A stretch of DNA of 64,000 bases, taken from assembly GCA_000023185.1 (NCBI GenBank), contig CP001622.1:1922001-1986000 (forward strand). Direction: 5' to 3'. Source of the DNA: Rhizobium leguminosarum bv. trifolii WSM1325 (lineage in GTDB: Bacteria; Pseudomonadota; Alphaproteobacteria; Rhizobiales; Rhizobiaceae). The notes beneath the pieces are model-generated. The model saw nothing but the letters and a program-made list of their open reading frames with translations, ran no database searches and was not told where the DNA came from. The translations under genes were made by a program, and so were the position numbers. Shown one piece after another: positions 1 to 64,000 of the stretch. Positions within the stretch are counted from its first letter, which is position 1. Each line of letters starts with the position of its first letter.

Positions 1-126
1 AAGCGGGGATTCCGATTTGGCAAATATCCCGCGGCGGCCCGCGGCGGATTTGTCCGGTCCGGCCGCGCAACTTGCATGTTTTACCCTCTTTAAGCCGCAA
101 AAGCCTGTTCAAAACGCGCTGTGAAA

Positions 127-156
127 TTGGCGCGGCAACAGGCTTTCCGCTATAAA
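127..156 (+). promoter_or_regulatory. candidate sigma-70 promoter of gyrA
   Basis: TTGGCG at 127-132 and CTATAA at 150-155 are 17 bases apart, close to the rhizobial housekeeping pattern CTTGAC-N17-CTATAT. Transcription would begin near 162, giving a leader of about 30 bases before gyrA. Found by eye; nothing else in the first 190 bases looks like a gene. Confidence 0.4.
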
Positions 157-191
157 TCTTCAAGTGATTCTAGAAGAGATCGTGATCTGTT

Positions 192-3029
<2,838 letters not shown>

Positions 3030-3040
3030 TCAAATGAACG

Positions 3041-3066
3041 GGGCGGCTTCGAGCCGCCCTTTTCTT
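3041..3066 (+). terminator. rho-independent terminator of gyrA
   Basis: Perfect 8-bp stem GGGCGGCT / AGCCGCCC with a 3-base loop, followed by TTTTCTTTTC. It lies 11 bases after the gyrA stop codon. Confidence 0.85.
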
Positions 3067-3101
3067 TTCAAATCGGAGATGGTTCGGGACACGCCCAAAG
3101 A

Positions 3102-3132
3102 AAAAGCCGGACGCTGTGTGGCATCCGGCTTT
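3102..3132 (-). terminator. rho-independent terminator of the small membrane-protein genes
   Basis: On the minus strand AAAGCCGGATGC and GCGTCCGGCTTT form a 12-bp stem with one mismatch and a 6-base loop, followed by TTCTTT. It sits downstream of the two short genes at 3195-3335 and 3366-3521 and supports their being a real transcription unit facing gyrA. Confidence 0.7.
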
Positions 3133-3194
3133 GAATGGCCCTGGCGACGGAAGGGTGCCGCTCAAGGGTGGGAGAGGGCAGTAAGCGAGGAATG

Positions 3195-3335
3195 TCAGAA
3201 TGCTCTATGTTTTTCATTCAGAGCCTTCACCTCTTCGCCTTCGCGCCGGAGCGCTGAAATCGTCGAGGCCACAGACACGATGAACATGACGCTGATAAGG
3301 GCGGTGAGCATTGTCAAGATCGTGAACATAGGCAT
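3195..3335 (-). CDS. 46-residue single-pass membrane protein, function unknown
   Basis: Very short gene starting MPMFTILTMLTALISVMF. Residues 3-25 form one hydrophobic helix, followed by a basic and acidic tail (LRREGEEVKALNEKHRAF) that should lie on the cytoplasmic side. The start is backed by AGGAAAGGA directly upstream. It is the second gene of a leftward pair 30 bases after the 51-residue gene, and a terminator lies about 60 bases past its stop. I do not recognise a family. The ribosome site, spacing and terminator are the support for calling it a gene. Confidence 0.6.
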   Translation of the reverse strand: MPMFTILTMLTALISVMFIVSVASTISALRREGEEVKALNEKHRAF

Positions 3336-3365
3336 TCCTTTCCTGGGGAGTTGCGTTCTCGCCCC

Positions 3366-3521
3366 TCAGTACTGGCCCAGCACGGCCGTCCGGGCCGAAG
3401 CGTAGGGTCCATAAACCTTGGACGTATCAACCTTCTGATCATAGAGAGCGACAGTTGCGGTCAGCATGCCCGTGACCATTACCATCCAGAGCACGTTAAT
3501 CATCGTAATCTTGCCGGGCAT
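3366..3521 (-). CDS. 51-residue single-pass membrane protein, function unknown
   Basis: Short gene starting MPGKITMINVLWMVMVTGML. One membrane helix spans about residues 6-26, followed by a hydrophilic tail ending in RTAVLGQY. The start is preceded by GGAAGGA six bases upstream, a good ribosome site. It is the promoter-proximal member of the leftward pair with the 46-residue gene, and a third small membrane protein (3645-3827) may lie upstream. Family unknown. A regulator of a membrane complex would be typical for this size, but that is speculation. Confidence 0.6.
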   Translation of the reverse strand: MPGKITMINVLWMVMVTGMLTATVALYDQKVDTSKVYGPYASARTAVLGQY

Positions 3522-3644
3522 TTTTAATCCTTCCGCGCCGCTCTAATGTATCGGTTGAATGAACGCATCCGTCTGTAAATGGTTCCGCCGGATGTTGATC
3601 GGGTGTTTACCAATGCCGATCTGAAGCGACCTTGAATGTCTCGT

Positions 3645-3827
3645 TCATCTGGCATTCAGATTCGCAGCTCGTTTTTCGCGCAGCCGAACCTGGATGCGCA
3701 CGATCGCCGCGTGCTCGGCAAGCTCCGGCCGCACCCAGCTCATCTCGTATCGATCGGCGAAATAGCCATAGGCCATCTCGGCGGCGAGGGAGGAAACGAC
3801 GGCAAGTGCAACAAGCACGATCAGCAT
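3645..3827 (-). CDS. putative 60-residue membrane protein
   Basis: Opens with MLIVLVALAVVSSLAAEMAY, a clear membrane helix or signal anchor, then a polar stretch (ADRYEMSWVRPELAEHAA) and a basic C-terminus (RLREKRAANLNAR). The ribosome site is poor, which is the main doubt. It reads the same way as the two short membrane-protein genes downstream, 123 bases from the first of them. The opposite strand of this stretch also carries long open frames, but they lack plausible starts and similarity to known proteins. Confidence 0.4.
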   Translation of the reverse strand: MLIVLVALAVVSSLAAEMAYGYFADRYEMSWVRPELAEHAAIVRIQVRLREKRAANLNAR

Positions 3828-4068
3828 GGATCTGGTCTTTCAGGGAGCGCGGATGCCGGAATGGCATCGGCTGCTTTGATGATCGGAGTTAAACAGATCC
3901 TATCTGAAACGGTCTTGAACGGGCCATTCATCCGTCGTTTAACCGCCCGGCGCATAACGGCCTTTTACGTGTCCGAAAAGACGCGCGGCGCTCTGGCCGG
4001 AGCTGGGCAAATCACTTGCGAGAAGGCGTCATCCGTGACAAAAGGCGTCAAACCAACGGTCGGGCCAC

Positions 4069-4563
4069 ATGACGACAGCTTTCTATCCGGGGTCCTTCGA
4101 CCCGATCACCAATGGGCATGTGGATGTTCTGGTCCAGGCGCTCAACGTCGCAGAAAAGGTGATCGTCGGGATCGGCATCCATCCCGGCAAGGCGCCGCTC
4201 TTCTCCTTCGAAGAGAGAGCAGAGCTGATCCGCTGTTCGCTGGCCGAGGCGCTGCCCGGCAAGACCGGCGACATCGCCGTCGTCGCCTTCGACAATCTTG
4301 TCGTCGATGCCGCTCGCACCCATGGCGCCACGCTGTTGATCCGCGGTCTTCGCGACGGCACCGATCTCGATTACGAAATGCAGATGGCCGGCATGAACCG
4401 GACGATGGCGCCCGATATTCAGACCATCTTTTTGCCGGCGGGCACTGCCTCGCGGCCCATTACCGCCACATTGGTCCGCCAGATCGCCGCCATGGGCGGC
4501 GATGTCAGCGCTTTCGTGCCGGCCGCCGTCTTGCAAGCCCTCACATCCAAGCGCCCAAACTAG
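4069..4563 (+). CDS. coaD: phosphopantetheine adenylyltransferase
   Basis: Fourth step of coenzyme A synthesis: joins ATP and 4'-phosphopantetheine to dephospho-CoA. The 164-residue protein has the normal family length. It begins [20 protein letters not shown], containing the nucleotidyltransferase signature SFDPITNGH (T/HxGH type), and has [22 protein letters not shown] in the substrate-binding half. The end carries a conserved-looking [18 protein letters not shown]. No clear ribosome site precedes the ATG, but the motif starts right at the N-terminus, so the start is secure. It is followed 43 bases later by ppiA. Confidence 0.96.
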
Positions 4564-4605
4564 CAAGCGCAAAGACCAGGCGGAACCCGCCGCAATGGAG
4601 CTCAT

Positions 4606-5178
4606 ATGAAACTCTTTTATCTCGCATTTGCCGGCGTGTTGTATCTCGCCTCCTTCGCGGGGGATGCTTTTGCCCAGTCGGCCGATCACTATCTCACCAT
4701 CCAGCTGAAGAACGGCCCAGTCGTCATCCAGCTCATGCCTGAGGTGGCGCCGAAGCATGTCGCCCAGATTGAAGCACTGGCCAAGAAGGGCGAATATGAC
4801 AACGTCGCCTTCCACCGCGTCATTGACGGCTTCATGGCTCAGACCGGCGACGTCAAATACGGCAACATGGAAAAGGGCTTCGATGCGAGCCTCGCCGGCA
4901 CCGGCTCGTCGGATATGCCTGATATCCCGGCTGAATTCTCCAAGACCCCGTTCGTGCGCGGCACGGTCGGCATGGCCCGCTCGCAGGATCCGAATTCCGC
5001 CAATTCGCAGTTCTTCATCATGTTCGCCGAAGGCTCCTTCCTGAACGGTCAGTACACCGTCGTCGGCAAGGTTGTTTCCGGCATGGAGAACGTCGACAAG
5101 ATCAAGAAGGGTGAAGGCCAGAACGGCGAAGTCAAAAGCCCAGACCGGATGATCAAGGTCACCCTGGGCAAGAAGTAA
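4606..5178 (+). CDS. ppiA: periplasmic cyclophilin-type peptidylprolyl isomerase
   Basis: Cis-trans prolyl isomerase assisting folding of exported proteins. Residues 1-23 form a signal peptide (YLAFAGVLYLASFAGDAFA with cleavage after AFA). The cyclophilin fold follows, with FHRVIDGFMAQTGD near residue 68 (catalytic Arg in FHRV) and NSANSQFFIMF near residue 130. GGAG lies eight bases before the ATG. It is followed after 29 bases by the cytoplasmic paralogue ppiB; the two probably arose by duplication and share a transcript. Confidence 0.93.
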   Translation: MKLFYLAFAGVLYLASFAGDAFAQSADHYLTIQLKNGPVVIQLMPEVAPKHVAQIEALAKKGEYDNVAFHRVIDGFMAQTGDVKYGNMEKGFDASLAGTGSSDMPDIPAEFSKTPFVRGTVGMARSQDPNSANSQFFIMFAEGSFLNGQYTVVGKVVSGMENVDKIKKGEGQNGEVKSPDRMIKVTLGKK

Positions 5179-5207
5179 GTTACGAGAGAAACAAGAGGAG
5201 AAGGCAA

Positions 5208-5717
5208 ATGGCCGAGATCAAGGATCCCGAAAACACCGTCATTCTGGAAACCACCAAGGGCAAGGTTGTCATTCAGCTTTTGCCGCAGGTCGCCCCGGAA
5301 CATGTCGCCCGCATCAAGGAACTCGCTCGCGAGAAGGCCTATGACGGCGTCGTCTTCCACCGCGTCATCCAGGATTTCATGGCCCAGACGGGCGATGTCG
5401 AATTCGGCAAGAAGGGCTCGGAAACCTTCAATCCCGGCCGCGCCGGCATGGGTGGCTCTTCGAAGCCGGATCTGAAGGCCGAATTCTCCGCGACCACGCA
5501 TACGCGCGGCACCTGCTCGATGGCCCGTTCGCAGAACCCGAACTCGGCCAATTCGCAGTTCTTCATCTGCTTCACCGACGCGCCCTGGCTGAACAAGCAG
5601 TATTCCGTCTGGGGCCAGGTCATCGAAGGCATGGACAACGTCGACAAGATCAAGCGCGGCGAGCCGGTTTCCGATCCGGACTCGATCGTCTCCATGCGGG
5701 TTGCCGCCGACGTCTGA
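5208..5717 (+). CDS. ppiB: cytoplasmic cyclophilin-type peptidylprolyl isomerase
   Basis: Prolyl isomerase of 169 residues without signal peptide, so cytoplasmic. Motifs are FHRVIQDFMAQTGD and NSANSQFFICF, and the Trp typical of cyclosporin-binding forms is found in DAPWLNKQYSVWGQV. The ribosome site AGAGGAGAAGG is strong. It follows ppiA closely and is closed by a hairpin terminator 15 bases after its stop. Confidence 0.94.
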   Translation: MAEIKDPENTVILETTKGKVVIQLLPQVAPEHVARIKELAREKAYDGVVFHRVIQDFMAQTGDVEFGKKGSETFNPGRAGMGGSSKPDLKAEFSATTHTRGTCSMARSQNPNSANSQFFICFTDAPWLNKQYSVWGQVIEGMDNVDKIKRGEPVSDPDSIVSMRVAADV

Positions 5718-5731
5718 TTGTGATTTCTGCT

Positions 5732-5770
5732 GAAACCCGCCTTTGCGCATAGCTGCGCGGGGCGGGTTTC
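5732..5770 (+). terminator. hairpin terminator between ppiB and queA
   Basis: GAAACCCGCC at 5732-5741 pairs perfectly with GGCGGGTTTC at 5761-5770, with an inner GCGCA/TGCGC stem in the loop. No long T run follows on the plus strand, so it may be partly rho-dependent or act as a processing hairpin. Confidence 0.55.
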
Positions 5771-5791
5771 GCTTTGCCTGAAAGTGCCCCG

Positions 5792-6877
5792 ATGCGCGTA
5801 GACCTTTTCGATTTCGATCTGCCGGATGAACGCATCGCGTTGAGGCCTGCCGAGCCGCGCGACAGCGCGCGCCTGCTCGTCGTTGATCCGAATGCGGAAA
5901 GCCACCTGTCGGATCATCGCGTCGGCGATCTCACCTCCTTCCTGCGGGCTGGCGATGCGCTGGTCTTCAACGATACCAAGGTCATTCCCGCCCAACTCGA
6001 GGGCATCCGCCATCGCGACGGCGCCGGCGGCCAGCAGGTGTCTGCCACACTGCACATGCGCACCGGCCCCAACCGCTGGAAGGCCTTTGCCAAGCCGGGC
6101 AAGCGGATCAAACAGGGCGACCGCATCTCCTTCGGCCATTCCGGCGAAAGCTGTTTCCTCGGTTCGCTCGATGCCGCCGTCGAGGAAAAGGGCGAGGCCG
6201 GCGAGGTGACGCTACTGTTTGATCTCTCGGGCCCGGCGCTCGACGAGGCGATCGCCGCCGTCGGCCATATCCCGCTGCCACCCTATATCGCCGCCAAGCG
6301 CCCCGAGGATGAGCGCGACCGCGCCGATTACCAGACGATCTATGCTCGCGAGGAGGGCGCCGTTGCCGCCCCCACCGCCGGCCTGCATTTCACGCCTGCG
6401 CTGTTCGAAGCGCTCGACAAGGCCGGCATCGAACGCCATTTCGTCACGCTGCATGTCGGTGCCGGCACCTTCCTGCCGGTCAAGGCCGACGATACCGACG
6501 ATCACAAGATGCATCTCGAAAGCGGCTATGTCAGCGCCGAGATCGCTGCCCGGCTGAATGCCGTGCGGGAAAGAGGCGGGCGCATCGTCTGTGTCGGCAC
6601 GACCTCGTTACGGCTCGTCGAGAGCGCGGCCGAGGAAGGCGGAGAGATCATGCCCTGGGCCGGCGCTACCGGCATCTTCATCACGCCCGGTTACCGCTTC
6701 AAGGCGGTTGACATGCTGATGACCAATTTTCATCTGCCTCGCTCGACGCTGTTCATGTTGGTCGCGGCCTTTGCCGGCTTCGAGACCATGCACGCGGCTT
6801 ATAAACACGCCATTTCGACGGGCTACCGCTTCTACTCTTACGGCGACGCGAGCCTTCTTTTCCGGAAAGACAAATGA
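5792..6877 (+). CDS. queA: S-adenosylmethionine:tRNA ribosyltransferase-isomerase
   Basis: Converts preQ1 in tRNA to epoxyqueuosine by transferring ribose from SAM. It begins [20 protein letters not shown], the standard QueA N-terminus, and contains [21 protein letters not shown] and [18 protein letters not shown], both family hallmarks. The ATG at 5792 is chosen because homologues start at MRVDLFDF; an in-frame TTG 18 bases earlier lies just past the terminator stem and is less likely. The stop overlaps the tgt start as ATGA, so the two queuosine genes are translationally coupled. Confidence 0.96.
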
Positions 6878-8004
6878 CAGACAACTTCAAATTCACCCTG
6901 AAGATGACCGATGCCGGCGCCCGCCTCGGCCAGATTTCCATGCCGCGCGGCGAGATCCGCACGCCGGCCTTCATGCCTGTTGGTACCGTCGGCACGGTCA
7001 AGGCGATGTATCTCGACCAGGTGCGCGAGACCGGCGCCGACATCATCCTCGGCAATACCTATCACCTGATGCTGCGCCCGACGGCCGAGCGTGTCGCCCG
7101 CCTTGGCGGCCTGCATAAGCTCATTCGCTGGGAGCACCCGATCCTGACCGATTCCGGCGGCTTCCAGGTGATGTCGCTGTCCGGCCTGCGTAAGCTCGAC
7201 GAACAGGGCGTTACGTTCAAGTCGCATGTCGACGGCAGCCTGCACCATATGTCGCCGGAACGCTCCATCGAAATCCAGGGGCTGCTCGGCTCCGACATCC
7301 AGATGCAGCTCGACGAATGCGTGGCGCTGCCGGCCGAGCCGAAGGAGATCGAGCGGGCCATGGAAATGTCGCTGCGCTGGGCCGAGCGCTGCAGGGTCGC
7401 CTTCGGCGAGCAGCCCGGCAAGGCGATGTTCGGCATCGTCCAGGGCGGCGATATCCCGGCACTGCGCATCCGCTCGGCCGAGGCGTTGAGCCAGCTCGAC
7501 CTCAAAGGATATGCGATCGGCGGCCTTGCCGTCGGTGAGCCGCAGGACGTTATGCTGCAGATGCTGGAAACGACGCTGCCGGTCCTTCCTCTGGAAAAGC
7601 CGCGTTACCTCATGGGCGTCGGCACGCCTGACGATATCCTGAAATCGGTCGCGCGCGGCATCGACATGTTTGACTGCGTCATGCCGACCCGTTCCGGTCG
7701 TCACGGTCTGGCTTTTACCCGCCGCGGCAAGGTCAATATCCGCAATGCCCGCCATGCCGAGGATATGCGCCCGCTCGACGAACAGTCGAACTGCCCGGCC
7801 TCGCGCGATTATTCGCGTGCCTACCTGCACCATCTCGTCCGCTCCAACGAAGCGCTTGGTGGCATGCTCCTCTCCTGGAACAACCTCGCCTATTATCAGG
7901 AACTGATGCAGGGCATCCGCAAAGCGATCGCCGAAGGCCGATTCGTCGATTTCATGGCGGAAACGCAGGAGGAATGGGCGAGGGGCGATCTCGAACCAGT
8001 GTAA
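6874..8004 (+). CDS. tgt: queuine tRNA-ribosyltransferase (tRNA-guanine transglycosylase)
   Basis: Exchanges guanine 34 for preQ1 in tRNAs with a GUN anticodon, the step before QueA. The 376-residue protein has the general acid-base motif [10 protein letters not shown], the nucleophile region [13 protein letters not shown], and FGIVQGG. Oddly, the usual zinc site looks lost. Where E. coli has CxCxxC this protein has S305-N-C307-P-A-S310, and the fourth ligand, the His of the IHN motif, is Asn336 (SWNNLAYY). Only one of four ligands remains. The surrounding [13 protein letters not shown] is intact, so the gene is not decayed. The start overlaps queA by four bases. Confidence 0.96.
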
Positions 8005-8006
8005 GT

Positions 8007-9092
8007 CTATTCCGCCCCCGCGTTGCTTACCGCAGGAACTGCGGACGCCGGGTTTGGCACAACCATCATTTTAAGTTTTTTGCGCACTGGCTCGTCGAAG
8101 TGAATAGCGGCGATGCCAGCCACAATGAAAATTCCGACTACGACGACCATACCGGCTGCCGGAGAAGCAGGAAGGTCAAAGCCCTTTTGCCGCAGTGACT
8201 GCAGCAGACTGAAGATGGGGCTATGCAGGATATAAATCGGATAGGAAAGCCTCCCGAGCCAACGGAATACCAGCTCGACCAGGCCGGTCTGTCTCGTGCG
8301 CATCGCAAGCCAGACAATGGCCGGGAAGACCACGAGGCATATTAAAAAATCAAAATACGGGAAACCGAAGAATATGCGGGCTGGTATGTTGGTTATGAAG
8401 ATCAGACAAGCACAGAGAAAAAGGCCTATAACGTTGCCGTTATTGGCTGTATTCGGTTTCTGGACCTCATATAACCTGTAAAGGCAGATTCCGAGCGAGA
8501 ACGAGAACAGCACTCTTGAAAAGCCAAATCTGAAATCGCCCGCCTCGGGACCAATATCGAAATTACCTCCGACCAATGCCCCATAGATGGTGATGCCGGC
8601 CGCCGCCAGGGCGATGGCGAGCAAGCTTCTGAATGACAGTCGTATCAGAAGCATGGAGAACAGCACTCCGGCCCAGAGCTCGAAGAAGAGTGACCAGCTA
8701 GGCCCGTTGAAGGGAAAGATACCTTCCTGGCTTGCGCTTGGAATGAACAGGATTGCCCTCAGCAGAAGGTCCGCCAGGGTGGAGTAGTCCAACCCGTTTT
8801 TAAGTGCATAGCTGAAAAGGCCAATCGGAAGCGAAAGAAGATAAAGAGGATAAAGCCGAATGATACGCTGTAGGAGAAGCCCGGCGGGCGAAATCTGCCC
8901 TGTTATCAGTCGCTTCTCATATGAATTTGTAAGAACGACGCCGCTCAACAGAAAGAAGAAGTCAACGGCAAGGTAACTGATATTCGCCGGGATCGGACCC
9001 AGAGTACCACCCGTGTGGAGGAACATGACCATGATAGCCGCAATTCCTCGCAACGCCTCAAGAGCTGTAAAAAATTGCTTACCAGCGTTCAC
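8007..9092 (-). CDS. acyltransferase 3 (OafA-type) membrane protein
   Basis: Integral membrane O-acyltransferase of about ten helices, of the family that acetylates or succinylates surface polysaccharides such as LPS O-antigen, exopolysaccharide or Nod factor. The N-terminal helix carries the family motif R-x10-H: R15 and H26 in LEALRGIAAIMVMFLHTGG. LLSGVVLTNSYEKR and RLSYPIYILHSPIFSLL are further typical segments. It starts at GTG with GGAGGG eight bases upstream. Its stop is two bases from the tgt stop, facing it. The natural acceptor cannot be told from the neighbours. Confidence 0.85.
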   Translation of the reverse strand: MNAGKQFFTALEALRGIAAIMVMFLHTGGTLGPIPANISYLAVDFFFLLSGVVLTNSYEKRLITGQISPAGLLLQRIIRLYPLYLLSLPIGLFSYALKNGLDYSTLADLLLRAILFIPSASQEGIFPFNGPSWSLFFELWAGVLFSMLLIRLSFRSLLAIALAAAGITIYGALVGGNFDIGPEAGDFRFGFSRVLFSFSLGICLYRLYEVQKPNTANNGNVIGLFLCACLIFITNIPARIFFGFPYFDFLICLVVFPAIVWLAMRTRQTGLVELVFRWLGRLSYPIYILHSPIFSLLQSLRQKGFDLPASPAAGMVVVVGIFIVAGIAAIHFDEPVRKKLKMMVVPNPASAVPAVSNAGAE

Positions 9093-9201
9093 CGCAACAA
9101 CCCTCCGTTGGCACTTTGTTACTCCAGGAGGATTTCGAAATTGTTATTGCAACGAAACCGTGCGGTCGGTTGAGTTTCCACCAAAGAGTGGAAACAGCGC
9201 G

Positions 9202-9630
9202 TCAGATGCCCTTGCTGTCCGCATCGGGCATGATCTGCACGCCGTTGATCCTGTAGCCGCCGTCCGGTTGGCGGATGATCTGGTAGATCGCCGTCCAATC
9301 CTTGCCGTCGCGGCCTGAGATCAGCACCTCGTGATAGATCAGCGCGCCGTTGTCGATCGAGCGGCTGCGTCCGAAGGCGTAATTGCCGGGGTGATAGACC
9401 GGCTCGTAGCTCTTTTTCACCATGGCGAAGAACAGGTTCTTGTCGGGATATAGTGCCCGGATGCCGGGAGCGGCGAAGGAATAGGCGGTCTCGGCATCGT
9501 CCTTGAGGAAGGCCTTGATCTGGGCCTCGATCATCGTCCGCGTCGTGTCGATCGGATCTTCGGCGCGGGCCGATACAGGGGAGAGGGCGGACGCGGCACA
9601 CAGAATGAGAACTGCGAAGAAGGCGCGCAT
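9202..9630 (-). CDS. DUF4864 family exported protein
   Basis: Small exported protein of 142 residues. Residues 1-23 are a signal peptide ending ALSPVSARAED. The mature part (TMIEAQIKAFLKDDAETAYSF, then PDGGYRINGVQIMP near the end) matches the DUF4864 family, a fold related to ketosteroid isomerase/NTF2. Function is unknown. The ribosome site GGAGAT precedes the ATG. It stands alone between the acyltransferase and the ketoacyl synthase, all leftward but with gaps of about 80-110 bases. Confidence 0.8.
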   Translation of the reverse strand: MRAFFAVLILCAASALSPVSARAEDPIDTTRTMIEAQIKAFLKDDAETAYSFAAPGIRALYPDKNLFFAMVKKSYEPVYHPGNYAFGRSRSIDNGALIYHEVLISGRDGKDWTAIYQIIRQPDGGYRINGVQIMPDADSKGI

Positions 9631-9710
9631 GGGGGATCTCCGGCTCTATCGGGGAACGACCTCCGATAGAGTAGAAGTGTAGGCGATTTCTAGCGCAAGG
9701 AAAGCGGACT

Positions 9711-10976
9711 TTACGACCAGCGGCGGAACAGGGCACTGGCATTCACCCCGCCGAAGCCGAAACCGTTGGTGATCGCATAGTCCATCACGACTGGCCGCGC
9801 CGTCTTGCCGACGATATCGATGCCGTCGGCATCAGGATCAGCCTCATCGAGGTTGCGGGTCGGAGGCGCGATCTGGTCGCGCAGCGCCAGGATAGTGAAG
9901 ATCGCTTCCAGCCCGCCGGCCGCTCCAAGCAGGTGGCCGGTCGCCGATTTTGTCGCGCTGACGGCAATGCCGCCGTCGCGGCCGAAGACCGTGCCGATCG
10001 CCGCGATCTCGCCTCTGTCCCCGACCGGTGTCGAGGTCGCATGCGCGTTCAGATGCCTGACCTCTGAAGCCGGGATCTTCGCTTGCCTGAGTGCTGCCTC
10101 CATCGCCCGGCGGGCGCCGTCGCCGTCTTCGGGGCCTGAGGTCATGTGGTAGGCGTCCGCCGCCGTGCCGTAGCCGACGAGTTCGGCAAGCGGTGTGGCG
10201 CCACGGGCAAGTGCATGCTCCAGCGTTTCGATGACCAGGATGCCGGCGCCTTCGCCCATGATGAAACCGTCGCGGGCCACGTCGAAGGGGCGCGACGCCA
10301 ACTCCGGCGTCTCGTTGAAGCCGGTGGAAAGGGCACGGGCAGCGGCAAAGCCGCCGAGGCTCACCTTGTCGATGCAGGCCTCGGCACCGCCGCAGATCGC
10401 CACATCCGCTTCACCGGAGCGGATCAGCCGCGCCGCATCGCCGATTGCCTGGACGCTGGCCGCGCAGGCCGTCACCGGCGCCCCGAGCGGCCCCTTGAAG
10501 CCATAACGGATGCTGACCTGGCCGGCGGCGAGGTTGACGAGAAAAGAGGGCACGGTGAAGGGCGACAGCCGCCGCACGCCGCGCGTTTCGCCAATCCGCA
10601 CCGCTTCGGCGATCGCCGGAAAGCCGCCAACCCCCGACGCGATGATCGTTGCCGTGCGCTGGCGCTCGCCTTCGTCGGTCGGCATCCAGCCTGCCTGTTT
10701 TACTGCTTCCTCCGTCGCCGCCATGGCGAAGTGGATGAAGCGGTCCATCTTCTTCTGGTCCTTGGGCGTGATGTAACGGTCGGGATCAAAACCGGCCTCA
10801 GCATCTTCCGCGATACCGGGAACGATGCCTCCAACCTTGGCCGAGAGCTCGCCGACGATATCCTCCGCCAGCACCCTCAACCCGGAAACGCCGTCGAGAA
10901 GACGCTTCCATGCAGGTTCGACGCCGGTGCCGAGTGGCGAGACAAGTCCCATGCCGGTGACAACGATGCGATCCAT
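9711..10976 (-). CDS. beta-ketoacyl-ACP synthase II (FabF-type)
   Basis: Condensing enzyme that elongates acyl-ACP with malonyl-ACP. From the start MDRIVVTGMGLVSPLGTG the catalytic triad is complete: C171 in VTACAASVQ, H312 in NAHATSTPVGD and H348 in KSATGHLLGAAGG. The C-terminus ends with GFGFGGVNASALF. AAAGGA lies just before the ATG; the open frame extends about 90 bases further upstream but into the HxlR gene. It is not in a fab cluster; it is the second gene after an HxlR regulator with 13 bases between, so it is probably a specialised synthase under that regulator rather than the housekeeping FabF. Confidence 0.9.
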   Translation of the reverse strand: MDRIVVTGMGLVSPLGTGVEPAWKRLLDGVSGLRVLAEDIVGELSAKVGGIVPGIAEDAEAGFDPDRYITPKDQKKMDRFIHFAMAATEEAVKQAGWMPTDEGERQRTATIIASGVGGFPAIAEAVRIGETRGVRRLSPFTVPSFLVNLAAGQVSIRYGFKGPLGAPVTACAASVQAIGDAARLIRSGEADVAICGGAEACIDKVSLGGFAAARALSTGFNETPELASRPFDVARDGFIMGEGAGILVIETLEHALARGATPLAELVGYGTAADAYHMTSGPEDGDGARRAMEAALRQAKIPASEVRHLNAHATSTPVGDRGEIAAIGTVFGRDGGIAVSATKSATGHLLGAAGGLEAIFTILALRDQIAPPTRNLDEADPDADGIDIVGKTARPVVMDYAITNGFGFGGVNASALFRRWS

Positions 10977-10989
10977 TTCCTTTTCCTTT

Positions 10990-11496
10990 CTATGCGTCGA
11001 TGCCGAGATACCAGGCGCGCATGCGGGCGATCCGCTCGTGCACCTCGTCGTCGGCGGCGGGGCCTGCAAGCAGGCTGGTGTTTTCGGGGGTCACTTGTTC
11101 GCCGGTGCGCGCATCGACCAGCATCGTCTCGCGCACTCTGCCGGAAGCGGCATCGCCCAAGAGAAAGGAGAGGTCCTCTTCGGGGATGTGCCGGTTTCCC
11201 CAGGAAAACAGCGTCATCAGAACAGGAAAGAAATCACGGCCCTTTTCCGTCAGCAGATATTCGTAGCGGGCAGGGCGATGATGATAGAGCCGCCGTTTGA
11301 ACAGGCCCTTTTCCGTCAGATGTTTGAGCCGCCGCGTCAGGATGTTCGGCGCCACGCCGAGGCTTTTCTGGAATTCGTCGAAGCGCGAAAGCCCCTGGAA
11401 GGCGTCGCGCAGGATCAGCATGCTCCACCAGTCGCCAACGCTGTCGAGCGCGCGTGCCGCCGGGCATTTGAAGTCGCTGAAGCTTGTCCTTTGCAT
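10990..11496 (-). CDS. HxlR-family transcriptional regulator
   Basis: Winged-helix repressor or activator, about 168 residues from MQRTSFSDFKCPAARALDSV. The early Cys in FKCPAARALD and DWWSMLILRDAFQGLSRFDEF are typical of HxlR/MarR-like proteins; the recognition region is APNILTRRLKHLTEKGLF with wing RPARYEYLLTEKGRDF. The ATG at 11496 is chosen because HxlR proteins start shortly before the conserved Cys; an upstream in-frame ATG lies inside the repeated operator-like region. It leads an operon with the ketoacyl synthase and is likely autoregulated through the three ATAGTNAC repeats just upstream. Confidence 0.85.
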   Translation of the reverse strand: MQRTSFSDFKCPAARALDSVGDWWSMLILRDAFQGLSRFDEFQKSLGVAPNILTRRLKHLTEKGLFKRRLYHHRPARYEYLLTEKGRDFFPVLMTLFSWGNRHIPEEDLSFLLGDAASGRVRETMLVDARTGEQVTPENTSLLAGPAADDEVHERIARMRAWYLGIDA

Positions 11497-11503
11497 GGCC
11501 GAT

Positions 11504-11541
11504 GTCACTATAGCAGTAACTATCATCATGCAAGTTACTAT
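11504..11541 (-). promoter_or_regulatory. three direct ATAGTNAC repeats, candidate HxlR operator
   Basis: Read on the minus strand, ATAGTAAC, ATAGTTAC and ATAGTGAC occur with start spacings of 18 and 12 bases. The first two also form an inverted repeat AGTAACT / AGTTACT. They sit immediately upstream of the HxlR start, where an autoregulatory operator is expected. Binding is inferred, not shown. Confidence 0.45.
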
Positions 11542-11840
11542 CTGTTGTCGCCCTCGAAAATGCGGGCGAGCACAATGCCTGTGACGAGCATGCCGACTGC
11601 CACGAAGATCGTGTCACCCGGCGTGCCGATATAGAGCGGCCCGACATTGGCAAAGAGCAGGAAGGCGATGAGGAAATTCGCCCATCCCCAGACGACATTG
11701 GCTGTCGGCGAGCCGAGCTTTGCGCCTTGCGCGAAGGGAATCCGGAACGGCCTGCCGCTGACGCCGTTGACGAAATGTGGGACGCCGTTGGTCAAAAATG
11801 CCGCGGCGACGAAATGGGCGATATAGGCGATCCAGGGCAA
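11538..11840 (-). CDS. small three-helix membrane protein, function unknown
   Basis: A 100-residue hydrophobic protein starting at TTG (MPWIAYIAHFVAAAFLTNGV), with GGAGAA six bases upstream supporting the unusual start. Membrane segments are about residues 4-20, 45-65 and 72-92, and it ends in the charged LARIFEGDNR. The middle part GRPFRIPFAQGAKLGSPTANVVWGW is conserved-looking. Family not recognised. Its stop touches the repeat region that controls the HxlR gene, so it may be read through into that operon. Confidence 0.6.
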   Translation of the reverse strand: MPWIAYIAHFVAAAFLTNGVPHFVNGVSGRPFRIPFAQGAKLGSPTANVVWGWANFLIAFLLFANVGPLYIGTPGDTIFVAVGMLVTGIVLARIFEGDNR

Positions 11841-11971
11841 AGGCTTCTCCGTTGCGGCACGAGTAGTGTCAACGGAGAATGTGGCCGGGATTTAGGCTCC
11901 GGCAAGAGGGAGAGATGCGACCGCCCGTGACGCTTTGGGCCTGCCGCCTGAAAGGCGACGGGCCGACCGGG

Positions 11972-13837
11972 TCAGACAAGCAGGAAGTCTTTGAAGTGAA
12001 GTGCTGCGGAATTATCGAGATCCGTAACATGGATGGCCGCGCCCGCCGCGCTTCCATCCGCGTCATAGGATAGAATGCCGCTCGCCTGATCGTAGATCAG
12101 CTTGTCATCAGCCTCGAGCGCTTTCCTTCCCAAAACGAAATTCTCATCCGAAAATCCGGATAGGCTAAGCTCGGCGAAAATCGAATGATCGAGCATCAGC
12201 TTGTCGCCCGCCGCGGAGGAAAAATCCCGGATCTTGTCGACGCTGGTATTGTCGGGCTTCACATCGAAGACGAAGGAATCGCTGCCGCCGCCGCCGGTGA
12301 GAACGTCAGCACCGGCCTTGCCGATCAGCTTGTCGTTTCCGAGCCCGCCGATCAATCGGTCGTTTCCTTTCCCGCCGTTGAGGGAATTGTTTCCGTCGTT
12401 GCCGGTGAGAATGTTGGCCGTATTGTTGCCCGTCGCGCTGAGATTGCCCGTCCCGGTCAAAGTGAGGTTTTCGATCGTTCCGACCGTATGCTTCTGATCG
12501 GCCAGGCTGAAGGAGATCGAAGCCTTGACGGTATCTGTTCCACCGCCCCGGCTTTCGTCGACGATTTGATTTGCATTGGTCACGGTGAAGGTGTCGTTAC
12601 CGGTGCCGCCATAGAGATGGTTGGTGGCCGGCGGCGGTGTGCTGGCGCCGGTGCCTGCTACCTCGATGATCAAGGGATGGTCGACGACATCGAGCGGCAG
12701 CGACGACACGTTGCTGAGGCTTTTGATCGCCGTCGTTCCTGTCACCGGGTCGAAGACCTTAACGGAGCCAAACGAGGCCCCGAGATTGACTTTGACGGCT
12801 GTTGTCGTGGCCTGAATAACCGTGTCGGAGGACTGGCTCCAGATATCGGGCTCGTTCCAGACGATGATCTGGTAGCTTCCGTCCGATTTTTCCGTCAGCA
12901 GGCTCCGGGCCGAGGACGGCAGGCCGTCGATCGAATAATTGAGGGTCCCCGCGCTGAAGCTTGCCTTCGCGGCGCCGTCATCCGCAAGGATTTCGGTCAG
13001 ATTGTGGATCGCCGTCGCAGCCGGCTTGGCCGAATAGTCGAGATGAAAAAGGCCGAAATGCTTTTCCTGATTGGTGCCCTGCGGATCGGAATAGGCGTCC
13101 AGCAGCTCGTAGATGAACGTCTGTTTTGATCCGAGTGCGGCGCCGTCCATCAGCGTATTGAGCAGGAGCTTTGCCTGCGTCGCTTCACTGACGCCTTCCC
13201 AGCCGCCATTGGTGTCGGCGGTCAGCGAGGTGTGGTAGCCGGTCTCGGTGATCGCCAGCGGCTTGCCCGGATCGGCAGCGCGCTGCACGCCGGATTCTCG
13301 GGAGAGCCATGAATATGGCTGGTCGCCATCCTTCGCATAGGTGTGGATCGTCGTGTAGTCGGAGGCGGAAGCCACGGTATATCCGGTAAAGCCGAGAACG
13401 GGGATATTTTTCAGCAAGGGATCGGCGTTGACGTCGGCAGACAGGTCCTTCTGATAGGCGAGCGCTGCGGCTTGGCCGCTCAGGCCGTGATAGCTGACTG
13501 GCCAGTTGTTGACTTCGTTCGGACCTTCGATACCGACGACCGATCCTGGATGGGCCTGCACGAAGGAATGCAGCCGCTGGGCGACAGTGGCGGGGTCGAC
13601 TTCCCGTTGGGCGCTGAAGACGAATTGCACGCCGGCCTCGGCAGCATCGCCGAGATGCGTTTGGCCGTTGGGATCGGAAGCGGAGTTGGGGGCGTGATCG
13701 CGAACTGTATCAAGGCCAAGATAGTCGAGTGCTTTAACAACTTCTCCGACGTTGGAATATTTTCCATCTGTGTAGTCGATATGCGTATCAATTCCAAAGG
13801 AACGAATAATATCGTTTATTCTAACGGCTTGAGCCAT
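11972..13837 (-). CDS. secreted clan GH-A glycoside hydrolase with RTX calcium-binding tail
   Basis: Extracellular glycosidase of 621 residues. The N-terminal barrel carries two acidic motifs of clan GH-A: E108 in GIEGPNEVNN (acid-base) and E198 in AITETGYH (nucleophile). A linker near 420 (STPPPATNH) leads to hemolysin-type nonapeptides (YGGTGNDTF, GGKGNDRLIGGLGNDKL, GGGGSDSF). The C-terminus FKDFLLV, with no N-terminal signal peptide, points to type I secretion. The ATG at 13837 is preceded by GGGAGAA; an upstream in-frame ATG has no such site. No transporter genes adjoin, so it must use one encoded elsewhere. The substrate is unknown; plant or bacterial polysaccharide such as EPS is plausible. 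Confidence 0.85.
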   Translation of the reverse strand: MAQAVRINDIIRSFGIDTHIDYTDGKYSNVGEVVKALDYLGLDTVRDHAPNSASDPNGQTHLGDAAEAGVQFVFSAQREVDPATVAQRLHSFVQAHPGSVVGIEGPNEVNNWPVSYHGLSGQAAALAYQKDLSADVNADPLLKNIPVLGFTGYTVASASDYTTIHTYAKDGDQPYSWLSRESGVQRAADPGKPLAITETGYHTSLTADTNGGWEGVSEATQAKLLLNTLMDGAALGSKQTFIYELLDAYSDPQGTNQEKHFGLFHLDYSAKPAATAIHNLTEILADDGAAKASFSAGTLNYSIDGLPSSARSLLTEKSDGSYQIIVWNEPDIWSQSSDTVIQATTTAVKVNLGASFGSVKVFDPVTGTTAIKSLSNVSSLPLDVVDHPLIIEVAGTGASTPPPATNHLYGGTGNDTFTVTNANQIVDESRGGGTDTVKASISFSLADQKHTVGTIENLTLTGTGNLSATGNNTANILTGNDGNNSLNGGKGNDRLIGGLGNDKLIGKAGADVLTGGGGSDSFVFDVKPDNTSVDKIRDFSSAAGDKLMLDHSIFAELSLSGFSDENFVLGRKALEADDKLIYDQASGILSYDADGSAAGAAIHVTDLDNSAALHFKDFLLV

Positions 13838-14093
13838 AGATTTTTCTCCCAGTTTACGAGGGAATCGGCGATGGGACTTTATCCCCATTTCTGATGCCAA
13901 TTCGATTTACACGAGGAGGGTCGTGCGGCGCGGCCTCGTTAACCATGATATATTGTTCCGAATGTGGCCCGTTTCGGATTGTATTTATTATGAAATCTGC
14001 GCTTGAATTTTTTCGTTCGGCCGGCTGATCATGCGCGAGTGGGACGGCCCATAGGCAGAGTCTGGCGAAATCCTACATGGCCTGGAGGATCCG

Positions 14094-14786
14094 ATGACCG
14101 TCAATGTTCAGTTCCGGTTTCGCAGCGGCTTGCCCTCGATGGCGTTCGACAATGTCCGTCTCCGCGGCAGTTGGGACGAGCAAGGCCGAGCCTCGAACGA
14201 TTGGGCGTCTCACCCAATGCAGCGTTCTCGTGACGAGGATGGTTATGATGTTTTTGTCGCCCGCGTGCCCTTTCCCGATGGCGAGATCGGCACGCATTTT
14301 CGCTGGGGGAATCGAACTCGATCGGCCCGGCATTTCAGACCTGTGGGCGATCGCCGCCGAACTGGACGACGAGACCTCGACGCGTCGCGAGCGCTCCTTC
14401 GATCTCCAGCGGGGGATAGCGCCGCAGACCTATATCTGACATGGATCGGCCGCCTGGGGGCGAACCGCGTTGAATGGCGCGACGGTGTCGACTGCATCCG
14501 CTTCTCGGTCTGGGCGCCGAACACCCGGGATGTCTTGCTCGTGCTCGCCGATCCGGCCGTTGGCTATGTCGCCGATGACGGCACCATAGCGCTCGCAACC
14601 ATCGGGATGCGCAGGACCGTTGATGGATTCTGGAGCGTTGAAACCGGCGACGACGACGGACTTTCCGATTTCGACAGCGTGGCCTGCAAAGCTGTTCGGT
14701 CGTCTGCGACCCGAAGCGGGTGGTGCTACCGTCGAGGCGTTCTGGGCAAGGCGGCGGAAGAATCAGAGCCACGAAAGGAGTGTTGA
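14094..14786 (+). pseudogene. decayed N-terminal fragment of an alpha-amylase-family protein
   Basis: The first frame reads MTVNVQFRFRSGLPSMAFDN...GTHFRWG. Similarity then continues in the next frame from about 14310 (IELDRPGISDLWAIAAELDD...IAPQTY), and returns to the first frame from about 14428 (YLTWIGRLGANRVEWRDGVD, then IRFSVWAPNTRDVLLVLAD). The last block is the CBM48/isoamylase N-terminal type found before GH13 domains. After about 14600 the reading degrades, and no catalytic GH13 domain is present. So it carries two frame changes and a large 3' loss. An intact relative would be a far longer protein acting on alpha-glucans. Confidence 0.6.
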
Positions 14787-14854
14787 ATGCCGTGCTGCCG
14801 GCATCAGGCGTTCTGGTCTTTCGCAGGCTGTGACGCGTGCCACGGCCGGAACGG

Positions 14855-15043
14855 TCAGACAAAGCCGAGCGGCAGATTCTCGACTTTCCTGTCATTGCCG
14901 TAGTCGCGCTCATGCGGCGTGCGCCGGCGCCCTTCGCGGCGAGCGGAAAGATCGATGCGGTTTTCGGCAAAGATCCCATCGGGATAGGTGCCGGTATCAT
15001 GGCAATCGGCGTCGATCTTGGGGGCAAGGATTTTCAGGATCAT
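14855..15043 (-). CDS. 62-residue hypothetical protein
   Basis: Small hydrophilic protein beginning MILKILAPKIDADCHDTGTY and ending KVENLPLGFV, with a basic centre (RREGRRRTPHERDYGNDRK). A strong GGAGGAA ribosome site eight bases before the ATG is the main reason to believe it. No membrane segment, signal or recognised domain. It opposes the decayed amylase-type gene. Confidence 0.55.
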   Translation of the reverse strand: MILKILAPKIDADCHDTGTYPDGIFAENRIDLSARREGRRRTPHERDYGNDRKVENLPLGFV

Positions 15044-15187
15044 TGGGGTTCCTCCAGGCGCAGCATCAACATTTGGAAAGGTCGTCTGGTTCCGCTTATA
15101 AACCCCGAATTATTAATAAATTAACCATAAAGCTTAAGAGCAAAGGGCGCCGCCGCATTCGATCCGTCAGTCTCGCAAAGGTGACAT

Positions 15188-15490
15188 TTAGTGGACGATT
15201 GATGACGAAGACATCGACGCCAGCATCCCCTCGGTCGCCCGGATCAGCCGCGCCGTGCGCGCCATCACCTCGGTTCCAGCCTCCGTCTCGGCAATCGCGG
15301 TTGCCATACCGTCCAGTCCGTCCGCCACCTGGATCAGTTTCGGCAGCATATCGGCTCGTCCGACCGCCTCAGTCGATCTGGCGAGCTTACGCAGCGCCTC
15401 TGAATAGCTCGATATCAAAGCGAGTTTCTGGTCTGCGGGAATAATAGAGAACGAGCGTTTCTCGGAAGGCGACAGCGGCGATTTCGGCAT
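15188..15490 (-). CDS. 100-residue hypothetical protein
   Basis: Helical, polar protein beginning MPKSPLSPSEKRSFSIIPAD, then KLALISSYSEALRKLARSTE and a long helix to ATEGMLASMSSSSIVH. No signal, membrane helix or recognised domain. The ribosome site is weak. It is divergent from the gene at 15646 with about 155 bases between. Function unknown. Confidence 0.5.
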   Translation of the reverse strand: MPKSPLSPSEKRSFSIIPADQKLALISSYSEALRKLARSTEAVGRADMLPKLIQVADGLDGMATAIAETEAGTEVMARTARLIRATEGMLASMSSSSIVH

Positions 15491-15636
15491 GGATGCGACC
15501 TATTGAACTGCCAATGAACTCGCATGGCCGCTTTTTGTTCCGAGCTGGCCCATTGTCCCGGGCCTGTCGCCTTGCCTCGAAATGGCGTTGCCGTGGAACT
15601 CCGGACCTGGATCGCCGTTGAGGTGCATGAATATAG

Positions 15637-16041
<405 letters not shown>

Positions 16042-16054
16042 TTGCAACGCAATC

Positions 16055-16190
16055 TCAATTCCAAATGCAGGTAAAGGCTGCCCCGGTTCCCGTGGGCAGC
16101 CTTATGCTTGGCAGCGACGAGGCAAAGACCGGATTGGTGATGTTCGGGATCAGCACGCCAACCACCACGGGCCTGCGTCCTAGCCGCCAT
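16055..16190 (-). pseudogene. fragment of a LacI-type regulator
   Basis: On the minus strand about 16103-16165 reads VVGVLIPNITNPVFASSL, which is the opening strand of the effector domain in LacI/GalR regulators (usual form VGVLIPSLTNPVFA). No helix-turn-helix precedes it in the same frame, and the frame ends soon after. It lies next to a mosaic repeat, so this is read as a leftover of a deleted regulator gene. Edges are approximate; the match is short. Confidence 0.35.
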
Positions 16191-16287
16191 CCTGCCCTGA
16201 ACGCGACCCATGCGCCGATGTCGCCATCGAAAACGTCTCCGAGGCGCAATCCCCTTGGGCGGGTTCGATGACAATGGTCTGACACCC

Positions 16288-16390
16288 AGAGCATGATGCC
16301 GAAAAGTGTGAGCGGTTTTCGGACGACATCATGCTCTAACTATTTAATGTAGAACAGGATTCAGATTTTAGGCCGACCGGGCCTAAAATC
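16288..16390. repeat. rhizobial mosaic palindromic repeat (RIME/RPE-like)
   Basis: Two palindromes in tandem: AGAGCATGATG (16288-16298) with CATCATGCTCT (16327-16337), and GATTTTAGGCC (16364-16374) with GGCCTAAAATC (16380-16390). The core GCCGAAAAGTGTGAGCGG followed by TTTTCGG is the form I remember for abundant intergenic rhizobial repeats. The rest of the stretch 16042-16518 holds the LacI fragment and nothing else recognisable. Confidence 0.7.
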
Positions 16391-16518
16391 ATCGTGTTCG
16401 AGGCAGAGTTATCGACTTCTTATTTATTCATAAACATGGAAGTTGCTGAGGAATGCAACCTGTGGAATAGTCAGGTTGACGCCATCTACCCCTCTTCATT
16501 CTCATCACCTGGACAAGA

Positions 16519-19365
16519 ATGTCTCACAAAAAAATGGAATGCTCCACGGCGTGGTGGTTTTTTGCGACGGTCTCCCTTGTCGCAAACTTCGCGTTACCAG
16601 CCTATGCGGACACCTCGTCCGTGCCCTGGCCACAAACGCAAAGCGACATGCAAGCCGAGTCCGACGTGCATTTTGGCACGCTCGCCAACGGTATGCGGTT
16701 TGCGATCATGCGCAATGTCACGCCGCCCGGACAGGCAGCGATCCGCTTTCGCATTGGCTCCGGTTCGCTCGACGAAAACGACGACCAGCAGGGCCTGGCG
16801 CATGTTCTTGAGCACATGGCCTTCAAGGGTTCGACACATGTCGCCGAAGGGGAGATGATCCGTATCTTGCAGCGCAAGGGCTTGGCCTTTGGACCGGACA
16901 CCAATGCCCATACCTCCTATGACGAGACCGTCTATGCGCTCGATCTGCCCGAGGTCGATGCAGACACAATTTCGACGGGCCTGATGCTGATGCTAGAAAC
17001 GGCGAGCGAGCTGACCCTCGATGCCGGCGCCTTCGATCGCGAACGCGGTGTCATCCTGTCGGAGGAGCGGCTGCGCGACACGCCGCAGTATCGCGCGTCA
17101 CTCGGAATCATGAATTCGCTGCTCGCCGGCCAGCGCGCGACCATGCGCGCGCCGATAGGTAAAGCCGACATCATCAGCAATGCGCCCGTGGACCTCGTCC
17201 GTGATTATTACGGGGCCAATTACCGACCCGATCGGGCAACGCTGATAGTGGTGGGCGATATCGACCCCGCCGCCATGGAAGTCGAAATCCGGCAGCGCTT
17301 CGGCGACTGGAAGGCCGTGGGTCCGGCGCCGACAAAAGCGGATCTTGGCGCGCTGGAGACGAAAGGCGAAAGCGCCGAGGTCATCGTCGTTCCCGGCGGC
17401 ATGACCAGCATACAGATCGCCTGGACGCGTCCCTATGACGCCGCGCCTGACACCTTCGCCAAGCGCCGCGCTGGGCTTATTGAGGATCTCGGTTTCCTGG
17501 TGCTCAAACGTCGGGTGAGCGCCATCGCCAGCAAGGCGGATGCCCCTTTCATCAGTGCGGACGTCGGCTCCCAGGATCTCCTCGATTCCGCCCATGTCGT
17601 CCTGATCGCGGCGAACTCCGAGCCGGACAAATGGCAGGCGGCGCTCACGGCCATTGACCAGGAACAGCGCCGGATCCAGGAGTTCGGCGTTGCGCAGGCG
17701 GAGATCGATCGCGAAATTCGCGAATATCGCTCGGCCCTGCAAGCTGCTGCGGCCGGAGCCGCGACGCGGATGACGACCGACATTGCTTCCATGCTGGCTC
17801 GCAGCGTCGATGACGATCAAGTCTTCACCTCGCCCGCCGAAGACCTCTCTATGTTCGAGACGATGACGAACGGCGTCACGGCGGACGAGGTCAATGGGGC
17901 CTTGCAGCGTGCTTTCTCCGGCAACGGTCCGCAGGTCGTGCTACAGGCGGACCAATCACCTGAGGGTGGAGCCGACACGGTTCGGCAAGTCTATGACGCT
18001 TCAAATGCCATTGCCGTCTCGGCACCATCAGGTGCAACTGATGTCGCCTGGCCTTACACCCATTTCGGCGAACCGGGCGCTGTGGTCGAACGCCGTGCGG
18101 TTGAAGATCTCGGCTTGACCATGGTGCGCTTTTCCAACGGCATTCTGCTTACCGTCAAGCCAACCAGGCTGCGTGCCAACGAAGTGCTGGTACGCGAAGA
18201 TATCGGCCGCGGTCGGCTGGACCTGCCGCACGACCGTTCCGCTGCGATCTGGGCATCTCCGGCCGTCGTGCTGTCTGGCGTAAAGGCCATGGATTACCAG
18301 GATATACAGAAAGCGCTGACCGCCAACATTGTCGGCGTCGACTTCTCGGTCGGCGACAGTTCCTTCAGGTTCGACGGTCGTACACGGACTGAAGATCTTG
18401 CGACGCAGTTGCAGCTGATGAGCGCATACACCTCCGATCCAGCCTATCGCCCCGAGGCGTTCAAGCGCGTGCAGCAGGCCTATTTGAGCGGCCTCGATCA
18501 GTACAACGCGTCGCCCGGCGGCGTTTTCAGCCGCGATTTCGCAGGTCTCGTGCATTCCGGCGACCCGCGCTGGACCTTCCCCGACCGCGCGCAGTTGTCC
18601 GCCGCCAAGCCAGACGAATTCGAGGCGCTGTTCCGGCCCATGGTTTCCAATGGCCCCATCGACATCACCATCGTCGGCGACGTAACAGTGGACGACGCAA
18701 TCCGCCTGACGGCTGAAACCTTTGGCGCTTTGCCGCCGCGCCCGGAGACGGCGTCAAGCAACGATCGGGACGACGTGCATTTTCCGGCGACGACCGAGAA
18801 GCCCGTTTTGCAGACCCATAGCGGTAGGGCAGATAATGCCGCCGCCGCCGTAGGGGCTTCCATCGGAGATTTGCTCTCCGATCTGCCGCGGTCCTTCACC
18901 GCCAATATTGCCACCCAGATTTTCCAAAACAGGTTGATCGACCAGTTTCGCATTGCAGAAGGAGCAAGTTATGCCCTGCAGGGCGATGTTGAGCTTTCAA
19001 GGGAAGTTCCCGGCTACGGCTACGCATATTTCTACGTCGAGACCGACCCGGCAAAGGTTGCGCGCTTCTATGAACTTGTCGACGAGACCGCCAATGATCT
19101 GCGGTCGCATGATGTCTCCGAAGACGAGCTCGCGCGCGCCCGGGGACCCATCATCGAGACATTGAAGCATCAGCAGCAGAGCAACGAGTATTGGATCGAA
19201 TACCTGCACCACGCCCAAGAGGATTCGCGTCGTTTAGACCGGATACGCGATAGTCTCAGCGGCTACGGCAAGGTCACCGCCGGGGATATCCGCGCGTTTG
19301 CCGCGGCCTATTTGAGCCCGGAAAAATTCTGGAAATTCGAAGTGCTGCCGGTGGTGGTACGATAG
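16519..19365 (+). CDS. M16-family zinc protease, two-domain periplasmic form
   Basis: Insulinase-type metallopeptidase of 948 residues, the usual length of the fused two-half form (PqqL-like). Residues 1-30 are a signal peptide ending ANFALPAYA. The inverted zinc motif HxxEH is H95-VLE-H99 in GLAHVLEHMAFKGS, with the third ligand E175 in FDRERGVILSEE at the expected distance of 76 residues. The C-terminal half is the inactive partner that closes the chamber. It probably degrades peptides in the periplasm. The start is the first ATG (MSHKKMECSTAWWFF), with GGACAAGA upstream. It stands alone and converges on the GNAT gene. Confidence 0.92.
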   Translation: MSHKKMECSTAWWFFATVSLVANFALPAYADTSSVPWPQTQSDMQAESDVHFGTLANGMRFAIMRNVTPPGQAAIRFRIGSGSLDENDDQQGLAHVLEHMAFKGSTHVAEGEMIRILQRKGLAFGPDTNAHTSYDETVYALDLPEVDADTISTGLMLMLETASELTLDAGAFDRERGVILSEERLRDTPQYRASLGIMNSLLAGQRATMRAPIGKADIISNAPVDLVRDYYGANYRPDRATLIVVGDIDPAAMEVEIRQRFGDWKAVGPAPTKADLGALETKGESAEVIVVPGGMTSIQIAWTRPYDAAPDTFAKRRAGLIEDLGFLVLKRRVSAIASKADAPFISADVGSQDLLDSAHVVLIAANSEPDKWQAALTAIDQEQRRIQEFGVAQAEIDREIREYRSALQAAAAGAATRMTTDIASMLARSVDDDQVFTSPAEDLSMFETMTNGVTADEVNGALQRAFSGNGPQVVLQADQSPEGGADTVRQVYDASNAIAVSAPSGATDVAWPYTHFGEPGAVVERRAVEDLGLTMVRFSNGILLTVKPTRLRANEVLVREDIGRGRLDLPHDRSAAIWASPAVVLSGVKAMDYQDIQKALTANIVGVDFSVGDSSFRFDGRTRTEDLATQLQLMSAYTSDPAYRPEAFKRVQQAYLSGLDQYNASPGGVFSRDFAGLVHSGDPRWTFPDRAQLSAAKPDEFEALFRPMVSNGPIDITIVGDVTVDDAIRLTAETFGALPPRPETASSNDRDDVHFPATTEKPVLQTHSGRADNAAAAVGASIGDLLSDLPRSFTANIATQIFQNRLIDQFRIAEGASYALQGDVELSREVPGYGYAYFYVETDPAKVARFYELVDETANDLRSHDVSEDELARARGPIIETLKHQQQSNEYWIEYLHHAQEDSRRLDRIRDSLSGYGKVTAGDIRAFAAAYLSPEKFWKFEVLPVVVR

Positions 19366-19378
19366 GTGTTGAGCACGC

Positions 19379-20062
19379 TCAGGAACGACGTCTGACCACG
19401 CGCATGTTCATTTCCGAGCGAACAGCGAAGCCCTGCGTTTCGTAGAGGGAAATGGCCGAGGTATTCGCCGCATAGGCATGCAGATAGGCCGTGTCGCCGG
19501 TGGATGCGATTTCGCCGGCGACGAAACGGAAGAGCAGGGTGCCGAGGCCGCGCCCCTGAAAATCGGCATGGGTGCAAAGCCCGCTAAGCTCGGCAAAGCC
19601 AGTCTGCCGCATCCGCTGCCCGGCCATCGCCACCAGGCGGCCCTCGCTTCTGATCCCCCAGAAGCTGCCGAGGCTCTGGGCTCGCAGGGTGAACGGCCCG
19701 GGTTTGGTCAGTGTCGCCAGCGCCAGCATGTCGGCGGCATCGGACTCCGTCAGCGGCTGGATGCGAGGATCCGAAATTCGCTCATGAGGCCGCTCGGCAA
19801 CCATCTGGACCACCGATGCCTCTGTGACGACGGCTAAGCCCGGTGGAATGGCGATCGGTCCCGCCTCGACGAGGATCATGCTCTCCTCCGGCGCTGGCAG
19901 CTCCTCCAGGGCGTCGAGGCTTTCCGGCGCATCGTCGGCGGACGCCGCAAAGGGGACGATGGACGGCGGGTACCGCCGTGCCTTCTCATTGCCTTCTGCG
20001 AGATCGGCATGTGCGGTTTCCAGCGCGCTCCAGATCGGCCGGTCGAGAATATGTTTCATCAT
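19379..20062 (-). CDS. GNAT-family N-acetyltransferase
   Basis: Acetyl-CoA dependent acetyltransferase of 227 residues starting MMKHILDRPIWSALETAHAD, with GGAGGAA just before the ATG. The acetyl-CoA loop is LCTHADFQGRGLGTLLFRFV (Q/RxxGxG/A), followed by AYAANTSAISLYETQGF, a typical end of the fold. The N-terminal hundred residues form a second, variable half. The start overlaps the MarR stop as ATGA, so expression is coupled; the MarR protein probably controls it. Substrate unknown, perhaps a small amine or toxic compound. Confidence 0.85.
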   Translation of the reverse strand: MMKHILDRPIWSALETAHADLAEGNEKARRYPPSIVPFAASADDAPESLDALEELPAPEESMILVEAGPIAIPPGLAVVTEASVVQMVAERPHERISDPRIQPLTESDAADMLALATLTKPGPFTLRAQSLGSFWGIRSEGRLVAMAGQRMRQTGFAELSGLCTHADFQGRGLGTLLFRFVAGEIASTGDTAYLHAYAANTSAISLYETQGFAVRSEMNMRVVRRRS

Positions 20063-20547
20063 GTTTCCTCCTTGACAGGGCTGCGGCGCGCAAGCGGTGC
20101 CACCGCAAGCCCGTCCTCGATAGCGGCCAGCTGTTCGAGGATCGGTCCGTCGAGATCGCCGCAGAGATCGGCAACAGCGGCGGCGATGCGTGGCCAGATC
20201 ACCTTCTTCGAATGATCGACGAGGTCCTGTCCCTTGGCGGTCAGCGAGACCAGTCTGCGACGCTGATCGTCCGGTGCCGGTTGCATGTCGACGTAACCGA
20301 GTTCGAGAAGCTGGCCGGTGGTGCGCGTTGCGCCGGGCTGGGTGATGCCCACCGCCTGCGCAAGCTCGCCGATCGTCAGCGGTCCGGCCCGGTCGATCGC
20401 CGCAAGGAACGGATATTGGCCCGCCTGAATGCTGAGCCCGGCCTCGTCGATGACCTGCTGCGTATCGGCCTGCAGCCTTTCTCCGATGCGCCGCAGCCGG
20501 CTGCCCATACATAGAAACCCGAGCGTTCGGACCACATCCTCGACCAT
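20059..20547 (-). CDS. MarR-family transcriptional regulator
   Basis: Winged-helix regulator of about 162 residues. The DNA-binding part is TIGELAQAVGITQPGATRTTGQL followed by wing PAPDDQRRRLVSLTAKGQDLV. The start MVEDVVRTLGFLCMG is chosen because GGAGAT lies six bases upstream; an ATG twelve bases earlier has no ribosome site. It overlaps the downstream GNAT gene by four bases. A 14-bp AT-rich palindrome upstream is the probable autoregulatory site. Confidence 0.85.
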   Translation of the reverse strand: MVEDVVRTLGFLCMGSRLRRIGERLQADTQQVIDEAGLSIQAGQYPFLAAIDRAGPLTIGELAQAVGITQPGATRTTGQLLELGYVDMQPAPDDQRRRLVSLTAKGQDLVDHSKKVIWPRIAAAVADLCGDLDGPILEQLAAIEDGLAVAPLARRSPVKEET

Positions 20548-20574
20548 GCCGATCTCCATTTGTATGGGAAATTA

Positions 20575-20588
20575 TATAACATGTTATA
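20575..20588. promoter_or_regulatory. palindrome, candidate MarR operator
   Basis: Perfect palindrome TATAACATGTTATA about 30 bases upstream of the MarR gene, flanked by TGTAT and ATACA arms. Position, AT-richness and symmetry fit a MarR dimer site overlapping the promoter. Confidence 0.45.
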
Positions 20589-20663
20589 CATAAAATGGCA
20601 ATTCTTCTGAGCCAAGGGCCGGCAGGCGAAGCCGGGGCAGGGCGGCACGAGCAAGTGCCTCGA

Positions 20664-21872
20664 TCAGCCCCGCCATCTCCTGGCCATCAGCAACACCGCC
20701 AGCCCACAGTTGAGCAGGACAAGGGACAATGGCAGACCCTGATGTCCGATCAGTTGCATCGCCAGTCCTGTCGCGGGCGATCCGACGATGCCGCCGATGC
20801 CCCATACCAAGGCGAAGGCGGCGTTACCGGCGATCAGGGCCTGGCCGGTGAAACGCTCGCCGAGCAGGATCAGCGACAGGGTGTAGATCCCGAACGAGAC
20901 CCCGCCCCAGACGAAAAGCAGCGGCCAGATGAGCCACGAATTGAAGGCCGACGGCAGCAGCAGACAGCTGGCGAGGCAGGCCAGGACGCAGAAGAGCATC
21001 ATCCGCGTCGAGCCGAACCGTTCGGCCAAGCGCCCGAGTAAAATCTGCAATACGGCATTGCCGGCGATGAAACAGGTGATGAGCGAAGCGATGCGCTCCT
21101 CGGCGCTGCCGAGTGCTGCGCCATAGACCGCGAAGAGGGAAAGCAGGATCTGCTCGAAGGCGGCAGCGGTAAAAACGGCAAACAACAGCAGTGGTGCTAG
21201 CGCGAAGAAGCGGCCCACCGTTGTTGCCTCGCCTTCACCAGGCATGTCGGGCAGGCGTGGGACGACCGCAAGCACGATCAGGCCGCAGAGGAGGAAGGCC
21301 GCAATGCCGATCGCGAAGGGCGGCCAACCCTCCGTGCCGGTGAGCCAGAGCGACAGCGGGCCGATGGCGAAGCCGCCCGAAACGATCGATGAATAGAGAC
21401 CCATGATCCGGCCCCGGCGTGGCGCCGGCGTGATCGAGATCAGCCAGGTTTCGCTGATCACGTAAAGCGGATTGGCGAAGACGCCGAGCAGGAAGCGCAG
21501 CGGCATCCAGGCCCAGACGTCCTGCGCCCAGGCAATCGTCATTAGAGTGAGCGCGGCCAGGATCGAACACAGGATCGCCAACCGCGCCCCACCCACGCGC
21601 GGTGAAAGCGCAGGAATGAAGGGCGCCGATAGGATGAAACCGAGCGGCGTCATCGCCGCCGACAAGCCGATCAGGCCTGATGTCGTCCCTTGCCGTTCCA
21701 GGATGAAGCTGAGCAGCGGATAGGTCAGCCCCTGCGCCACGGCAAACACCGTGACGGTCGCGATGATGCCCGCCATCGCGGCCCATGGGGTCCGATCCAC
21801 TCGCGGCGATGTCGTGCCGTGCAAGTGTCGATCCGACACGTCCGCCGGCTCCACGCAGGAAATATCGTTCAC
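20664..21872 (-). CDS. MFS transporter, YcaD-like
   Basis: Twelve-helix major facilitator of about 402 residues. The conserved loop between helices 2 and 3 is GFILSAPFIPALSPRVGGARL, and SETWLISITPAPRRGRIMGLYS between helices 4 and 5 is typical of the YcaD-like subgroup. GTG at 21872 (VNDISCVEPADVSD) is chosen because GGAGG lies five bases before it; longer in-frame starts have no ribosome site. Substrate unknown; the subgroup is mostly putative exporters. It is divergent from the ureohydrolase gene. Confidence 0.85.
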   Translation of the reverse strand: MNDISCVEPADVSDRHLHGTTSPRVDRTPWAAMAGIIATVTVFAVAQGLTYPLLSFILERQGTTSGLIGLSAAMTPLGFILSAPFIPALSPRVGGARLAILCSILAALTLMTIAWAQDVWAWMPLRFLLGVFANPLYVISETWLISITPAPRRGRIMGLYSSIVSGGFAIGPLSLWLTGTEGWPPFAIGIAAFLLCGLIVLAVVPRLPDMPGEGEATTVGRFFALAPLLLFAVFTAAAFEQILLSLFAVYGAALGSAEERIASLITCFIAGNAVLQILLGRLAERFGSTRMMLFCVLACLASCLLLPSAFNSWLIWPLLFVWGGVSFGIYTLSLILLGERFTGQALIAGNAAFALVWGIGGIVGSPATGLAMQLIGHQGLPLSLVLLNCGLAVLLMARRWRG

Positions 21873-22070
21873 AGCAACCTCCATAGGGTTGAAGGGCCGG
21901 GGGCCTTTCACCTGAAAGAGGACGAATTCTGCAGGATAGGGTGAGCGTCGTACTTAAGCTTTCCCAAAAAGTTCTCAAAAACGTCCAAACAGACTAAACA
22001 GGTCAGCATCGAATTCTCAAAAGTCCTCACCACAGCAATTTCAGCCGGACATCATCAGGACCATCAGTAA

Positions 22071-22982
22071 ATGACCGCCTCACCTTCCTTTCTTGGCCTT
22101 CCCGATCGCCTCGCCGATGGTCGCTTGCCCCGAGCGGTGATCTTCGCAGCCGCTCACGGCAGCACCTATCCCGGCAAGGACGGCAGCGGCTATGTCTTGG
22201 CGGCCGGCGCCATCCGCGCTGCGAGCCAGGATGATGCCGCGCTCGTCGAGCACTGGGATTTCGATCTCGGCGGTCCGCTGTTTGACCACAATCCGGTCTG
22301 CTGCGTTGACGCTGGCGACGTTCCAACCATCCTTCATGACAATGCCGGCAATCGAGCCCGGATCGAGGCGAGGACGCGCGAGGTCCTGTCAATGCCCGCA
22401 GTGCCGATCCTGCTCGGCGGCGATTGTTCCGTGACCATTCCCTTCCTCGCTGGCTTTGCGGACCACGAGCCGGTCTGGATCCTGCAGATCGACGCCCATA
22501 TCGACTGGCGCGACGAGGTGCATGGCGAGCGCCACGGCTATTCGAGCCCGATGCGTCGGGCGAGCGAGATGCCGCATGTCGCCGGCATGGTCCAGGTCGG
22601 CCTCCGCAGCGTCGGCAGCGCACGCCTCGCCGACATTGAAGCGGCGCGGGCCTACGGCAGCCGCTTCGTGACCGCCCGCGAGATTCATGCCGAGGGGACC
22701 GAAGCAGCTCTCCGGCATATTCCGGAAGGAGCGCGGGTCGTCGTCACCCTCGACTGCGACAGCCTCGATCCCGGCATCATGCCGGGCGTGGTGGCGCGTA
22801 CGCCCGGCGGCCTCACCTACACTGAGGTGATCGACCTGATCGCGGGCCTCGGCAGGCGGGCCAGAATCGCAGGATTCGACCTTGTCGAGCTCTATCCTCC
22901 TGCCGACATTGACGGCCTGTCGGCCCTGACCGCCGCACGCCTTCTGGTCAATGCGGTCGGCGCCATCGTCCGGCAAGATTGA
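22071..22982 (+). CDS. agmatinase/arginase-family ureohydrolase
   Basis: Binuclear manganese hydrolase acting on a guanidino compound such as agmatine, arginine or guanidinobutyrate. In the 303-residue protein the metal motifs are GGDCS (116-120), DAHIDW (D141, H143, D145) and DCDSLDP (D228, D230). The first motif is unusual: most agmatinases and arginases have GGDHS, whose His binds one manganese; here it is C119. LGGDCSVTIPFL otherwise aligns well, so the enzyme may have altered metal use or belong to a subgroup with Cys. It is divergent from the MFS gene. Confidence 0.85.
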   Translation: MTASPSFLGLPDRLADGRLPRAVIFAAAHGSTYPGKDGSGYVLAAGAIRAASQDDAALVEHWDFDLGGPLFDHNPVCCVDAGDVPTILHDNAGNRARIEARTREVLSMPAVPILLGGDCSVTIPFLAGFADHEPVWILQIDAHIDWRDEVHGERHGYSSPMRRASEMPHVAGMVQVGLRSVGSARLADIEAARAYGSRFVTAREIHAEGTEAALRHIPEGARVVVTLDCDSLDPGIMPGVVARTPGGLTYTEVIDLIAGLGRRARIAGFDLVELYPPADIDGLSALTAARLLVNAVGAIVRQD

Positions 22983-23039
22983 AACCCTGTTTCCTCTGGC
23001 AGCAACCAGTGCATGGTGCGGTGCGTTTTCGCTTCTAAA

Positions 23040-23140
23040 GCAATTCCAGGAAAAGTGCGAAGCGGTTTTCCGTCCGGAATTGCGTAAAAACAAAAAGCTA
23101 GAGCGGCCCTGCGCTTCCATTAAAAGCTGAACCGCTCTAG
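23040..23140. repeat. rhizobial mosaic palindromic repeat (RIME-like)
   Basis: GCAATTCC (23040-23047) pairs with GGAATTGC (23076-23083) around a GAAAAGTGCGAAGCGGTTTTC core, and CTAGAGCGG (23098-23106) pairs with CCGCTCTAG (23132-23140). This is a different subtype from the repeat at 16288. It lies between the convergent ureohydrolase and plsY genes. Confidence 0.7.
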
Positions 23141-23796
23141 GCGACCTTGCCCAGACGAGGCTCCGTCCCGGCCAGTAGCCGCCGAATGTTGGTGCGATGG
23201 CGGGCAATCACGTAAATGCCGCCTGCGATCACCAGCAGACGATAGGGCAGCGGTTGTTCCAAGCCGCAGACGAGAGCGATGGCCGTCAATGCTGCCAGTA
23301 TCGAACTCAGGGAAACAATCCGGAAGGCCGCCAACGTAACGCCGAAAACCGCCACAGCGCCCAAACCTACGGGCCATGACATCGCCAGCAACACGCCGAG
23401 CCCTGTAGCAACCGACTTGCCTCCCGTAAAGTTGAGCCAGACCGAACGGCCATGCCCCAACAACGCGGCAAGTCCTGCGAGGCAAACAGCCCAAGGCTCT
23501 AAGCTTTGCAGGTCAAGCGCTGTCGGTGGCGTGCCCGATGAGACTGTCGAGAACCAAGGGTAAAACCAGCGGGCAAAGACGACTGCTCCCACACCTTTCA
23601 AGACGTCGACCAGAAGCACCACAAATGCAGGCCATTTGCCGAGCGTTCGCAATACATTCGTTGCCCCGGTGGATTTAGAGCCATGCTCCCGGATATCGAT
23701 GCCCCTGATCAGTTTGCCCGCCAGATAGCCCGAGGGTGTGGAACCGAGGAGATAGGCGATCGTCAATCCAACTGCACCCGCCATCCAGAAAACCAT
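23137..23796 (-). CDS. plsY: glycerol-3-phosphate acyltransferase PlsY
   Basis: Membrane acyltransferase that moves the acyl group of acyl-phosphate onto sn-glycerol 3-phosphate, the first step of phospholipid synthesis. About 219 residues with five to seven helices. Conserved loops are YLLGSTPSGYLAGKL, EHGSKSTGATNVLRTLGK and WLNFTGGKSVATGLGVLL, plus RHRTNIRRLLAGTEPRLG at the C-terminus, all PlsY hallmarks. The ATG at 23796 has GAGGTG before it; a GTG nine bases further out is possible. The gene's 3' end overlaps the outer palindrome of the mosaic repeat by four bases. Confidence 0.92.
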   Translation of the reverse strand: MVFWMAGAVGLTIAYLLGSTPSGYLAGKLIRGIDIREHGSKSTGATNVLRTLGKWPAFVVLLVDVLKGVGAVVFARWFYPWFSTVSSGTPPTALDLQSLEPWAVCLAGLAALLGHGRSVWLNFTGGKSVATGLGVLLAMSWPVGLGAVAVFGVTLAAFRIVSLSSILAALTAIALVCGLEQPLPYRLLVIAGGIYVIARHRTNIRRLLAGTEPRLGKVA

Positions 23797-23945
23797 GGGA
23801 GTCACCTCGACGCTCTATTTTCAGGCAGTCATTATTTGGTCGTCACCGCAATCGGCCATTGGAATACGATTTACACTGATCGCGTCCTCGATGCCACGCG
23901 GCCTAAGCGGGCGAACAGTTCCATCCAAGCTTTAATGACTCTAGG

Positions 23946-25463
23946 ATGCGCCTTATGCAGGGATCGCGTTTTGCCTTTGGACCATTCGTGCTTGATCCGG
24001 CTGCGGGAACGCTTCTTCGGAACGATGATCCCGTTGCCGTCGGCCACCGCGGGGTCAAGCTGCTTGCAGCGCTTGTCGGACGACCCGGCGAAATCTTGGG
24101 CAAGGCCGAGTTGATGGACGCGGCGTGGCCGGGCATATCAGTCGAGGAGGGCAACCTGACTGTCCAGATTGCGCAGCTGCGCAAGCTGCTTGGTCCGGCC
24201 GCGAACGGCGGTGAATGGATCTCCACGGTTCCGCGCATCGGCTACCGCTTCATAGGCGCCATCAACCAGCTTGGCGGCGTGAAGCGAAAAGCTTTGCCGC
24301 TGCCTGACAAACCATCGATAGCAGTGCTGCCATTTGTCAATATCAGCAACGATCCCGAGCAGGAATCCTTCGCCGACGGGCTGACGGAAGACCTGATCAC
24401 CGACTTATCCAGAATGCCGGGCCTGTTCGTCATCGCCCGCAACTCGGCCTTCGCCTACAAGGGAAAGGCGAGGGACGTAGGCGAGATCGCCGAGGAGCTC
24501 GGCGTACGCTACCTGGTGGAGGGAAGCGCAAGACGCGTAGCAGGGCACGTGCGCGTCAACGCCAAGCTGGTCGATGCGGCAAGTGGCGATCATCTATGGG
24601 CGGAACGCTTCGATCGCAGCCTCGACGATATCTTTGCCGTTCAGGACGAGGTCACCGGCAAGATCGTCGAAGCGCTGCTCGGGCGGCTGCGCGCACCGCC
24701 ATCGCGCAATCGGCCCAAAAATTTAGAGGCTTACGATCTCTGCGTACGGGCGCGCAGGCTGATGGATGATACGCCGCAGACGGCGCGGGAAGCGCATCTG
24801 ATGCTGACGCGCGCGATTGCCCTCGACCCTGATTATGCCGAGGCGTACCGCTGGCTTGCCATGAACCACTGGATGGGAGAGGTCCATTCCGGCGGACCGA
24901 CGGAACCCACACGCGGGACTGCTCTGGAACTGGCGCGCAAGGCGGTGGCGATCGATCCCAACGATGCTGGCTGCCGCTGGATACTGGCTTACCTGCTTGC
25001 CTATGAGCGCAACTTTGCCGAGGCGGATGCCGAATTTGCCAAGGCGATCGAACTCGACCCGAACGAGGCCGACACCTTTGCGGCACTATCCGACATCGCG
25101 GTTTTAGCCGGGCGGGTCGGGGAGGGCCTCGAGCATATCGCCAAGGCTTTCCGGCTGAACCCGTTTCCGGCAAGCTGGTACTATCTGGCGCTCGGACAGG
25201 CGCAATATGCCGCCGGCCAATACGCAGCCGCTGTCGACACGCTGCGGAGCGACGAGACCTATCGCACGAGCTCACGCCGTTTCCTGGCGGCAAGCCTTGC
25301 TCAACTCGGCCGGCTCGACGAGGCGCGCGCCGAAGCCGAACTGTTTCTCGTCGCCAACCCGCATTTTTCAACCCGCCACTGGGCGAAGACCGAGCCATTC
25401 CGCGACGCTCGGACGCTTAAGCATTTCATCGACGGCTACCGTAAGGCCGGACTTCCGGAGTGA
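23946..25463 (+). CDS. OmpR-type DNA-binding regulator with TPR domain
   Basis: One-component regulator of 505 residues. Residues 8-100 are a PhoB/OmpR winged helix (LLAALVGRPGEILGKAELMD, VEEGNLTVQIAQLRKLLG, then ISTVPRIGYRF). Residues 118-250 are the FlgO/TolB-like domain seen in this class (SIAVLPFVNISNDPEQESFA, GDHLWAERFDRSLDDIFAVQ). The rest holds tetratricopeptide repeats (AIALDPDYAEAYRWLAMNHW, AIELDPNEADTFAALSD). It has no receiver domain and no membrane helix, unlike CadC. Related genes often sit beside adenylate cyclases; here the zinc-ribbon cyclase lies about 2 kb away in the opposite direction. Confidence 0.85.
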   Translation: MRLMQGSRFAFGPFVLDPAAGTLLRNDDPVAVGHRGVKLLAALVGRPGEILGKAELMDAAWPGISVEEGNLTVQIAQLRKLLGPAANGGEWISTVPRIGYRFIGAINQLGGVKRKALPLPDKPSIAVLPFVNISNDPEQESFADGLTEDLITDLSRMPGLFVIARNSAFAYKGKARDVGEIAEELGVRYLVEGSARRVAGHVRVNAKLVDAASGDHLWAERFDRSLDDIFAVQDEVTGKIVEALLGRLRAPPSRNRPKNLEAYDLCVRARRLMDDTPQTAREAHLMLTRAIALDPDYAEAYRWLAMNHWMGEVHSGGPTEPTRGTALELARKAVAIDPNDAGCRWILAYLLAYERNFAEADAEFAKAIELDPNEADTFAALSDIAVLAGRVGEGLEHIAKAFRLNPFPASWYYLALGQAQYAAGQYAAAVDTLRSDETYRTSSRRFLAASLAQLGRLDEARAEAELFLVANPHFSTRHWAKTEPFRDARTLKHFIDGYRKAGLPE

Positions 25464-25488
25464 CGCCGGCCTCAAAGACGGCCCGAGA

Positions 25489-26022
25489 TTAGATGGTGCC
25501 GGGCCGCGCGGAGGTCGTAAATTGGCTCGCGGAAGACAAAAAATCCTCTTCGGCGGTAGGGAGTTTTCCGTTTGGCGTCAGGTCGTCGACCGCTTTGGGA
25601 AGATCGCGCTTCAGTCGCCCCAGAATCTCTTGATGCGAAAGGCCGGTATTGGCGGCGATCTCGTTCAGAACATCCGGGCCCAGTGCTTCCGCGAGCTGGC
25701 CGTCATCGATATCCGCATTCGGACCGGGCTTTACCCACGACTCCGCCGTGTCACCATGACCATTCTGCTGAAACGTCTTCAGCAGATCGCCGAGACCGCC
25801 GCTGACGATACTGCCGGATGTCAGTCCGCCGAGAAGGCCGCCGAGACCACCCGAACCGGCCAGTCCGCCAAGAAGGCCGCCTAGCCCGCCGGGCTGCGGG
25901 TTTCCCTCATCACCCGGCTGAGGGTTCTGGATGCCCCGCAGAAGCTCTCCGATCTTGTCTCTGTTTTGGTAGCCGGCAACGGCAAGGACGGCGAGAAGCG
26001 CCTTCAATTGACCGCTCATCAT
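25489..26022 (-). CDS. YidB/DUF937 family protein
   Basis: About 177 residues from MMSGQLKALLAVLAVAGYQN, with AGGAGG before the ATG. A glycine-rich low-complexity centre (GGLGGLLGGLAGSGGLGGLL) is followed by the family domain QLAEALGPDVLNEIAANTGL and SHQEILGRLKRDLPKAVDDL. No signal peptide. The family's biochemical role is unknown. The longer open frame upstream lacks a ribosome site. Convergent with the TPR regulator. Confidence 0.8.
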   Translation of the reverse strand: MMSGQLKALLAVLAVAGYQNRDKIGELLRGIQNPQPGDEGNPQPGGLGGLLGGLAGSGGLGGLLGGLTSGSIVSGGLGDLLKTFQQNGHGDTAESWVKPGPNADIDDGQLAEALGPDVLNEIAANTGLSHQEILGRLKRDLPKAVDDLTPNGKLPTAEEDFLSSASQFTTSARPGTI

Positions 26023-26196
26023 GATGAATCCTCCTATGGTGCTCCAACGTGCACGCGACCCACAAGCAGAGCGCTGCATGGGCAGCAATGTCCAGAGTGG
26101 CCAAAGGTTCCGCCGGTTTGAAAACAAGGCCGCGCGGGCCGCATTCCTTCGACAATCTCGAAGGCCCGGCCGCCCACCTCATTGCTCACGCCGCAG

Positions 26197-26538
26197 TCAG
26201 ATTTCCGGGCAGCCTCGCCGGTTTGCGAAGGTCATTCGTTCCGGTCCGCGGCGCGTCATCCCCTGCACAACGATACTGCGGGGAGACATGCGTACGATCT
26301 GCGCCCTGCGAAGTCCTTCGCTGCGTGCGATGTCGAGAGCATCATCCGGATCGCATCCGCGCGGTCCGCGCCGATCATATCCGTCATATCGGTCACGATC
26401 GCGATTCCGATCGTAAACGCCGACGCCACCGGGGCCGACCCGCAACTCCAAGTCCTGCGCGGCCGCGATCGTCGGCGAGATCGTCAAGCCGCTTATCGCA
26501 GCCAAGCCGACCAGTACGCACTGAAGAGATTTCCGCAT
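26197..26538 (-). CDS. exported protein with rhizobial GCxPDxALDIA motif
   Basis: Exported 113-residue protein beginning MRKSLQCVLVGLAAISGLTI; signal peptide cleaved after TIAAAQ. The mature part has a low-complexity stretch rich in Asp, Arg and Tyr (DRNRDRDRYDGYDRRGPRG), then CDPDDALDIARSEGLRRAQI and MSPRSIVVQG, a small domain I recognise as recurrent in rhizobial exported proteins, where it predicts a short alpha-beta fold of unknown role. GGGAGGAA supports the start; an in-frame upstream ATG adds 42 residues but has no signal-like N-terminus. Confidence 0.7.
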   Translation of the reverse strand: MRKSLQCVLVGLAAISGLTISPTIAAAQDLELRVGPGGVGVYDRNRDRDRYDGYDRRGPRGCDPDDALDIARSEGLRRAQIVRMSPRSIVVQGMTRRGPERMTFANRRGCPEI

Positions 26539-26704
26539 GAGTTCCTCCCATGATCCTATGTTTGTCGTAATGACAACATCGCCATGCGAGATTTGTTCCT
26601 TGAGGTAAGAGGGCTCGGTGCGGACGCCGAACGTGTCGTTCGTCTCATCGAAGGCGCGTCGCATGAATCCGATTCGATGCGGCGCGCTTTAAAGATCATT
26701 CGTT

Positions 26705-27385
26705 TCAAACAGCCATGTTCGACGCTGCCGACATCACTTCCCGAGGGGCGGGACCGCCGAACATATGGCGACCATCCTCCTCGACTTCCGTGAAACACCA
26801 GCGCACGACGCCATCCCGATCGAGCAGGAATTCGCCGACGAGTTGGCCGTGGCCGGTGGCGATCATCTGCTTGTCATCCTCGGTGATTTCATAGCCGTCC
26901 GCCTTGTCGAGGAATTCCGACGCCGCCATCGGGTCCATAGGCGCTGGAAGCTCGCCCGGCATGTCGATGCGCATCGACATCACCATGTTCATGCTGACTT
27001 TGCGCGGCCACTCATTCTCATCTTCGGTAAACTGAAGATTCGGCAGGCCGAAGGCCCTGTGCGATACCCGTTCCGGGTCCGAGGCCGCCAGCAAATTGGG
27101 AAGCGGATGGTAGCGGAAATAGAGGCGAGCGCGGTCGATCGGCGTGTTGACGATGGTCAGGCTGTCGATGCCTTTCTCCTGCAAGGCATCGGTGAGTTCA
27201 GCCATGGCGGCGATCTGCCGGCGACAGAAGGGGCAATGCAATCCGCGGAACAACCCGACGAGCACCGGCTTCTGGCCGCGAAAATCGTCGATGGCGACCT
27301 TGCCCTGGCGGGTGATCGCATCCAGCACCACGTTCGGCGCGCGATCTCCCGGCTGCAATGGTCTTGCGGCGTGGTTCTCCTGCAT
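26705..27385 (-). CDS. AhpC/TSA-family redoxin with CxxC
   Basis: Thioredoxin-fold protein of 226 residues, related to peroxiredoxins. LQPGDRAPNVVLDAIT and PVLVGLFRGLHCPFCRRQIA give the redoxin start and a CPFC active site. It lacks the TxxC peroxidatic arrangement of true AhpC, so thiol-disulfide exchange is as likely as peroxide reduction. The C-terminal part (TGHGQLVGEFLLDRDGVVRW) is the usual last strand pair. GGAGG lies eight bases before the ATG. No signal peptide, hence cytoplasmic. Isolated gene. Confidence 0.8.
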   Translation of the reverse strand: MQENHAARPLQPGDRAPNVVLDAITRQGKVAIDDFRGQKPVLVGLFRGLHCPFCRRQIAAMAELTDALQEKGIDSLTIVNTPIDRARLYFRYHPLPNLLAASDPERVSHRAFGLPNLQFTEDENEWPRKVSMNMVMSMRIDMPGELPAPMDPMAASEFLDKADGYEITEDDKQMIATGHGQLVGEFLLDRDGVVRWCFTEVEEDGRHMFGGPAPREVMSAASNMAV

Positions 27386-27459
27386 GTTTCGTTCCTCCCT
27401 TTATCTTCTTGAATCGATTTGCCTAATCGATCTCCGGCGATCACTGCAACGAGGACAAG

Positions 27460-30400
27460 TCAGTCGAGAAACGGCAGGACGACGAGCGTGCCTGGATCGA
27501 GGTTGTGGCGGATGCACACATCCTGTGCCAGCGTGAAATACCGTTCCGCCTCGTCCATGTCGTCATGCTCAAGGCTGAGTGTCGCCAATCCATCATAGCA
27601 CGGAAAGAGCAGTTGCGGTTCATCAATTTCCTTCGCAACCTCAAGGGCTTCTTCGTAATACTTACGAGCTAGCTTTGGCTGCCCGTGGCATTGATGAATT
27701 TGGCCCAGCACGATCAGCGGCACGGAGAGATGGTCGCGCTGATCGAGCGCCCGGTCGATTTCGACGGCCTTTTCCGCAGCCGGTACACCCTCAGCGGCGC
27801 AGCGATCGGTGAAGGTGCAGCAGGCAACTGCGAGGTTGGCGAGAAGCCGCGCCTGGAAGCCGAGATCGCCGATACGGGTCGCAAGCTCCAATCCGCGCCG
27901 GCAGATCTTGATGGCGTTGGCTGGATCAACAATCGTGTAGAGAACGCCGAGATTGGAATAGGCGCGACAGGCAGCACTTTGCAGATCGGCTTTTTCGGCG
28001 ACCGAGAGGCTGCGCTCCACTTCCTGCACGGCCTCGCGGCGACGTCCTAGCCGCGCAAAGGCCGCACCCTTGGTGTTCAGCGCCTCCGCCATCGCTCGCG
28101 CTGTCTCCCGTCCGGCCTCGGTCGTCCCGTCGATCGGCAGCGTTTGCAGGCATTGAAGTGCCTGCGTCGCCCACTCGGCGGCAGCGGCCTGATCCCCCAT
28201 GCGGAAGGCCAGATGGCCACGCTCCTGCAGGACATGTGCACGTTCGACCGGCGCATCGATTGTCGCGATTATCGCTTCGGCTTCGGCCAAATATGTCTCC
28301 GCTTGATCGCGGCGTCCTGCATCGAGATGCAAACGGCCGACCTTGCGCAATATCCTCGCTGCGGCAATAGGGTCGTCTTTGGTGCGGTGGATCGCAAGCG
28401 CCCGCTGATAATGGTTCAAGGCGGCGTCGCGCAGGCCGGCGGGGCCGCAGAGATCGGCAAGGCGCTCCAAGAGCGCCAGTTGTTCCGGTGTCACCTCCGC
28501 CTCGTTTGCGAAGGCCGCAAGGGCCTGACGGTAGAGGCGCATTGCATCGTCATTGGCGTAGGCCTTGCGCGCCAGATCACCCGCCGCCATCAGATAGGTG
28601 GCCCCTTTGGCCTTTTCGGTGGTCAGGCTGAAGTGATGGCCGAGCTGCGCCAGGTGCTCGGGCCGATCGGGCGCTGCGCCATATTGACGTTCCAGAGCCC
28701 GGCCGATGCGTTGATGAAGCTCCATGCGCCGTTGCAGCAGGAGATTATGGTAGATGACGTCGTGCATCAGTGTCTGGCTGAAGCGATATCCCGGCGATCC
28801 GCCGGCATCGGGCCCGCGCAATTCCTCGATGATATTGGCATCGCAGAGATGATCCAATGCGGCATCGATGGCGGCTGGGTCGGTGGCGATGGTGCGGAGC
28901 AGGGCGGTATCGAACTTCGGGCCGACCACCGCCGCCTCTTGCGCCAGCCGTCTGATGTCCTGCGGCAGACGATCGACGCGGGCAAGCAACAGGGCTTGCA
29001 GGTTCACCGGGATATCGACGTCCGTGTCTTCCGCTGCGACATGCCAGCGCTGGCCGTCATTGTGCAACGTGCCCATGTCGATCAGCGCCCGAAGGATTTC
29101 TTCGATGAAAAGCGGATTGCCGCCGGCGCGGTCGAGGATACGCTTGCGCATCGTGACCGGCAACTTGCCTTGATCCTCGCCGAAAAACGCAGCAAGCAGC
29201 TTCTGCCCGTCGGCCGCAAACAGTGGTGCAAGACGCTGCACGGTGACGCTGACACGATTGGAGTCCAGTGGGTCGGTCTGCGATGTCGGCCGGTAGACCG
29301 CCAGCAGCATCAACCGGCTGCGCTCCAGCCGGTCCATCATGAAGCGAAGCACTTCCAGTGAGGCGGCATCCGCCCAGTGCAGATCCTCGATGACAAGCAG
29401 CAGGGGACCTTGCGCCAGCCGCCGCTCGAAGACGGTGCGGACGCCATAGAAGATCTGCCGCCGCAACTGCTCCGGCTCGATGTACCGCAAAGCGCCATCG
29501 GGATCGCCGAGACCGAGGACATGCAGAAAGAGCGGCAAAAGTCCCTCGACCTCCTCCTGCGTCAGATCGAGCGCGCGGAACCCCGTTGCCAGCAGTTGCC
29601 GCGCCCTGTCGAGATCGTCCCGCTCGCCGATGCCGTAGGCGCTACGCACGACCGCGCCGAGCGTGCCATAGGATTGTTCGCCGAGCGGAGAGCAGGTCGC
29701 TTTGCGGATGGCGAGGCCCTGGAAACGAGCGGCATTGCCGGCGATTGCGACGAATTCGTTGACCAGCCGAGACTTGCCGATGCCGGCTTCGCCGATCAGC
29801 CGGACAAGCTGCGCCGCACCGCCGCAGGCAAGGTCGAGGCATGTCAGCAACCGCGACATTTCCGTATCCCGTCCGATCATCGGTGCCTGAAGGCCGAGAC
29901 TTTCGAGCCCGCGCGCCGTATGCGGCGCTTCCGACAGCCCTGTCAGCCGGTGGACAAGGACGTTGCCGCTTTTACCCCGCAAGGTCTGCGCGCCAAGACT
30001 GTCGAAGGCAAAGGCATGGCGGGTGAGGCGATAGGTCAGCGGCCCGACGAGGATATCGTTTTCGCCGGCCATGGATTGCAGGCGTTGAGCGGTGTTCACC
30101 GTGTCGCCGGTCACCGAATAGGATTTTGTACTGACCGCGCCGAAGCCGCCGGTGACGACGGGACCGCTATTGATACCGATATGCAGGCGGAGCGGCACGC
30201 CGGCGCGGGCGTGCCAGCGCTCGCCGACCTCAGTGGCCCGACCGATCATATCGAGTGCGGCCCCGAGCGCCCGGACCGGATCGTCCTCATGAGCGACCGG
30301 CGCGCCGAACAGCGCCAGCAGCGCATCGCCGACGAACTTGTCGACGAAGCCGCCATAAGCCTCGACCGCCTGGGTCATCTCTTCGAACAATTCGTTCTGC

Positions 30401-30711
30401 AGTACCCGCATGACTTCAGGGTCGATCTGCTCGCTCAGAGTCGTGAAGCCGCAGAGATCGGCAAAGAGCACGGTCACCGGCCGCCGGTCGGCATCGCCCT
30501 CTGATTGAGGTAGCGCCTCGATCTTCGGCTTCGATGCGGGTTGGACTTTGCCCGAAATCGACGCGCCACAGCTGGGGCAGAAGGCAAAATCGGGCTGACA
30601 AGCATTGCCGCAGGCGGCGCAGGTGATCGGTTGCCTTGCGCCGCATCGCGGACAGAAAGCAAAACCGCTCTGAATATCGAACCCGCAGCCGCTGCACTCC
30701 ATCGGACGCAT
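27460..30711 (-). CDS. zinc-ribbon, class III nucleotide cyclase, AAA ATPase and TPR protein
   Basis: Large multidomain signalling protein of 1083 residues. The N-terminus has two zinc ribbons (C6-C9/C20-C23 and C31-C34/C45-C48). Residues about 78-255 form an adenylate/guanylate cyclase domain (VTVLFADLCGFTTLSEQ with a metal Asp, then VDKFVGDALLALFGAP). Then follows an AAA/STAND-type ATPase with Walker A GEAGIGKSRLV near residue 305 and Walker B LLLVIEDLHWADAAS. The rest is TPR-like helical repeats. This layout resembles mammalian soluble cyclase and many rhizobial cyclases; it probably makes cAMP in response to an internal signal sensed by the ATPase/TPR part. The zinc-ribbon pair in front is less common. 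Confidence 0.85.
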   Translation of the reverse strand: MRPMECSGCGFDIQSGFAFCPRCGARQPITCAACGNACQPDFAFCPSCGASISGKVQPASKPKIEALPQSEGDADRRPVTVLFADLCGFTTLSEQIDPEVMRVLQNELFEEMTQAVEAYGGFVDKFVGDALLALFGAPVAHEDDPVRALGAALDMIGRATEVGERWHARAGVPLRLHIGINSGPVVTGGFGAVSTKSYSVTGDTVNTAQRLQSMAGENDILVGPLTYRLTRHAFAFDSLGAQTLRGKSGNVLVHRLTGLSEAPHTARGLESLGLQAPMIGRDTEMSRLLTCLDLACGGAAQLVRLIGEAGIGKSRLVNEFVAIAGNAARFQGLAIRKATCSPLGEQSYGTLGAVVRSAYGIGERDDLDRARQLLATGFRALDLTQEEVEGLLPLFLHVLGLGDPDGALRYIEPEQLRRQIFYGVRTVFERRLAQGPLLLVIEDLHWADAASLEVLRFMMDRLERSRLMLLAVYRPTSQTDPLDSNRVSVTVQRLAPLFAADGQKLLAAFFGEDQGKLPVTMRKRILDRAGGNPLFIEEILRALIDMGTLHNDGQRWHVAAEDTDVDIPVNLQALLLARVDRLPQDIRRLAQEAAVVGPKFDTALLRTIATDPAAIDAALDHLCDANIIEELRGPDAGGSPGYRFSQTLMHDVIYHNLLLQRRMELHQRIGRALERQYGAAPDRPEHLAQLGHHFSLTTEKAKGATYLMAAGDLARKAYANDDAMRLYRQALAAFANEAEVTPEQLALLERLADLCGPAGLRDAALNHYQRALAIHRTKDDPIAAARILRKVGRLHLDAGRRDQAETYLAEAEAIIATIDAPVERAHVLQERGHLAFRMGDQAAAAEWATQALQCLQTLPIDGTTEAGRETARAMAEALNTKGAAFARLGRRREAVQEVERSLSVAEKADLQSAACRAYSNLGVLYTIVDPANAIKICRRGLELATRIGDLGFQARLLANLAVACCTFTDRCAAEGVPAAEKAVEIDRALDQRDHLSVPLIVLGQIHQCHGQPKLARKYYEEALEVAKEIDEPQLLFPCYDGLATLSLEHDDMDEAERYFTLAQDVCIRHNLDPGTLVVLPFLD

Positions 30712-30906
30712 CTCACGAAACCCCGATGTACGGCTATTTCAGCCGCAACCAGCAGGCCTCAGACAGGGGACAAGCATGAACCTGCTGCCCCAGGCCCGCA
30801 AGTACTAAACAAGTGGCGGATCTGGCGACAGCTTCGGTAGCTTGAGAACGGTGATCTGCGGGCTGCAGCATCGCACGGCTTGCTTTTGGCGTGTTCGAAC
30901 CGGCCG

Positions 30907-32613
30907 CTACTGCCGATCGGTGCCGGCGAGCCTCGCGACCCGGCAGTGAAGGAGCACCGGCCGGTCCGTGTCGATCATCTCCTCGATCCTGGCGTCGAGT
31001 TCGGTAGGGCTCTCGCAACGAAGGCCGACGGCGCCATAGGCTTCCGCGAGCTTGGTGAAATCGGGCAGTGAGGCCGAATAGGAGCGCGATCGACCACTGC
31101 CATCCGGCACTTGACCCCATTCTCGCGCCATGCCCGGATGCTCATCGCTCAAGATGAAGATCTTGATCGGCGCTTGATGCTGTATCGCCGTCGACAGCTC
31201 TTTCATCGTCGTTTGCACCGAAGCGTCGCCGGCAATGTCGATGACAAGGCGCCCAGGATTTGCGAGCTGCACGCCCAGCGCGGCAGGAAGACCGAAGCCC
31301 ATCGCCCCCAATCCACCTGACGTAATCCAGCGATTGGGTTTGTCGAAGCCGAAGAACTGCGCCACCCACATCTGCTGACCGATCTCCGTGGCGATGATGG
31401 GGTCGTGCGGCTTTGTCAGCGCATGCAGACGCTCCAGGGCATGTTGCGGCATGATTGCATGGTCCAGCCGCTCGTAGGAAAACGACTGGTGGGCTCGCCA
31501 ATGATCGATCTGCAACCACCACGCCCGCAACCGCTTCTGGTCGGGGACGGTGGAAAGCGACCGCCAGGCATGGATCATGTCCGCCAGCACATGCGCGGCG
31601 TCGCCCTGAATGCCGATGTCGACAAGAACGCGTTTGTTGATCGACGAGGCATCGATATCGATCTGGATCTTCTTCGAGTGAGGCGAAAACTCATGCACGC
31701 GCGAGATCGCAAGGTCGTCAAACCGCGCGCCGATGGCGATCATCAGGTCGCAGTCGGCAATTGCCATATTGGCTTCATGCGATCCGTCCTGTCCGGCGAC
31801 CCGCAGCCAGTTCGGCCCGGTAGCGGGGTAGGCTCCAAGCCCCATGATGGTGGACGTTACGGGAAAGCCGGTTAGGTCGACGAACTCGCGCAACAATCGC
31901 GATGCCTCCGGTCCGGCGTTGATGATGCCGCCGCCGGTATAGATGATGGGGCGTCGGGCTTCGGCCATCAATGCGACAGCCGACCGGATCGCGTTCTGAT
32001 CGCCTTGCATTGCCGGCTGGTAGCTCGGCAGCGGACCTACCTTGTCAGGTGAGACGTAGATGCCGCTGGCAAACAGCACGTCCTTTGGCATGTCGACGAG
32101 AACAGGGCCGGGCCGACCGGCCGCCGCGATCCGGAAAGCCAGATGGATCGTTTTGGCCAGATCGTCGATGTGTTGGACCAGGAAATTGTGCTTTGTGCAG
32201 GGGCGGGTGATGCCGACCGTATCGCATTCCTGAAAAGCGTCCGTGCCGATCAGACTTGTCGGCACCTGGCCCGCGAGGCAGACGAGGGGAACGGAGTCCA
32301 TAAGGGCATCCTGCAGCGCCGTGACCGCATTTGTAACGCCTGGTCCTGATGTCACCAGCATGACGCCGACTTTTCCCGTCGAGCGGGCATAGCCCTCGGC
32401 TGCGTGTCCGGCGCCTTGCTCATGGCGCACCAGGAAATGTTTGATGTCCTCCTGTTGGAAGATTTCGTCATAGATCGGCAGCACCGCGGCGCCTGGATAG
32501 CCGAAAATGTGTTCGACACCGTTGTCGCGCAGCGCTTGCAGAACGATCTCGCCGCCGTTCATGCGACGATCAGAGGGGTTGTTTAGAGAAGAGTTGGCTG
32601 TCTCGCCGGTCAT
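30907..32613 (-). CDS. acetolactate synthase large subunit-type enzyme
   Basis: Thiamine-diphosphate enzyme of the acetohydroxyacid synthase family, 568 residues from MTGETANSSLNNPSDRRMNG. The catalytic Glu is E65 in RHEQGAGHAAEGYAR; SDAFQECDT-type and TRPCTKHNFLV segments are AHAS-specific. In the diphosphate/metal motif GDASVQ is followed by ILSDEHPGM, where active AHAS enzymes carry NN before the GM; the second Asn, a magnesium ligand, is Asp here. No small regulatory subunit gene follows, so it is an extra copy beside the usual ilvIH-type pair. It is preceded by a complete leader-peptide attenuator, which argues for branched-chain amino acid synthesis or a related reaction. Confidence 0.87.
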   Translation of the reverse strand: MTGETANSSLNNPSDRRMNGGEIVLQALRDNGVEHIFGYPGAAVLPIYDEIFQQEDIKHFLVRHEQGAGHAAEGYARSTGKVGVMLVTSGPGVTNAVTALQDALMDSVPLVCLAGQVPTSLIGTDAFQECDTVGITRPCTKHNFLVQHIDDLAKTIHLAFRIAAAGRPGPVLVDMPKDVLFASGIYVSPDKVGPLPSYQPAMQGDQNAIRSAVALMAEARRPIIYTGGGIINAGPEASRLLREFVDLTGFPVTSTIMGLGAYPATGPNWLRVAGQDGSHEANMAIADCDLMIAIGARFDDLAISRVHEFSPHSKKIQIDIDASSINKRVLVDIGIQGDAAHVLADMIHAWRSLSTVPDQKRLRAWWLQIDHWRAHQSFSYERLDHAIMPQHALERLHALTKPHDPIIATEIGQQMWVAQFFGFDKPNRWITSGGLGAMGFGLPAALGVQLANPGRLVIDIAGDASVQTTMKELSTAIQHQAPIKIFILSDEHPGMAREWGQVPDGSGRSRSYSASLPDFTKLAEAYGAVGLRCESPTELDARIEEMIDTDRPVLLHCRVARLAGTDRQ

Positions 32614-32656
32614 ATCTGGGTTCCGTCGTGAGTGAGGTGATAGTTGCGACGGGGCA

Positions 32657-32681
32657 TAAAAAAAGGCCCCGTCAGGGACCT
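32657..32681 (-). terminator. attenuator terminator upstream of the acetolactate synthase
   Basis: On the minus strand AGGTCCC and GGGGCCT form a 7-bp stem (one G-U pair) with a 4-base loop, followed directly by seven T. It lies between the leader peptide and the gene, so it ends transcription early unless the alternative hairpin forms. Confidence 0.8.
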
Positions 32682-32689
32682 GTTTTCGG

Positions 32690-32736
32690 CGCATGGGTGG
32701 CTATTGCCGGACGATCAGACCGTCCTGCCCATGCGC
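32690..32736 (-). promoter_or_regulatory. alternative hairpins of the attenuator leader
   Basis: GCGCATGGG (32728-32736, minus strand) pairs with CCCATGCGC (32690-32698), enclosing a smaller GGACG/CGTCC hairpin at 32709-32725. The 5' arm covers the end of the leader peptide, so a ribosome stalled in the Val/Leu/Ile run would change which hairpin forms. Confidence 0.6.
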
Positions 32737-32771
32737 GATATCACGACTACGAGAACCATTGCGATTTTCAT
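32715..32771 (-). CDS. branched-chain amino acid leader peptide (attenuator)
   Basis: Eighteen codons reading MKIAMVLVVVISRMGRTV and then stop. Seven of the residues between 3 and 18 other than the first are Val, Leu or Ile, with the run VLVVVI in the middle. A terminator with a T run follows about 35 bases on, and the next gene is an acetolactate synthase. This is the classic ilv leader arrangement: low charged tRNA stalls the ribosome and lets the polymerase pass. A GGAGG lies 14 bases before the ATG, rather far. Confidence 0.75.
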   Translation of the reverse strand: MKIAMVLVVVISRMGRTV

Positions 32772-32932
32772 GGGCGATAGAGCTACCTCCGAATCTACAC
32801 GTCGTCAACGACGTCTCTGCGTAGATTGTATCTGCAGTTGAGAATATTTGAGATCGGTAGGGTAGCCAGTGACGAGGCAAGGGCAGGGGCGATCCGTTCG
32901 CCAGCCTATCTGGCCCGGCGCGAACCCAGGTT

Positions 32933-33991
32933 CTATGACGAGGTATGGGCGCCATCGAGGATCTGCCGCGCCTCGGCCCGCGGCGCGGCGACGGAATGAC
33001 GCTTAACGAGCGAGCATTCGAGCTTCGCGATTGGATAGCGCTTGCCCGGTATACTTTCCGGGTTGAGATGTTCGATCGCCCATTGCCCCATGGCAAGATG
33101 TGGAAGGACCGAAGTCGTCAGCGGCGGTACGAGATGTCGTGAAATTTCTTCGTCGTCATAACCCACCACCGACATGTCCTGGGGAATGCGAAGCCCTGCA
33201 TCCTTGAGCGCTTCGTAGCACCCGATGGCAGTGCGGTCGTTCTGGCAGAAGATCGCGGTGGGCGGCTCTTTCAGAGCAAGCAGTTTCATCGTGGAGGCAT
33301 AGCCGGCACTGGCCGACCAGTCGCCTTCAATGACCAATTCAGGATCGAAGGGTATATCGGCGGTCGCCAGGGCGCGGCGATATCCCGTCAGCCGGTCCTG
33401 CGCAGCCTGCATCCAGATTTCGCCGGTGATCGTCGCGATGCGGTGGTGTCCGTGCGTGATCAGGTGCCGGGTGGAGCTCTGCCCTCCGGCGATCTCGCTC
33501 GGCACCACGGCGGGAAAGGCATGGTCGGCCGTATAACAGTTCAGCAGGACCGTCGGGATGTTGAGCTCGCAGACATAGGAGGGAAGCTCTACCTGGCGGG
33601 TATAGATCGTCATATAAATGAGCGCCGATATGCCTCCGCTCGTCAACGCCTCGATTGCCTTCGGCTCCATGACGGGATCACTGAGCGTCTGGGTTACCAA
33701 AAGGACATTGCCGGCGTTCCAGGAGGCTTGCCGCGCGCCTTCGATCGCAACGATCGCTTCCGGGCTGGTGGCGAGCTGATCGACGGCGAAGCCGATGACG
33801 TTGTCCAGTCCCGAATAAGAGGCCTTCGTCGCGTAGGTCTTCTCCATGTAGCCGAGCTCGCGCGCCGCCTCCCATACGCGATCGCGCGTCTGCTGGGAGA
33901 TACGGGTGCCGGGCGTGTCGTTGAGGACGAAGGAGACGGCCGCCTGCGAGCAGCCAGCTGCGGCGGCGATATCCATCATCGTCACACGCAC
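32933..33991 (-). CDS. LacI-family transcriptional regulator
   Basis: Sugar-responsive repressor of about 352 residues. The helix-turn-helix is VTMMDIAAAAGCSQAAVSFV with hinge helix ISQQTRDRVWEAARELGY; the effector domain follows (NVIGFAVDQLATSPE, then FCQNDRTAIGCYEALKDAGL and DMSVVGYDDEEISRHLVPPL). GTG at 33991 is chosen because GAGGA lies eight bases before it; an ATG 36 bases upstream is possible. It is divergent from the ribose-type ABC importer, and two matching palindromes lie between them, so it very probably controls that importer and itself. Confidence 0.9.
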   Translation of the reverse strand: MRVTMMDIAAAAGCSQAAVSFVLNDTPGTRISQQTRDRVWEAARELGYMEKTYATKASYSGLDNVIGFAVDQLATSPEAIVAIEGARQASWNAGNVLLVTQTLSDPVMEPKAIEALTSGGISALIYMTIYTRQVELPSYVCELNIPTVLLNCYTADHAFPAVVPSEIAGGQSSTRHLITHGHHRIATITGEIWMQAAQDRLTGYRRALATADIPFDPELVIEGDWSASAGYASTMKLLALKEPPTAIFCQNDRTAIGCYEALKDAGLRIPQDMSVVGYDDEEISRHLVPPLTTSVLPHLAMGQWAIEHLNPESIPGKRYPIAKLECSLVKRHSVAAPRAEARQILDGAHTSS

Positions 33992-34083
33992 AGGCTTATT
34001 CCTCTTTTGGGTCTTGGGTTTTCGCATTCGTGGAAACTGTCTCTGCTTCAGATAATGGGGCAGGGTGATTGATTGTCGTTTTC

Positions 34084-34100
34084 TGCTAATAGTATTAGCA
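34084..34100. promoter_or_regulatory. LacI-type operator O1
   Basis: Perfect inverted repeat TGCTAATA, G, TATTAGCA. The odd length with a single central base and the spot between the divergent regulator and importer fit a LacI-family operator. A 13/17 match recurs at 34216-34232. Confidence 0.6.
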
Positions 34101-34215
34101 TCTATCTGAAAGCGTTGGCAATTGCATGAATTGCTTCAACACCAGCGGTTATTGGCAACTTCCAGTACGAAATTGCAGCCCTGACCACTGGGCGATGAAA
34201 TGTTTCGATCTGCAT

Positions 34216-34232
34216 TGATAATACTATTTACT
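34216..34232. promoter_or_regulatory. LacI-type operator O2
   Basis: TGATAATACTATTTACT agrees at 13 of 17 positions with the reverse complement of O1 (TGCTAATACTATTAGCA). It lies about 116 bases from O1, close to the importer promoter, an arrangement suited to looping by a LacI tetramer. The rest of the 34028-34374 gap shows no other structure. Confidence 0.5.
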
Positions 34233-34374
34233 AATTAAAATTCTTGTATACCGTCAGGGAGCGATCGGAACCTATGCCACTCGTCGCTTTGCGACGGCCC
34301 TGGGAGGGGGCGCATCCGGCCGGCCGTAAATCGGAAACGGGCCCGTGCAACTGCGGCCCCTCGGGAGGTGTATT

Positions 34375-35337
34375 ATGAAACAGCTGAAACGCAATGCAGC
34401 CTTGTTTTTCGCCGGGTTGATGCTGAGCGCGGCGCCGATTGCCGTATCGCATGCTGCCGACAAGCCGACACTTGCATTTGTCGTCAATGGCGCATCCGAC
34501 TTCTGGAAAGCCGCAGAGGCGGGCGTGAAGAAGGCGCAGGGCGAGATGCCAGACTACCAGATGGAGCTGAAGTATCCTGAGCAGGCATCGGTCGCCGTTC
34601 AGCAACGGCTTATGGAAGACTTGGTCAGTGCCGGCGTCAAGGGGGTGATGGTCTCCGCGGTCGATCCCAAGACCCAGACGGACGGCTTGAACAAGATCGG
34701 CTCGCAGACTGCTCTCTTCACGACCGATAGTGACGCGCCGCAGACCAACCGCGTCGCCTATATCGGCTCGTCTAATATCGATGCCGGCATGCAGGCCGCC
34801 GAGATCGCCAAAAAGGCGATGCCTGACGGCGGCAAATGCATCGGCTTCGTCGGCCTGCTCGGCGCCGACAATGCCAAGGAACGCATCCAGGGCATGAAGG
34901 ACGGCCTGAAGGGCACGAAGATCGAGCTGACGGATGTCCGCGGTGACGATATCGACCAGACGCGCGCAAAGAAGAACGTCGAAGACGCGCTGGTGGCCAG
35001 CCCGGACGTCACCTGCATGGTCGGCTTCTACTCCTACAATACGCCGCGCATCTATGAGGCGCTGCGCGACGCCGGCAAACTCGGCCAGATCACCGTCGTC
35101 GGCTTTGATGACGATCCGATCACGCTCGGCGGCGTCAAGGAGGGCACGATCGCAGCGACCGTCGTGCAGCAGCCGTTCGAGTGGGCCTATCAGGGCATGA
35201 AGCTGATGGCGGCCTATCTCAAGGGCGACAAATCAGGCGTTCCCAGCAACGGCTTGATCATCATCCCGACGGTGATCATCGGCAAGGATGACGTTGACAA
35301 GTATGCCGCCAGCCTGAAGGCTATGTCTGGAAAATAA
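34375..35337 (+). CDS. sugar ABC transporter, periplasmic binding protein (ribose type)
   Basis: Solute-binding protein of 320 residues, RbsB-like peripla-BP fold. The signal peptide MKQLKRNAALFFAGLMLSAA ends near SHAAD. The mature protein opens KPTLAFVVNGASDFWKAAEA and has VGFDDDPITLGGVKEGTIAA and VVQQPFEWAYQGMKLMAAYL, features of ribose/xylose-class binding proteins. The ATG at 34375 is preceded by GGGAGG. First gene of a three-gene importer operon. Confidence 0.92.
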   Translation: MKQLKRNAALFFAGLMLSAAPIAVSHAADKPTLAFVVNGASDFWKAAEAGVKKAQGEMPDYQMELKYPEQASVAVQQRLMEDLVSAGVKGVMVSAVDPKTQTDGLNKIGSQTALFTTDSDAPQTNRVAYIGSSNIDAGMQAAEIAKKAMPDGGKCIGFVGLLGADNAKERIQGMKDGLKGTKIELTDVRGDDIDQTRAKKNVEDALVASPDVTCMVGFYSYNTPRIYEALRDAGKLGQITVVGFDDDPITLGGVKEGTIAATVVQQPFEWAYQGMKLMAAYLKGDKSGVPSNGLIIIPTVIIGKDDVDKYAASLKAMSGK

Positions 35338-35345
35338 CCCTCCTT

Positions 35346-35373
35346 CGCGGCGGCGGCACTTGCCGCTGCCGCG
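35346..35373 (+). promoter_or_regulatory. intra-operon hairpin after the binding-protein gene
   Basis: CGCGGCGGCGGCA and TGCCGCTGCCGCG form a 13-bp stem with one mismatch and a 2-base loop, with no T run. Such hairpins after binding-protein genes commonly protect the upstream mRNA from 3' decay, giving excess binding protein over the membrane parts. Confidence 0.5.
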
Positions 35374-35418
35374 ACTGACGTGTCGTGCCGACACAGCATT
35401 AGTTGCCATGGACAGGCG

Positions 35419-36960
35419 ATGAACCACAGCTCTGACATCCCGTCACCGGACCCGCTTGCAACCCCGTTCCTTTCGCTTTCCGGCGTTGGCAAGACCTATC
35501 CGGGCGTCGTTGCGCTTGAGGGCCTGTCGATCGACATCATGCCGGGCGAGGTCATTGGCCTCGTCGGCGAGAACGGGGCTGGAAAATCGACCCTGATGAA
35601 GATTCTTGGCGGCGTGATCGCACCCGACCGAGGCACGATCCTGCTCGACGGCACAGAGCTTCGCTTCCTCACTGTGGAATCGAGTATCGCATCCGGCATC
35701 GCCTTCGTGCACCAAGAACTCAATCTCTTTGAAAATCTCGACGTTGCTGCCAATATCTTCCTGGGCCGCGAACCGCTCAAGGCCGGACCTTTCAAGCTCG
35801 TCGATCGCGATCGGCTGCGAGACATGGTGAAGCCGCTCTTGAAGCGGGTAGGGGCTCATTTTTCCGCCGACACACCCGTGGCATCGCTTTCCCTTGCCGA
35901 GCAGCAGATGGTGGAAATCGCCAAGGCGCTATCCATCAACGCCAGGCTCGTCATCTTCGACGAACCCACGTCCAGCCTGCCGCTGGCCGAAACCGAGCGG
36001 CTCCTGAGCATTATCAAATCGTTGAAAGCGGATGGCATCAGCGTAATTTTCATCTCGCATCGCCTCCACGAGGTTGAGCGCGTCGCAGACCGGGTCATAG
36101 TCCTGCGCGACGGCACGCTTGTGGGCACGCTCGCCAAGAAAGACATCGGCCACGACCAGATGGTCAAGCTGATGATCGGCCGGGTGCTTGCGGCCCGGAC
36201 CGCAAAACCGCAACGCTCGGCTGGCTCGGTCGCGCTGAAGGCAAGCGGCGTGCGCACCGAGGCCTATCCCGCCCGCCCCGTTGATCTGGAAATCCGGTAT
36301 GGAGAAATCATGGGGCTTGCAGGGCTCGTTGGGTCGGGCCGCACCGAGCTTGCAAAAGTACTCTTCGGCATCGACCGGAGCTACGGCGGAGCCATTCTGC
36401 AGGACGGGCGGCAAATTGCGATCAGGTCTGCCCGGGACGCCGTCGCTCGTGGCATTTTCCTGGTACCGGAGGATCGCAAGCGCAACGGCATACTTCTTGA
36501 TTTCCCGATCGCCCAGAACATAACCCTTGCCGATCTCCCCAAGCTCTCCAACCGCTTCATGCTTTCTGCCGAGCGGGAGAGGGGAGCGGCCGAAAAGCAG
36601 CGTGTTCGCCTCGGTATCAAGGCGCCGTCGGTTTCGACGCGAACCGGCACTCTGTCCGGCGGCAACCAGCAGAAGGTGGTGCTTGCCAAATGGTTGTCGA
36701 TGAGCCCGAAGGTGATGATCTTCGACGAGCCGACGCGCGGCATCGATATCGGCGCGAAGAACGAGATCTACGGCCTGATGCGAGCGCTTGCCGATGCCGG
36801 AGTCGCCATCCTGATGATCTCCAGCGACATGGAAGAGGTGATCGGCGTTTCCGACCGCATCGCCGTCATGCACGAGGGCCAGATCGCCGGCATATTGGAA
36901 GAGGACGAAATCAGCCAGGAAAGTGTCCTTTTGCTTGCTGTCGGCAAAAGGGTAAAATAG
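35419..36960 (+). CDS. sugar ABC transporter ATPase (RbsA type, fused double domain)
   Basis: Tandem ATP-binding protein of 513 residues for a monosaccharide importer. The first domain has Walker A GLVGENGAGKSTLMKILGG, Q-loop FVHQELNLFENL, signature SLSLAEQQMVEIAKAL and Walker B LVIFDEPTSSL. The second has the usual degenerate Walker A GLVGSGRTELAKVLFG, signature LSGGNQQKVVLAKWL and IFDEPTRGIDIGAKNEIY. Both halves are complete. The ATG at MNHSSDIPSPDP is chosen over an in-frame GTG 39 bases upstream that has no ribosome site. Confidence 0.93.
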   Translation: MNHSSDIPSPDPLATPFLSLSGVGKTYPGVVALEGLSIDIMPGEVIGLVGENGAGKSTLMKILGGVIAPDRGTILLDGTELRFLTVESSIASGIAFVHQELNLFENLDVAANIFLGREPLKAGPFKLVDRDRLRDMVKPLLKRVGAHFSADTPVASLSLAEQQMVEIAKALSINARLVIFDEPTSSLPLAETERLLSIIKSLKADGISVIFISHRLHEVERVADRVIVLRDGTLVGTLAKKDIGHDQMVKLMIGRVLAARTAKPQRSAGSVALKASGVRTEAYPARPVDLEIRYGEIMGLAGLVGSGRTELAKVLFGIDRSYGGAILQDGRQIAIRSARDAVARGIFLVPEDRKRNGILLDFPIAQNITLADLPKLSNRFMLSAERERGAAEKQRVRLGIKAPSVSTRTGTLSGGNQQKVVLAKWLSMSPKVMIFDEPTRGIDIGAKNEIYGLMRALADAGVAILMISSDMEEVIGVSDRIAVMHEGQIAGILEEDEISQESVLLLAVGKRVK

Positions 36961-37001
36961 CGGCTGCGGCCCATAAATAAGTATCGGGGGATGGATCTCG
37001 A

Positions 37002-38027
37002 ATGATCAAAAAAGATCTCGGACTGCTGCTTTTGATCGTCGTCGTCGGCATCGTCGTCGCCATCATCAACCCGCGCTTCCTCCTACCGATCAACCTGGCC
37101 AACACCGCCAACTTGATCGGCCTGTTCGGCATCCTGTCGATCGGCCAGGCCTTTGTCATCATTACAGGCGGTATCGAGCTTTCCGTGGGCTCGCTCGTTG
37201 CGCTTCTCGGTGTGCTGTTCGTCGATTTCATCGCGGTCCAGGATATGTCATGGATGCTGGCGCTGCCGTTCATTCTCGCACTCGGCGCGGTCATAGGCGC
37301 CGTCCACGGCTGGCTGATCACCCGGCTCAACCTGCAGCCCTTCGTCGTCACCCTCTGCGGCCTCCTGATTTATCGTGGGGCAGCGCGCTTCTACACGGCC
37401 GACGGAACGGCGGGCTTTGCTTTCGGCCAAAATTTCCCAGACCTCGAATTCCTGACCGCCGGACGGTTTTACGGCGTTCCCAACACCTTCATCGCACTCG
37501 TCATCATTGCCGTGGTCATGTGGATCATGCTGCATCGCTCTGTCTTCGGGCGTTATCTTTACGCGATCGGGAAGAACGAGGAGGCAGCCCGCTATTCCGG
37601 TATCCGTACCGGCCGCATGATCATGTCGGCCTATGTCATCTGCGGGCTGCTGACGGCGCTTTCGGCGATTTATTTCGCCATGTACACGCGCTCGATCTCG
37701 CCGGCGAGCCATGGCCAGTTCTACGAACTCTACGCGATTGCCGCTGCCGTACTCGGCGGCTTTTCGCTCCGCGGCGGCGAGGGGTCGATCGTCGGCGTCG
37801 TGCTGGGGACGGTCCTGCTCCAGGAGTTGCAGAATCTCGTCAACCTACTTGGTATTCCCTCGTCGTTGAATTTCGCTGTCATGGGTGGCGTCATCCTCAT
37901 CGGCGTCCTGATCGACCAACAATGGCACGCGATCCGCGCAAAGCGCCGCCTCGTCTTTGCCGCCCGGCAGACCGAAACCCGTCTTTCGAACGAAGGCAGT
38001 TTGCCAGTGGTTGCCAATCAGGACTAG
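37002..38027 (+). CDS. sugar ABC transporter permease (RbsC type)
   Basis: Membrane subunit of the importer, 341 residues with about nine or ten helices starting MIKKDLGLLLLIVVVGIVVA. Family motifs are GQAFVIITGGIELSVGSLVA and AYVICGLLTALSAIYFAMYT, with AVLGGFSLRGGEGSIVGVVL near the end. It is the last gene of the operon. No kinase, isomerase or dehydrogenase gene follows, so the sugar cannot be named; beyond it the mobile region begins. Confidence 0.93.
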   Translation: MIKKDLGLLLLIVVVGIVVAIINPRFLLPINLANTANLIGLFGILSIGQAFVIITGGIELSVGSLVALLGVLFVDFIAVQDMSWMLALPFILALGAVIGAVHGWLITRLNLQPFVVTLCGLLIYRGAARFYTADGTAGFAFGQNFPDLEFLTAGRFYGVPNTFIALVIIAVVMWIMLHRSVFGRYLYAIGKNEEAARYSGIRTGRMIMSAYVICGLLTALSAIYFAMYTRSISPASHGQFYELYAIAAAVLGGFSLRGGEGSIVGVVLGTVLLQELQNLVNLLGIPSSLNFAVMGGVILIGVLIDQQWHAIRAKRRLVFAARQTETRLSNEGSLPVVANQD

Positions 38028-38094
38028 GTCAGTGGATGGGGCCATGCGTGTCGTGATCTTGCCCCGTTGAGACAATCCGTTTCAGGAGGGCAGC

Positions 38095-38164
38095 ATCCGG
38101 CCATTCGCCAACGAGCGATCTTGCGGCGTTCATCCATATCGATCTGGGAGTAGGTGCGCTTCAT
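38095..38164 (-). pseudogene. N-terminal scrap of an IS30-family transposase
   Basis: The minus strand from an ATG at 38164 reads MKRTYSQIDMDERRKIARWR, the usual opening of IS30-type transposases. After MAG the similarity stops; the expected helix-turn-helix is missing. GAACGAGAC just upstream is a poor ribosome site. It marks an older insertion beside the present pair of elements. Confidence 0.55.
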
Positions 38165-38245
38165 GTCTCGTTCCTTGCAGGGATAAACCGTTGTTATCTA
38201 TTGCAAGTCGCACTTCATCCTTGAACCCACCCCGGCTACATACAT

Positions 38246-39910
38246 TGTGGCGGGGAAGTTGGAATGTCCGTTTGTGTGCAAAGTAGAAGTGTCACTTTGG
38301 GCGCGTCTTCAGCTATTTAGAAATGCGACACTCGGCATGTCCACTTGCGCTGAGGCAAGCCCCCGACCAGACCGGCTGGACCCGGTTGCAAGGGAAGGGA
38401 GGGGGCGGGTGAGATGCTCCCTTCGGCTTTAGCTTTGACAGTTGGAGCAGCCAGTCATTCCGCCGCATCGAGGTCAGAGAGTGCTTGTCGCCGTCGGGCA
38501 ATGACGGCGGGATCGTTCATGAAATCCGTCTTCCGACCCGGCTTGCGGCCCCGCGGCGTGTAGCCATTCTTCTCGCTGTTGGTCCTGACCTTGGGCGCCG
38601 GCAGTTGCTCCTGACGCTCCTTGATATAGGCCAGGACATCGCCGAGCCGCTTGTTCTCGGTGATCGCCGCATGCGTCACCCGCTGGTCCTGGTCGAACGT
38701 CTTGTAGGGCAGGGAATGACCTTTCCAGCGCACGTCCAGCCGGCCATCGGCATAGGCATAGGTCTCGACATAGCGGCCAACCAGGCCACGCGTCACATCA
38801 CTCTCTTCCAGCATGATCCGCTGGCGCTCGAACGAGAACGTCAACTGCGCCCCGACATAGCGCTGCTCGCGCTTGCACAGGATCTCGCTGAGCCGGTCCG
38901 GCGCCAGATTCAGTGGCCGATGCAGGTCTTCCGACCGGGCAGGGGCAATCGCAAAGCGGGCATTGTAGTCTTCCATGAAGCCAGGCAAAAACGCATTGCC
39001 TGCCGCCATGCCGGAAATCCCCGCCAGCCGCAGTTCCTTGACCAGTCGATCCTGCAACGTCCGGTTCATCCGCTCGACACGACCCTTCGCCTGGCTCGAA
39101 TTTGCGCAAAGAATCTCGATGTTTAGCTCACAAAGCGCCCGCCCGAACTGGGTCATGCCCTGGCCACCCTTGGCCTCCTTCTTCGCCACCCGGAACACCG
39201 AATGCTTGTCGGAGTAGAAAGCCACAGGCGCGCCGTGATCGCGCAGGTAAAGCGCCAGCGCCTCGAAATAGCTGAAGGCGCTTTCCGAGCGCACGAACCG
39301 CAACTGCATCAGCTTGCCCGTCGCATCGTCGACGAACACCAGCAGCGAGCATGGATCACCGCGGTCCTCGAACCAGCGATGCTCGGACCCGTCAATCTGC
39401 ACCAACTCGCCATAGGCTTCACGCCGCAAGCGCGGCTGATGAAACGTCCGCCGCTGCTTGCGCGAGAGCCACAGGCCCGCATCCACCATCCAGCTGCGCA
39501 ACGTCTCACGCGACACCCGCAACCCATCGCGCTCGGCAAGCTTCTCGGCCGCCAAGGTTGGTCCGAAGTCTGCATAGCGTTCGCGAACCAACGTCACGGC
39601 GTAATCCCGAACACCGTCGCTGATCCGGTTGTTCGACGGTCGGCCGATCGCCTTGTGCCGGATCGACGCCGCACCACCCGTGTTGATCCGCTCCAGCAGA
39701 CGACGCACCTGGCGCGTACTCAGATCAAGCACATGTGCCGCCGACACCATCGTCATCCGGCCGGCGATCACATTCGATAGAATCTCGATCCGCTGCAGAT
39801 CACGCTCGCTCATCGCAATCAGTCCCATCCGCAATCTCCCAGGTCATCAAACAAGGGGAGAGTGACATTCCAACTTTGCAGAAACAGGACACTTTAACTT
39901 TGCGGCTACA
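38246..39910 (-). mobile_element. insertion sequence 1 of the tandem pair (ISNCY/IS1202 type, 1665 bp)
   Basis: Ends are TGT...ACA. The 24-base terminal repeats 38246-38269 and 39887-39910 (inverted) agree at 17 of 24 positions without gaps. Inside each end the motif AAGTTNNANTGTC recurs, as expected of transposase-binding sites. It is flanked by the direct repeat TACAT at 38241-38245 and 39911-39915. It carries one transposase gene and a roughly 130-base block (38308-38436) that is also found in the left end of the second element. It lies on the outer side, away from the Xer site, so by the order of nested repeats it arrived first. Confidence 0.85.
38455..39828 (-). CDS. ISNCY/IS1202-type DDE transposase of element 1
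   Basis: Transposase of about 457 residues starting MGLIAMSERDLQRIEILSNV, with GGGAGA before the ATG. An N-terminal helix-turn-helix (VSAAHVLDLSTRQVRRLLER) is followed by the RNase H-like core: Asp in GELVQIDGSEHRWFED, Asp in VAFYSDKHSVFRV, Glu in SSQAKGRVERMNRTLQDR. The C-terminus has the basic patch PRGRKPGRKTDFMNDP, also found in the second transposase. No frameshift or stop: the gene looks intact. The two transposases are clearly related but not near-identical. Confidence 0.92.
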   Translation of the reverse strand: MGLIAMSERDLQRIEILSNVIAGRMTMVSAAHVLDLSTRQVRRLLERINTGGAASIRHKAIGRPSNNRISDGVRDYAVTLVRERYADFGPTLAAEKLAERDGLRVSRETLRSWMVDAGLWLSRKQRRTFHQPRLRREAYGELVQIDGSEHRWFEDRGDPCSLLVFVDDATGKLMQLRFVRSESAFSYFEALALYLRDHGAPVAFYSDKHSVFRVAKKEAKGGQGMTQFGRALCELNIEILCANSSQAKGRVERMNRTLQDRLVKELRLAGISGMAAGNAFLPGFMEDYNARFAIAPARSEDLHRPLNLAPDRLSEILCKREQRYVGAQLTFSFERQRIMLEESDVTRGLVGRYVETYAYADGRLDVRWKGHSLPYKTFDQDQRVTHAAITENKRLGDVLAYIKERQEQLPAPKVRTNSEKNGYTPRGRKPGRKTDFMNDPAVIARRRQALSDLDAAE

Positions 39911-40108
39911 TACATTGTCAAAGCTGGTTAGATGGGCGACGCTTTCAGCCGGTTAGAAACGCGACACTTGCGCTTCGGATTAGCCGCCGATCCGACCGGC
40001 TGGGCCGGGTTGCAAGGGAGGAGCGGGGGCGGGTGATGACACTCCCTTCGGCTTTAGCTTTCTCACTGGCAATTGTTCTTTTGTCGCTCGATACTCGCTG
40101 GCACTTGC

Positions 40109-40876
40109 ATGGCGCAGGATGGGGATCAAAGCCGCACGATGCTTCCGGAAATCAACCTGCAGGGGCACGTCGATGTCGCCGCGCTGTCACCACTTCTTCG
40201 CGGCATGCTTCTTTCGGTTGCCTATGCTGACGGTGAGGGTGGCATAGGATTGACTGCGACCGGCGCCATGAACCGCAAGTTCGTGCATTGGGCCGCTGTG
40301 CACTTCCTCTGGCCAAGCTTCACAGCCGAAGACCTCTACAGCATGAACAAGGTGCTCAATGAAAGCGACATGCCGCCGCTTTGGGTCGTGCGCGACATGG
40401 CCCGTCATCTGAAACTTCTTCGCCGAAAAAAGGACGTGCTGCTGCCAACCAAACGCGGCCGGGAGTTTTTGGTGGACCCGCAAGCCTTCTTTGATCTGGT
40501 CGCCACGGATTATCTCTATTCGTATGTCCACGCCACCGAGCGGGAAGAGGAGGTCCGAGCGCGGTTACGCTGGTGGCGCCTATTCCTCAATCTTCTCAAT
40601 ATCGCGGCCAGAGAAGGTTGCACGCCAATGGAGGTTGTGGAGATCCTCTATCCAGACCTGGCGCCTCTGTCGGACACCGAAATAACCCTGGAAGCCTGGA
40701 AGTTGAAATCCGATCTCCAGCACGGCGTCTTTCGACGCTTATGCTGGCTCGGCTTGCTCTATGAGGCACGAGAGGGGCTCACTCTTCTCCAGGACGGATC
40801 CTTCCACAAGACGCCACTTTGGGCAGCCTGCCTGCAGTTGGAATCGGATACGCAAAGCGACATCGGCGTGCACTGA
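40109..40876 (+). CDS. passenger gene of insertion sequence 2, possible winged-helix protein
   Basis: A 255-residue protein from MAQDGDQSRTMLPEINLQGH; a TTG further upstream is possible. It is inside the element and converges on the transposase. The stretch LWVVRDMARHLKLLRRKKDV followed by LLPTKRGREFLVDP looks like a winged helix with its wing and resembles the C-terminal region of proteins labelled plasmid pRiA4b ORF-3 in rhizobia. The second half is helical (WWRLFLNLLNIAAREGCTPM) and ends with KTPLWAACLQLE. No catalytic motif is visible. It may regulate the element or serve the host; neither is shown. Confidence 0.6.
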   Translation: MAQDGDQSRTMLPEINLQGHVDVAALSPLLRGMLLSVAYADGEGGIGLTATGAMNRKFVHWAAVHFLWPSFTAEDLYSMNKVLNESDMPPLWVVRDMARHLKLLRRKKDVLLPTKRGREFLVDPQAFFDLVATDYLYSYVHATEREEEVRARLRWWRLFLNLLNIAAREGCTPMEVVEILYPDLAPLSDTEITLEAWKLKSDLQHGVFRRLCWLGLLYEAREGLTLLQDGSFHKTPLWAACLQLESDTQSDIGVH

Positions 40877-40882
40877 CGAACT

Positions 40883-42307
40883 TCATTCCGCTGGCTGCCT
40901 CATCAACGCCTTCTGCCTTTTGGCAATCACCTCCGGATCATTCATGAAGTCCGTCCGCCGGCCAGGCTTGCGGCCACGCTTCTGATAACCATTGCCCTGG
41001 CTGCCATCGGGAATACCGAACATATGATCCGTCTGGCCGGTGCGGCGAGGGCCGCTCTTGCTGCGCTGCTGTTCCCGCCCAGCCTGCAGCTCGGCGACGA
41101 TGGAAAGCATGTCGTCGAGACGCTTGTTCTCGACAACCTCTGCCCGGTGGACCGACCGCAATGTATCGAAGGTTCTGTAGGGCAGGGTGAAGCTCTCGTG
41201 CATGATCTCGAGGCGGCCGTCCGGGTAGTCGCAGACAACGACCTTCTTACCCGCCAATGGCCTGGAAATCTCGGTCGGATCGAGAATGAACAAGACCTTG
41301 TCGTAACGGAGCGTCAGCGACTGCGACAGTGTGCGGACTTCCTTCCGGCACATGGCGCCATCGAGATTCTCATGGTCGGCCAGCGGTCGGTGCATGTCCT
41401 TCGGATTGCGCGGTTGCTTGCCGAACCGCGAATTGAAATCCGCAATGAACTCAGGCGCATAGGCATTGGCAGCTTCGATCGTATCGATGCCGCGAAGCCG
41501 CATCTCCTTCACCAGCCGATCCTGCAATGTCTGGTTGGCGCGTTCCACACGGCCCTTGGCTTGCGGAGTGTTGGCACAGATAATGTCGATGTTCAGCTCA
41601 TAAAGCGCACGACCAAACTGCGTCAGGCCGCTCGTCCGGTCTTTCTCTGACGCATGCGTGCTACGGAAAACCCCATGTTTGTCGCTGTAGAACGCGAGAG
41701 GTTTGCCCCATTGCTGCAAATACGCCTTAGTCGCATGCAGATAGTCGAACGTGTTCTCTGATCCGGCGAACCGCAGGTGCAGCAGCTTGCCGGTCGCATC
41801 GTCGATATAGACGAGCAGGGCGCATTTGGGGCCGCGGTTCTCGAACCACCAGTGATGCGAACCATCGATCTGCACCAGTTCGCCAAAGCAGTCGCGCCGG
41901 CCGCGTGGCTGGAAAACCCGTTTCTTGCGTTCCCGGCGCGAGATCCAGATGCCGGCCTCGGTCATCCATTGCCGCAGCGTCTCCTTAGCAACAGAGATCC
42001 GGTGCAGCTCGATCAGCTTCTCGCGAGCCAGCGTCGGGCCGAAATCCAGATAGTGCTCGCGGATCAGATCCAGCGCTGCATTGCGAAACTCCTCGCTGTG
42101 GCGCCGGTTGCTCGGCTGCGATCGTTTCTTGGAAACGAGGCCGGCTGGACCATCCCGGTCATAGGCCTGCAGCAACCGATGGACCTGACTTCGACTGAGC
42201 CCGAGCAGTTCGGCAGCCTGGACAACGCTCAGGCGTAGGTCACGGATCTTCTGGATGACTTCAAGGCGATGCAACTCTTTCTGCGACATGGTGATCATAA
42301 AGGACAT
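40883..42307 (-). CDS. ISNCY/IS1202-type DDE transposase of element 2
   Basis: Transposase of 474 residues starting MSFMITMSQKELHRLEVIQK, with GGAG five bases before the ATG. Helix-turn-helix: VVQAAELLGLSRSQVHRLLQ. Catalytic residues: Asp in GELVQIDGSHHWWFEN, Asp in LAFYSDKHGVFRS, Glu in TPQAKGRVERANQTLQDR. The C-terminus shares KRGRKPGRRTDFMNDPEVIA with the first transposase. Intact reading frame, so the element may still be active. Its 5' end points to the Xer site. Confidence 0.92.
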   Translation of the reverse strand: MSFMITMSQKELHRLEVIQKIRDLRLSVVQAAELLGLSRSQVHRLLQAYDRDGPAGLVSKKRSQPSNRRHSEEFRNAALDLIREHYLDFGPTLAREKLIELHRISVAKETLRQWMTEAGIWISRRERKKRVFQPRGRRDCFGELVQIDGSHHWWFENRGPKCALLVYIDDATGKLLHLRFAGSENTFDYLHATKAYLQQWGKPLAFYSDKHGVFRSTHASEKDRTSGLTQFGRALYELNIDIICANTPQAKGRVERANQTLQDRLVKEMRLRGIDTIEAANAYAPEFIADFNSRFGKQPRNPKDMHRPLADHENLDGAMCRKEVRTLSQSLTLRYDKVLFILDPTEISRPLAGKKVVVCDYPDGRLEIMHESFTLPYRTFDTLRSVHRAEVVENKRLDDMLSIVAELQAGREQQRSKSGPRRTGQTDHMFGIPDGSQGNGYQKRGRKPGRRTDFMNDPEVIAKRQKALMRQPAE

Positions 42308-42454
42308 GACGACTCCGACCGCTCATGGTCTTGACCAGGCTGAAGATCGTCATCCTTGCTCCCAACGTTGGCTTTGACCAGTGCGTCGAGAGGCGAGACT
42401 GTCGCATCTCTAACTGGCCCAACTGTCGCATTACTAATTAGCCCTTACATACAT

Positions 42455-42482
42455 GTATCGCATAAGATAGATTATGGAACAT
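42455..42482. other. Xer recombination site, proposed chromosomal dif
   Basis: Arms GTATCGCATAA (XerC side) and TTATGGAACAT (XerD side) flank the 6-base centre GATAGA. Against E. coli dif (arms GGTGCGCATAA and TTATGTTAAAT as I remember them) each arm matches at 8 of 11 positions, including the inner CGCATAA and TTATG that contact the recombinases. The layout of 11-6-11 is exact. Support from context: the two insertion sequences stop five bases from the XerC arm, the known target preference of some IS1202-family elements, and GGGNAGGG octamers switch strand here. Confidence 0.75.
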
Positions 42483-42670
42483 GCAGCCTAATGAAATAGC
42501 CTCTCAGACCGCCGAAGATGCGGCTATCGCCGATTGGCATTACGATTTAGATATCAATGTGTTCGATGGCGAAGTTACGACTTCGGTAGAGTATGAATTC
42601 GAGATTTCCCGATGTACAATTGTCGAGATGTCTTGCCTGAGGCTGCGCGTCCAATTCGGCATTACACACA

Positions 42671-45600
42671 TCAGGTTTGATTGAGAACAGTCAGCATGCC
42701 TCCGAAATCGATCAAGGAACCCTTCTCTTGCAAGAGCACAATCCGGGACTCCACCAGTTCCTTTAACTGACTACTCGTTGACTTGAACCCAAGCCCGCGC
42801 GCGACCGCATTCACCGCCTGATCTACGGTGGCCCCGAGGCTCGTTCTGATGACTGTGATAAGCCCTTCGTCAATTTCCATCGGCGGCAGCATTTCGATCC
42901 GACGCAGGCTGAGAGACGTGACGCCGCTACGATCTCTGAGCGTGATGTCCTTGTCCGGCCAAAGCAGAAACTCTCCGTCGCGCACGATCTCCTGAGAATT
43001 CTGGGCGATCGTGATCGCCGCGCCGACATGGGCATCGATCCGGTTTCCCGCCCGCTGAAGACCCCAGGCCGACCTGATGCGGGTGACGACCTCGTCCTGA
43101 TGCACTGGTCCTTCTGCTCCGACCGTTTGCTTTACCAGCGCGATCACCACGCCGATCGGCGCTTCGTGAAGTTCGCCTACGATATTCGGTCGCAGCACGG
43201 CCTCCTGATACAAGGTTGCGCTCGAAATTTCGTCGACGATAACCGGCTGCAGACCAATCTCTGTAACGTCCGCACGTTCGATAGTGACGACCTCGACCGG
43301 TACCGCTCGCCTCGACAGGTGTTCCTCTGTTCCCGACCTGACGTCGGCCTTGGCCCGCTCGATGGCGGCAACGAGGCGTTCAAGTTCCGCTTTGGGCCTT
43401 TGGAACCAGTCTGCACTCCAGATGCGATAGATATTCCAGCCATGATCCTCGAGGACCGCCTGTCGAAGCCGGTCTCGGTCACGAGCCGAACGCGAGTCAT
43501 GGTATGCGGCGCCGTCGCATTCGATCCCCAGAATATATCTGCCCGGTATCTGCTCGTCGGCCACCGCCAGATCTATGAAGAACCCGGCGATTCCAACCTG
43601 CGGATGGACCTGATAGCCCCTCTCCTTAAGCGCAGCCATGACCTGTTCTTCAAAGACGCTGTCCATCCCACGGTCGGTGCGCTGGGTCATCGAAAGCCTG
43701 CCCGTCCGAGCGTAATGGAGAAACAGTTTGAATGCGAAGACGCCTTTGCCTTTTCCACGTTCGAGATCGATGTCCTCGTCGGTGATCGAAGCGTATACCT
43801 CGCAGCGCCGCTTCGCGCGGCTGATAAGAACATTGAGACGACGTTCGCCTCCCTCGGCTCCCAACGGCCCGAAGCGCATGCTCATTGGCGCGCCACTTGG
43901 CCCCTTGGCATAGGCGACGGAAATGAGGATGACGTCGCGCTCGTCGCCCTGAACGTTTTCAAGGTTCTTGATGAAGAAAGGCTCGCTCGGATGCGAGTGG
44001 AAGAACTCCTCGGTTTCTGGGTTGAGGCGTCGCAGCAGTTCCAACTGGTCCTGGATCTCTCGACGCTGCTTGATGGAGAATGCCGCGACGCCGAGCGACA
44101 GGCTCGGCGATTGAAGCGCATGCCGTATGATCGCTTCGGCGACGACCTTAGCCTCTACCTTGTTGACGCCATCCTCGAAGACGCCGCCAGGCACATGCTG
44201 AAAGCGGAGGCCCATGCCCGCCTCGGCCGTATAAGGACTCGGTACAATGAAGAGCTTGTTATCATAGAACTGGCTGTTTGAGACCGCGATCAGAGACTGA
44301 TGGCGGCTTCGGTAGTGCCATCGGAGCATCTTTTCCGGAAGGCCTCGGGCGGAAAAGAGTCCCAGGATACTTTCAATATCTGACACCTGAGCGCCGTCCT
44401 GGGCGTCGTCGTCATCCGACGTGCTGGAGGTCATTTTCGAGAAGAAACGGGTCGGCGGCAACTGACGCTCGTCCCCAACCACGACCACCTGTTTAGCGCG
44501 GGCTACCGCTCCCAACGCGTCTACCGGCTGAATTTGACTGGCTTCGTCCATGACGAGGAGATCGAACCGCAGAAGACCGGGCGGCAGGAACTGTGCTATG
44601 GAAAGCGGGCTCATCATGAAGACTGGCTTAAGGGCCTGTATCGCTACGGACGCGCGCTGCATGAGCTGGCGGATCGGCATGTGACCGCGACGGCGCGCCA
44701 TCTCTCCCCTAAGGACTCCGACAGGACCGATCCCACTGACGGCAGGAATTCGTTTGTGGTGAGCGCGGACGACCTCAAGACGGGATAGCGCCATTCTGCT
44801 CCGGTCCAATGTCGCGAATTCGTTCACGAGTCGCCCGTGCACCTCGCCGTCGAAACGAGATAATTCGGGGTCGGCGGAATGCTGATGTCTGAGGATCCCT
44901 TCGTAGATCGCCATCTCCACATATGGCACGACGTCATCCGGCTTCACCCGCCCATCTTCGAGGCGTTCAACAACAAGACCGACGCCGGCGTTCGCAGCGT
45001 CTTCCGCTCTTCCGCGATAGGCGGCCCATTTGGATAGGTGCTCCTCGGTCTCGACCCATTTCGCGAGCTTTTGCGCGACCGTCGCAAGCTCCGTCTGTCC
45101 GATTTCGTGCGCGCCGAACACAATCGACACATCCGCCTTCAGGAAGCCGAGCAAAGCTTGGAGATCGTGTTGAAGGATCGCTCCTCTCGCCAATGCATCG
45201 CGAGCTTTCACAGCCACCGCGGGGCGGTCGGATACGCGCGAGCTTAGCAGGCGGATGTCGGAGTTGTGTGAAATCCACTCAGTCGTGCGAGACAGCAGCG
45301 ACCAGTCCGACTCCGTCCCCTTCCAAAGCGGACCGAAGGAAGCCCGGCCGAGGGAGTCCAGCCGCTCCAGCGTGGATTTCAGGCCGCGCGCCAATGCGAG
45401 CAGCTTCAATAGCGCAAGACGGTGTGCGTTGGTTTCCGGAACAGAGCGGACCAGCGTCAGGAAGACCTTGTGGGCATCGGCGATTTCGCGGGCGAATTGC
45501 GATGTCTGTGTAAGCGAGACGCCATCTGGGCCTGGAGCGTCCGAAAACAAAACTGACGCCTTCTCACCAAGATCCTTCCATAGACTGAGCAGAAGACGTC

Positions 45601-48232
45601 GCGACTCGTCCAGCAGCGCCCTCACCTGCTCACAACGGCCCGCTACCGACGTCCTGTCGGAGAGACGGCCGGCTATCAACCGTGCTTCGACACCGACACC
45701 GCGCAGGCTTCGCATCCAAAGTACGAGGTTTTCAAGCGGCTTCGGGTCCGACTTTTCTCCGCGCCAGTCCGCTCCGAAAGCAGATCTGCCGAGGCTGTCG
45801 CCGTCCTTGATCGCAGCGCGGGCGCTCTTGCCCTTCTGGAGAAGATCAAGGATTCGAACAGTTTCGTCGGGCGAAGTCTCGTTGGGCATCACGCTGCGCA
45901 GAAGCGCCTTTGCCTTGCGCCACTCACCGCTCATGAACCTGAAGAGACGCTTGCCATGGACGGCGACCGCTGCCCGCACCTGCATAAGGTCGATATCCCA
46001 GGCCTGCTCAGAGATCTTGCCTTCAAGCTCGGCACGAATACGCCGAAAGTCTCCCACGGCCTCAGCGAGATCGGAGGCCTGGTCAAGGCCTCGTTCCCAG
46101 ATGGCGGCAACGAAGGCGTCGGGGCTCGCGTCCGGGGCTTCGGCTACGCGCTGTCCGATGACGATGAGCCGATCAATCGATGCCAAGGTCGGAGAAGCAT
46201 TGACGCCGAGCAGGGTACGCAACGCGCCCGCGCCCGCCAGGAAGCGCGGCAGCACAGACGCAAGCTGTTCGATCGTGGCAAACCCGCTTTGTGAGAAGTC
46301 TGCAGAAAGACGGACGAATTGCGTGGCAATCGGCTCCGGATCAGATTCCCATGCGGACGGCGTCATGCGGGCCGCGACTTCGGCCGCGTATGTCGAGAAT
46401 TCGGCGCCGCCAACGACAAGATCGCGTACCCGATCCAGTTCGGTCGCCCATGCGTCGTTTGCCAATGCCTCCGAAGATATCTCCGAAGGACACGAGGCGA
46501 CCCTTTCCGCGGTCGACGCGATGTCCATAAAGTTTGCCAGCGAGTGAGGCGATGATAGTTCGAGCGTCTGCGATACGTCATCCATCTGGCTGCGCAATTC
46601 AGCCAGTTCCGTGGCCGCCGTTTTCAATCTCGTCGTCAGACGTTCAAGATCGAGCGGGGTAACTCCGGTAAGCCCGACGCCGTACCACGGATGGTGCTTT
46701 GGCAGGCCGATGTCCTCGATGCGTTCAGCAAGTTCCGTCAGCAGCGCCTTCGCCCGCTCGCGCACCTCCGGCGTCCAGTCCGCAGCAACCGGCAGATCGA
46801 TATCCGATGGAGCCATGCCCTCGCGACGCAGCCTTGCAAGGTGTCCCATGACTTGGAACGGGGAAAGCGAGTAGGGTTGATACACGCGGTGAATGCGTGC
46901 CGGATGGGCGTTAAGTAAATCGCGTGCGTCCGTGAGGCGCTGGTCGAGCGCACTGCCGGATTCCCCTTTGGGCGTGCCGAGCTCCCAAGTATGCTGCAGC
47001 TCTGCGAGGACGGCGCGCTTGTTCGCCTTGTTACTATGGAGTTCGAGGCAGGCTTCACCGACGCTCGCCTGGTCAAGGCGTCGTTTCACGACCTCGAGCG
47101 CCGCCATCTTTTCGGCTACGAACAGCACCGTCTTGCCGTCGGCGACCGCCGACGCGATAATGTTGGCGATTGTCTGGGATTTTCCCGTGCCCGGCGGGCC
47201 TTGAATGACGAGGTCCCTCCCTCGCCTGACTTCGTGGATCGCGGCCGTCTGCGAACTGTCGGCATCGACGATATGCGTCATCTCGGAAGGCGAAATGTGC
47301 TCGTCGATCTTGACGTCCTCGCCAAGCAGCTGTTCGCCGCCCTCGAAGCCATCGGAAACCAAACCGATGATGAGTGGCAGCTCGGTGAACTTGGCATCCT
47401 TAGGCCAGAGCGTGGGATCAAGGTCTCTGTACATGAGGAATTTGGCGAAGCTGAAGAAACCGAGCACGATGTCGTCGGGTTGGACGGACCAGTTTGGCTT
47501 CATCGAGATGCACGCCGCCACCTTCGCGGCGTAGTCCTCGAATGTGAAGTCGTCGCTCGCCTCGAACGCCGGCATTGAGATCTGATGGACACGGTCGAGA
47601 AAGGCCTCGAGGGAGAGGTTTGAAGCGAGGTCCTCCTGGCGCGCTCGAAGCTTGAAGCGCTCGGCTGCGCTGCCACGCTCCAACGACACCGGCACGAGGA
47701 TGAGCGGTGCGTAGCGGACGTTCTCCGCATTGTTGGGATCGATCCACTTCAGAGTGCCCAGCCCGAGGAACAGGATATTCACCCCCTGCTCTTCCTCTAA
47801 TGTCCGGGCATCGAAGTAAAGGTCCAGCAGACGCTTCTGGAGAGCATTTGGCGTCATGCGGGTCTGGAGCTTGGTGTCGCCATGACGGACAAGCCGACCG
47901 TCGCCGTCGCGCTCATCATCGTCCGGGAGCGCGAGTTCGATCAGTTCGTCACCGTCGCCGTCATCCTTGGATTCCCGCCCCTTCGCCCCCGCCAGGAAAG
48001 TCATGGTCCTTCCATCGGTCACAAGGATCCGAAACACTTCGGACGACTTCTCGTCGACAACGTCGATGGTTTTCGCACTTTTCGAAAAGCGGGGAACGTT
48101 CAAAAGGCGGTTGCGCGCAGAAAGGTCAAGTAGTTCGGTTCTGGCCTTTTCGATCTTGGCTTCTACGGACAGATTACTTTGAAAGATGGACGTTTCATTC
48201 TGCTCAGATGCGCCGTCTGCCATGTCGATCAT
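42671..48232 (-). CDS. Hhe-type antiphage protein: DUF4011, SF1 helicase, Vsr-like nuclease, DUF3320
   Basis: Very large protein of 1853 residues. The N-terminus has the DUF4011 signature TELLDLSARNRLLNVPRF. An SF1 helicase follows: Walker A QGPPGTGKSQTIANIIASAV near residue 345, Walker B LLVMDEASQIQPVDALG near 1223, motif III GDERQLPPTRFF, motif IV/V region LRWHYRSRH and VQGDERDVILISVAYA, motif VI RRLNVLISRAKRR near 1465. About 870 residues of mostly helical insert separate Walker A and B. Then comes a Vsr/DUF559-type nuclease (FEEQVMAALKERGYQVHPQV, ILGIECDGAAYHDS near 1567) and a C-terminal DUF3320. This order matches the single-gene system called Hhe in defence-island surveys. It lies next to the proposed dif, a typical spot for acquired genes. 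The target and trigger are unknown. Confidence 0.85.
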   Translation of the reverse strand: MIDMADGASEQNETSIFQSNLSVEAKIEKARTELLDLSARNRLLNVPRFSKSAKTIDVVDEKSSEVFRILVTDGRTMTFLAGAKGRESKDDGDGDELIELALPDDDERDGDGRLVRHGDTKLQTRMTPNALQKRLLDLYFDARTLEEEQGVNILFLGLGTLKWIDPNNAENVRYAPLILVPVSLERGSAAERFKLRARQEDLASNLSLEAFLDRVHQISMPAFEASDDFTFEDYAAKVAACISMKPNWSVQPDDIVLGFFSFAKFLMYRDLDPTLWPKDAKFTELPLIIGLVSDGFEGGEQLLGEDVKIDEHISPSEMTHIVDADSSQTAAIHEVRRGRDLVIQGPPGTGKSQTIANIIASAVADGKTVLFVAEKMAALEVVKRRLDQASVGEACLELHSNKANKRAVLAELQHTWELGTPKGESGSALDQRLTDARDLLNAHPARIHRVYQPYSLSPFQVMGHLARLRREGMAPSDIDLPVAADWTPEVRERAKALLTELAERIEDIGLPKHHPWYGVGLTGVTPLDLERLTTRLKTAATELAELRSQMDDVSQTLELSSPHSLANFMDIASTAERVASCPSEISSEALANDAWATELDRVRDLVVGGAEFSTYAAEVAARMTPSAWESDPEPIATQFVRLSADFSQSGFATIEQLASVLPRFLAGAGALRTLLGVNASPTLASIDRLIVIGQRVAEAPDASPDAFVAAIWERGLDQASDLAEAVGDFRRIRAELEGKISEQAWDIDLMQVRAAVAVHGKRLFRFMSGEWRKAKALLRSVMPNETSPDETVRILDLLQKGKSARAAIKDGDSLGRSAFGADWRGEKSDPKPLENLVLWMRSLRGVGVEARLIAGRLSDRTSVAGRCEQVRALLDESRRLLLSLWKDLGEKASVLFSDAPGPDGVSLTQTSQFAREIADAHKVFLTLVRSVPETNAHRLALLKLLALARGLKSTLERLDSLGRASFGPLWKGTESDWSLLSRTTEWISHNSDIRLLSSRVSDRPAVAVKARDALARGAILQHDLQALLGFLKADVSIVFGAHEIGQTELATVAQKLAKWVETEEHLSKWAAYRGRAEDAANAGVGLVVERLEDGRVKPDDVVPYVEMAIYEGILRHQHSADPELSRFDGEVHGRLVNEFATLDRSRMALSRLEVVRAHHKRIPAVSGIGPVGVLRGEMARRRGHMPIRQLMQRASVAIQALKPVFMMSPLSIAQFLPPGLLRFDLLVMDEASQIQPVDALGAVARAKQVVVVGDERQLPPTRFFSKMTSSTSDDDDAQDGAQVSDIESILGLFSARGLPEKMLRWHYRSRHQSLIAVSNSQFYDNKLFIVPSPYTAEAGMGLRFQHVPGGVFEDGVNKVEAKVVAEAIIRHALQSPSLSLGVAAFSIKQRREIQDQLELLRRLNPETEEFFHSHPSEPFFIKNLENVQGDERDVILISVAYAKGPSGAPMSMRFGPLGAEGGERRLNVLISRAKRRCEVYASITDEDIDLERGKGKGVFAFKLFLHYARTGRLSMTQRTDRGMDSVFEEQVMAALKERGYQVHPQVGIAGFFIDLAVADEQIPGRYILGIECDGAAYHDSRSARDRDRLRQAVLEDHGWNIYRIWSADWFQRPKAELERLVAAIERAKADVRSGTEEHLSRRAVPVEVVTIERADVTEIGLQPVIVDEISSATLYQEAVLRPNIVGELHEAPIGVVIALVKQTVGAEGPVHQDEVVTRIRSAWGLQRAGNRIDAHVGAAITIAQNSQEIVRDGEFLLWPDKDITLRDRSGVTSLSLRRIEMLPPMEIDEGLITVIRTSLGATVDQAVNAVARGLGFKSTSSQLKELVESRIVLLQEKGSLIDFGGMLTVLNQT

Positions 48233-48550
48233 ATTCTCGCTCCCTGCTAACCTTTAGATGCAGTAAATCGATCAATCAGTCTAGCAGGACGTGTAGTCAT
48301 GTTAGGTCAGTTGGCTCTTCCCGGAGAGCGATTCGTGCGGCCGGTGCCGCCGGTTGGCAGCAATGTTCGGGCGGCGAACGACATTGGAATGGACTCCCGG
48401 ACGCTCCCTGCTGGCGCTGGCGGCGCGCAGTATGGGCGGAACCGCTGATGCGGCGAGCCGCCAGGAGGCCGCTCTCGGAAGTTTGAGACCAGACCTATGT
48501 GTTGCTTTGACGGGATTTGATGGAAAGCAAGCACGTGGGGCTCGCCGCGG
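48233..48550. other. gene-free gap between the Hhe and MscS genes
   Basis: No convincing gene, repeat or terminator is seen. A 49-codon frame from an ATG at about 48298 has only a weak ribosome site and no recognisable sequence. No second Xer-like site or IS end was found here. Confidence 0.5.
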
Positions 48551-50701
48551 CTATTCCTCAAGTGTCGAGATGACTTTCGATGGTCTTTGCAGCTCCGAGG
48601 CGGCGGCGGTTGCCGCTGCATCGGCGGGACCGCCGGAAACATGAACGGTCGGCGTTGCAAACTGGATGCCTTTTTCCGCGAATGTCTTCTTGAGCATGGC
48701 AAGGGCCTTTCGGCGAACGCCGAACTGTTCGCCGGGTTTGGTCATAAACTTCAGCCGTATCTGCACACCATAATCGGCCATCTGCTCGATCCCTTGCATT
48801 TTCAAGGGCTCGATGATGTTAGGCCCGAGTTCGGCATCCTCCAGAAGCTCAACGCCGATGCGCTTGATGGTCTTGCGGACCTCCTCGAGGTCGCTGTCAT
48901 AGTTCAGGGTGAGCGTAATGATGTCGATGACCCAGTCACGGCTGAGGTTTTGCACCGCGCCGAGTTCGCCGAAGGGAACGATGGTGACCGGGCCGCGGTG
49001 ATGGCGCAAGCGGATCGATCGCAGCGAGAAACCTTCGACCGTCCCCTTATATTTCGCCGCCTGGATGTATTCGCCGATGCGAAAGGCATCGTCGAACAGA
49101 TAAAAGACGCCGGAGATGATGTCCTTGACGAGTGTTTGGGCACCGAAGCCGACGGCTATGCCGACGACCCCGGCGCCCGCCAGCAGCGGTCCGATCTGAA
49201 TGCCAACGGCATCCAGGATCATCAGGAAGCCGACAGCGCCGATCGCCAGAAACAGCACATTGCGAAGAATGGGAAGGAGGGTATTCAACCGCTGACGCCG
49301 GCGTGCGTCGGGTCCCTCCTGATGCCCCGCCTGCACGCTTCGCGACGCCACCGCCATCTGACTGTCGATCAACGTGCTTGCGAGCTTCCAGATAACGTCG
49401 GTCACCAGCAGCACGATAACGATGCGGATTCCTGCGCGGATCAAACGCGTGGTCACCGTTTCGGCTGCGGCGAGATCACTGAGATTGACATTCCACGCGC
49501 GGGCAATGAGCAGCGCGGCGACCACGATGAGGCCGTTCCGCAGCGTTTGCATGATGACAACAGACCATCCGACGATGGCCGGATCCTCGACCGCCTGCCC
49601 CTCCCCGGATTGAATAATGCGCCGAATGATATCACGAGCCACCGCAACGGTAAGAGGCAGAAGCGTAATGATGACCACCGTCCAGAATGCCCCGTGGAGC
49701 CCGGACACCCATAACAGCCACGATACTATGATGCTCGCGCTGAAGCCGACACAGACCAGCCGGCTCACCGGCGGCCCGTCGGAACGAAAGTGCCGCAGCC
49801 AGATCATAACGATCAGAGCGATTGAAACGACACCGAGCCATGCTGCGGTAAAGAGGTCGACCAAGATGGGTGAAGCCCCGATCGTCCCGATCACTTCAAT
49901 AGCGGCCCAGCCAGCCGCCAGCACAGCGACGATTCCGAGGAGCCAGTAGTACCAGAACCAGGCAAGTGAGGTGACCAACGTCAGAAGCCGCATATGCGGC
50001 AGGCGGGCGCCTGGTGCGATGACAATACGGCCCACGAGCACGCCAAGGCGCACCATGAGCGCCGCTGATAGCAGGATGAGGGCGATATCGCGAAACACGG
50101 CAGGCCATGGAAAGAGGATAAACGCGCCGAGACTTCCGATCAGGTAACCGACCAACGCCAGAAGACCCATTGAAAGCCGGGCGGCGTGGAGCCTGATCCG
50201 CTGCCGGACTGTGTCGGCAGGCGCGTTCAGCACGAAATGGAGCAGCCCTCGCCCTGACCACCAGGCAAGGCGCTGCGCAACGAACCCGCCTGCGACGAAG
50301 AGTATGACCGCCAAGATCAGGCCGACCGGTTCGATACGATCATCCGTTTGGAAGACCCGGATCGCCGACTGGATCTGCCCGGGAAGGGTCGGAACGGCAC
50401 CGACGAGTGTGAGCAACCTCTGGCGCAAATCCTGTAGTGACGTTGCAATCGACGTCGGTGCCGCCTCTTGCGAGACTGCTACCGGCTGCGCCGGTTCCTG
50501 ATTGCCCGGAACGATCCGATTAACCAGCGCTCGTCCGGAATCATCATTCGGCAATTCGATAATAACCCGGATCGGCGCCGAGGAATTGGTCGGCTCAGCC
50601 GCCGATGCGGGGTTTGCACTCGCCAGCAGAAGCGTTGAAAATACCACCGTCAGGAATGCGCACACTCCTCGGCGGGGATGACGGTCGTCGTTGATGCGCA
50701 T
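48551..50701 (-). CDS. mechanosensitive channel, large MscS family
   Basis: Envelope channel of 716 residues with a signal peptide (TVVFSTLLLASANPASAAEP), a periplasmic segment and about ten or eleven helices, of the size of YbiO/YnaI-like large MscS proteins. The pore helix and beta domain are VGIAVGFGAQTLVKDIISGV followed by FRIGEYIQAAKYKGTVEGFS and RHHRGPVTIVPFGELGAVQN. It releases solutes on osmotic downshock. Single gene; the next gene upstream is leftward too but 139 bases away. Confidence 0.9.
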   Translation of the reverse strand: MRINDDRHPRRGVCAFLTVVFSTLLLASANPASAAEPTNSSAPIRVIIELPNDDSGRALVNRIVPGNQEPAQPVAVSQEAAPTSIATSLQDLRQRLLTLVGAVPTLPGQIQSAIRVFQTDDRIEPVGLILAVILFVAGGFVAQRLAWWSGRGLLHFVLNAPADTVRQRIRLHAARLSMGLLALVGYLIGSLGAFILFPWPAVFRDIALILLSAALMVRLGVLVGRIVIAPGARLPHMRLLTLVTSLAWFWYYWLLGIVAVLAAGWAAIEVIGTIGASPILVDLFTAAWLGVVSIALIVMIWLRHFRSDGPPVSRLVCVGFSASIIVSWLLWVSGLHGAFWTVVIITLLPLTVAVARDIIRRIIQSGEGQAVEDPAIVGWSVVIMQTLRNGLIVVAALLIARAWNVNLSDLAAAETVTTRLIRAGIRIVIVLLVTDVIWKLASTLIDSQMAVASRSVQAGHQEGPDARRRQRLNTLLPILRNVLFLAIGAVGFLMILDAVGIQIGPLLAGAGVVGIAVGFGAQTLVKDIISGVFYLFDDAFRIGEYIQAAKYKGTVEGFSLRSIRLRHHRGPVTIVPFGELGAVQNLSRDWVIDIITLTLNYDSDLEEVRKTIKRIGVELLEDAELGPNIIEPLKMQGIEQMADYGVQIRLKFMTKPGEQFGVRRKALAMLKKTFAEKGIQFATPTVHVSGGPADAAATAAASELQRPSKVISTLEE

Positions 50702-50840
50702 ATAGCCGTGGTCCCCGCGACGGTGTCGTCGCTTTTGCTGGGTTGGTCGAAACTTCGGACTTTGTGAAGCGTTGCACGACCAACGTCAATCGACGAACCC
50801 GTCTGGCGGACGCAGACTGCGAACCAAGGGCCGGACGGCT

Positions 50841-52147
50841 TTAAGACCGCAAGCTTCTGAAGGCCTCCCTGATCTCCTGACTGAAGAGTTCTGGCTCCTC
50901 CCAGGCGGCAAAGTGACCACCCTTGGAAGCGCGATTGTAGTAGATGAGCGTCGGATAGGCTTTCGACAGCCAATGCCTTGGCGGCTTGTAGACCTCGCCG
51001 GGGAACACTGTGACGGCGACCGGGACTTTGACGGCCGTAAGCTTGGCGCCCGACATGACGTTTTCCCAATAGATCCGACCGCTGGAGGGGCCGGTATTCG
51101 TCAGCCAGTACAGCGTGATGTTGTCGAGGATCGCATCCTCGCCAAGAGCCTGTTCGGGATCGCCGCGTGTATACACCCAGTCGGCGATCTTGTCGTAAAG
51201 CCAGGCGGCGAGGCCGACTGGAGAATCCGAAATGCCGTAACCGATCGTCTCCGGCCGTGTGCTCATGATCGCTGCGTAGCCGAAGCCGTTGTTGAGGAAG
51301 TCCCGAGCCTCGTCGAAGACGACCTTCTCATCCTGAGACAAGCTATCGGGAGCTGGCCGTCATTTTTGAGAGCCTGCGCTGCGTCCGCTGGAAACGTCGT
51401 GGCGCGTTCGACCCTGTTGACGTGGATTGCGAGCAGCCCATCCGGCGCCTGGCGACCCAAGGCGTCGCTGATGATCGCGCCCCAGTCGCCGCCTTGCGAG
51501 ACATAGCGGTCATAGTTCAGTCGCTTCATCAGCACGTCCCAGGCAGCCGCTATCCGCTGGGGGTTCCAACCTGTTGCTGGTGGTTTGCCGGAGAAGCCGA
51601 ATCCTGGAATCGAAGGGATCACCAGATGGAAGGCATCCTCAGCCGTGCCGCCATGCGCCGTCGGATCCGTGAGCGGCCCGATGACATTAAGCAGCTCGAA
51701 GACCGAACCTGGCCAACCGTGGGTCATGATCAGCGGCAGCGCGTTTTCATGACGGGAACGGACATGGATGAAATGGATGTCCAGTCCGTCGACAGTGGTG
51801 AGAAACTGCGGAAATGTGTTCAATCTGCTCTCCGCCTTCCGCCAGTCGTAGGACGACTGCCAGCAGCGCACCAGTTCCTTCAGCCTGTCGGGCTGCACCC
51901 CCTGCGAGCGATCCATGACGGTTTCGCCGTCGGGCCACCGGGTCGCGGCAAGACGCCGCCTGAGGTCTGTAAGCGCCGCCTCGGAGACATCAACCTTGAA
52001 CGGTCGGATCTCCTCGGACGCGACAACGACATCAGCGGCGTCGGACGCGCGCGGAAGGAGAACAGCGGTTATGCCGGCCGCGGCAAAGCCTGACAGCAGC
52101 GAGCGGCGCGATACGTCGCGGTGTTTCAAAACGTTCAGCATTGCCAT
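50841..52147 (-). pseudogene. frameshifted epoxide hydrolase with Tat signal
   Basis: The first frame (from 52147) gives a Tat-like signal RRSLLSGFAAAGITAVLLPR, the epoxide hydrolase N-terminal domain (IRPFKVDVSEAALTDLRRRL) and the alpha/beta core to the nucleophile Asp in SQGGDWGAIISDALG. Around 51345-51354 one base appears to be missing. The rest (SQDEKVVFDEARDFLNNGFG to the catalytic His in SKGGHFAAWEEP) continues in the neighbouring frame to 50841. Neither piece alone has the whole catalytic set. The rest of both frames is undamaged, so the change is recent or a sequencing error. Substrates would be epoxides; the signal suggests export. Confidence 0.75.
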
Positions 52148-52217
52148 GATGCCGTGTCCTTTCGTGATATCGAGGAGGGGAAAACGATGGCCCTGCCCCG
52201 CTTCAATGCCGAAAACG

Positions 52218-52661
52218 TCAGGCAGCGTCGGCGCCGGAACGAAAGATCAGAAACTTGTTGCCTTCCGGATCGCGAAAATATGCGCAGTAAGGACCCGCAC
52301 CGTTCTCGCCACGCGGACCAGGAGCCCCTTCGTCCGAGCCGCCCCCTGCCAATGCCGTTGCATGGGCTTCGTCGACCTTTGAACGGGACGGAGCTTCGAA
52401 AGCAACCATTCCACCGTTGCCGACGGTGGCAGGGCGGCCATCGAACGGCTTGATGATGCCGAATTCGAGCGTGCGATGACCGTAGTAGATGGCTCGGTTA
52501 GGCTGGACGAGGACTCGTCCGATCCCGAACACGGCCAGAAGTCTGTCGTAGAATACCGACGCGGCATCCAGATCATTCGTGCCGACAGTGGCGTGGCCAG
52601 GGAGGCTGCGGACCTTGTCGGGGTCGGCTGCCAGCTGTCTGCTTTGGGTAATGTCGTTCAT
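52218..52661 (-). CDS. VOC-family (glyoxalase-like) protein
   Basis: 147-residue vicinal oxygen chelate protein. It reads GHATVGTNDLDAASVFYDRL with the family's first metal-ligand region, and ends CAYFRDPEGNKFLIFRSG with the Glu-containing last strand. Such small proteins are often glyoxalase-like or bind small molecules; no substrate can be deduced. It lies 70 bases upstream of the epoxide hydrolase in the same direction and may share its transcript. Confidence 0.82.
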   Translation of the reverse strand: MNDITQSRQLAADPDKVRSLPGHATVGTNDLDAASVFYDRLLAVFGIGRVLVQPNRAIYYGHRTLEFGIIKPFDGRPATVGNGGMVAFEAPSRSKVDEAHATALAGGGSDEGAPGPRGENGAGPYCAYFRDPEGNKFLIFRSGADAA

Positions 52662-52964
52662 ATCAGTTCTTCCTTATATTGTCGCGGCCGACGCTCTGCC
52701 TTCCGCACGCAAACGCCAACGAGCTGTCTCAAATCGGCGGCTGGTGAATATTTGGGCGGGTCGACGGCCGGCCGGCACCTCGGGAAAGTGAGAGGCACCC
52801 TCTCGTTCAGATGTCAGCCTTGGGCAGCGGGTTGCAGCGCTGCCGCCGTCGAGAGGGTTCCTCTCGCTTTCTCCGGCTACCGCGAGCTGACGCCGTGCCC
52901 AATTATTTGTGGAGACAGCCGGCTCTTTGGGCTTTGGCTGATCGTCGTTCAGAAAGGACATCCT

Positions 52965-53912
52965 ATGTCTAGGGACAAAACCGTAAATGCTGCCTCAGTC
53001 GCGACAACTCCGTCTTCCCACACGCCTGAAGCCTTCGCTTTTACGCAAGCCGCGCGCGACGCCGTCGGCTTCATCGAGATCAATGAGATCCTGACGCTGA
53101 GGAGGATGGTTGTCCGCACCGCCTCTCCAAAAGGTACCGTGCTTTTCCTGCATGGATTTCCGGAAACACTGACGGTGTGGAAGGACATCGCGACAACGCT
53201 TGCTCTCGACTACGACGTCCATGCCTTCGATTGGCCGGGCTACGGGCAGTCGTCGCGCCCGGCTTCGGGACGGTTTTCCTATGCGCCGAGGGCGTACGCC
53301 CAGGTGTTGAAGGCCTATATCGAACGGGCAGGCATCGATCGGTCGAACCTCTTGATCTACGCGACTGACATCGGTGCCCTGCCCGTCCTGCTGCTTGCTC
53401 TCGACGAGCCGACGATCGCCAGGCAGATCATCGTCGGAGACTTCGCGCCGTTCGATCGGCCGCAATACATGTGGGAGAACCTGCAGAACCTCAAAGCCGA
53501 GCCGACCGCTTCGCCGACCCGTGCCTACATGAACACGACGAGCGACGAGATCCTCGAGAACGTGCACAGGCGCGGCCTCTCACCCGCTGAACAATTCGAT
53601 CTGCCGATCGACATCCAGCAGGACATGACCCGTTCGTGGAGCCTTGACGGGATGACTTCAGCGGATGCCTTCGCTCATTACTACGCGAATTTCACCCGCG
53701 ATCAGCACTATCTCGAGGCCAACCTCACCCGGCTGAAGACGCCCGTGAAGGTGATCTGGGGCGAGAAGGACATCTATATCAGCAGCGAGATGGGCATCGA
53801 GTTCGCTGGCAAGATCGGTGCACAACTCGACGTCCTGCCAGGCATCGGCCACTTTCCGCATCTTCAGACTTCGAAACAAACGGTTGAAGAAATCCGTACA
53901 TCATTCAGATAA
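52965..53912 (+). CDS. alpha/beta hydrolase, haloalkane dehalogenase/epoxide hydrolase type
   Basis: 315 residues from MSRDKTVNAASVATTPSSHT, with AAAGGA seven bases before the ATG. The oxyanion region is LFLHGFPETLTVWKDIA, the nucleophile elbow IYATDIGALPVLLLALD has Asp in place of Ser, and the catalytic His is in LPGIGHFPHLQTSKQ. An Asp nucleophile means it should cleave carbon-halogen or epoxide bonds rather than esters. No signal peptide. Its end overlaps the LysR gene by 12 bases in tail-to-tail fashion; the long frame upstream has no plausible start. Confidence 0.82.
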   Translation: MSRDKTVNAASVATTPSSHTPEAFAFTQAARDAVGFIEINEILTLRRMVVRTASPKGTVLFLHGFPETLTVWKDIATTLALDYDVHAFDWPGYGQSSRPASGRFSYAPRAYAQVLKAYIERAGIDRSNLLIYATDIGALPVLLLALDEPTIARQIIVGDFAPFDRPQYMWENLQNLKAEPTASPTRAYMNTTSDEILENVHRRGLSPAEQFDLPIDIQQDMTRSWSLDGMTSADAFAHYYANFTRDQHYLEANLTRLKTPVKVIWGEKDIYISSEMGIEFAGKIGAQLDVLPGIGHFPHLQTSKQTVEEIRTSFR

Positions 53913-54809
53913 TGTTCGATTATTTTTGCTGACTTTCCGCAGTCGTGGCAATGCCCAGTCGACGAAAGCCCGTACCTTCAACGCGAGAAGCCCCTGGCGC
54001 GCGTAGGCGATATGAATGGGTTTGGGTGGGCCGTCGAAATCGCTGAGGATGGGAACGAGCGTGCCGGACGCCAGCTCGTCAGGAACCTGATAGTCGAATA
54101 GCCGCGCAATCCCCGCCCCGCCGACGGCCGCCGCAACACAGTTCGCCGCGGTATTCACCTCCAGCCGGTTGCGGGGCACCGCCTCCATCGGCGTGCCGTC
54201 GACATCAAACGTCCAGAAGAATGTTCGCTTGTTGAAGATGATCCCGTCTCGATCGATGAGATCGCCGGGACGCTCGGGTGTGCCATGCCGCTGGAGATAG
54301 GCGGGGCTCGCGCAGGTCAGTAGGCGGAATTCACCAATCTTGACGGCATGGAGGGCGCTGTCGGCGAGCTCGCCGAGACGGATCGCGATATCCACCTGCT
54401 CGGACACGAGATCGACCGTGCGGTCGAGCGACAGAAGGTTCAGCGATACCTCGGGATATTTGTCCATAAAGCTCAGCGCAACGGGCAGGACGTAGCGGCT
54501 GCCGTATTCGATCGGCATCGTGATCGTCAGCACGCCTCTGGGCGTTTGGTATTCCCCGGACGCCCTTCGCTCGGCCTCCTCAAGATCCGCCATGATCTTT
54601 CGTGCGGCGTCGACATAGTCACGCCCGGCGTCGGTGAGCTGAAGATTGCGGCTGGTGCGGACGATGAGGTTCGCCCCAAGATGTCGTTCAAGTTCCGCCA
54701 CCTTACGGCTGACGCTGGGCAATGGCGCGTTGAGCTTCCTGCTGCCGGCCGAGATGCTTCCGGCGTCGACGACCGCCAGCAATATGCGCATTGCTTCGAG
54801 ACGATCCAT
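53901..54809 (-). CDS. LysR-family transcriptional regulator
   Basis: 302 residues from MDRLEAMRILLAVVDAGSIS. The helix-turn-helix is SAGSRKLNAPLPSVSRKVAELERHLG written as two parts: sensing helix SAGSRKLNAPLPSVS and recognition KVAELERHLGANLIVR. The effector domain follows (LTITMPIEYGSRYVLPVALS). It ends inside the stop region of the alpha/beta hydrolase gene, facing it. It may regulate that hydrolase, but LysR genes usually sit divergent to their targets, so this is uncertain. An in-frame upstream start adds 20 residues without a ribosome site. Confidence 0.88.
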   Translation of the reverse strand: MDRLEAMRILLAVVDAGSISAGSRKLNAPLPSVSRKVAELERHLGANLIVRTSRNLQLTDAGRDYVDAARKIMADLEEAERRASGEYQTPRGVLTITMPIEYGSRYVLPVALSFMDKYPEVSLNLLSLDRTVDLVSEQVDIAIRLGELADSALHAVKIGEFRLLTCASPAYLQRHGTPERPGDLIDRDGIIFNKRTFFWTFDVDGTPMEAVPRNRLEVNTAANCVAAAVGGAGIARLFDYQVPDELASGTLVPILSDFDGPPKPIHIAYARQGLLALKVRAFVDWALPRLRKVSKNNRTLSE

Positions 54810-54914
54810 CGGACACCGCCAGTAAGATACCACTTCTGTTTTATTGTTCGAGCGCCGCGGCTGCCACACCGGTCTCAGACAAATTTCCGCTTCAGCACAG
54901 CTTCAGGCTCGGCA

Positions 54915-55607
54915 CTAGTCAAGCAGCTTCCGTATGGCCATGATCCCTTTTGCAGCATCCGACCAGGATTGACGCCAGATCAAAATGCCGACGCTGAGGA
55001 TGGTGGCAACAGCGAAGGGAATTGGCCCGAGAAACCAGAAGGCCGCTGCAAAGGTGAAGTAGTAAGATCGGACACCGACGCTGAACGATCGAAGTGCAGG
55101 GTTCAAAACCAGGGTCAGGGCGTTCGTCCAACCGGCGATGTCCCTGTCTTCATCCCGGGATGGGCTGGCCCCAATCGCCGCCAGACAGTAGTTGATCTGC
55201 CGGACCGCCCAGATGAAATCGGATAATCCCCGCAGCAGCGTCGCCATGATCAGGAGGACTTTGCACTGGAAAAACCACGCTGGGTCCCGAGCCGCAAACA
55301 TTGCGATCAGCCCGCCACCCGACCCATAGTTCGGCTCCATGAACAGCGCGCCGCTGAGCCCGACGATGACGATGAGATTGGCGGAGCCGAAGAAGGATGC
55401 CGAATTGATCGTGTGCCCGAGGATCGCGGCGTCGCCAATGAAGTTGTTGTCACGCGTCAGAACCTCGCGCATCCAGGCTGTGCGAATGCGCACCATATCG
55501 ACGGAAAGGCTATCGTTCCTTCTCGGCCATCCCGCTGCCATCAAAGGCTCGACCGCCACCCAGACGAGAAGGAAGAAAACGATCGCTGCGACGTTCAGAA
55601 AATCCAT
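54915..55607 (-). CDS. DUF599 family membrane protein
   Basis: 230-residue integral membrane protein with about four helices. Its start MDFLNVAAIVFFLLVWVAVE, the conserved RIRTAWMREVLTRDNNFIGD and AILGHTINSASFFGSANLIV are the DUF599 pattern. The C-terminal half has VRQINYCLAAIGASP and SFSVGVRSYYFTFAAAFWFL. Function unknown. It lies upstream of the LysR gene in the same direction with about 105 bases between. Confidence 0.85.
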   Translation of the reverse strand: MDFLNVAAIVFFLLVWVAVEPLMAAGWPRRNDSLSVDMVRIRTAWMREVLTRDNNFIGDAAILGHTINSASFFGSANLIVIVGLSGALFMEPNYGSGGGLIAMFAARDPAWFFQCKVLLIMATLLRGLSDFIWAVRQINYCLAAIGASPSRDEDRDIAGWTNALTLVLNPALRSFSVGVRSYYFTFAAAFWFLGPIPFAVATILSVGILIWRQSWSDAAKGIMAIRKLLD

Positions 55608-55703
55608 GGTGCCCCCGAACTGAATCTGGATTTTCTGAACAGTACTTCGGGCTCACGGCAGCTCCAAGCGTCTATCGCCGCCCTCCCCTTCGGATCGACA
55701 GGC

Positions 55704-56666
55704 CTATGTTCGGACGTTCCATGGTCCGTCGCAGACCGCCGCGAGGTAACGGGACATAGTCGCAGCCCGAAGCCGGATGTGCTCGATCGCCTGCTGCGGC
55801 GTCACGGCCAGGAAGCCGACATGGTCGCGGGGGCGTAGCTGGACGAAGGCGTCCAGATCCGAATCCACCACCGTGGCGATCTTGGGATACCCTCCGGTCG
55901 TCTGGTGGTCGGCCAGCAGAATGGTGGGAACACCGTCTCCGGCCACCTGCACCGAGCCCCGCACGATCGCTTCCGACGGCATGTCCAGCGCAACGCTTGG
56001 CGCAAGCGACGGACCTTGTAGGCGTACGCCCATGCGGTCGTAGGCGTCACTCAGGCGGAAAGGCGACGAAAGGAAATTCGACAGGGTTTCTTTCGAGAAG
56101 AACCGATCCTGTGGACCGATCACCACACGCAGCTCGGATCGCGGTCTTGCGATGACTGGACATGTGATCGGACCATGTCGATCATCCCGCACTTCCGGAT
56201 CGGCGACGGTGACCATCTGACCGGCCGTAAGGCGCCCACCGCCGAGACCGGAGAGACTGTGCGTCGACATGCTGCCTAGCCAGGTCTTCGCCTCGATATG
56301 ACCGACGAAGGCCAGATATGTCCAGCTTCCCCAGTGTCCCGGACGGATTGCCAGCCGCTCCCCGGCCCTCAGCGTGGCGACCATCCATGCGCCGCGCTTG
56401 TCGCCGGCATGCTCTACGATGAAGCCTCCTCCGGCGACGGCAAACGTAACGTCTCCCGACAGGCAGTCGAGAACCAGGCCGCCCATGGAGACTTCGATTG
56501 CGGGCTGACCGGCAGGATTGCCGACGGCGACGTTAGCGGCGGCAAACGAGATCCTATCCATCGGACCAGAGGCCGGAACGCCGTAACGCATCAATCCGTG
56601 GCGTCCTCCGTCCTGGACCGCGACGTGAGGACCCGCGAAGTTGATTGCAAGGACGGCTTGGCTCAT
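55704..56666 (-). CDS. pxpC: 5-oxoprolinase subunit C (biotin-dependent carboxyltransferase family)
   Basis: Part of the PxpABC complex that opens 5-oxoproline (pyroglutamate) to glutamate with ATP. 320 residues from MSQAVLAINFAGPHVAVQDG. Family motifs are VQDGGRHGLMRYGVPASGPM and AANVAVGNPAGQPAIEVSMG, plus VIGPQDRFFSKETLSNFLSS and LLADHQTTGGYPKIATVVDS. The start overlaps the pxpB stop (ATGA). Last gene of the operon. Confidence 0.92.
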   Translation of the reverse strand: MSQAVLAINFAGPHVAVQDGGRHGLMRYGVPASGPMDRISFAAANVAVGNPAGQPAIEVSMGGLVLDCLSGDVTFAVAGGGFIVEHAGDKRGAWMVATLRAGERLAIRPGHWGSWTYLAFVGHIEAKTWLGSMSTHSLSGLGGGRLTAGQMVTVADPEVRDDRHGPITCPVIARPRSELRVVIGPQDRFFSKETLSNFLSSPFRLSDAYDRMGVRLQGPSLAPSVALDMPSEAIVRGSVQVAGDGVPTILLADHQTTGGYPKIATVVDSDLDAFVQLRPRDHVGFLAVTPQQAIEHIRLRAATMSRYLAAVCDGPWNVRT

Positions 56667-57370
56667 GCAAGGCACCTCGCGTCGAATTCGGTCCTCGATA
56701 TGCGGCGGAAACGCACCGTGTCGCCGACGTCGAAAAGGAACGGACGGTCGTTGGACGCGGCATCGAGGATCTTCGTCGGCGAGCGGCCGATGATCCACCA
56801 GCCGGTCGGCATGGTGAGCGTGCTGACCAGGCACTGCGGACCGGCGATTAGCACGCTTCCGGCGGCGATGCCGCGAATAGGCGCCGGCTTCCTCGGCTGC
56901 TGAATGGCTTTGGGCACGCCTGCAAGGTAAGCGTATCCCGGAGCGAAGCCGTACATGAAGACGCTGTAGTCGCCGGAGAGATGGGCGGATATAACGTCTT
57001 CCGGCGATAATCCGCTTGCCTCGGCGATGGAGGCAAGATCGGGCGCAAGATCAGGATCGTAGCAAACTTCGACTTCGCGCATCGCTCCAATCGTCTCTGG
57101 AACCTCGGCCCCCAGAAGCTCGGCAATGGCCACCTCCGTCGTCCGGTGATCGGCCATAAGCGGATCGAAGCATACGAGAATGCTGGCATAGGCCGGGACA
57201 GCTTCGACGAATCCTTCAAAGGGTGCCGCCTTCAAGGCGGCATCCAACTTGACGACCTGATCGTGGATCCGCTTATCGATGGTCGCGCCAAATTCGACGA
57301 GCAACGCGTGCCCGCCCACCGGGCGGTAGTTCGGAACGCTGCCGGACGATGCGGAGGGGTCCTGTGACAC
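56663..57370 (-). CDS. pxpB: 5-oxoprolinase subunit B
   Basis: Allophanate hydrolase subunit 1-like (KipI) protein, 235 residues, starting at GTG (MSQDPSASSGSVPNYRPVGG). HALLVEFGATIDKRIHDQVV and the cyclophilin-like C-terminal part FMYGFAPGYAYLAGVPKAIQ are diagnostic. It acts with PxpC to phosphorylate and open oxoproline. It lies one base downstream of the DUF1330 remnant's stop and overlaps pxpC by four bases. Confidence 0.92.
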   Translation of the reverse strand: MSQDPSASSGSVPNYRPVGGHALLVEFGATIDKRIHDQVVKLDAALKAAPFEGFVEAVPAYASILVCFDPLMADHRTTEVAIAELLGAEVPETIGAMREVEVCYDPDLAPDLASIAEASGLSPEDVISAHLSGDYSVFMYGFAPGYAYLAGVPKAIQQPRKPAPIRGIAAGSVLIAGPQCLVSTLTMPTGWWIIGRSPTKILDAASNDRPFLFDVGDTVRFRRISRTEFDARCLA

Positions 57371-57371
57371 G

Positions 57372-57482
57372 TCAGTCGGCGCCTTCGATCAGAATGAAGT
57401 CCGCATCTGCGGCCGGCGCGCAGGTCCCATAGGCGTCCGGATCGGTAACGGTAACCTGGGCGACGAGGTTGCCTTTGGCCAT
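57372..57482 (-). pseudogene. internally deleted DUF1330 gene inside the pxp operon (36 codons)
   Basis: It reads MAKGNLVAQVTVTDPDAYGT, then CAPAADADFILIEGAD and stop. The first 20 residues are the usual N-terminus of DUF1330 proteins (normally about 95 residues), and the last nine (DFILIEGAD) resemble their C-terminus; the middle is missing in frame. The ATG overlaps the pxpA stop as TGATG, and the stop is one base before the pxpB GTG, so the short frame still couples translation of pxpA to pxpB. Full-length loss of the domain makes an own function unlikely. Confidence 0.55.
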
Positions 57483-58261
57483 CACCTGTTTTCCTGTGTC
57501 GGTTGGAGGAATGGTGCCACCTCGATGCCTGCCTTCTGCAATTCCCGGCGTACGTGGACAGCCATGGCAAGTGCTCCTGGGCTGTCCCCATGAACGCAAA
57601 TCGAGTGCGCATTAAGAGGGATCGGAACGCCGTCGACCGTCGGCATGAGGCCGCTGGACAGGTATCCGATCAATCTCGCTGCCGCCTTTGCGGGATCATC
57701 GATCATCGCTCCCGGCAAGTTGCGCGGAACGAGCCGACCCGTGGATAGGTAGCCGCGGTCGGCAAAAATCTCGCTAAAGACGGTCATCCCGGCATCGCGG
57801 GCCGCATGCTGCAGCTCTGTCCCGGAGATCGCCAGTATGGCAAGTTCCGGCGAGACCGCTCGGGTTGCGCGGATGATGGCGTCGGCGACCGGCCGTTCGT
57901 CGGCCGCCCAATTGGCGAGTGCGCCGTGCGGTTTGATGTAACGGACGCGGGCGCCCGCCAGGGCTGCAGCTCCCATCAGCGCCCCTGTCTGCGTTGCGAC
58001 AAGCTGCTCCACTTCCCGGATGCTCAAGGGGATCAGCCGTCGTCCGAAACCCTCGCGATCTGCAAAGCCCGGATGGGCTCCGGCGACGACACCCCGCTCG
58101 CTTGCGAGGGCAAGCGTCTCCACCATGGTCGCTGGATCCCCGGCATGCCCGCCACATGCGATGTTCGCACTGGTGACGACGTCAAGGATCGCCTTGTCAT
58201 CGCCCATGCGCCAAGGTCCAAACGCCTCCCCCAGATCAGAATTGAGATCGATTTTCGTCAT
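57482..58261 (-). CDS. pxpA: 5-oxoprolinase subunit A (LamB/YcsF family)
   Basis: 259 residues from MTKIDLNSDLGEAFGPWRMG. Diagnostic motifs: NSDLGEAFG, SANIACGGHAGDPATM, GAHPGFADREGFGRR, RYIKPHGALAN and VFSEIFADRGYLSTGRLVPR. It is the hydrolytic subunit acting after PxpBC. GGAAAT precedes the ATG; an in-frame TTG four codons upstream is less likely. First gene of the leftward operon pxpA, DUF1330 remnant, pxpB, pxpC. Confidence 0.93.
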   Translation of the reverse strand: MTKIDLNSDLGEAFGPWRMGDDKAILDVVTSANIACGGHAGDPATMVETLALASERGVVAGAHPGFADREGFGRRLIPLSIREVEQLVATQTGALMGAAALAGARVRYIKPHGALANWAADERPVADAIIRATRAVSPELAILAISGTELQHAARDAGMTVFSEIFADRGYLSTGRLVPRNLPGAMIDDPAKAAARLIGYLSSGLMPTVDGVPIPLNAHSICVHGDSPGALAMAVHVRRELQKAGIEVAPFLQPTQENR

Positions 58262-58559
58262 GATTTCCGTCAACCCTTCGCGCTGGTCTTGTCAGCTTCG
58301 TCGCATGCTGGAACGTCGAAGCCGAGGTGGAGCACACCTTCGCCGTGCGCGTCAAGAAAACGACGCTGCTGGCCGCGCGCCACGAGCATGTTTGGCGGTC
58401 TCGGCTCCAAATGTCCTTGCAGTTGCGTCGGATGGAAACGCGGCTAAGATCGGGAATGAATGGTCGACCGCCCTGTCATTGATCGAGCGCGTCGGTTTCT
58501 CTCAAGAACCGGGGGACCTAGCCACCCGGCGGCATTGGCGTGCAGACCGGGGATACGAA

Positions 58560-59084
58560 ATGAGTCTTGTCAACAGAGCTTTGGGAACGTCCGAATTTTC
58601 CTTTACCGACGAGCCGGGCATTTTCACCTGGGAGCTGGCGACCGACAAGGTTTATGCGGATTCGGCGCTGGCAAACCTCTTTGGGCTTGATCCCGAAGAG
58701 ACTCTCACGGGGCTGCCGGTCATAAGATACCTCGACCGGATTCATCCGGACGACAAGCCATCTGTCGCCAAGGCGATTTCACAATCGGTGATCACCGGAA
58801 ATCCGTATCGCTGTGATTATCGGGTATTTGATCGAAGCGGGCAAATAGTCGCCGTGGCGGCCTTGGGCCGCTGCTTCAGGGATGAAGCCGGAAACCCGTC
58901 GCAATATGCGGGCATCGTATTTCCGACGAATGATCACGGGGAGAAAGACGAATTGTCCGCTCACTGCAATGCGGCACTGAAAATTGCGCGGTCATCCGGT
59001 CTGCAGACGACGGCCGATGCGCTTGAAGCGATTCTCAAAGAGCTTGCCAAGCCGATGCCTTCAGACGTCGCGCAGGTTCATTGA
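58560..59084 (+). CDS. single PAS-domain protein
   Basis: 174 residues from MSLVNRALGTSEFSFTDEPG. Residues 20-125 form a PAS fold (FTWELATDKVYADSALANLF, then IHPDDKPSVAKAISQSVIT, then YRCDYRVFDRSGQIVAVAAL). The C-terminal helix follows (ALKIARSSGLQTTADALEAI). No output domain, so it probably acts by binding another protein. GGGGATACGAA precedes the ATG; the long open frame upstream is antisense to pxpA. Confidence 0.75.
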   Translation: MSLVNRALGTSEFSFTDEPGIFTWELATDKVYADSALANLFGLDPEETLTGLPVIRYLDRIHPDDKPSVAKAISQSVITGNPYRCDYRVFDRSGQIVAVAALGRCFRDEAGNPSQYAGIVFPTNDHGEKDELSAHCNAALKIARSSGLQTTADALEAILKELAKPMPSDVAQVH

Positions 59085-59167
59085 TTCCTTCCAAAGCGTT
59101 GATTGTGCATCAGACTTTCGATGATGGCGATATTGCTGCTATCGGCAATGCGCCGCGCGCACTGCAG

Positions 59168-59989
59168 TTAGTGGCAAAGGACAGTGGGCATTTCGAGGCG
59201 GGTCAACAGCGATCGTGTGACCCCTCCCAAGATGAATTCGCGCAGCCTCGAATGACCGAACGCGCCGGCGACGAGCAAGTCTGCCTTGCGTTCCAGGGCT
59301 GCGCCTTGAATGACGCTGGCCGGTGAGTCTCCCTTCGCTTGCACGGCTGCGACATCGACGGCAAGACCAGCCTTCCGAAGCGCAGCCGCAAGGTGATCTC
59401 GGCTGCGCTCGTCAATCTGCTTATCATCGGTGATGGAAATCAGGACGATACGCGAAACATGTTCCAGCAAGAATCTGGAACCCGCCAGTGTTCGCGCGAC
59501 AGTGGCTCCTCCATCCCAGGCGACGGCGACAGCATCGATCCGGCCGCTGAAATTATCTGGGGGGAAAAGCAGGAGCGGTCGACCGCTTTCAAACAGCACG
59601 CTCTCGATCAACGGCCTCATCAGTTCAGATGCTTCCAAAATGGAAAGATCATATGCGCGCGAGAGCTCGGCAAGAGTTTGTGCGACAAACGGCTGCCTCA
59701 CATCGAATGGCTGGATTTCGAGCTCGACCTCGGCTTTTTTCGCATAATCACGGAGCGTCTGCCCGAGAACCGTACCATTGTCTCTACTCAAGCGCTCCGC
59801 CTCCACGCGCATTTTGTCTATGTCAAGGAGTGATGGAAATCGCGGCTGAACGGGTTCGATCCTGATCTGCGGTATACTTGCCGTTAAACCGGCCTGTTGG
59901 TGAAGGGAAACATCGACAGCATTCTGAAGGAGCGAGAAGGAGCTTGCGTCTGGATAGGTGGCCAGCGGTAAATGGAATTGCGCTTTCAT
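59168..59989 (-). CDS. universal stress protein
   Basis: 273 residues from MKAQFHLPLATYPDASSFSL, AGGAGG ten bases before the ATG. The C-terminal half is a UspA domain with the ATP-binding pattern GAFGHSRLREFILGGVTRSL (G-2x-G-9x-G-S/T). The N-terminal half is a second, diverged copy, so it is a tandem Usp. In rhizobia such genes are commonly turned on under low oxygen, and here a perfect FNR/FixK box lies upstream at the right distance. Confidence 0.85.
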   Translation of the reverse strand: MKAQFHLPLATYPDASSFSLLQNAVDVSLHQQAGLTASIPQIRIEPVQPRFPSLLDIDKMRVEAERLSRDNGTVLGQTLRDYAKKAEVELEIQPFDVRQPFVAQTLAELSRAYDLSILEASELMRPLIESVLFESGRPLLLFPPDNFSGRIDAVAVAWDGGATVARTLAGSRFLLEHVSRIVLISITDDKQIDERSRDHLAAALRKAGLAVDVAAVQAKGDSPASVIQGAALERKADLLVAGAFGHSRLREFILGGVTRSLLTRLEMPTVLCH

Positions 59990-60045
59990 GGCTGAAGTCC
60001 TCCTAATGGTTGGAGGTATCATAGCGTAAAGGTGTCTCCCGCGCC

Positions 60046-60059
60046 TTGATGAAGATCAA
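60046..60059. promoter_or_regulatory. FNR/FixK-type anaerobox upstream of the universal stress gene
   Basis: TTGAT, GAAG, ATCAA is an exact match to TTGAT-N4-ATCAA. Its centre is 63 bases before the universal stress start, which places transcription about 20 bases upstream of the ATG if the box is at -41.5. It is symmetric, so it could also act on the DUF4010 gene at 60304. Confidence 0.7.
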
Positions 60060-60303
60060 GGTCGTTCCACCGCGAAAGCGCGAGCGTGATATTGAACGTC
60101 CTCATGAGGAAGGAAGCGGAATTCATAGGGCGAAGCGGCAAAGATCTATGCTAAGCGATGAAGTGCGATCAGCGATTGAATATCAGCACTTCGCGGAGCA
60201 GACCCGTCCGGACGCCGCCGGGCAGCAGCTTGCGGATGAACAGCAATGGCATTTACGGCGCAGCTGCCTTCGATGAAACGGCCGGCGCGCCTGGACCCAT
60301 CGG

Positions 60304-61566
60304 ATGATGACATCATTGGTGACGACAGAAGCATTCCAGCGCCTCAGTCTGGCGCTTGCAATCGGCATTCTTGTCGGTATTGAGCGCGGCTGGCAGGATC
60401 GTGAGGCTGCTCCGGGCAAAAGAGTAGCCGGTATCCGCACCTATGGCCTGTCAAGTTTCCTCGGCGGCTTCTGCGGTTTTCTGCAGCCTCTGACAGGGCC
60501 GATTCTGCCGACAGCCATCTTTATATTCTTTTGCATCACCGTTCTCCTCTTCAGCCTCATGCAGGCGGCACAAGAAGAGGATTACAGCGCCACCGGCACC
60601 ATTGCGGCCCTGGCGGTTTTTGCGTTGGGCTTTGGCGCGGTCGTGGCGGATATGACGGTAACGGCCGCAAGCGCTGTGGCCATAACGGCCCTTCTTGCAG
60701 CGCGGGAGCCGTTGCATGGATTTCTTCGCCGTTTGACCTGGCTTGAACTCAGGGCCGCTCTGATCCTTTTGACGATGACCATCGTCATCCTCCCTATCCT
60801 TCCCAATAGGCCGATTGATACTTGGCAGACAATCAATCCTTTCGAGCTTTGGATGATGACAATCCTGGTGGGAGCCGTTTCCTTTGCCGGTTATATCCTC
60901 ATCAGGCTGAGCGGCGCCCGCGCCGGAATACTGCTGACGGGGGCCAGCGGCGGCATCGTTTCCTCGACGGCCTTGACGCTTTCCTTCGCCCGTCAGTCGA
61001 AGCAGATGCCTGGCCTCTCGCCACTCCTCTCAGCGGGAGCAATGCTGGCGGGAGCCGTTTCTCTCGCCCGCGTGCTTTTGATTTGCGGCGTCATAGCACC
61101 GGCAGTTTTCAGGGAGCTTGCTCCATCACTCGCTCCGGCTGCTGCCACCCTCGCCATAGCAGGCGGCTTTGCCGCATTGCTGCAACGCCCGGATGACAAC
61201 ACCGATTTTTCACCCCGAAACCCGCTCGAGGTGATGGTCGTGCTGCGCTTCGCACTCCTTCTCGCCGTCGTGACAGTCCTGACGCGAATGACCTTGATCG
61301 GCTTTGGAACTCAGTCGCTGATCGCCCTTGCATTTATCACAGGACTGGGCGATCTCGATGCGATAACGCTTGCTGTTGCGAAACTGTCATCCGTCCAGGT
61401 GCCTGCAGACGCGGCCGCTCGAGCCATAGCGGTCGCCGCTTTCGCCAATCTTCTTGCGAAAGCCGTTCTTGCAGCAAGTACGGGGAGCATCGCTTATACG
61501 GTTCGTTTTGCGATCGCAGGCGGTGTCGCGACCTTGGCCGGAATTGCCGGCTTGGTTTTGGCATGA
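60304..61566 (+). CDS. MgtC/SapB-DUF4010 family membrane protein
   Basis: 420-residue integral membrane protein with about twelve helices. The MgtC-like N-terminal part is ALAIGILVGIERGWQDREAA and GKRVAGIRTYGLSSFLGGFC, and the DUF4010 half follows (LTGASGGIVSSTALTLSFAR, then ITGLGDLDAITLAVAKLSSV). Role unknown; MgtC relatives are tied to magnesium or acid stress. Ribosome site weak. It lies divergent from the universal stress gene. Confidence 0.85.
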   Translation: MMTSLVTTEAFQRLSLALAIGILVGIERGWQDREAAPGKRVAGIRTYGLSSFLGGFCGFLQPLTGPILPTAIFIFFCITVLLFSLMQAAQEEDYSATGTIAALAVFALGFGAVVADMTVTAASAVAITALLAAREPLHGFLRRLTWLELRAALILLTMTIVILPILPNRPIDTWQTINPFELWMMTILVGAVSFAGYILIRLSGARAGILLTGASGGIVSSTALTLSFARQSKQMPGLSPLLSAGAMLAGAVSLARVLLICGVIAPAVFRELAPSLAPAAATLAIAGGFAALLQRPDDNTDFSPRNPLEVMVVLRFALLLAVVTVLTRMTLIGFGTQSLIALAFITGLGDLDAITLAVAKLSSVQVPADAAARAIAVAAFANLLAKAVLAASTGSIAYTVRFAIAGGVATLAGIAGLVLA

Positions 61567-61623
61567 GCGCATCGGTGTCTGGAACGATATTCGTCCGCAT
61601 CAAGCAGTCACCATCAACTATCG

Positions 61624-62001
61624 TCACCGCGGTCTCGCCTCGGAGAAATGACCGGCAAATCCCGCAAGCATGGCCCCGAGTGAAAGACGCCGAACCAGCC
61701 TGGCTGCAATGAAGGTTGCGCCGATCGCCGCGGTAAGTTTCAGCCAAGGATATTCGCCGAGCTGGACATGGGCACTTGCATCGACCGATGTGGCTTTGGC
61801 TTTGAGCGCCGCTTCGGCATCCTCGCGCAGCGCGCCGATGCGGGCATTCAGCAGCCTGACCTCATGTTGCAGGGCGTTCAGGCTCTCGTCGGCCTTTTCA
61901 CGCGCAGTTTGCTCAGCGGCGTCGGCGAAGGGTGGATCGCCTTCCGCGATCAGTTCGTCGGGGTCAGGCGCAAGGCCGTGGCGGTTGATGGATGATTGCA
62001 T
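61624..62001 (-). CDS. small protein with coiled coil and C-terminal membrane segment
   Basis: 125 residues from MQSSINRHGLAPDPDELIAE, with GAGGATA before the ATG. Acidic N-terminus, a helical coiled-coil region (NALQHEVRLLNARIGALRED), then a hydrophobic stretch (LKLTAAIGATFIAARLVRRL) and glycine-rich end. The layout resembles ElaB/YqjD (DUF883) proteins that anchor to the inner membrane and bind ribosomes in stationary phase; the resemblance is general only. It is downstream of the YflT-like gene in the same direction. Confidence 0.6.
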   Translation of the reverse strand: MQSSINRHGLAPDPDELIAEGDPPFADAAEQTAREKADESLNALQHEVRLLNARIGALREDAEAALKAKATSVDASAHVQLGEYPWLKLTAAIGATFIAARLVRRLSLGAMLAGFAGHFSEARPR

Positions 62002-62064
62002 CGACGTATCCTCGAATAGGTGAGCGAGAGATGAGGCCCGGCGTTGCGGCCGGGCCTCATGATT

Positions 62065-62742
62065 TCAATGGTCGCGCCGGAAACCCTGGCTCTGGTGAGA
62101 TCCACCTTGCGATTGGGTTTGGGACTGGTCTTGAGATTGGCGATTGGTTTCGTCCGATGACGTGGTGCCAGGCTCGGGGAAGGTATAGGCACGCACCTTG
62201 GCGCTTCCATGCGCGGTGTCCCGCATTTCCACCGGGCGCGCATCGTCAAATGCGCGCTCGGACACGGCGAGGTTTTCCGAGGCTTTGCCGCCCTGCGCCG
62301 ATCCGACAAACACGGTATTGGATGCTCCTTGCTGTCTGCCCTCCAACGACCAGAGATCAGCGCGTTCATCCATGTCGATGCTCCCCCCGTCGTCCAGAAT
62401 ATCGTGGACGGTCTCGTAGAGCGCGTCATCAATATCATTGACCTGGACGAGGAAGCCGCCTCGTCGCAGGCCTTCTGCAAAGACCGCGCGATCCTCGTCG
62501 GGGAAGAAGAAGTCCGCCAGCGCGTCGAAGAAGCCGCTGCGGTCTTCGCTCGTTGCGCCGGCATTTTTTCCATCCGCCTCATATCCGGGCATCAGCCTTA
62601 TTCTCGCAACCGGCACGCCTGCGTCCTCGAGACGGGAGACGGCGGATTCGGCCTCCGATCGGTTATCGAAAAATGCGGCAAGGCTGCTGCCGCCTGTCGG
62701 GCCTGAAAAGGCCGGGTTGGTATCGTTGTAAATGGTGCCCAT
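62065..62742 (-). CDS. YflT/general stress protein 17M-like protein
   Basis: 225 residues from MGTIYNDTNPAFSGPTGGSS with GAGGAGAG upstream. Residues 20-120 (AAFFDNRSEAESAVSRLEDA, IRLMPGYEADGK, then FLVQVNDIDDALYETVHDIL) match the small YflT-type alpha-beta domain of general stress protein 17M. The rest is low complexity: acidic, then a Gln/Ser-rich tail (SQDQSQTQSQGGSHQSQG) ending FRRDH. Likely a general stress protein, consistent with its neighbours. Confidence 0.7.
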   Translation of the reverse strand: MGTIYNDTNPAFSGPTGGSSLAAFFDNRSEAESAVSRLEDAGVPVARIRLMPGYEADGKNAGATSEDRSGFFDALADFFFPDEDRAVFAEGLRRGGFLVQVNDIDDALYETVHDILDDGGSIDMDERADLWSLEGRQQGASNTVFVGSAQGGKASENLAVSERAFDDARPVEMRDTAHGSAKVRAYTFPEPGTTSSDETNRQSQDQSQTQSQGGSHQSQGFRRDH

Positions 62743-62946
62743 GGGACTCTCCTCTCGATGTGCAGATCCAGCCGCCAATGCGAAATTCGGCCGGGCGTCT
62801 GGCTTCCTGACTTGAAGAACCGGTGGCTGAGTTGAATGTTCCAAGGGAATGGCGATGCTCCGCCGTATCGCCCGCTGTTTCATTGCCGCCTGCCCATTTC
62901 GGCGCGCAGAGTCGCAAATTGCGCCGCTCGCGAAATCCCTCAGCGG

Positions 62947-62974
62947 TTGACGGAAAACCTTCGAGACGCTAGCA
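62947..62974 (+). promoter_or_regulatory. candidate promoter of the TerC gene
   Basis: TTGACG at 62947-62952 and CTAGCA at 62969-62974, 16 bases apart, with the start codon about 30 bases further. It resembles the rhizobial housekeeping pattern. No manganese riboswitch was recognised here. Confidence 0.35.
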
Positions 62975-63002
62975 CGGCTTTAATGCATTGGGGATAATTC
63001 AC

Positions 63003-63629
63003 ATGGACATCTTTACCGCGGCCGGTCTGACGGCTTTGCTGCAGGTCATCGCTATCGACCTCGTTCTCGCCGGCGACAATGCCGTGGTTATCGGTCTTGC
63101 CGCTGCCGGCCTCGAGGCCACGCAACGCCGCAAGGCGATCATCGTCGGCATTGTGGCCGCGACAGTTCTGCGTATTCTCTTTGCCAGCGTCGCGGTCTAT
63201 CTGCTGGCGATCGTCGGGCTGCTGCTGGCCGGCGGCCTGCTGCTGCTCTGGGTCTGCTGGAAGATGTGGCGCGAGCTTCGCGCCGGCCATGGCGAGAACC
63301 ACGAGGCGGCAGGCGCGGAAGGCGCGCCGAAAAAGACCTTCTTCCAGGCGGCAACCCAGATCGTCATCGCCGACGTCTCGATGTCGCTCGACAACGTGCT
63401 CGCCGTTGCCGGTGCAGCGCGCGAGCATCCGAGCGTACTGGTCATCGGTCTTGCCCTGTCGATCGCGCTGATGGGTATCGCCGCAAACCTGATCGCCCGC
63501 CTGCTCACCAACCATCGTTGGATCGCCTATGTCGGTCTGCTGATCATCCTCTATGTCTCGCTCGACATGATCCACCGCGGCAGCGTCGAAGTGCTGCCTT
63601 ACGTGCAAGCGAGCGGGTTCAAGCTTTAA
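63003..63629 (+). CDS. TerC/YjbE-family membrane protein
   Basis: 208 residues with about six or seven helices starting MDIFTAAGLTALLQVIAIDL. The family's acidic membrane motifs are IDLVLAGDNAVVIGLAAAGL and IVIADVSMSLDNVLAVAGAA (paired Asp and Asn), typical of TerC-like metal exporters. GGGGAT precedes the ATG. Members export manganese or take part in tellurite resistance. Its 3' end overlaps the facing metallohydrolase gene by 11 bases. Confidence 0.87.
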   Translation: MDIFTAAGLTALLQVIAIDLVLAGDNAVVIGLAAAGLEATQRRKAIIVGIVAATVLRILFASVAVYLLAIVGLLLAGGLLLLWVCWKMWRELRAGHGENHEAAGAEGAPKKTFFQAATQIVIADVSMSLDNVLAVAGAAREHPSVLVIGLALSIALMGIAANLIARLLTNHRWIAYVGLLIILYVSLDMIHRGSVEVLPYVQASGFKL

Positions 63630-64000
63630 GCCTGACCTCGGTCTCGAAACTCATTTGGTCATACGCCGGCACCACATGGTCCGGCGTCTCGGCCATCACC
63701 ACGTCGTAGTCGAGCGGCGTGTGCATATGGGTGAGGATCGCCTGTTTCGGCTTCAGCCGGCCGATCCAGTCGAGCGACTGTTCCAGCGACAGATGGCTCG
63801 GATGGTAGGTATATTGCAGCGCGTCGATGATCAGCACGTCGAGGTTCTGAAGCTTCTCGACGGTCTGCGGCGGGAAATCGCTGATATCGCTGCAATAAGC
63901 CACATCGCCGATCCGGAAGCCGAGCGAGTGGATGTCGCCATGCTGCTGGATATGGGGATGGAAAGCGATAGTGCCTCCGGGACCGTGAATTTCCAAGGGC
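63619..64000 (-). CDS. metallo-beta-lactamase-fold hydrolase, C-terminal part (runs off the window)
   Basis: Only the last 127 codons lie in the window; the frame stays open to its edge. The visible part (GFRIGDVAYCSDISDFPPQT with a metal Asp, LDVLIIDALQYTYHPSHLSL, KQAILTHMHTPLDYDVVMAE with a late His) fits the PhnP-like group of MBL hydrolases, which act on phosphodiesters such as cyclic phosphates. The N-terminal HxHxDH motif is outside the window. Confidence 0.75.
   Translation of the reverse strand, partial: PLEIHGPGGTIAFHPHIQQHGDIHSLGFRIGDVAYCSDISDFPPQTVEKLQNLDVLIIDALQYTYHPSHLSLEQSLDWIGRLKPKQAILTHMHTPLDYDVVMAETPDHVVPAYDQMSFETEVRLKA

Follow-up and report, generated by a model that had tools for sequence, protein, structure and literature searches.

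The window analysed here is a stretch of 64,000 nucleotides (C1:1922001-1986000) from Rhizobium leguminosarum bv. trifolii WSM1325, whose genome comprises 7,418,122 bases in six contigs of 4,767,043 (C1), 828,924 (C2), 660,973 (C3), 516,088 (C4), 350,312 (C5) and 294,782 (C6) bases. A 28-base Xer-type site in the window is bordered on one side by a stack of insertion sequences (IS), which from left to right follow the order IS30 remnant, TACAT, IS-A, TACAT, IS-B, TACAT, dif. The features are as follows.

38080..38231, minus strand: IS30-family remnant (type C) with a terminal repeat and the first transposase codons; outer limit approximate
38232..38240, plus strand: CCGGCTACA, probable end footprint of an older, lost IS1202-type element
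38241..38245, plus strand: TACAT, outer target-site duplication of IS-A
38246..39910, minus strand: IS-A, IS1202-family element of 1665 bp, ISRel26-like by size, with TGT...ACA ends and TACAT on both flanks
38455..39834, minus strand: IS-A transposase, 459 aa (NF033594, 487.8 bits, cut-off 250)
39911..39915, plus strand: TACAT common to IS-A and IS-B
39916..42449, minus strand: IS-B, IS1202-family element of 2534 bp, ISRel10-like by size and layout, with TGT...ACA ends and TACAT on both flanks
40139..40876, plus strand: IS-B passenger open reading frame (ORF), about 245 aa (listed ORF start 40073)
40883..42307, minus strand: IS-B transposase, 474 aa (NF033594 transpos_ISNCY_2, 506.5 bits, cut-off 250)
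42450..42454, plus strand: TACAT, dif-proximal target-site duplication of IS-B, abutting the XerC arm
42455..42465, plus strand: XerC arm of dif, GTATCGCATAA; the IS lies on this arm's own side, as with the IS1202-family elements in PMC10132070
42466..42471, plus strand: central hexamer of dif, GATAGA, identical to the hexamer published for dif of M. loti and of B. melitensis I (PMC2731167)
42472..42482, plus strand: XerD arm of dif, TTATGGAACAT; TTATGGAA(C) in the order-level matches and in published Rhizobiales dif

Positions 42455-42482 consist of two 11-bp arms separated by a 6-bp centre, with a conserved XerD arm, which is the layout of a chromosomal dif. The original prediction had placed an 11-6-11 Xer site here, and its coordinates and arms are correct base for base (GTATCGCATAA / GATAGA / TTATGGAACAT). 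Each arm also agrees, as had been claimed, at 8 of 11 positions with the E. coli dif sequence.

In its sequence the site belongs to an already known type, the Rhizobiales dif, and presumably functions as such. Carnoy and Roten (2009) list this type for Agrobacterium, Mesorhizobium and Brucella, and their sites likewise have the 11-6-11 layout, an inner CATAA, a TTATGGAA XerD arm and a GATAGA or GATATA hexamer (PMC2731167). The window dif shares 24 of 28 positions with those published there for A. tumefaciens, M. loti and B. melitensis I and 23 of 28 with that of B. japonicum, the differences falling mainly in the outer bases of the arms. A 22-base core, allowing up to three mismatches, is present in 55 of 61 genomes, comprising all 37 of the same genus (our own counted) and 18 of 24 from other families of the order, compared with none for the reversed control.

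In the genome itself, the 28-base motif with a free centre and at most three mismatches has three matches, one each on C1, C2 and C5, and the reversed-pattern control has none. The exact core CATAA-N6-TTATGGAAC occurs five times in the genome, once apiece on C1, C2, C3, C5 and C6, where about 0.06 matches would be expected by our own arithmetic; this whole-genome scan found no exact core on C4. One mismatch adds five further matches (C1:559078, C2:62202, two on C4 and one on C6), against one for the reversed control. The motif matches at dif-like sites are not due to chance. On C4 (C4:108062-108081 and C4:297724-297906), one-mismatch candidates were noted together with, far off, a fragment of an IS-B transposase. 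A better dif elsewhere had been named as a danger to the assignment, and an E. coli-type dif (CGCATAATNNANATTATGTTAAAT, at most three mismatches) was dropped as such a candidate with 0 matches in the genome.

A chromosomal dif was also expected to occur once and to lie at the switch of GC skew. The first expectation held, with a single exact core on C1 besides the one-mismatch match at C1:559078; as to the second, the skew changes weakly from -0.010 before the site to -0.022 after it, with no clear switch. GC skew was too weak a terminus test, and it was replaced by the orientation of GGGNAGGG, the FtsK-orienting motif KOPS as used for Agrobacterium (PMC12153318). In the sampled DNA, KOPS switch strand at dif on C1, C2 and C5. 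On C1, the sampled stretches from 1.2 Mb to the site contain 23 motifs on the plus strand versus 1 on the minus strand and those from the site to 2.66 Mb 3 versus 23, so that KOPS converge on the site; the counts inside the window are 10:0 before dif and 1:4 after it, and sparse samples far from dif gave 6:1 below 1.2 Mb and 4:9 above 2.66 Mb. Around the dif-type site of C2 the sampled counts are 31:3 and then 1:12, and around that of C5 they are 9:2 and then 1:9, with small counts (1:0 and 0:3) immediately beside the site. Because KOPS change strand at them, the corresponding sites on the plasmids C2 and C5 also appear to be terminus sites, which is consistent with published work on large replicons (PMC13342612). 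The chromosome also carries a XerD-like gene at C1:3959273 (337.2 bits, cut-off 329.6) and a XerC-like gene at C1:4036534, the latter with 315.3 bits, below the curated XerC cut-off of 335.15.

The 28-mer could instead be an accessory or plasmid-type Xer site, as might be suspected from a XerD arm unlike that of E. coli and from the near-identical sites on C2 and C5. We consider this very improbable, given that the site contains the sole exact core on C1, coincides with the change of KOPS, is conserved in the order and is of the same type as the published Rhizobiales chromosomal dif (PMC2731167). Every computable test except GC skew agrees with 42455-42482 being the dif of C1, and the site is very probably the dimer-resolution site of this 4.77 Mb main chromosome. 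On the other side of the site, adjoining the XerD arm, positions 42671-48232 (minus strand) encode an 1853-aa protein with DUF4011, AAA helicase parts, an MTES_1575 nuclease and DUF3320, for which the best PADLOC model is PDC-S37 (candidate phage defence, 1873 bits).

The neighbouring IS had been assigned to the IS1202 family, with its TACAT repeat directly against the XerC arm (42450-42454). Both statements are borne out, the first by the family model, the ends, the repeat, the orientation and the distance. Both IS-A and IS-B have the transposase type of the family and its ISAjo2 group (394-507 aa) and TGT...ACA ends with imperfect inverted repeats. Their target duplications fall within the 3-5 bp of that group, TACAT occurring three times on C1 and CATAT on both sides on C5, with C2 mixed, and in the window the IS end lies 5 bp from the XerC arm with the transposase start towards the arm. 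The two transposases share 47% identity and both begin on the dif side; compared with solved structures, that of IS-B has its top matches in TnsB, weakly (E 0.099). The original prediction did not include the second stacked element or the IS30 remnant, nor the corresponding sites of other replicons or the use of the same side of dif by a second IS family.

The closest published likenesses are ISRel26 (1634 bp, 457 aa) and ISRel10 (2528 bp, 473 aa, a transporter IS), compared with 1665 bp and 459 aa for IS-A and, for IS-B, 2534 bp and 474 aa together with an extra ORF; the likeness is one of size, transposase length, repeat length and extra ORF (PMC10132070). As described there, ISRel10 and ISRel26 resemble IS-B and IS-A in having a 5-bp target-site duplication and in lying 5 bp from TTATGGAAC-type sites. 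Harmer et al. (2023) called their targets very loosely pdif-like and not firmly dif (PMC10132070), whereas here two stacked elements have the chromosomal dif as their target. The ISAjo2/ISAba71 group of Acinetobacter likewise inserts on the same side, at 5 bp, with the left (transposase-start) end towards dif and TGT...ACA ends, and uses both chromosomal and plasmid dif as is the case here, but its dif consensus is different and we found no description of stacks for it (PMC10132070).

The passenger ORF of IS-B has 176 homologues at E <= 0.001; among the best 120 of the 176, database annotation gives PF27146/PF27262, and the genomes are those of Rhizobiales and a few members of the Roseobacter group. 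Our own Pfam and NCBIfam profile searches with this ORF gave no match. It is unlikely to steer the targeting, because IS-A lacks such an ORF and yet uses the same 5 bp.

There are three full copies of IS-B in the genome, all at dif, on C1, C2 and C5. The C5 copy is identical to that in the window and the C2 copy has one mismatch, and both adjoin dif; the dif-core sites of C3 and C6 have no IS end alongside. On C5 the repeat is CATAT on both sides, while on C2 the repeats are mixed, with CAACT outside and CATAT between IS-A and IS-B. A simple insertion history for C2 thus works only if sequence was later exchanged with the copy on C5, and the pattern of repeats suggests that the IS-B regions of C2 and C5 may have exchanged sequence by gene conversion between the dif-side copies.

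The placement of such elements beside dif recurs in the genus. A search with the IS-A transposase in 60 genomes of the genus gave matches in 36, from which 47 near-full-length copies were kept and partial rows left out. A dif core lies within 260 bp of the transposase start in 34 of the 47, and 32 of these 34 direct neighbours have exactly 5 bp between IS end and XerC arm, while the remaining two have 6 and 8 bp. Ten more copies stand behind another element, which is of IS1202 type in four (including both IS-A copies of our own genome), of the IS30 family in five, and the remains of both in one. Of the last three, one adjoins a degenerate site, another has lost its end by truncation and the third reaches the edge of its contig. 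In all, 44 of 47 copies are at dif or in a stack. In single genomes, a copy stands beside a dif-like site on 6 of 7 contigs (G023) and on 5 of 6 (G081). At another dif (L096, G001:C1), the IS-A-type transposase alongside contains a run of unreadable bases.

The elements also lie on one side of the site. In the 1 kb next to the XerC arm, 23 of 51 loci have a transposase of IS1202 type or of the IS30 family, compared with none in the 1 kb next to the XerD arm at 62 dif loci, among them the order-level ones. All 44 transposase matches near dif point away from it. This sidedness points to a target with polarity, namely the XerC side. In a census of 54 dif-like sites of the genus (51 from relatives and 3 of our own), we searched the 45 bp on the XerC side for an IS end, using end patterns written after inspecting, and drawn from, these same sequences. 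Where the centre is of chromosomal type (GATAGA, GACAGA, GATGGG or GATAGG), 38 of 40 sites have a recognisable IS end; the two exceptions look like decayed IS30 ends, one of them with a tblastn match. Sites with other centres had a recognisable end in 8 of 14 cases and none in 6, and in other families of the order none was recognised at the 9 sites examined.

Insertion within dif would damage it, and one could imagine that the elements insert at random and that the copies beside dif merely persist at a harmless spot, by selection and not by targeting. Such a scenario is hard to reconcile with a single distance (exactly 5 bp in 32 of 34), a single orientation (44 of 44) and the location of 44 of 47 copies at dif or in a stack, and we give it very little credence.

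A second family of elements occupies the same side, and many of the IS ends recognised in the census come from elements with IS30-family transposases. The remnant at 38080..38231 has 80% identity to an IS30 transposase over aa 1-25. Five IS30 transposases (types C, D and E of relatives) match the IS30-family model NF033563 with 260-284 bits (cut-off 80), which places the clade in the same family as E. coli IS30 (PMC9333248), and they have no blastp match to the IS1202-type transposases at 1e-3. Whereas E. coli IS30 goes to hot spots or to inverted repeats of its own (PMC9333248), the clade found here lies 13-15 bp from dif. At one dif (L128:985-4480), three different IS30 elements are stacked.

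To follow this clade, an alignment of the five proteins was scanned against contigs of one genome per species, and the best 80 of 564 loci (L143-L222) were analysed; by title these are mainly Rhizobiales and Rhodobacterales. The 80 loci are not independent, as several share a genome and L147 and L157 apparently equal L130 and L133, L157 being a query element, and since the query elements sat at dif, the set is a sample of their kin and not of IS30 at large. Seventy-two loci had at least 150 bp upstream and could be evaluated, the other 8 having too little upstream DNA. A strict dif core is present in 45 of these 72 (from the best 80 of 564), compared with 0.01 per set for shuffled flanks, and although distances of 8-20 bp were allowed, the XerC arm is 14 bp from the IS30 end in 23 of the 45 strict loci, 13 bp in 18 and 15 bp in 4. 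A plain scan for the core in the loci from the same best 80 of 564 found it in 47 of 72 on the transposase-start side compared with 0 of 66 on the other side. Outside the clade (30-38% identity), no dif core was found at 12 IS30 loci, one of which has just 102 bp upstream. A relaxed count (8 or more of 9 core bases in 55 of 72, an IS1202-type end next in a further 10, neither in 7; best 80 of 564) is not relied on, because its shuffled sets still yielded 5.1 dif and 2.2 IS1202-type calls each. Only the sequence from the last end-like match onward was shuffled, so that a real dif could survive intact.

The far terminal repeat of the IS30 element was found in 24 of the 45 strict loci and not in the other 21, and a 3-bp duplication at the exact boundary is present in 5 of the 24 testable loci (best 80 of 564), which is a weak signal. 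An IS30 end at 5 bp from dif, where GGCTACA is found, was considered and refuted by comparison of both ends and by many loci, the true distance being 13-15 bp; GGCTACA is flanking DNA and often the end of an IS-A-type element.

One might suppose that the IS30 elements are blind to dif and enter the ends of IS1202-type elements already beside it. In Rhizobium, entry at 13-15 bp often falls within the terminal 8-9 bp of such an IS-A-type element. The IS-A copies of several relatives stop at AACTTTGCGG, where an IS30 element has cut them and follows, and CGGCTACA is left beside dif where IS30 follows an IS-A-type element; one such IS30 element (L133) has CGG on both flanks. In several relatives the same 8-9 bases as CCGGCTACA lie between IS30 ends and the 5 bp adjoining dif, and the IS30 end, CCGGCTACA and TACAT at the left of the stack in the window may likewise be read as the trace of an IS30 entry into an IS-A-type end. 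Moreover, ACA lies exactly 5 bp from the XerC arm in 20 of the 45 strict loci (best 80 of 564), as an IS1202-type end would leave it, and IS30 is known to insert beside its own inverted repeats (PMC9333248). The remaining 25 of the 45 loci have no such ACA, yet their distance is the same 13-15 bp, and we regard entry guided by IS1202-type ends as unlikely.

The simplest reader of the target by the transposases would be XerC or the XerC-bound site, as Harmer et al. offered for their IS1202 group (PMC10132070). The transposases could also read the DNA of the dif arms directly, with neither XerC nor XerD involved, and the bases beside the elements are indeed most constant in the XerD arm and in the inner part of the XerC arm. 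On the other hand, the sites adjacent to IS30 elements in Rhodobacterales have different XerD arms (TTATGTAATAT, TTATGTTAATT) and varied XerC arms, so that the IS30 element follows the site and not one sequence, and the IS1202-family relatives in Acinetobacter use another consensus (PMC10132070). Neither point is decisive, and direct reading of the arms is a possibility that we hold to be real but doubtful.

The sites of dif type and their targeting by IS1202-family elements are of known kinds, and the IS30 clade at dif looks like the new part. A literature search with most subscription journals outside its range found no report of IS30 elements at dif, and the parts of PMC12445084, PMC12907356 and PMC9333248 available to us contain no description of it.

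These results lead us to propose, with high confidence, that the dif of C1 is served by KOPS and FtsK and that its XerC side is a landing pad, on which IS1202-family elements would form nested stacks and which the IS30 clade would enter from the same side. The proposal builds on the sites, distances, orientation and repeats observed, on the change of KOPS and on the exact core present once on five of the six contigs. The sites would function as dif, with FtsK led by KOPS to the XerCD site at 42455-42482, and the transposases would recognise XerC or the XerC-dif complex. An IS1202-family element would insert 5 bp from the XerC arm with its transposase-start end first. Because this duplicates the 5 bp abutting the arm, dif would be left whole and would immediately be a target again. 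The next insertion would shove the earlier element outward, giving a stack with the same 5-bp repeat between its members, so that the order of the stack would be the order of insertion. In the window, IS-A would have entered first and IS-B second, beside an older IS30-family remnant, and two rounds would be visible. Elements of the IS30 clade would enter on the same XerC side, 13-15 bp from the arm.

More broadly, it seems likely to us that IS1202 and one clade of IS30, between whose transposases no sequence kinship is detectable, came to find the XerC side of dif independently of each other, at 5 and at 13-15 bp. The replicon termini of Rhizobiaceae and Rhodobacteraceae would then be a shared safe haven, in which nested stacks form, the number of copies can keep pace with that of the replicons, and identical copies link the termini for exchange. 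The unusual targets described for ISRel10 and ISRel26 appear to be of the Rhizobiales type of dif and not decayed sites, a point left open in the published account (PMC10132070). The elements also offer a practical marker of dif in multi-replicon genomes, where one would locate the IS and read 5 bp further. Identical IS copies at several replicon termini provide homology for exchange between replicons, and, to judge from the IS30 clade, the Xer-dif complex may serve mobile DNA more generally as a signal for docking, much like attTn7.
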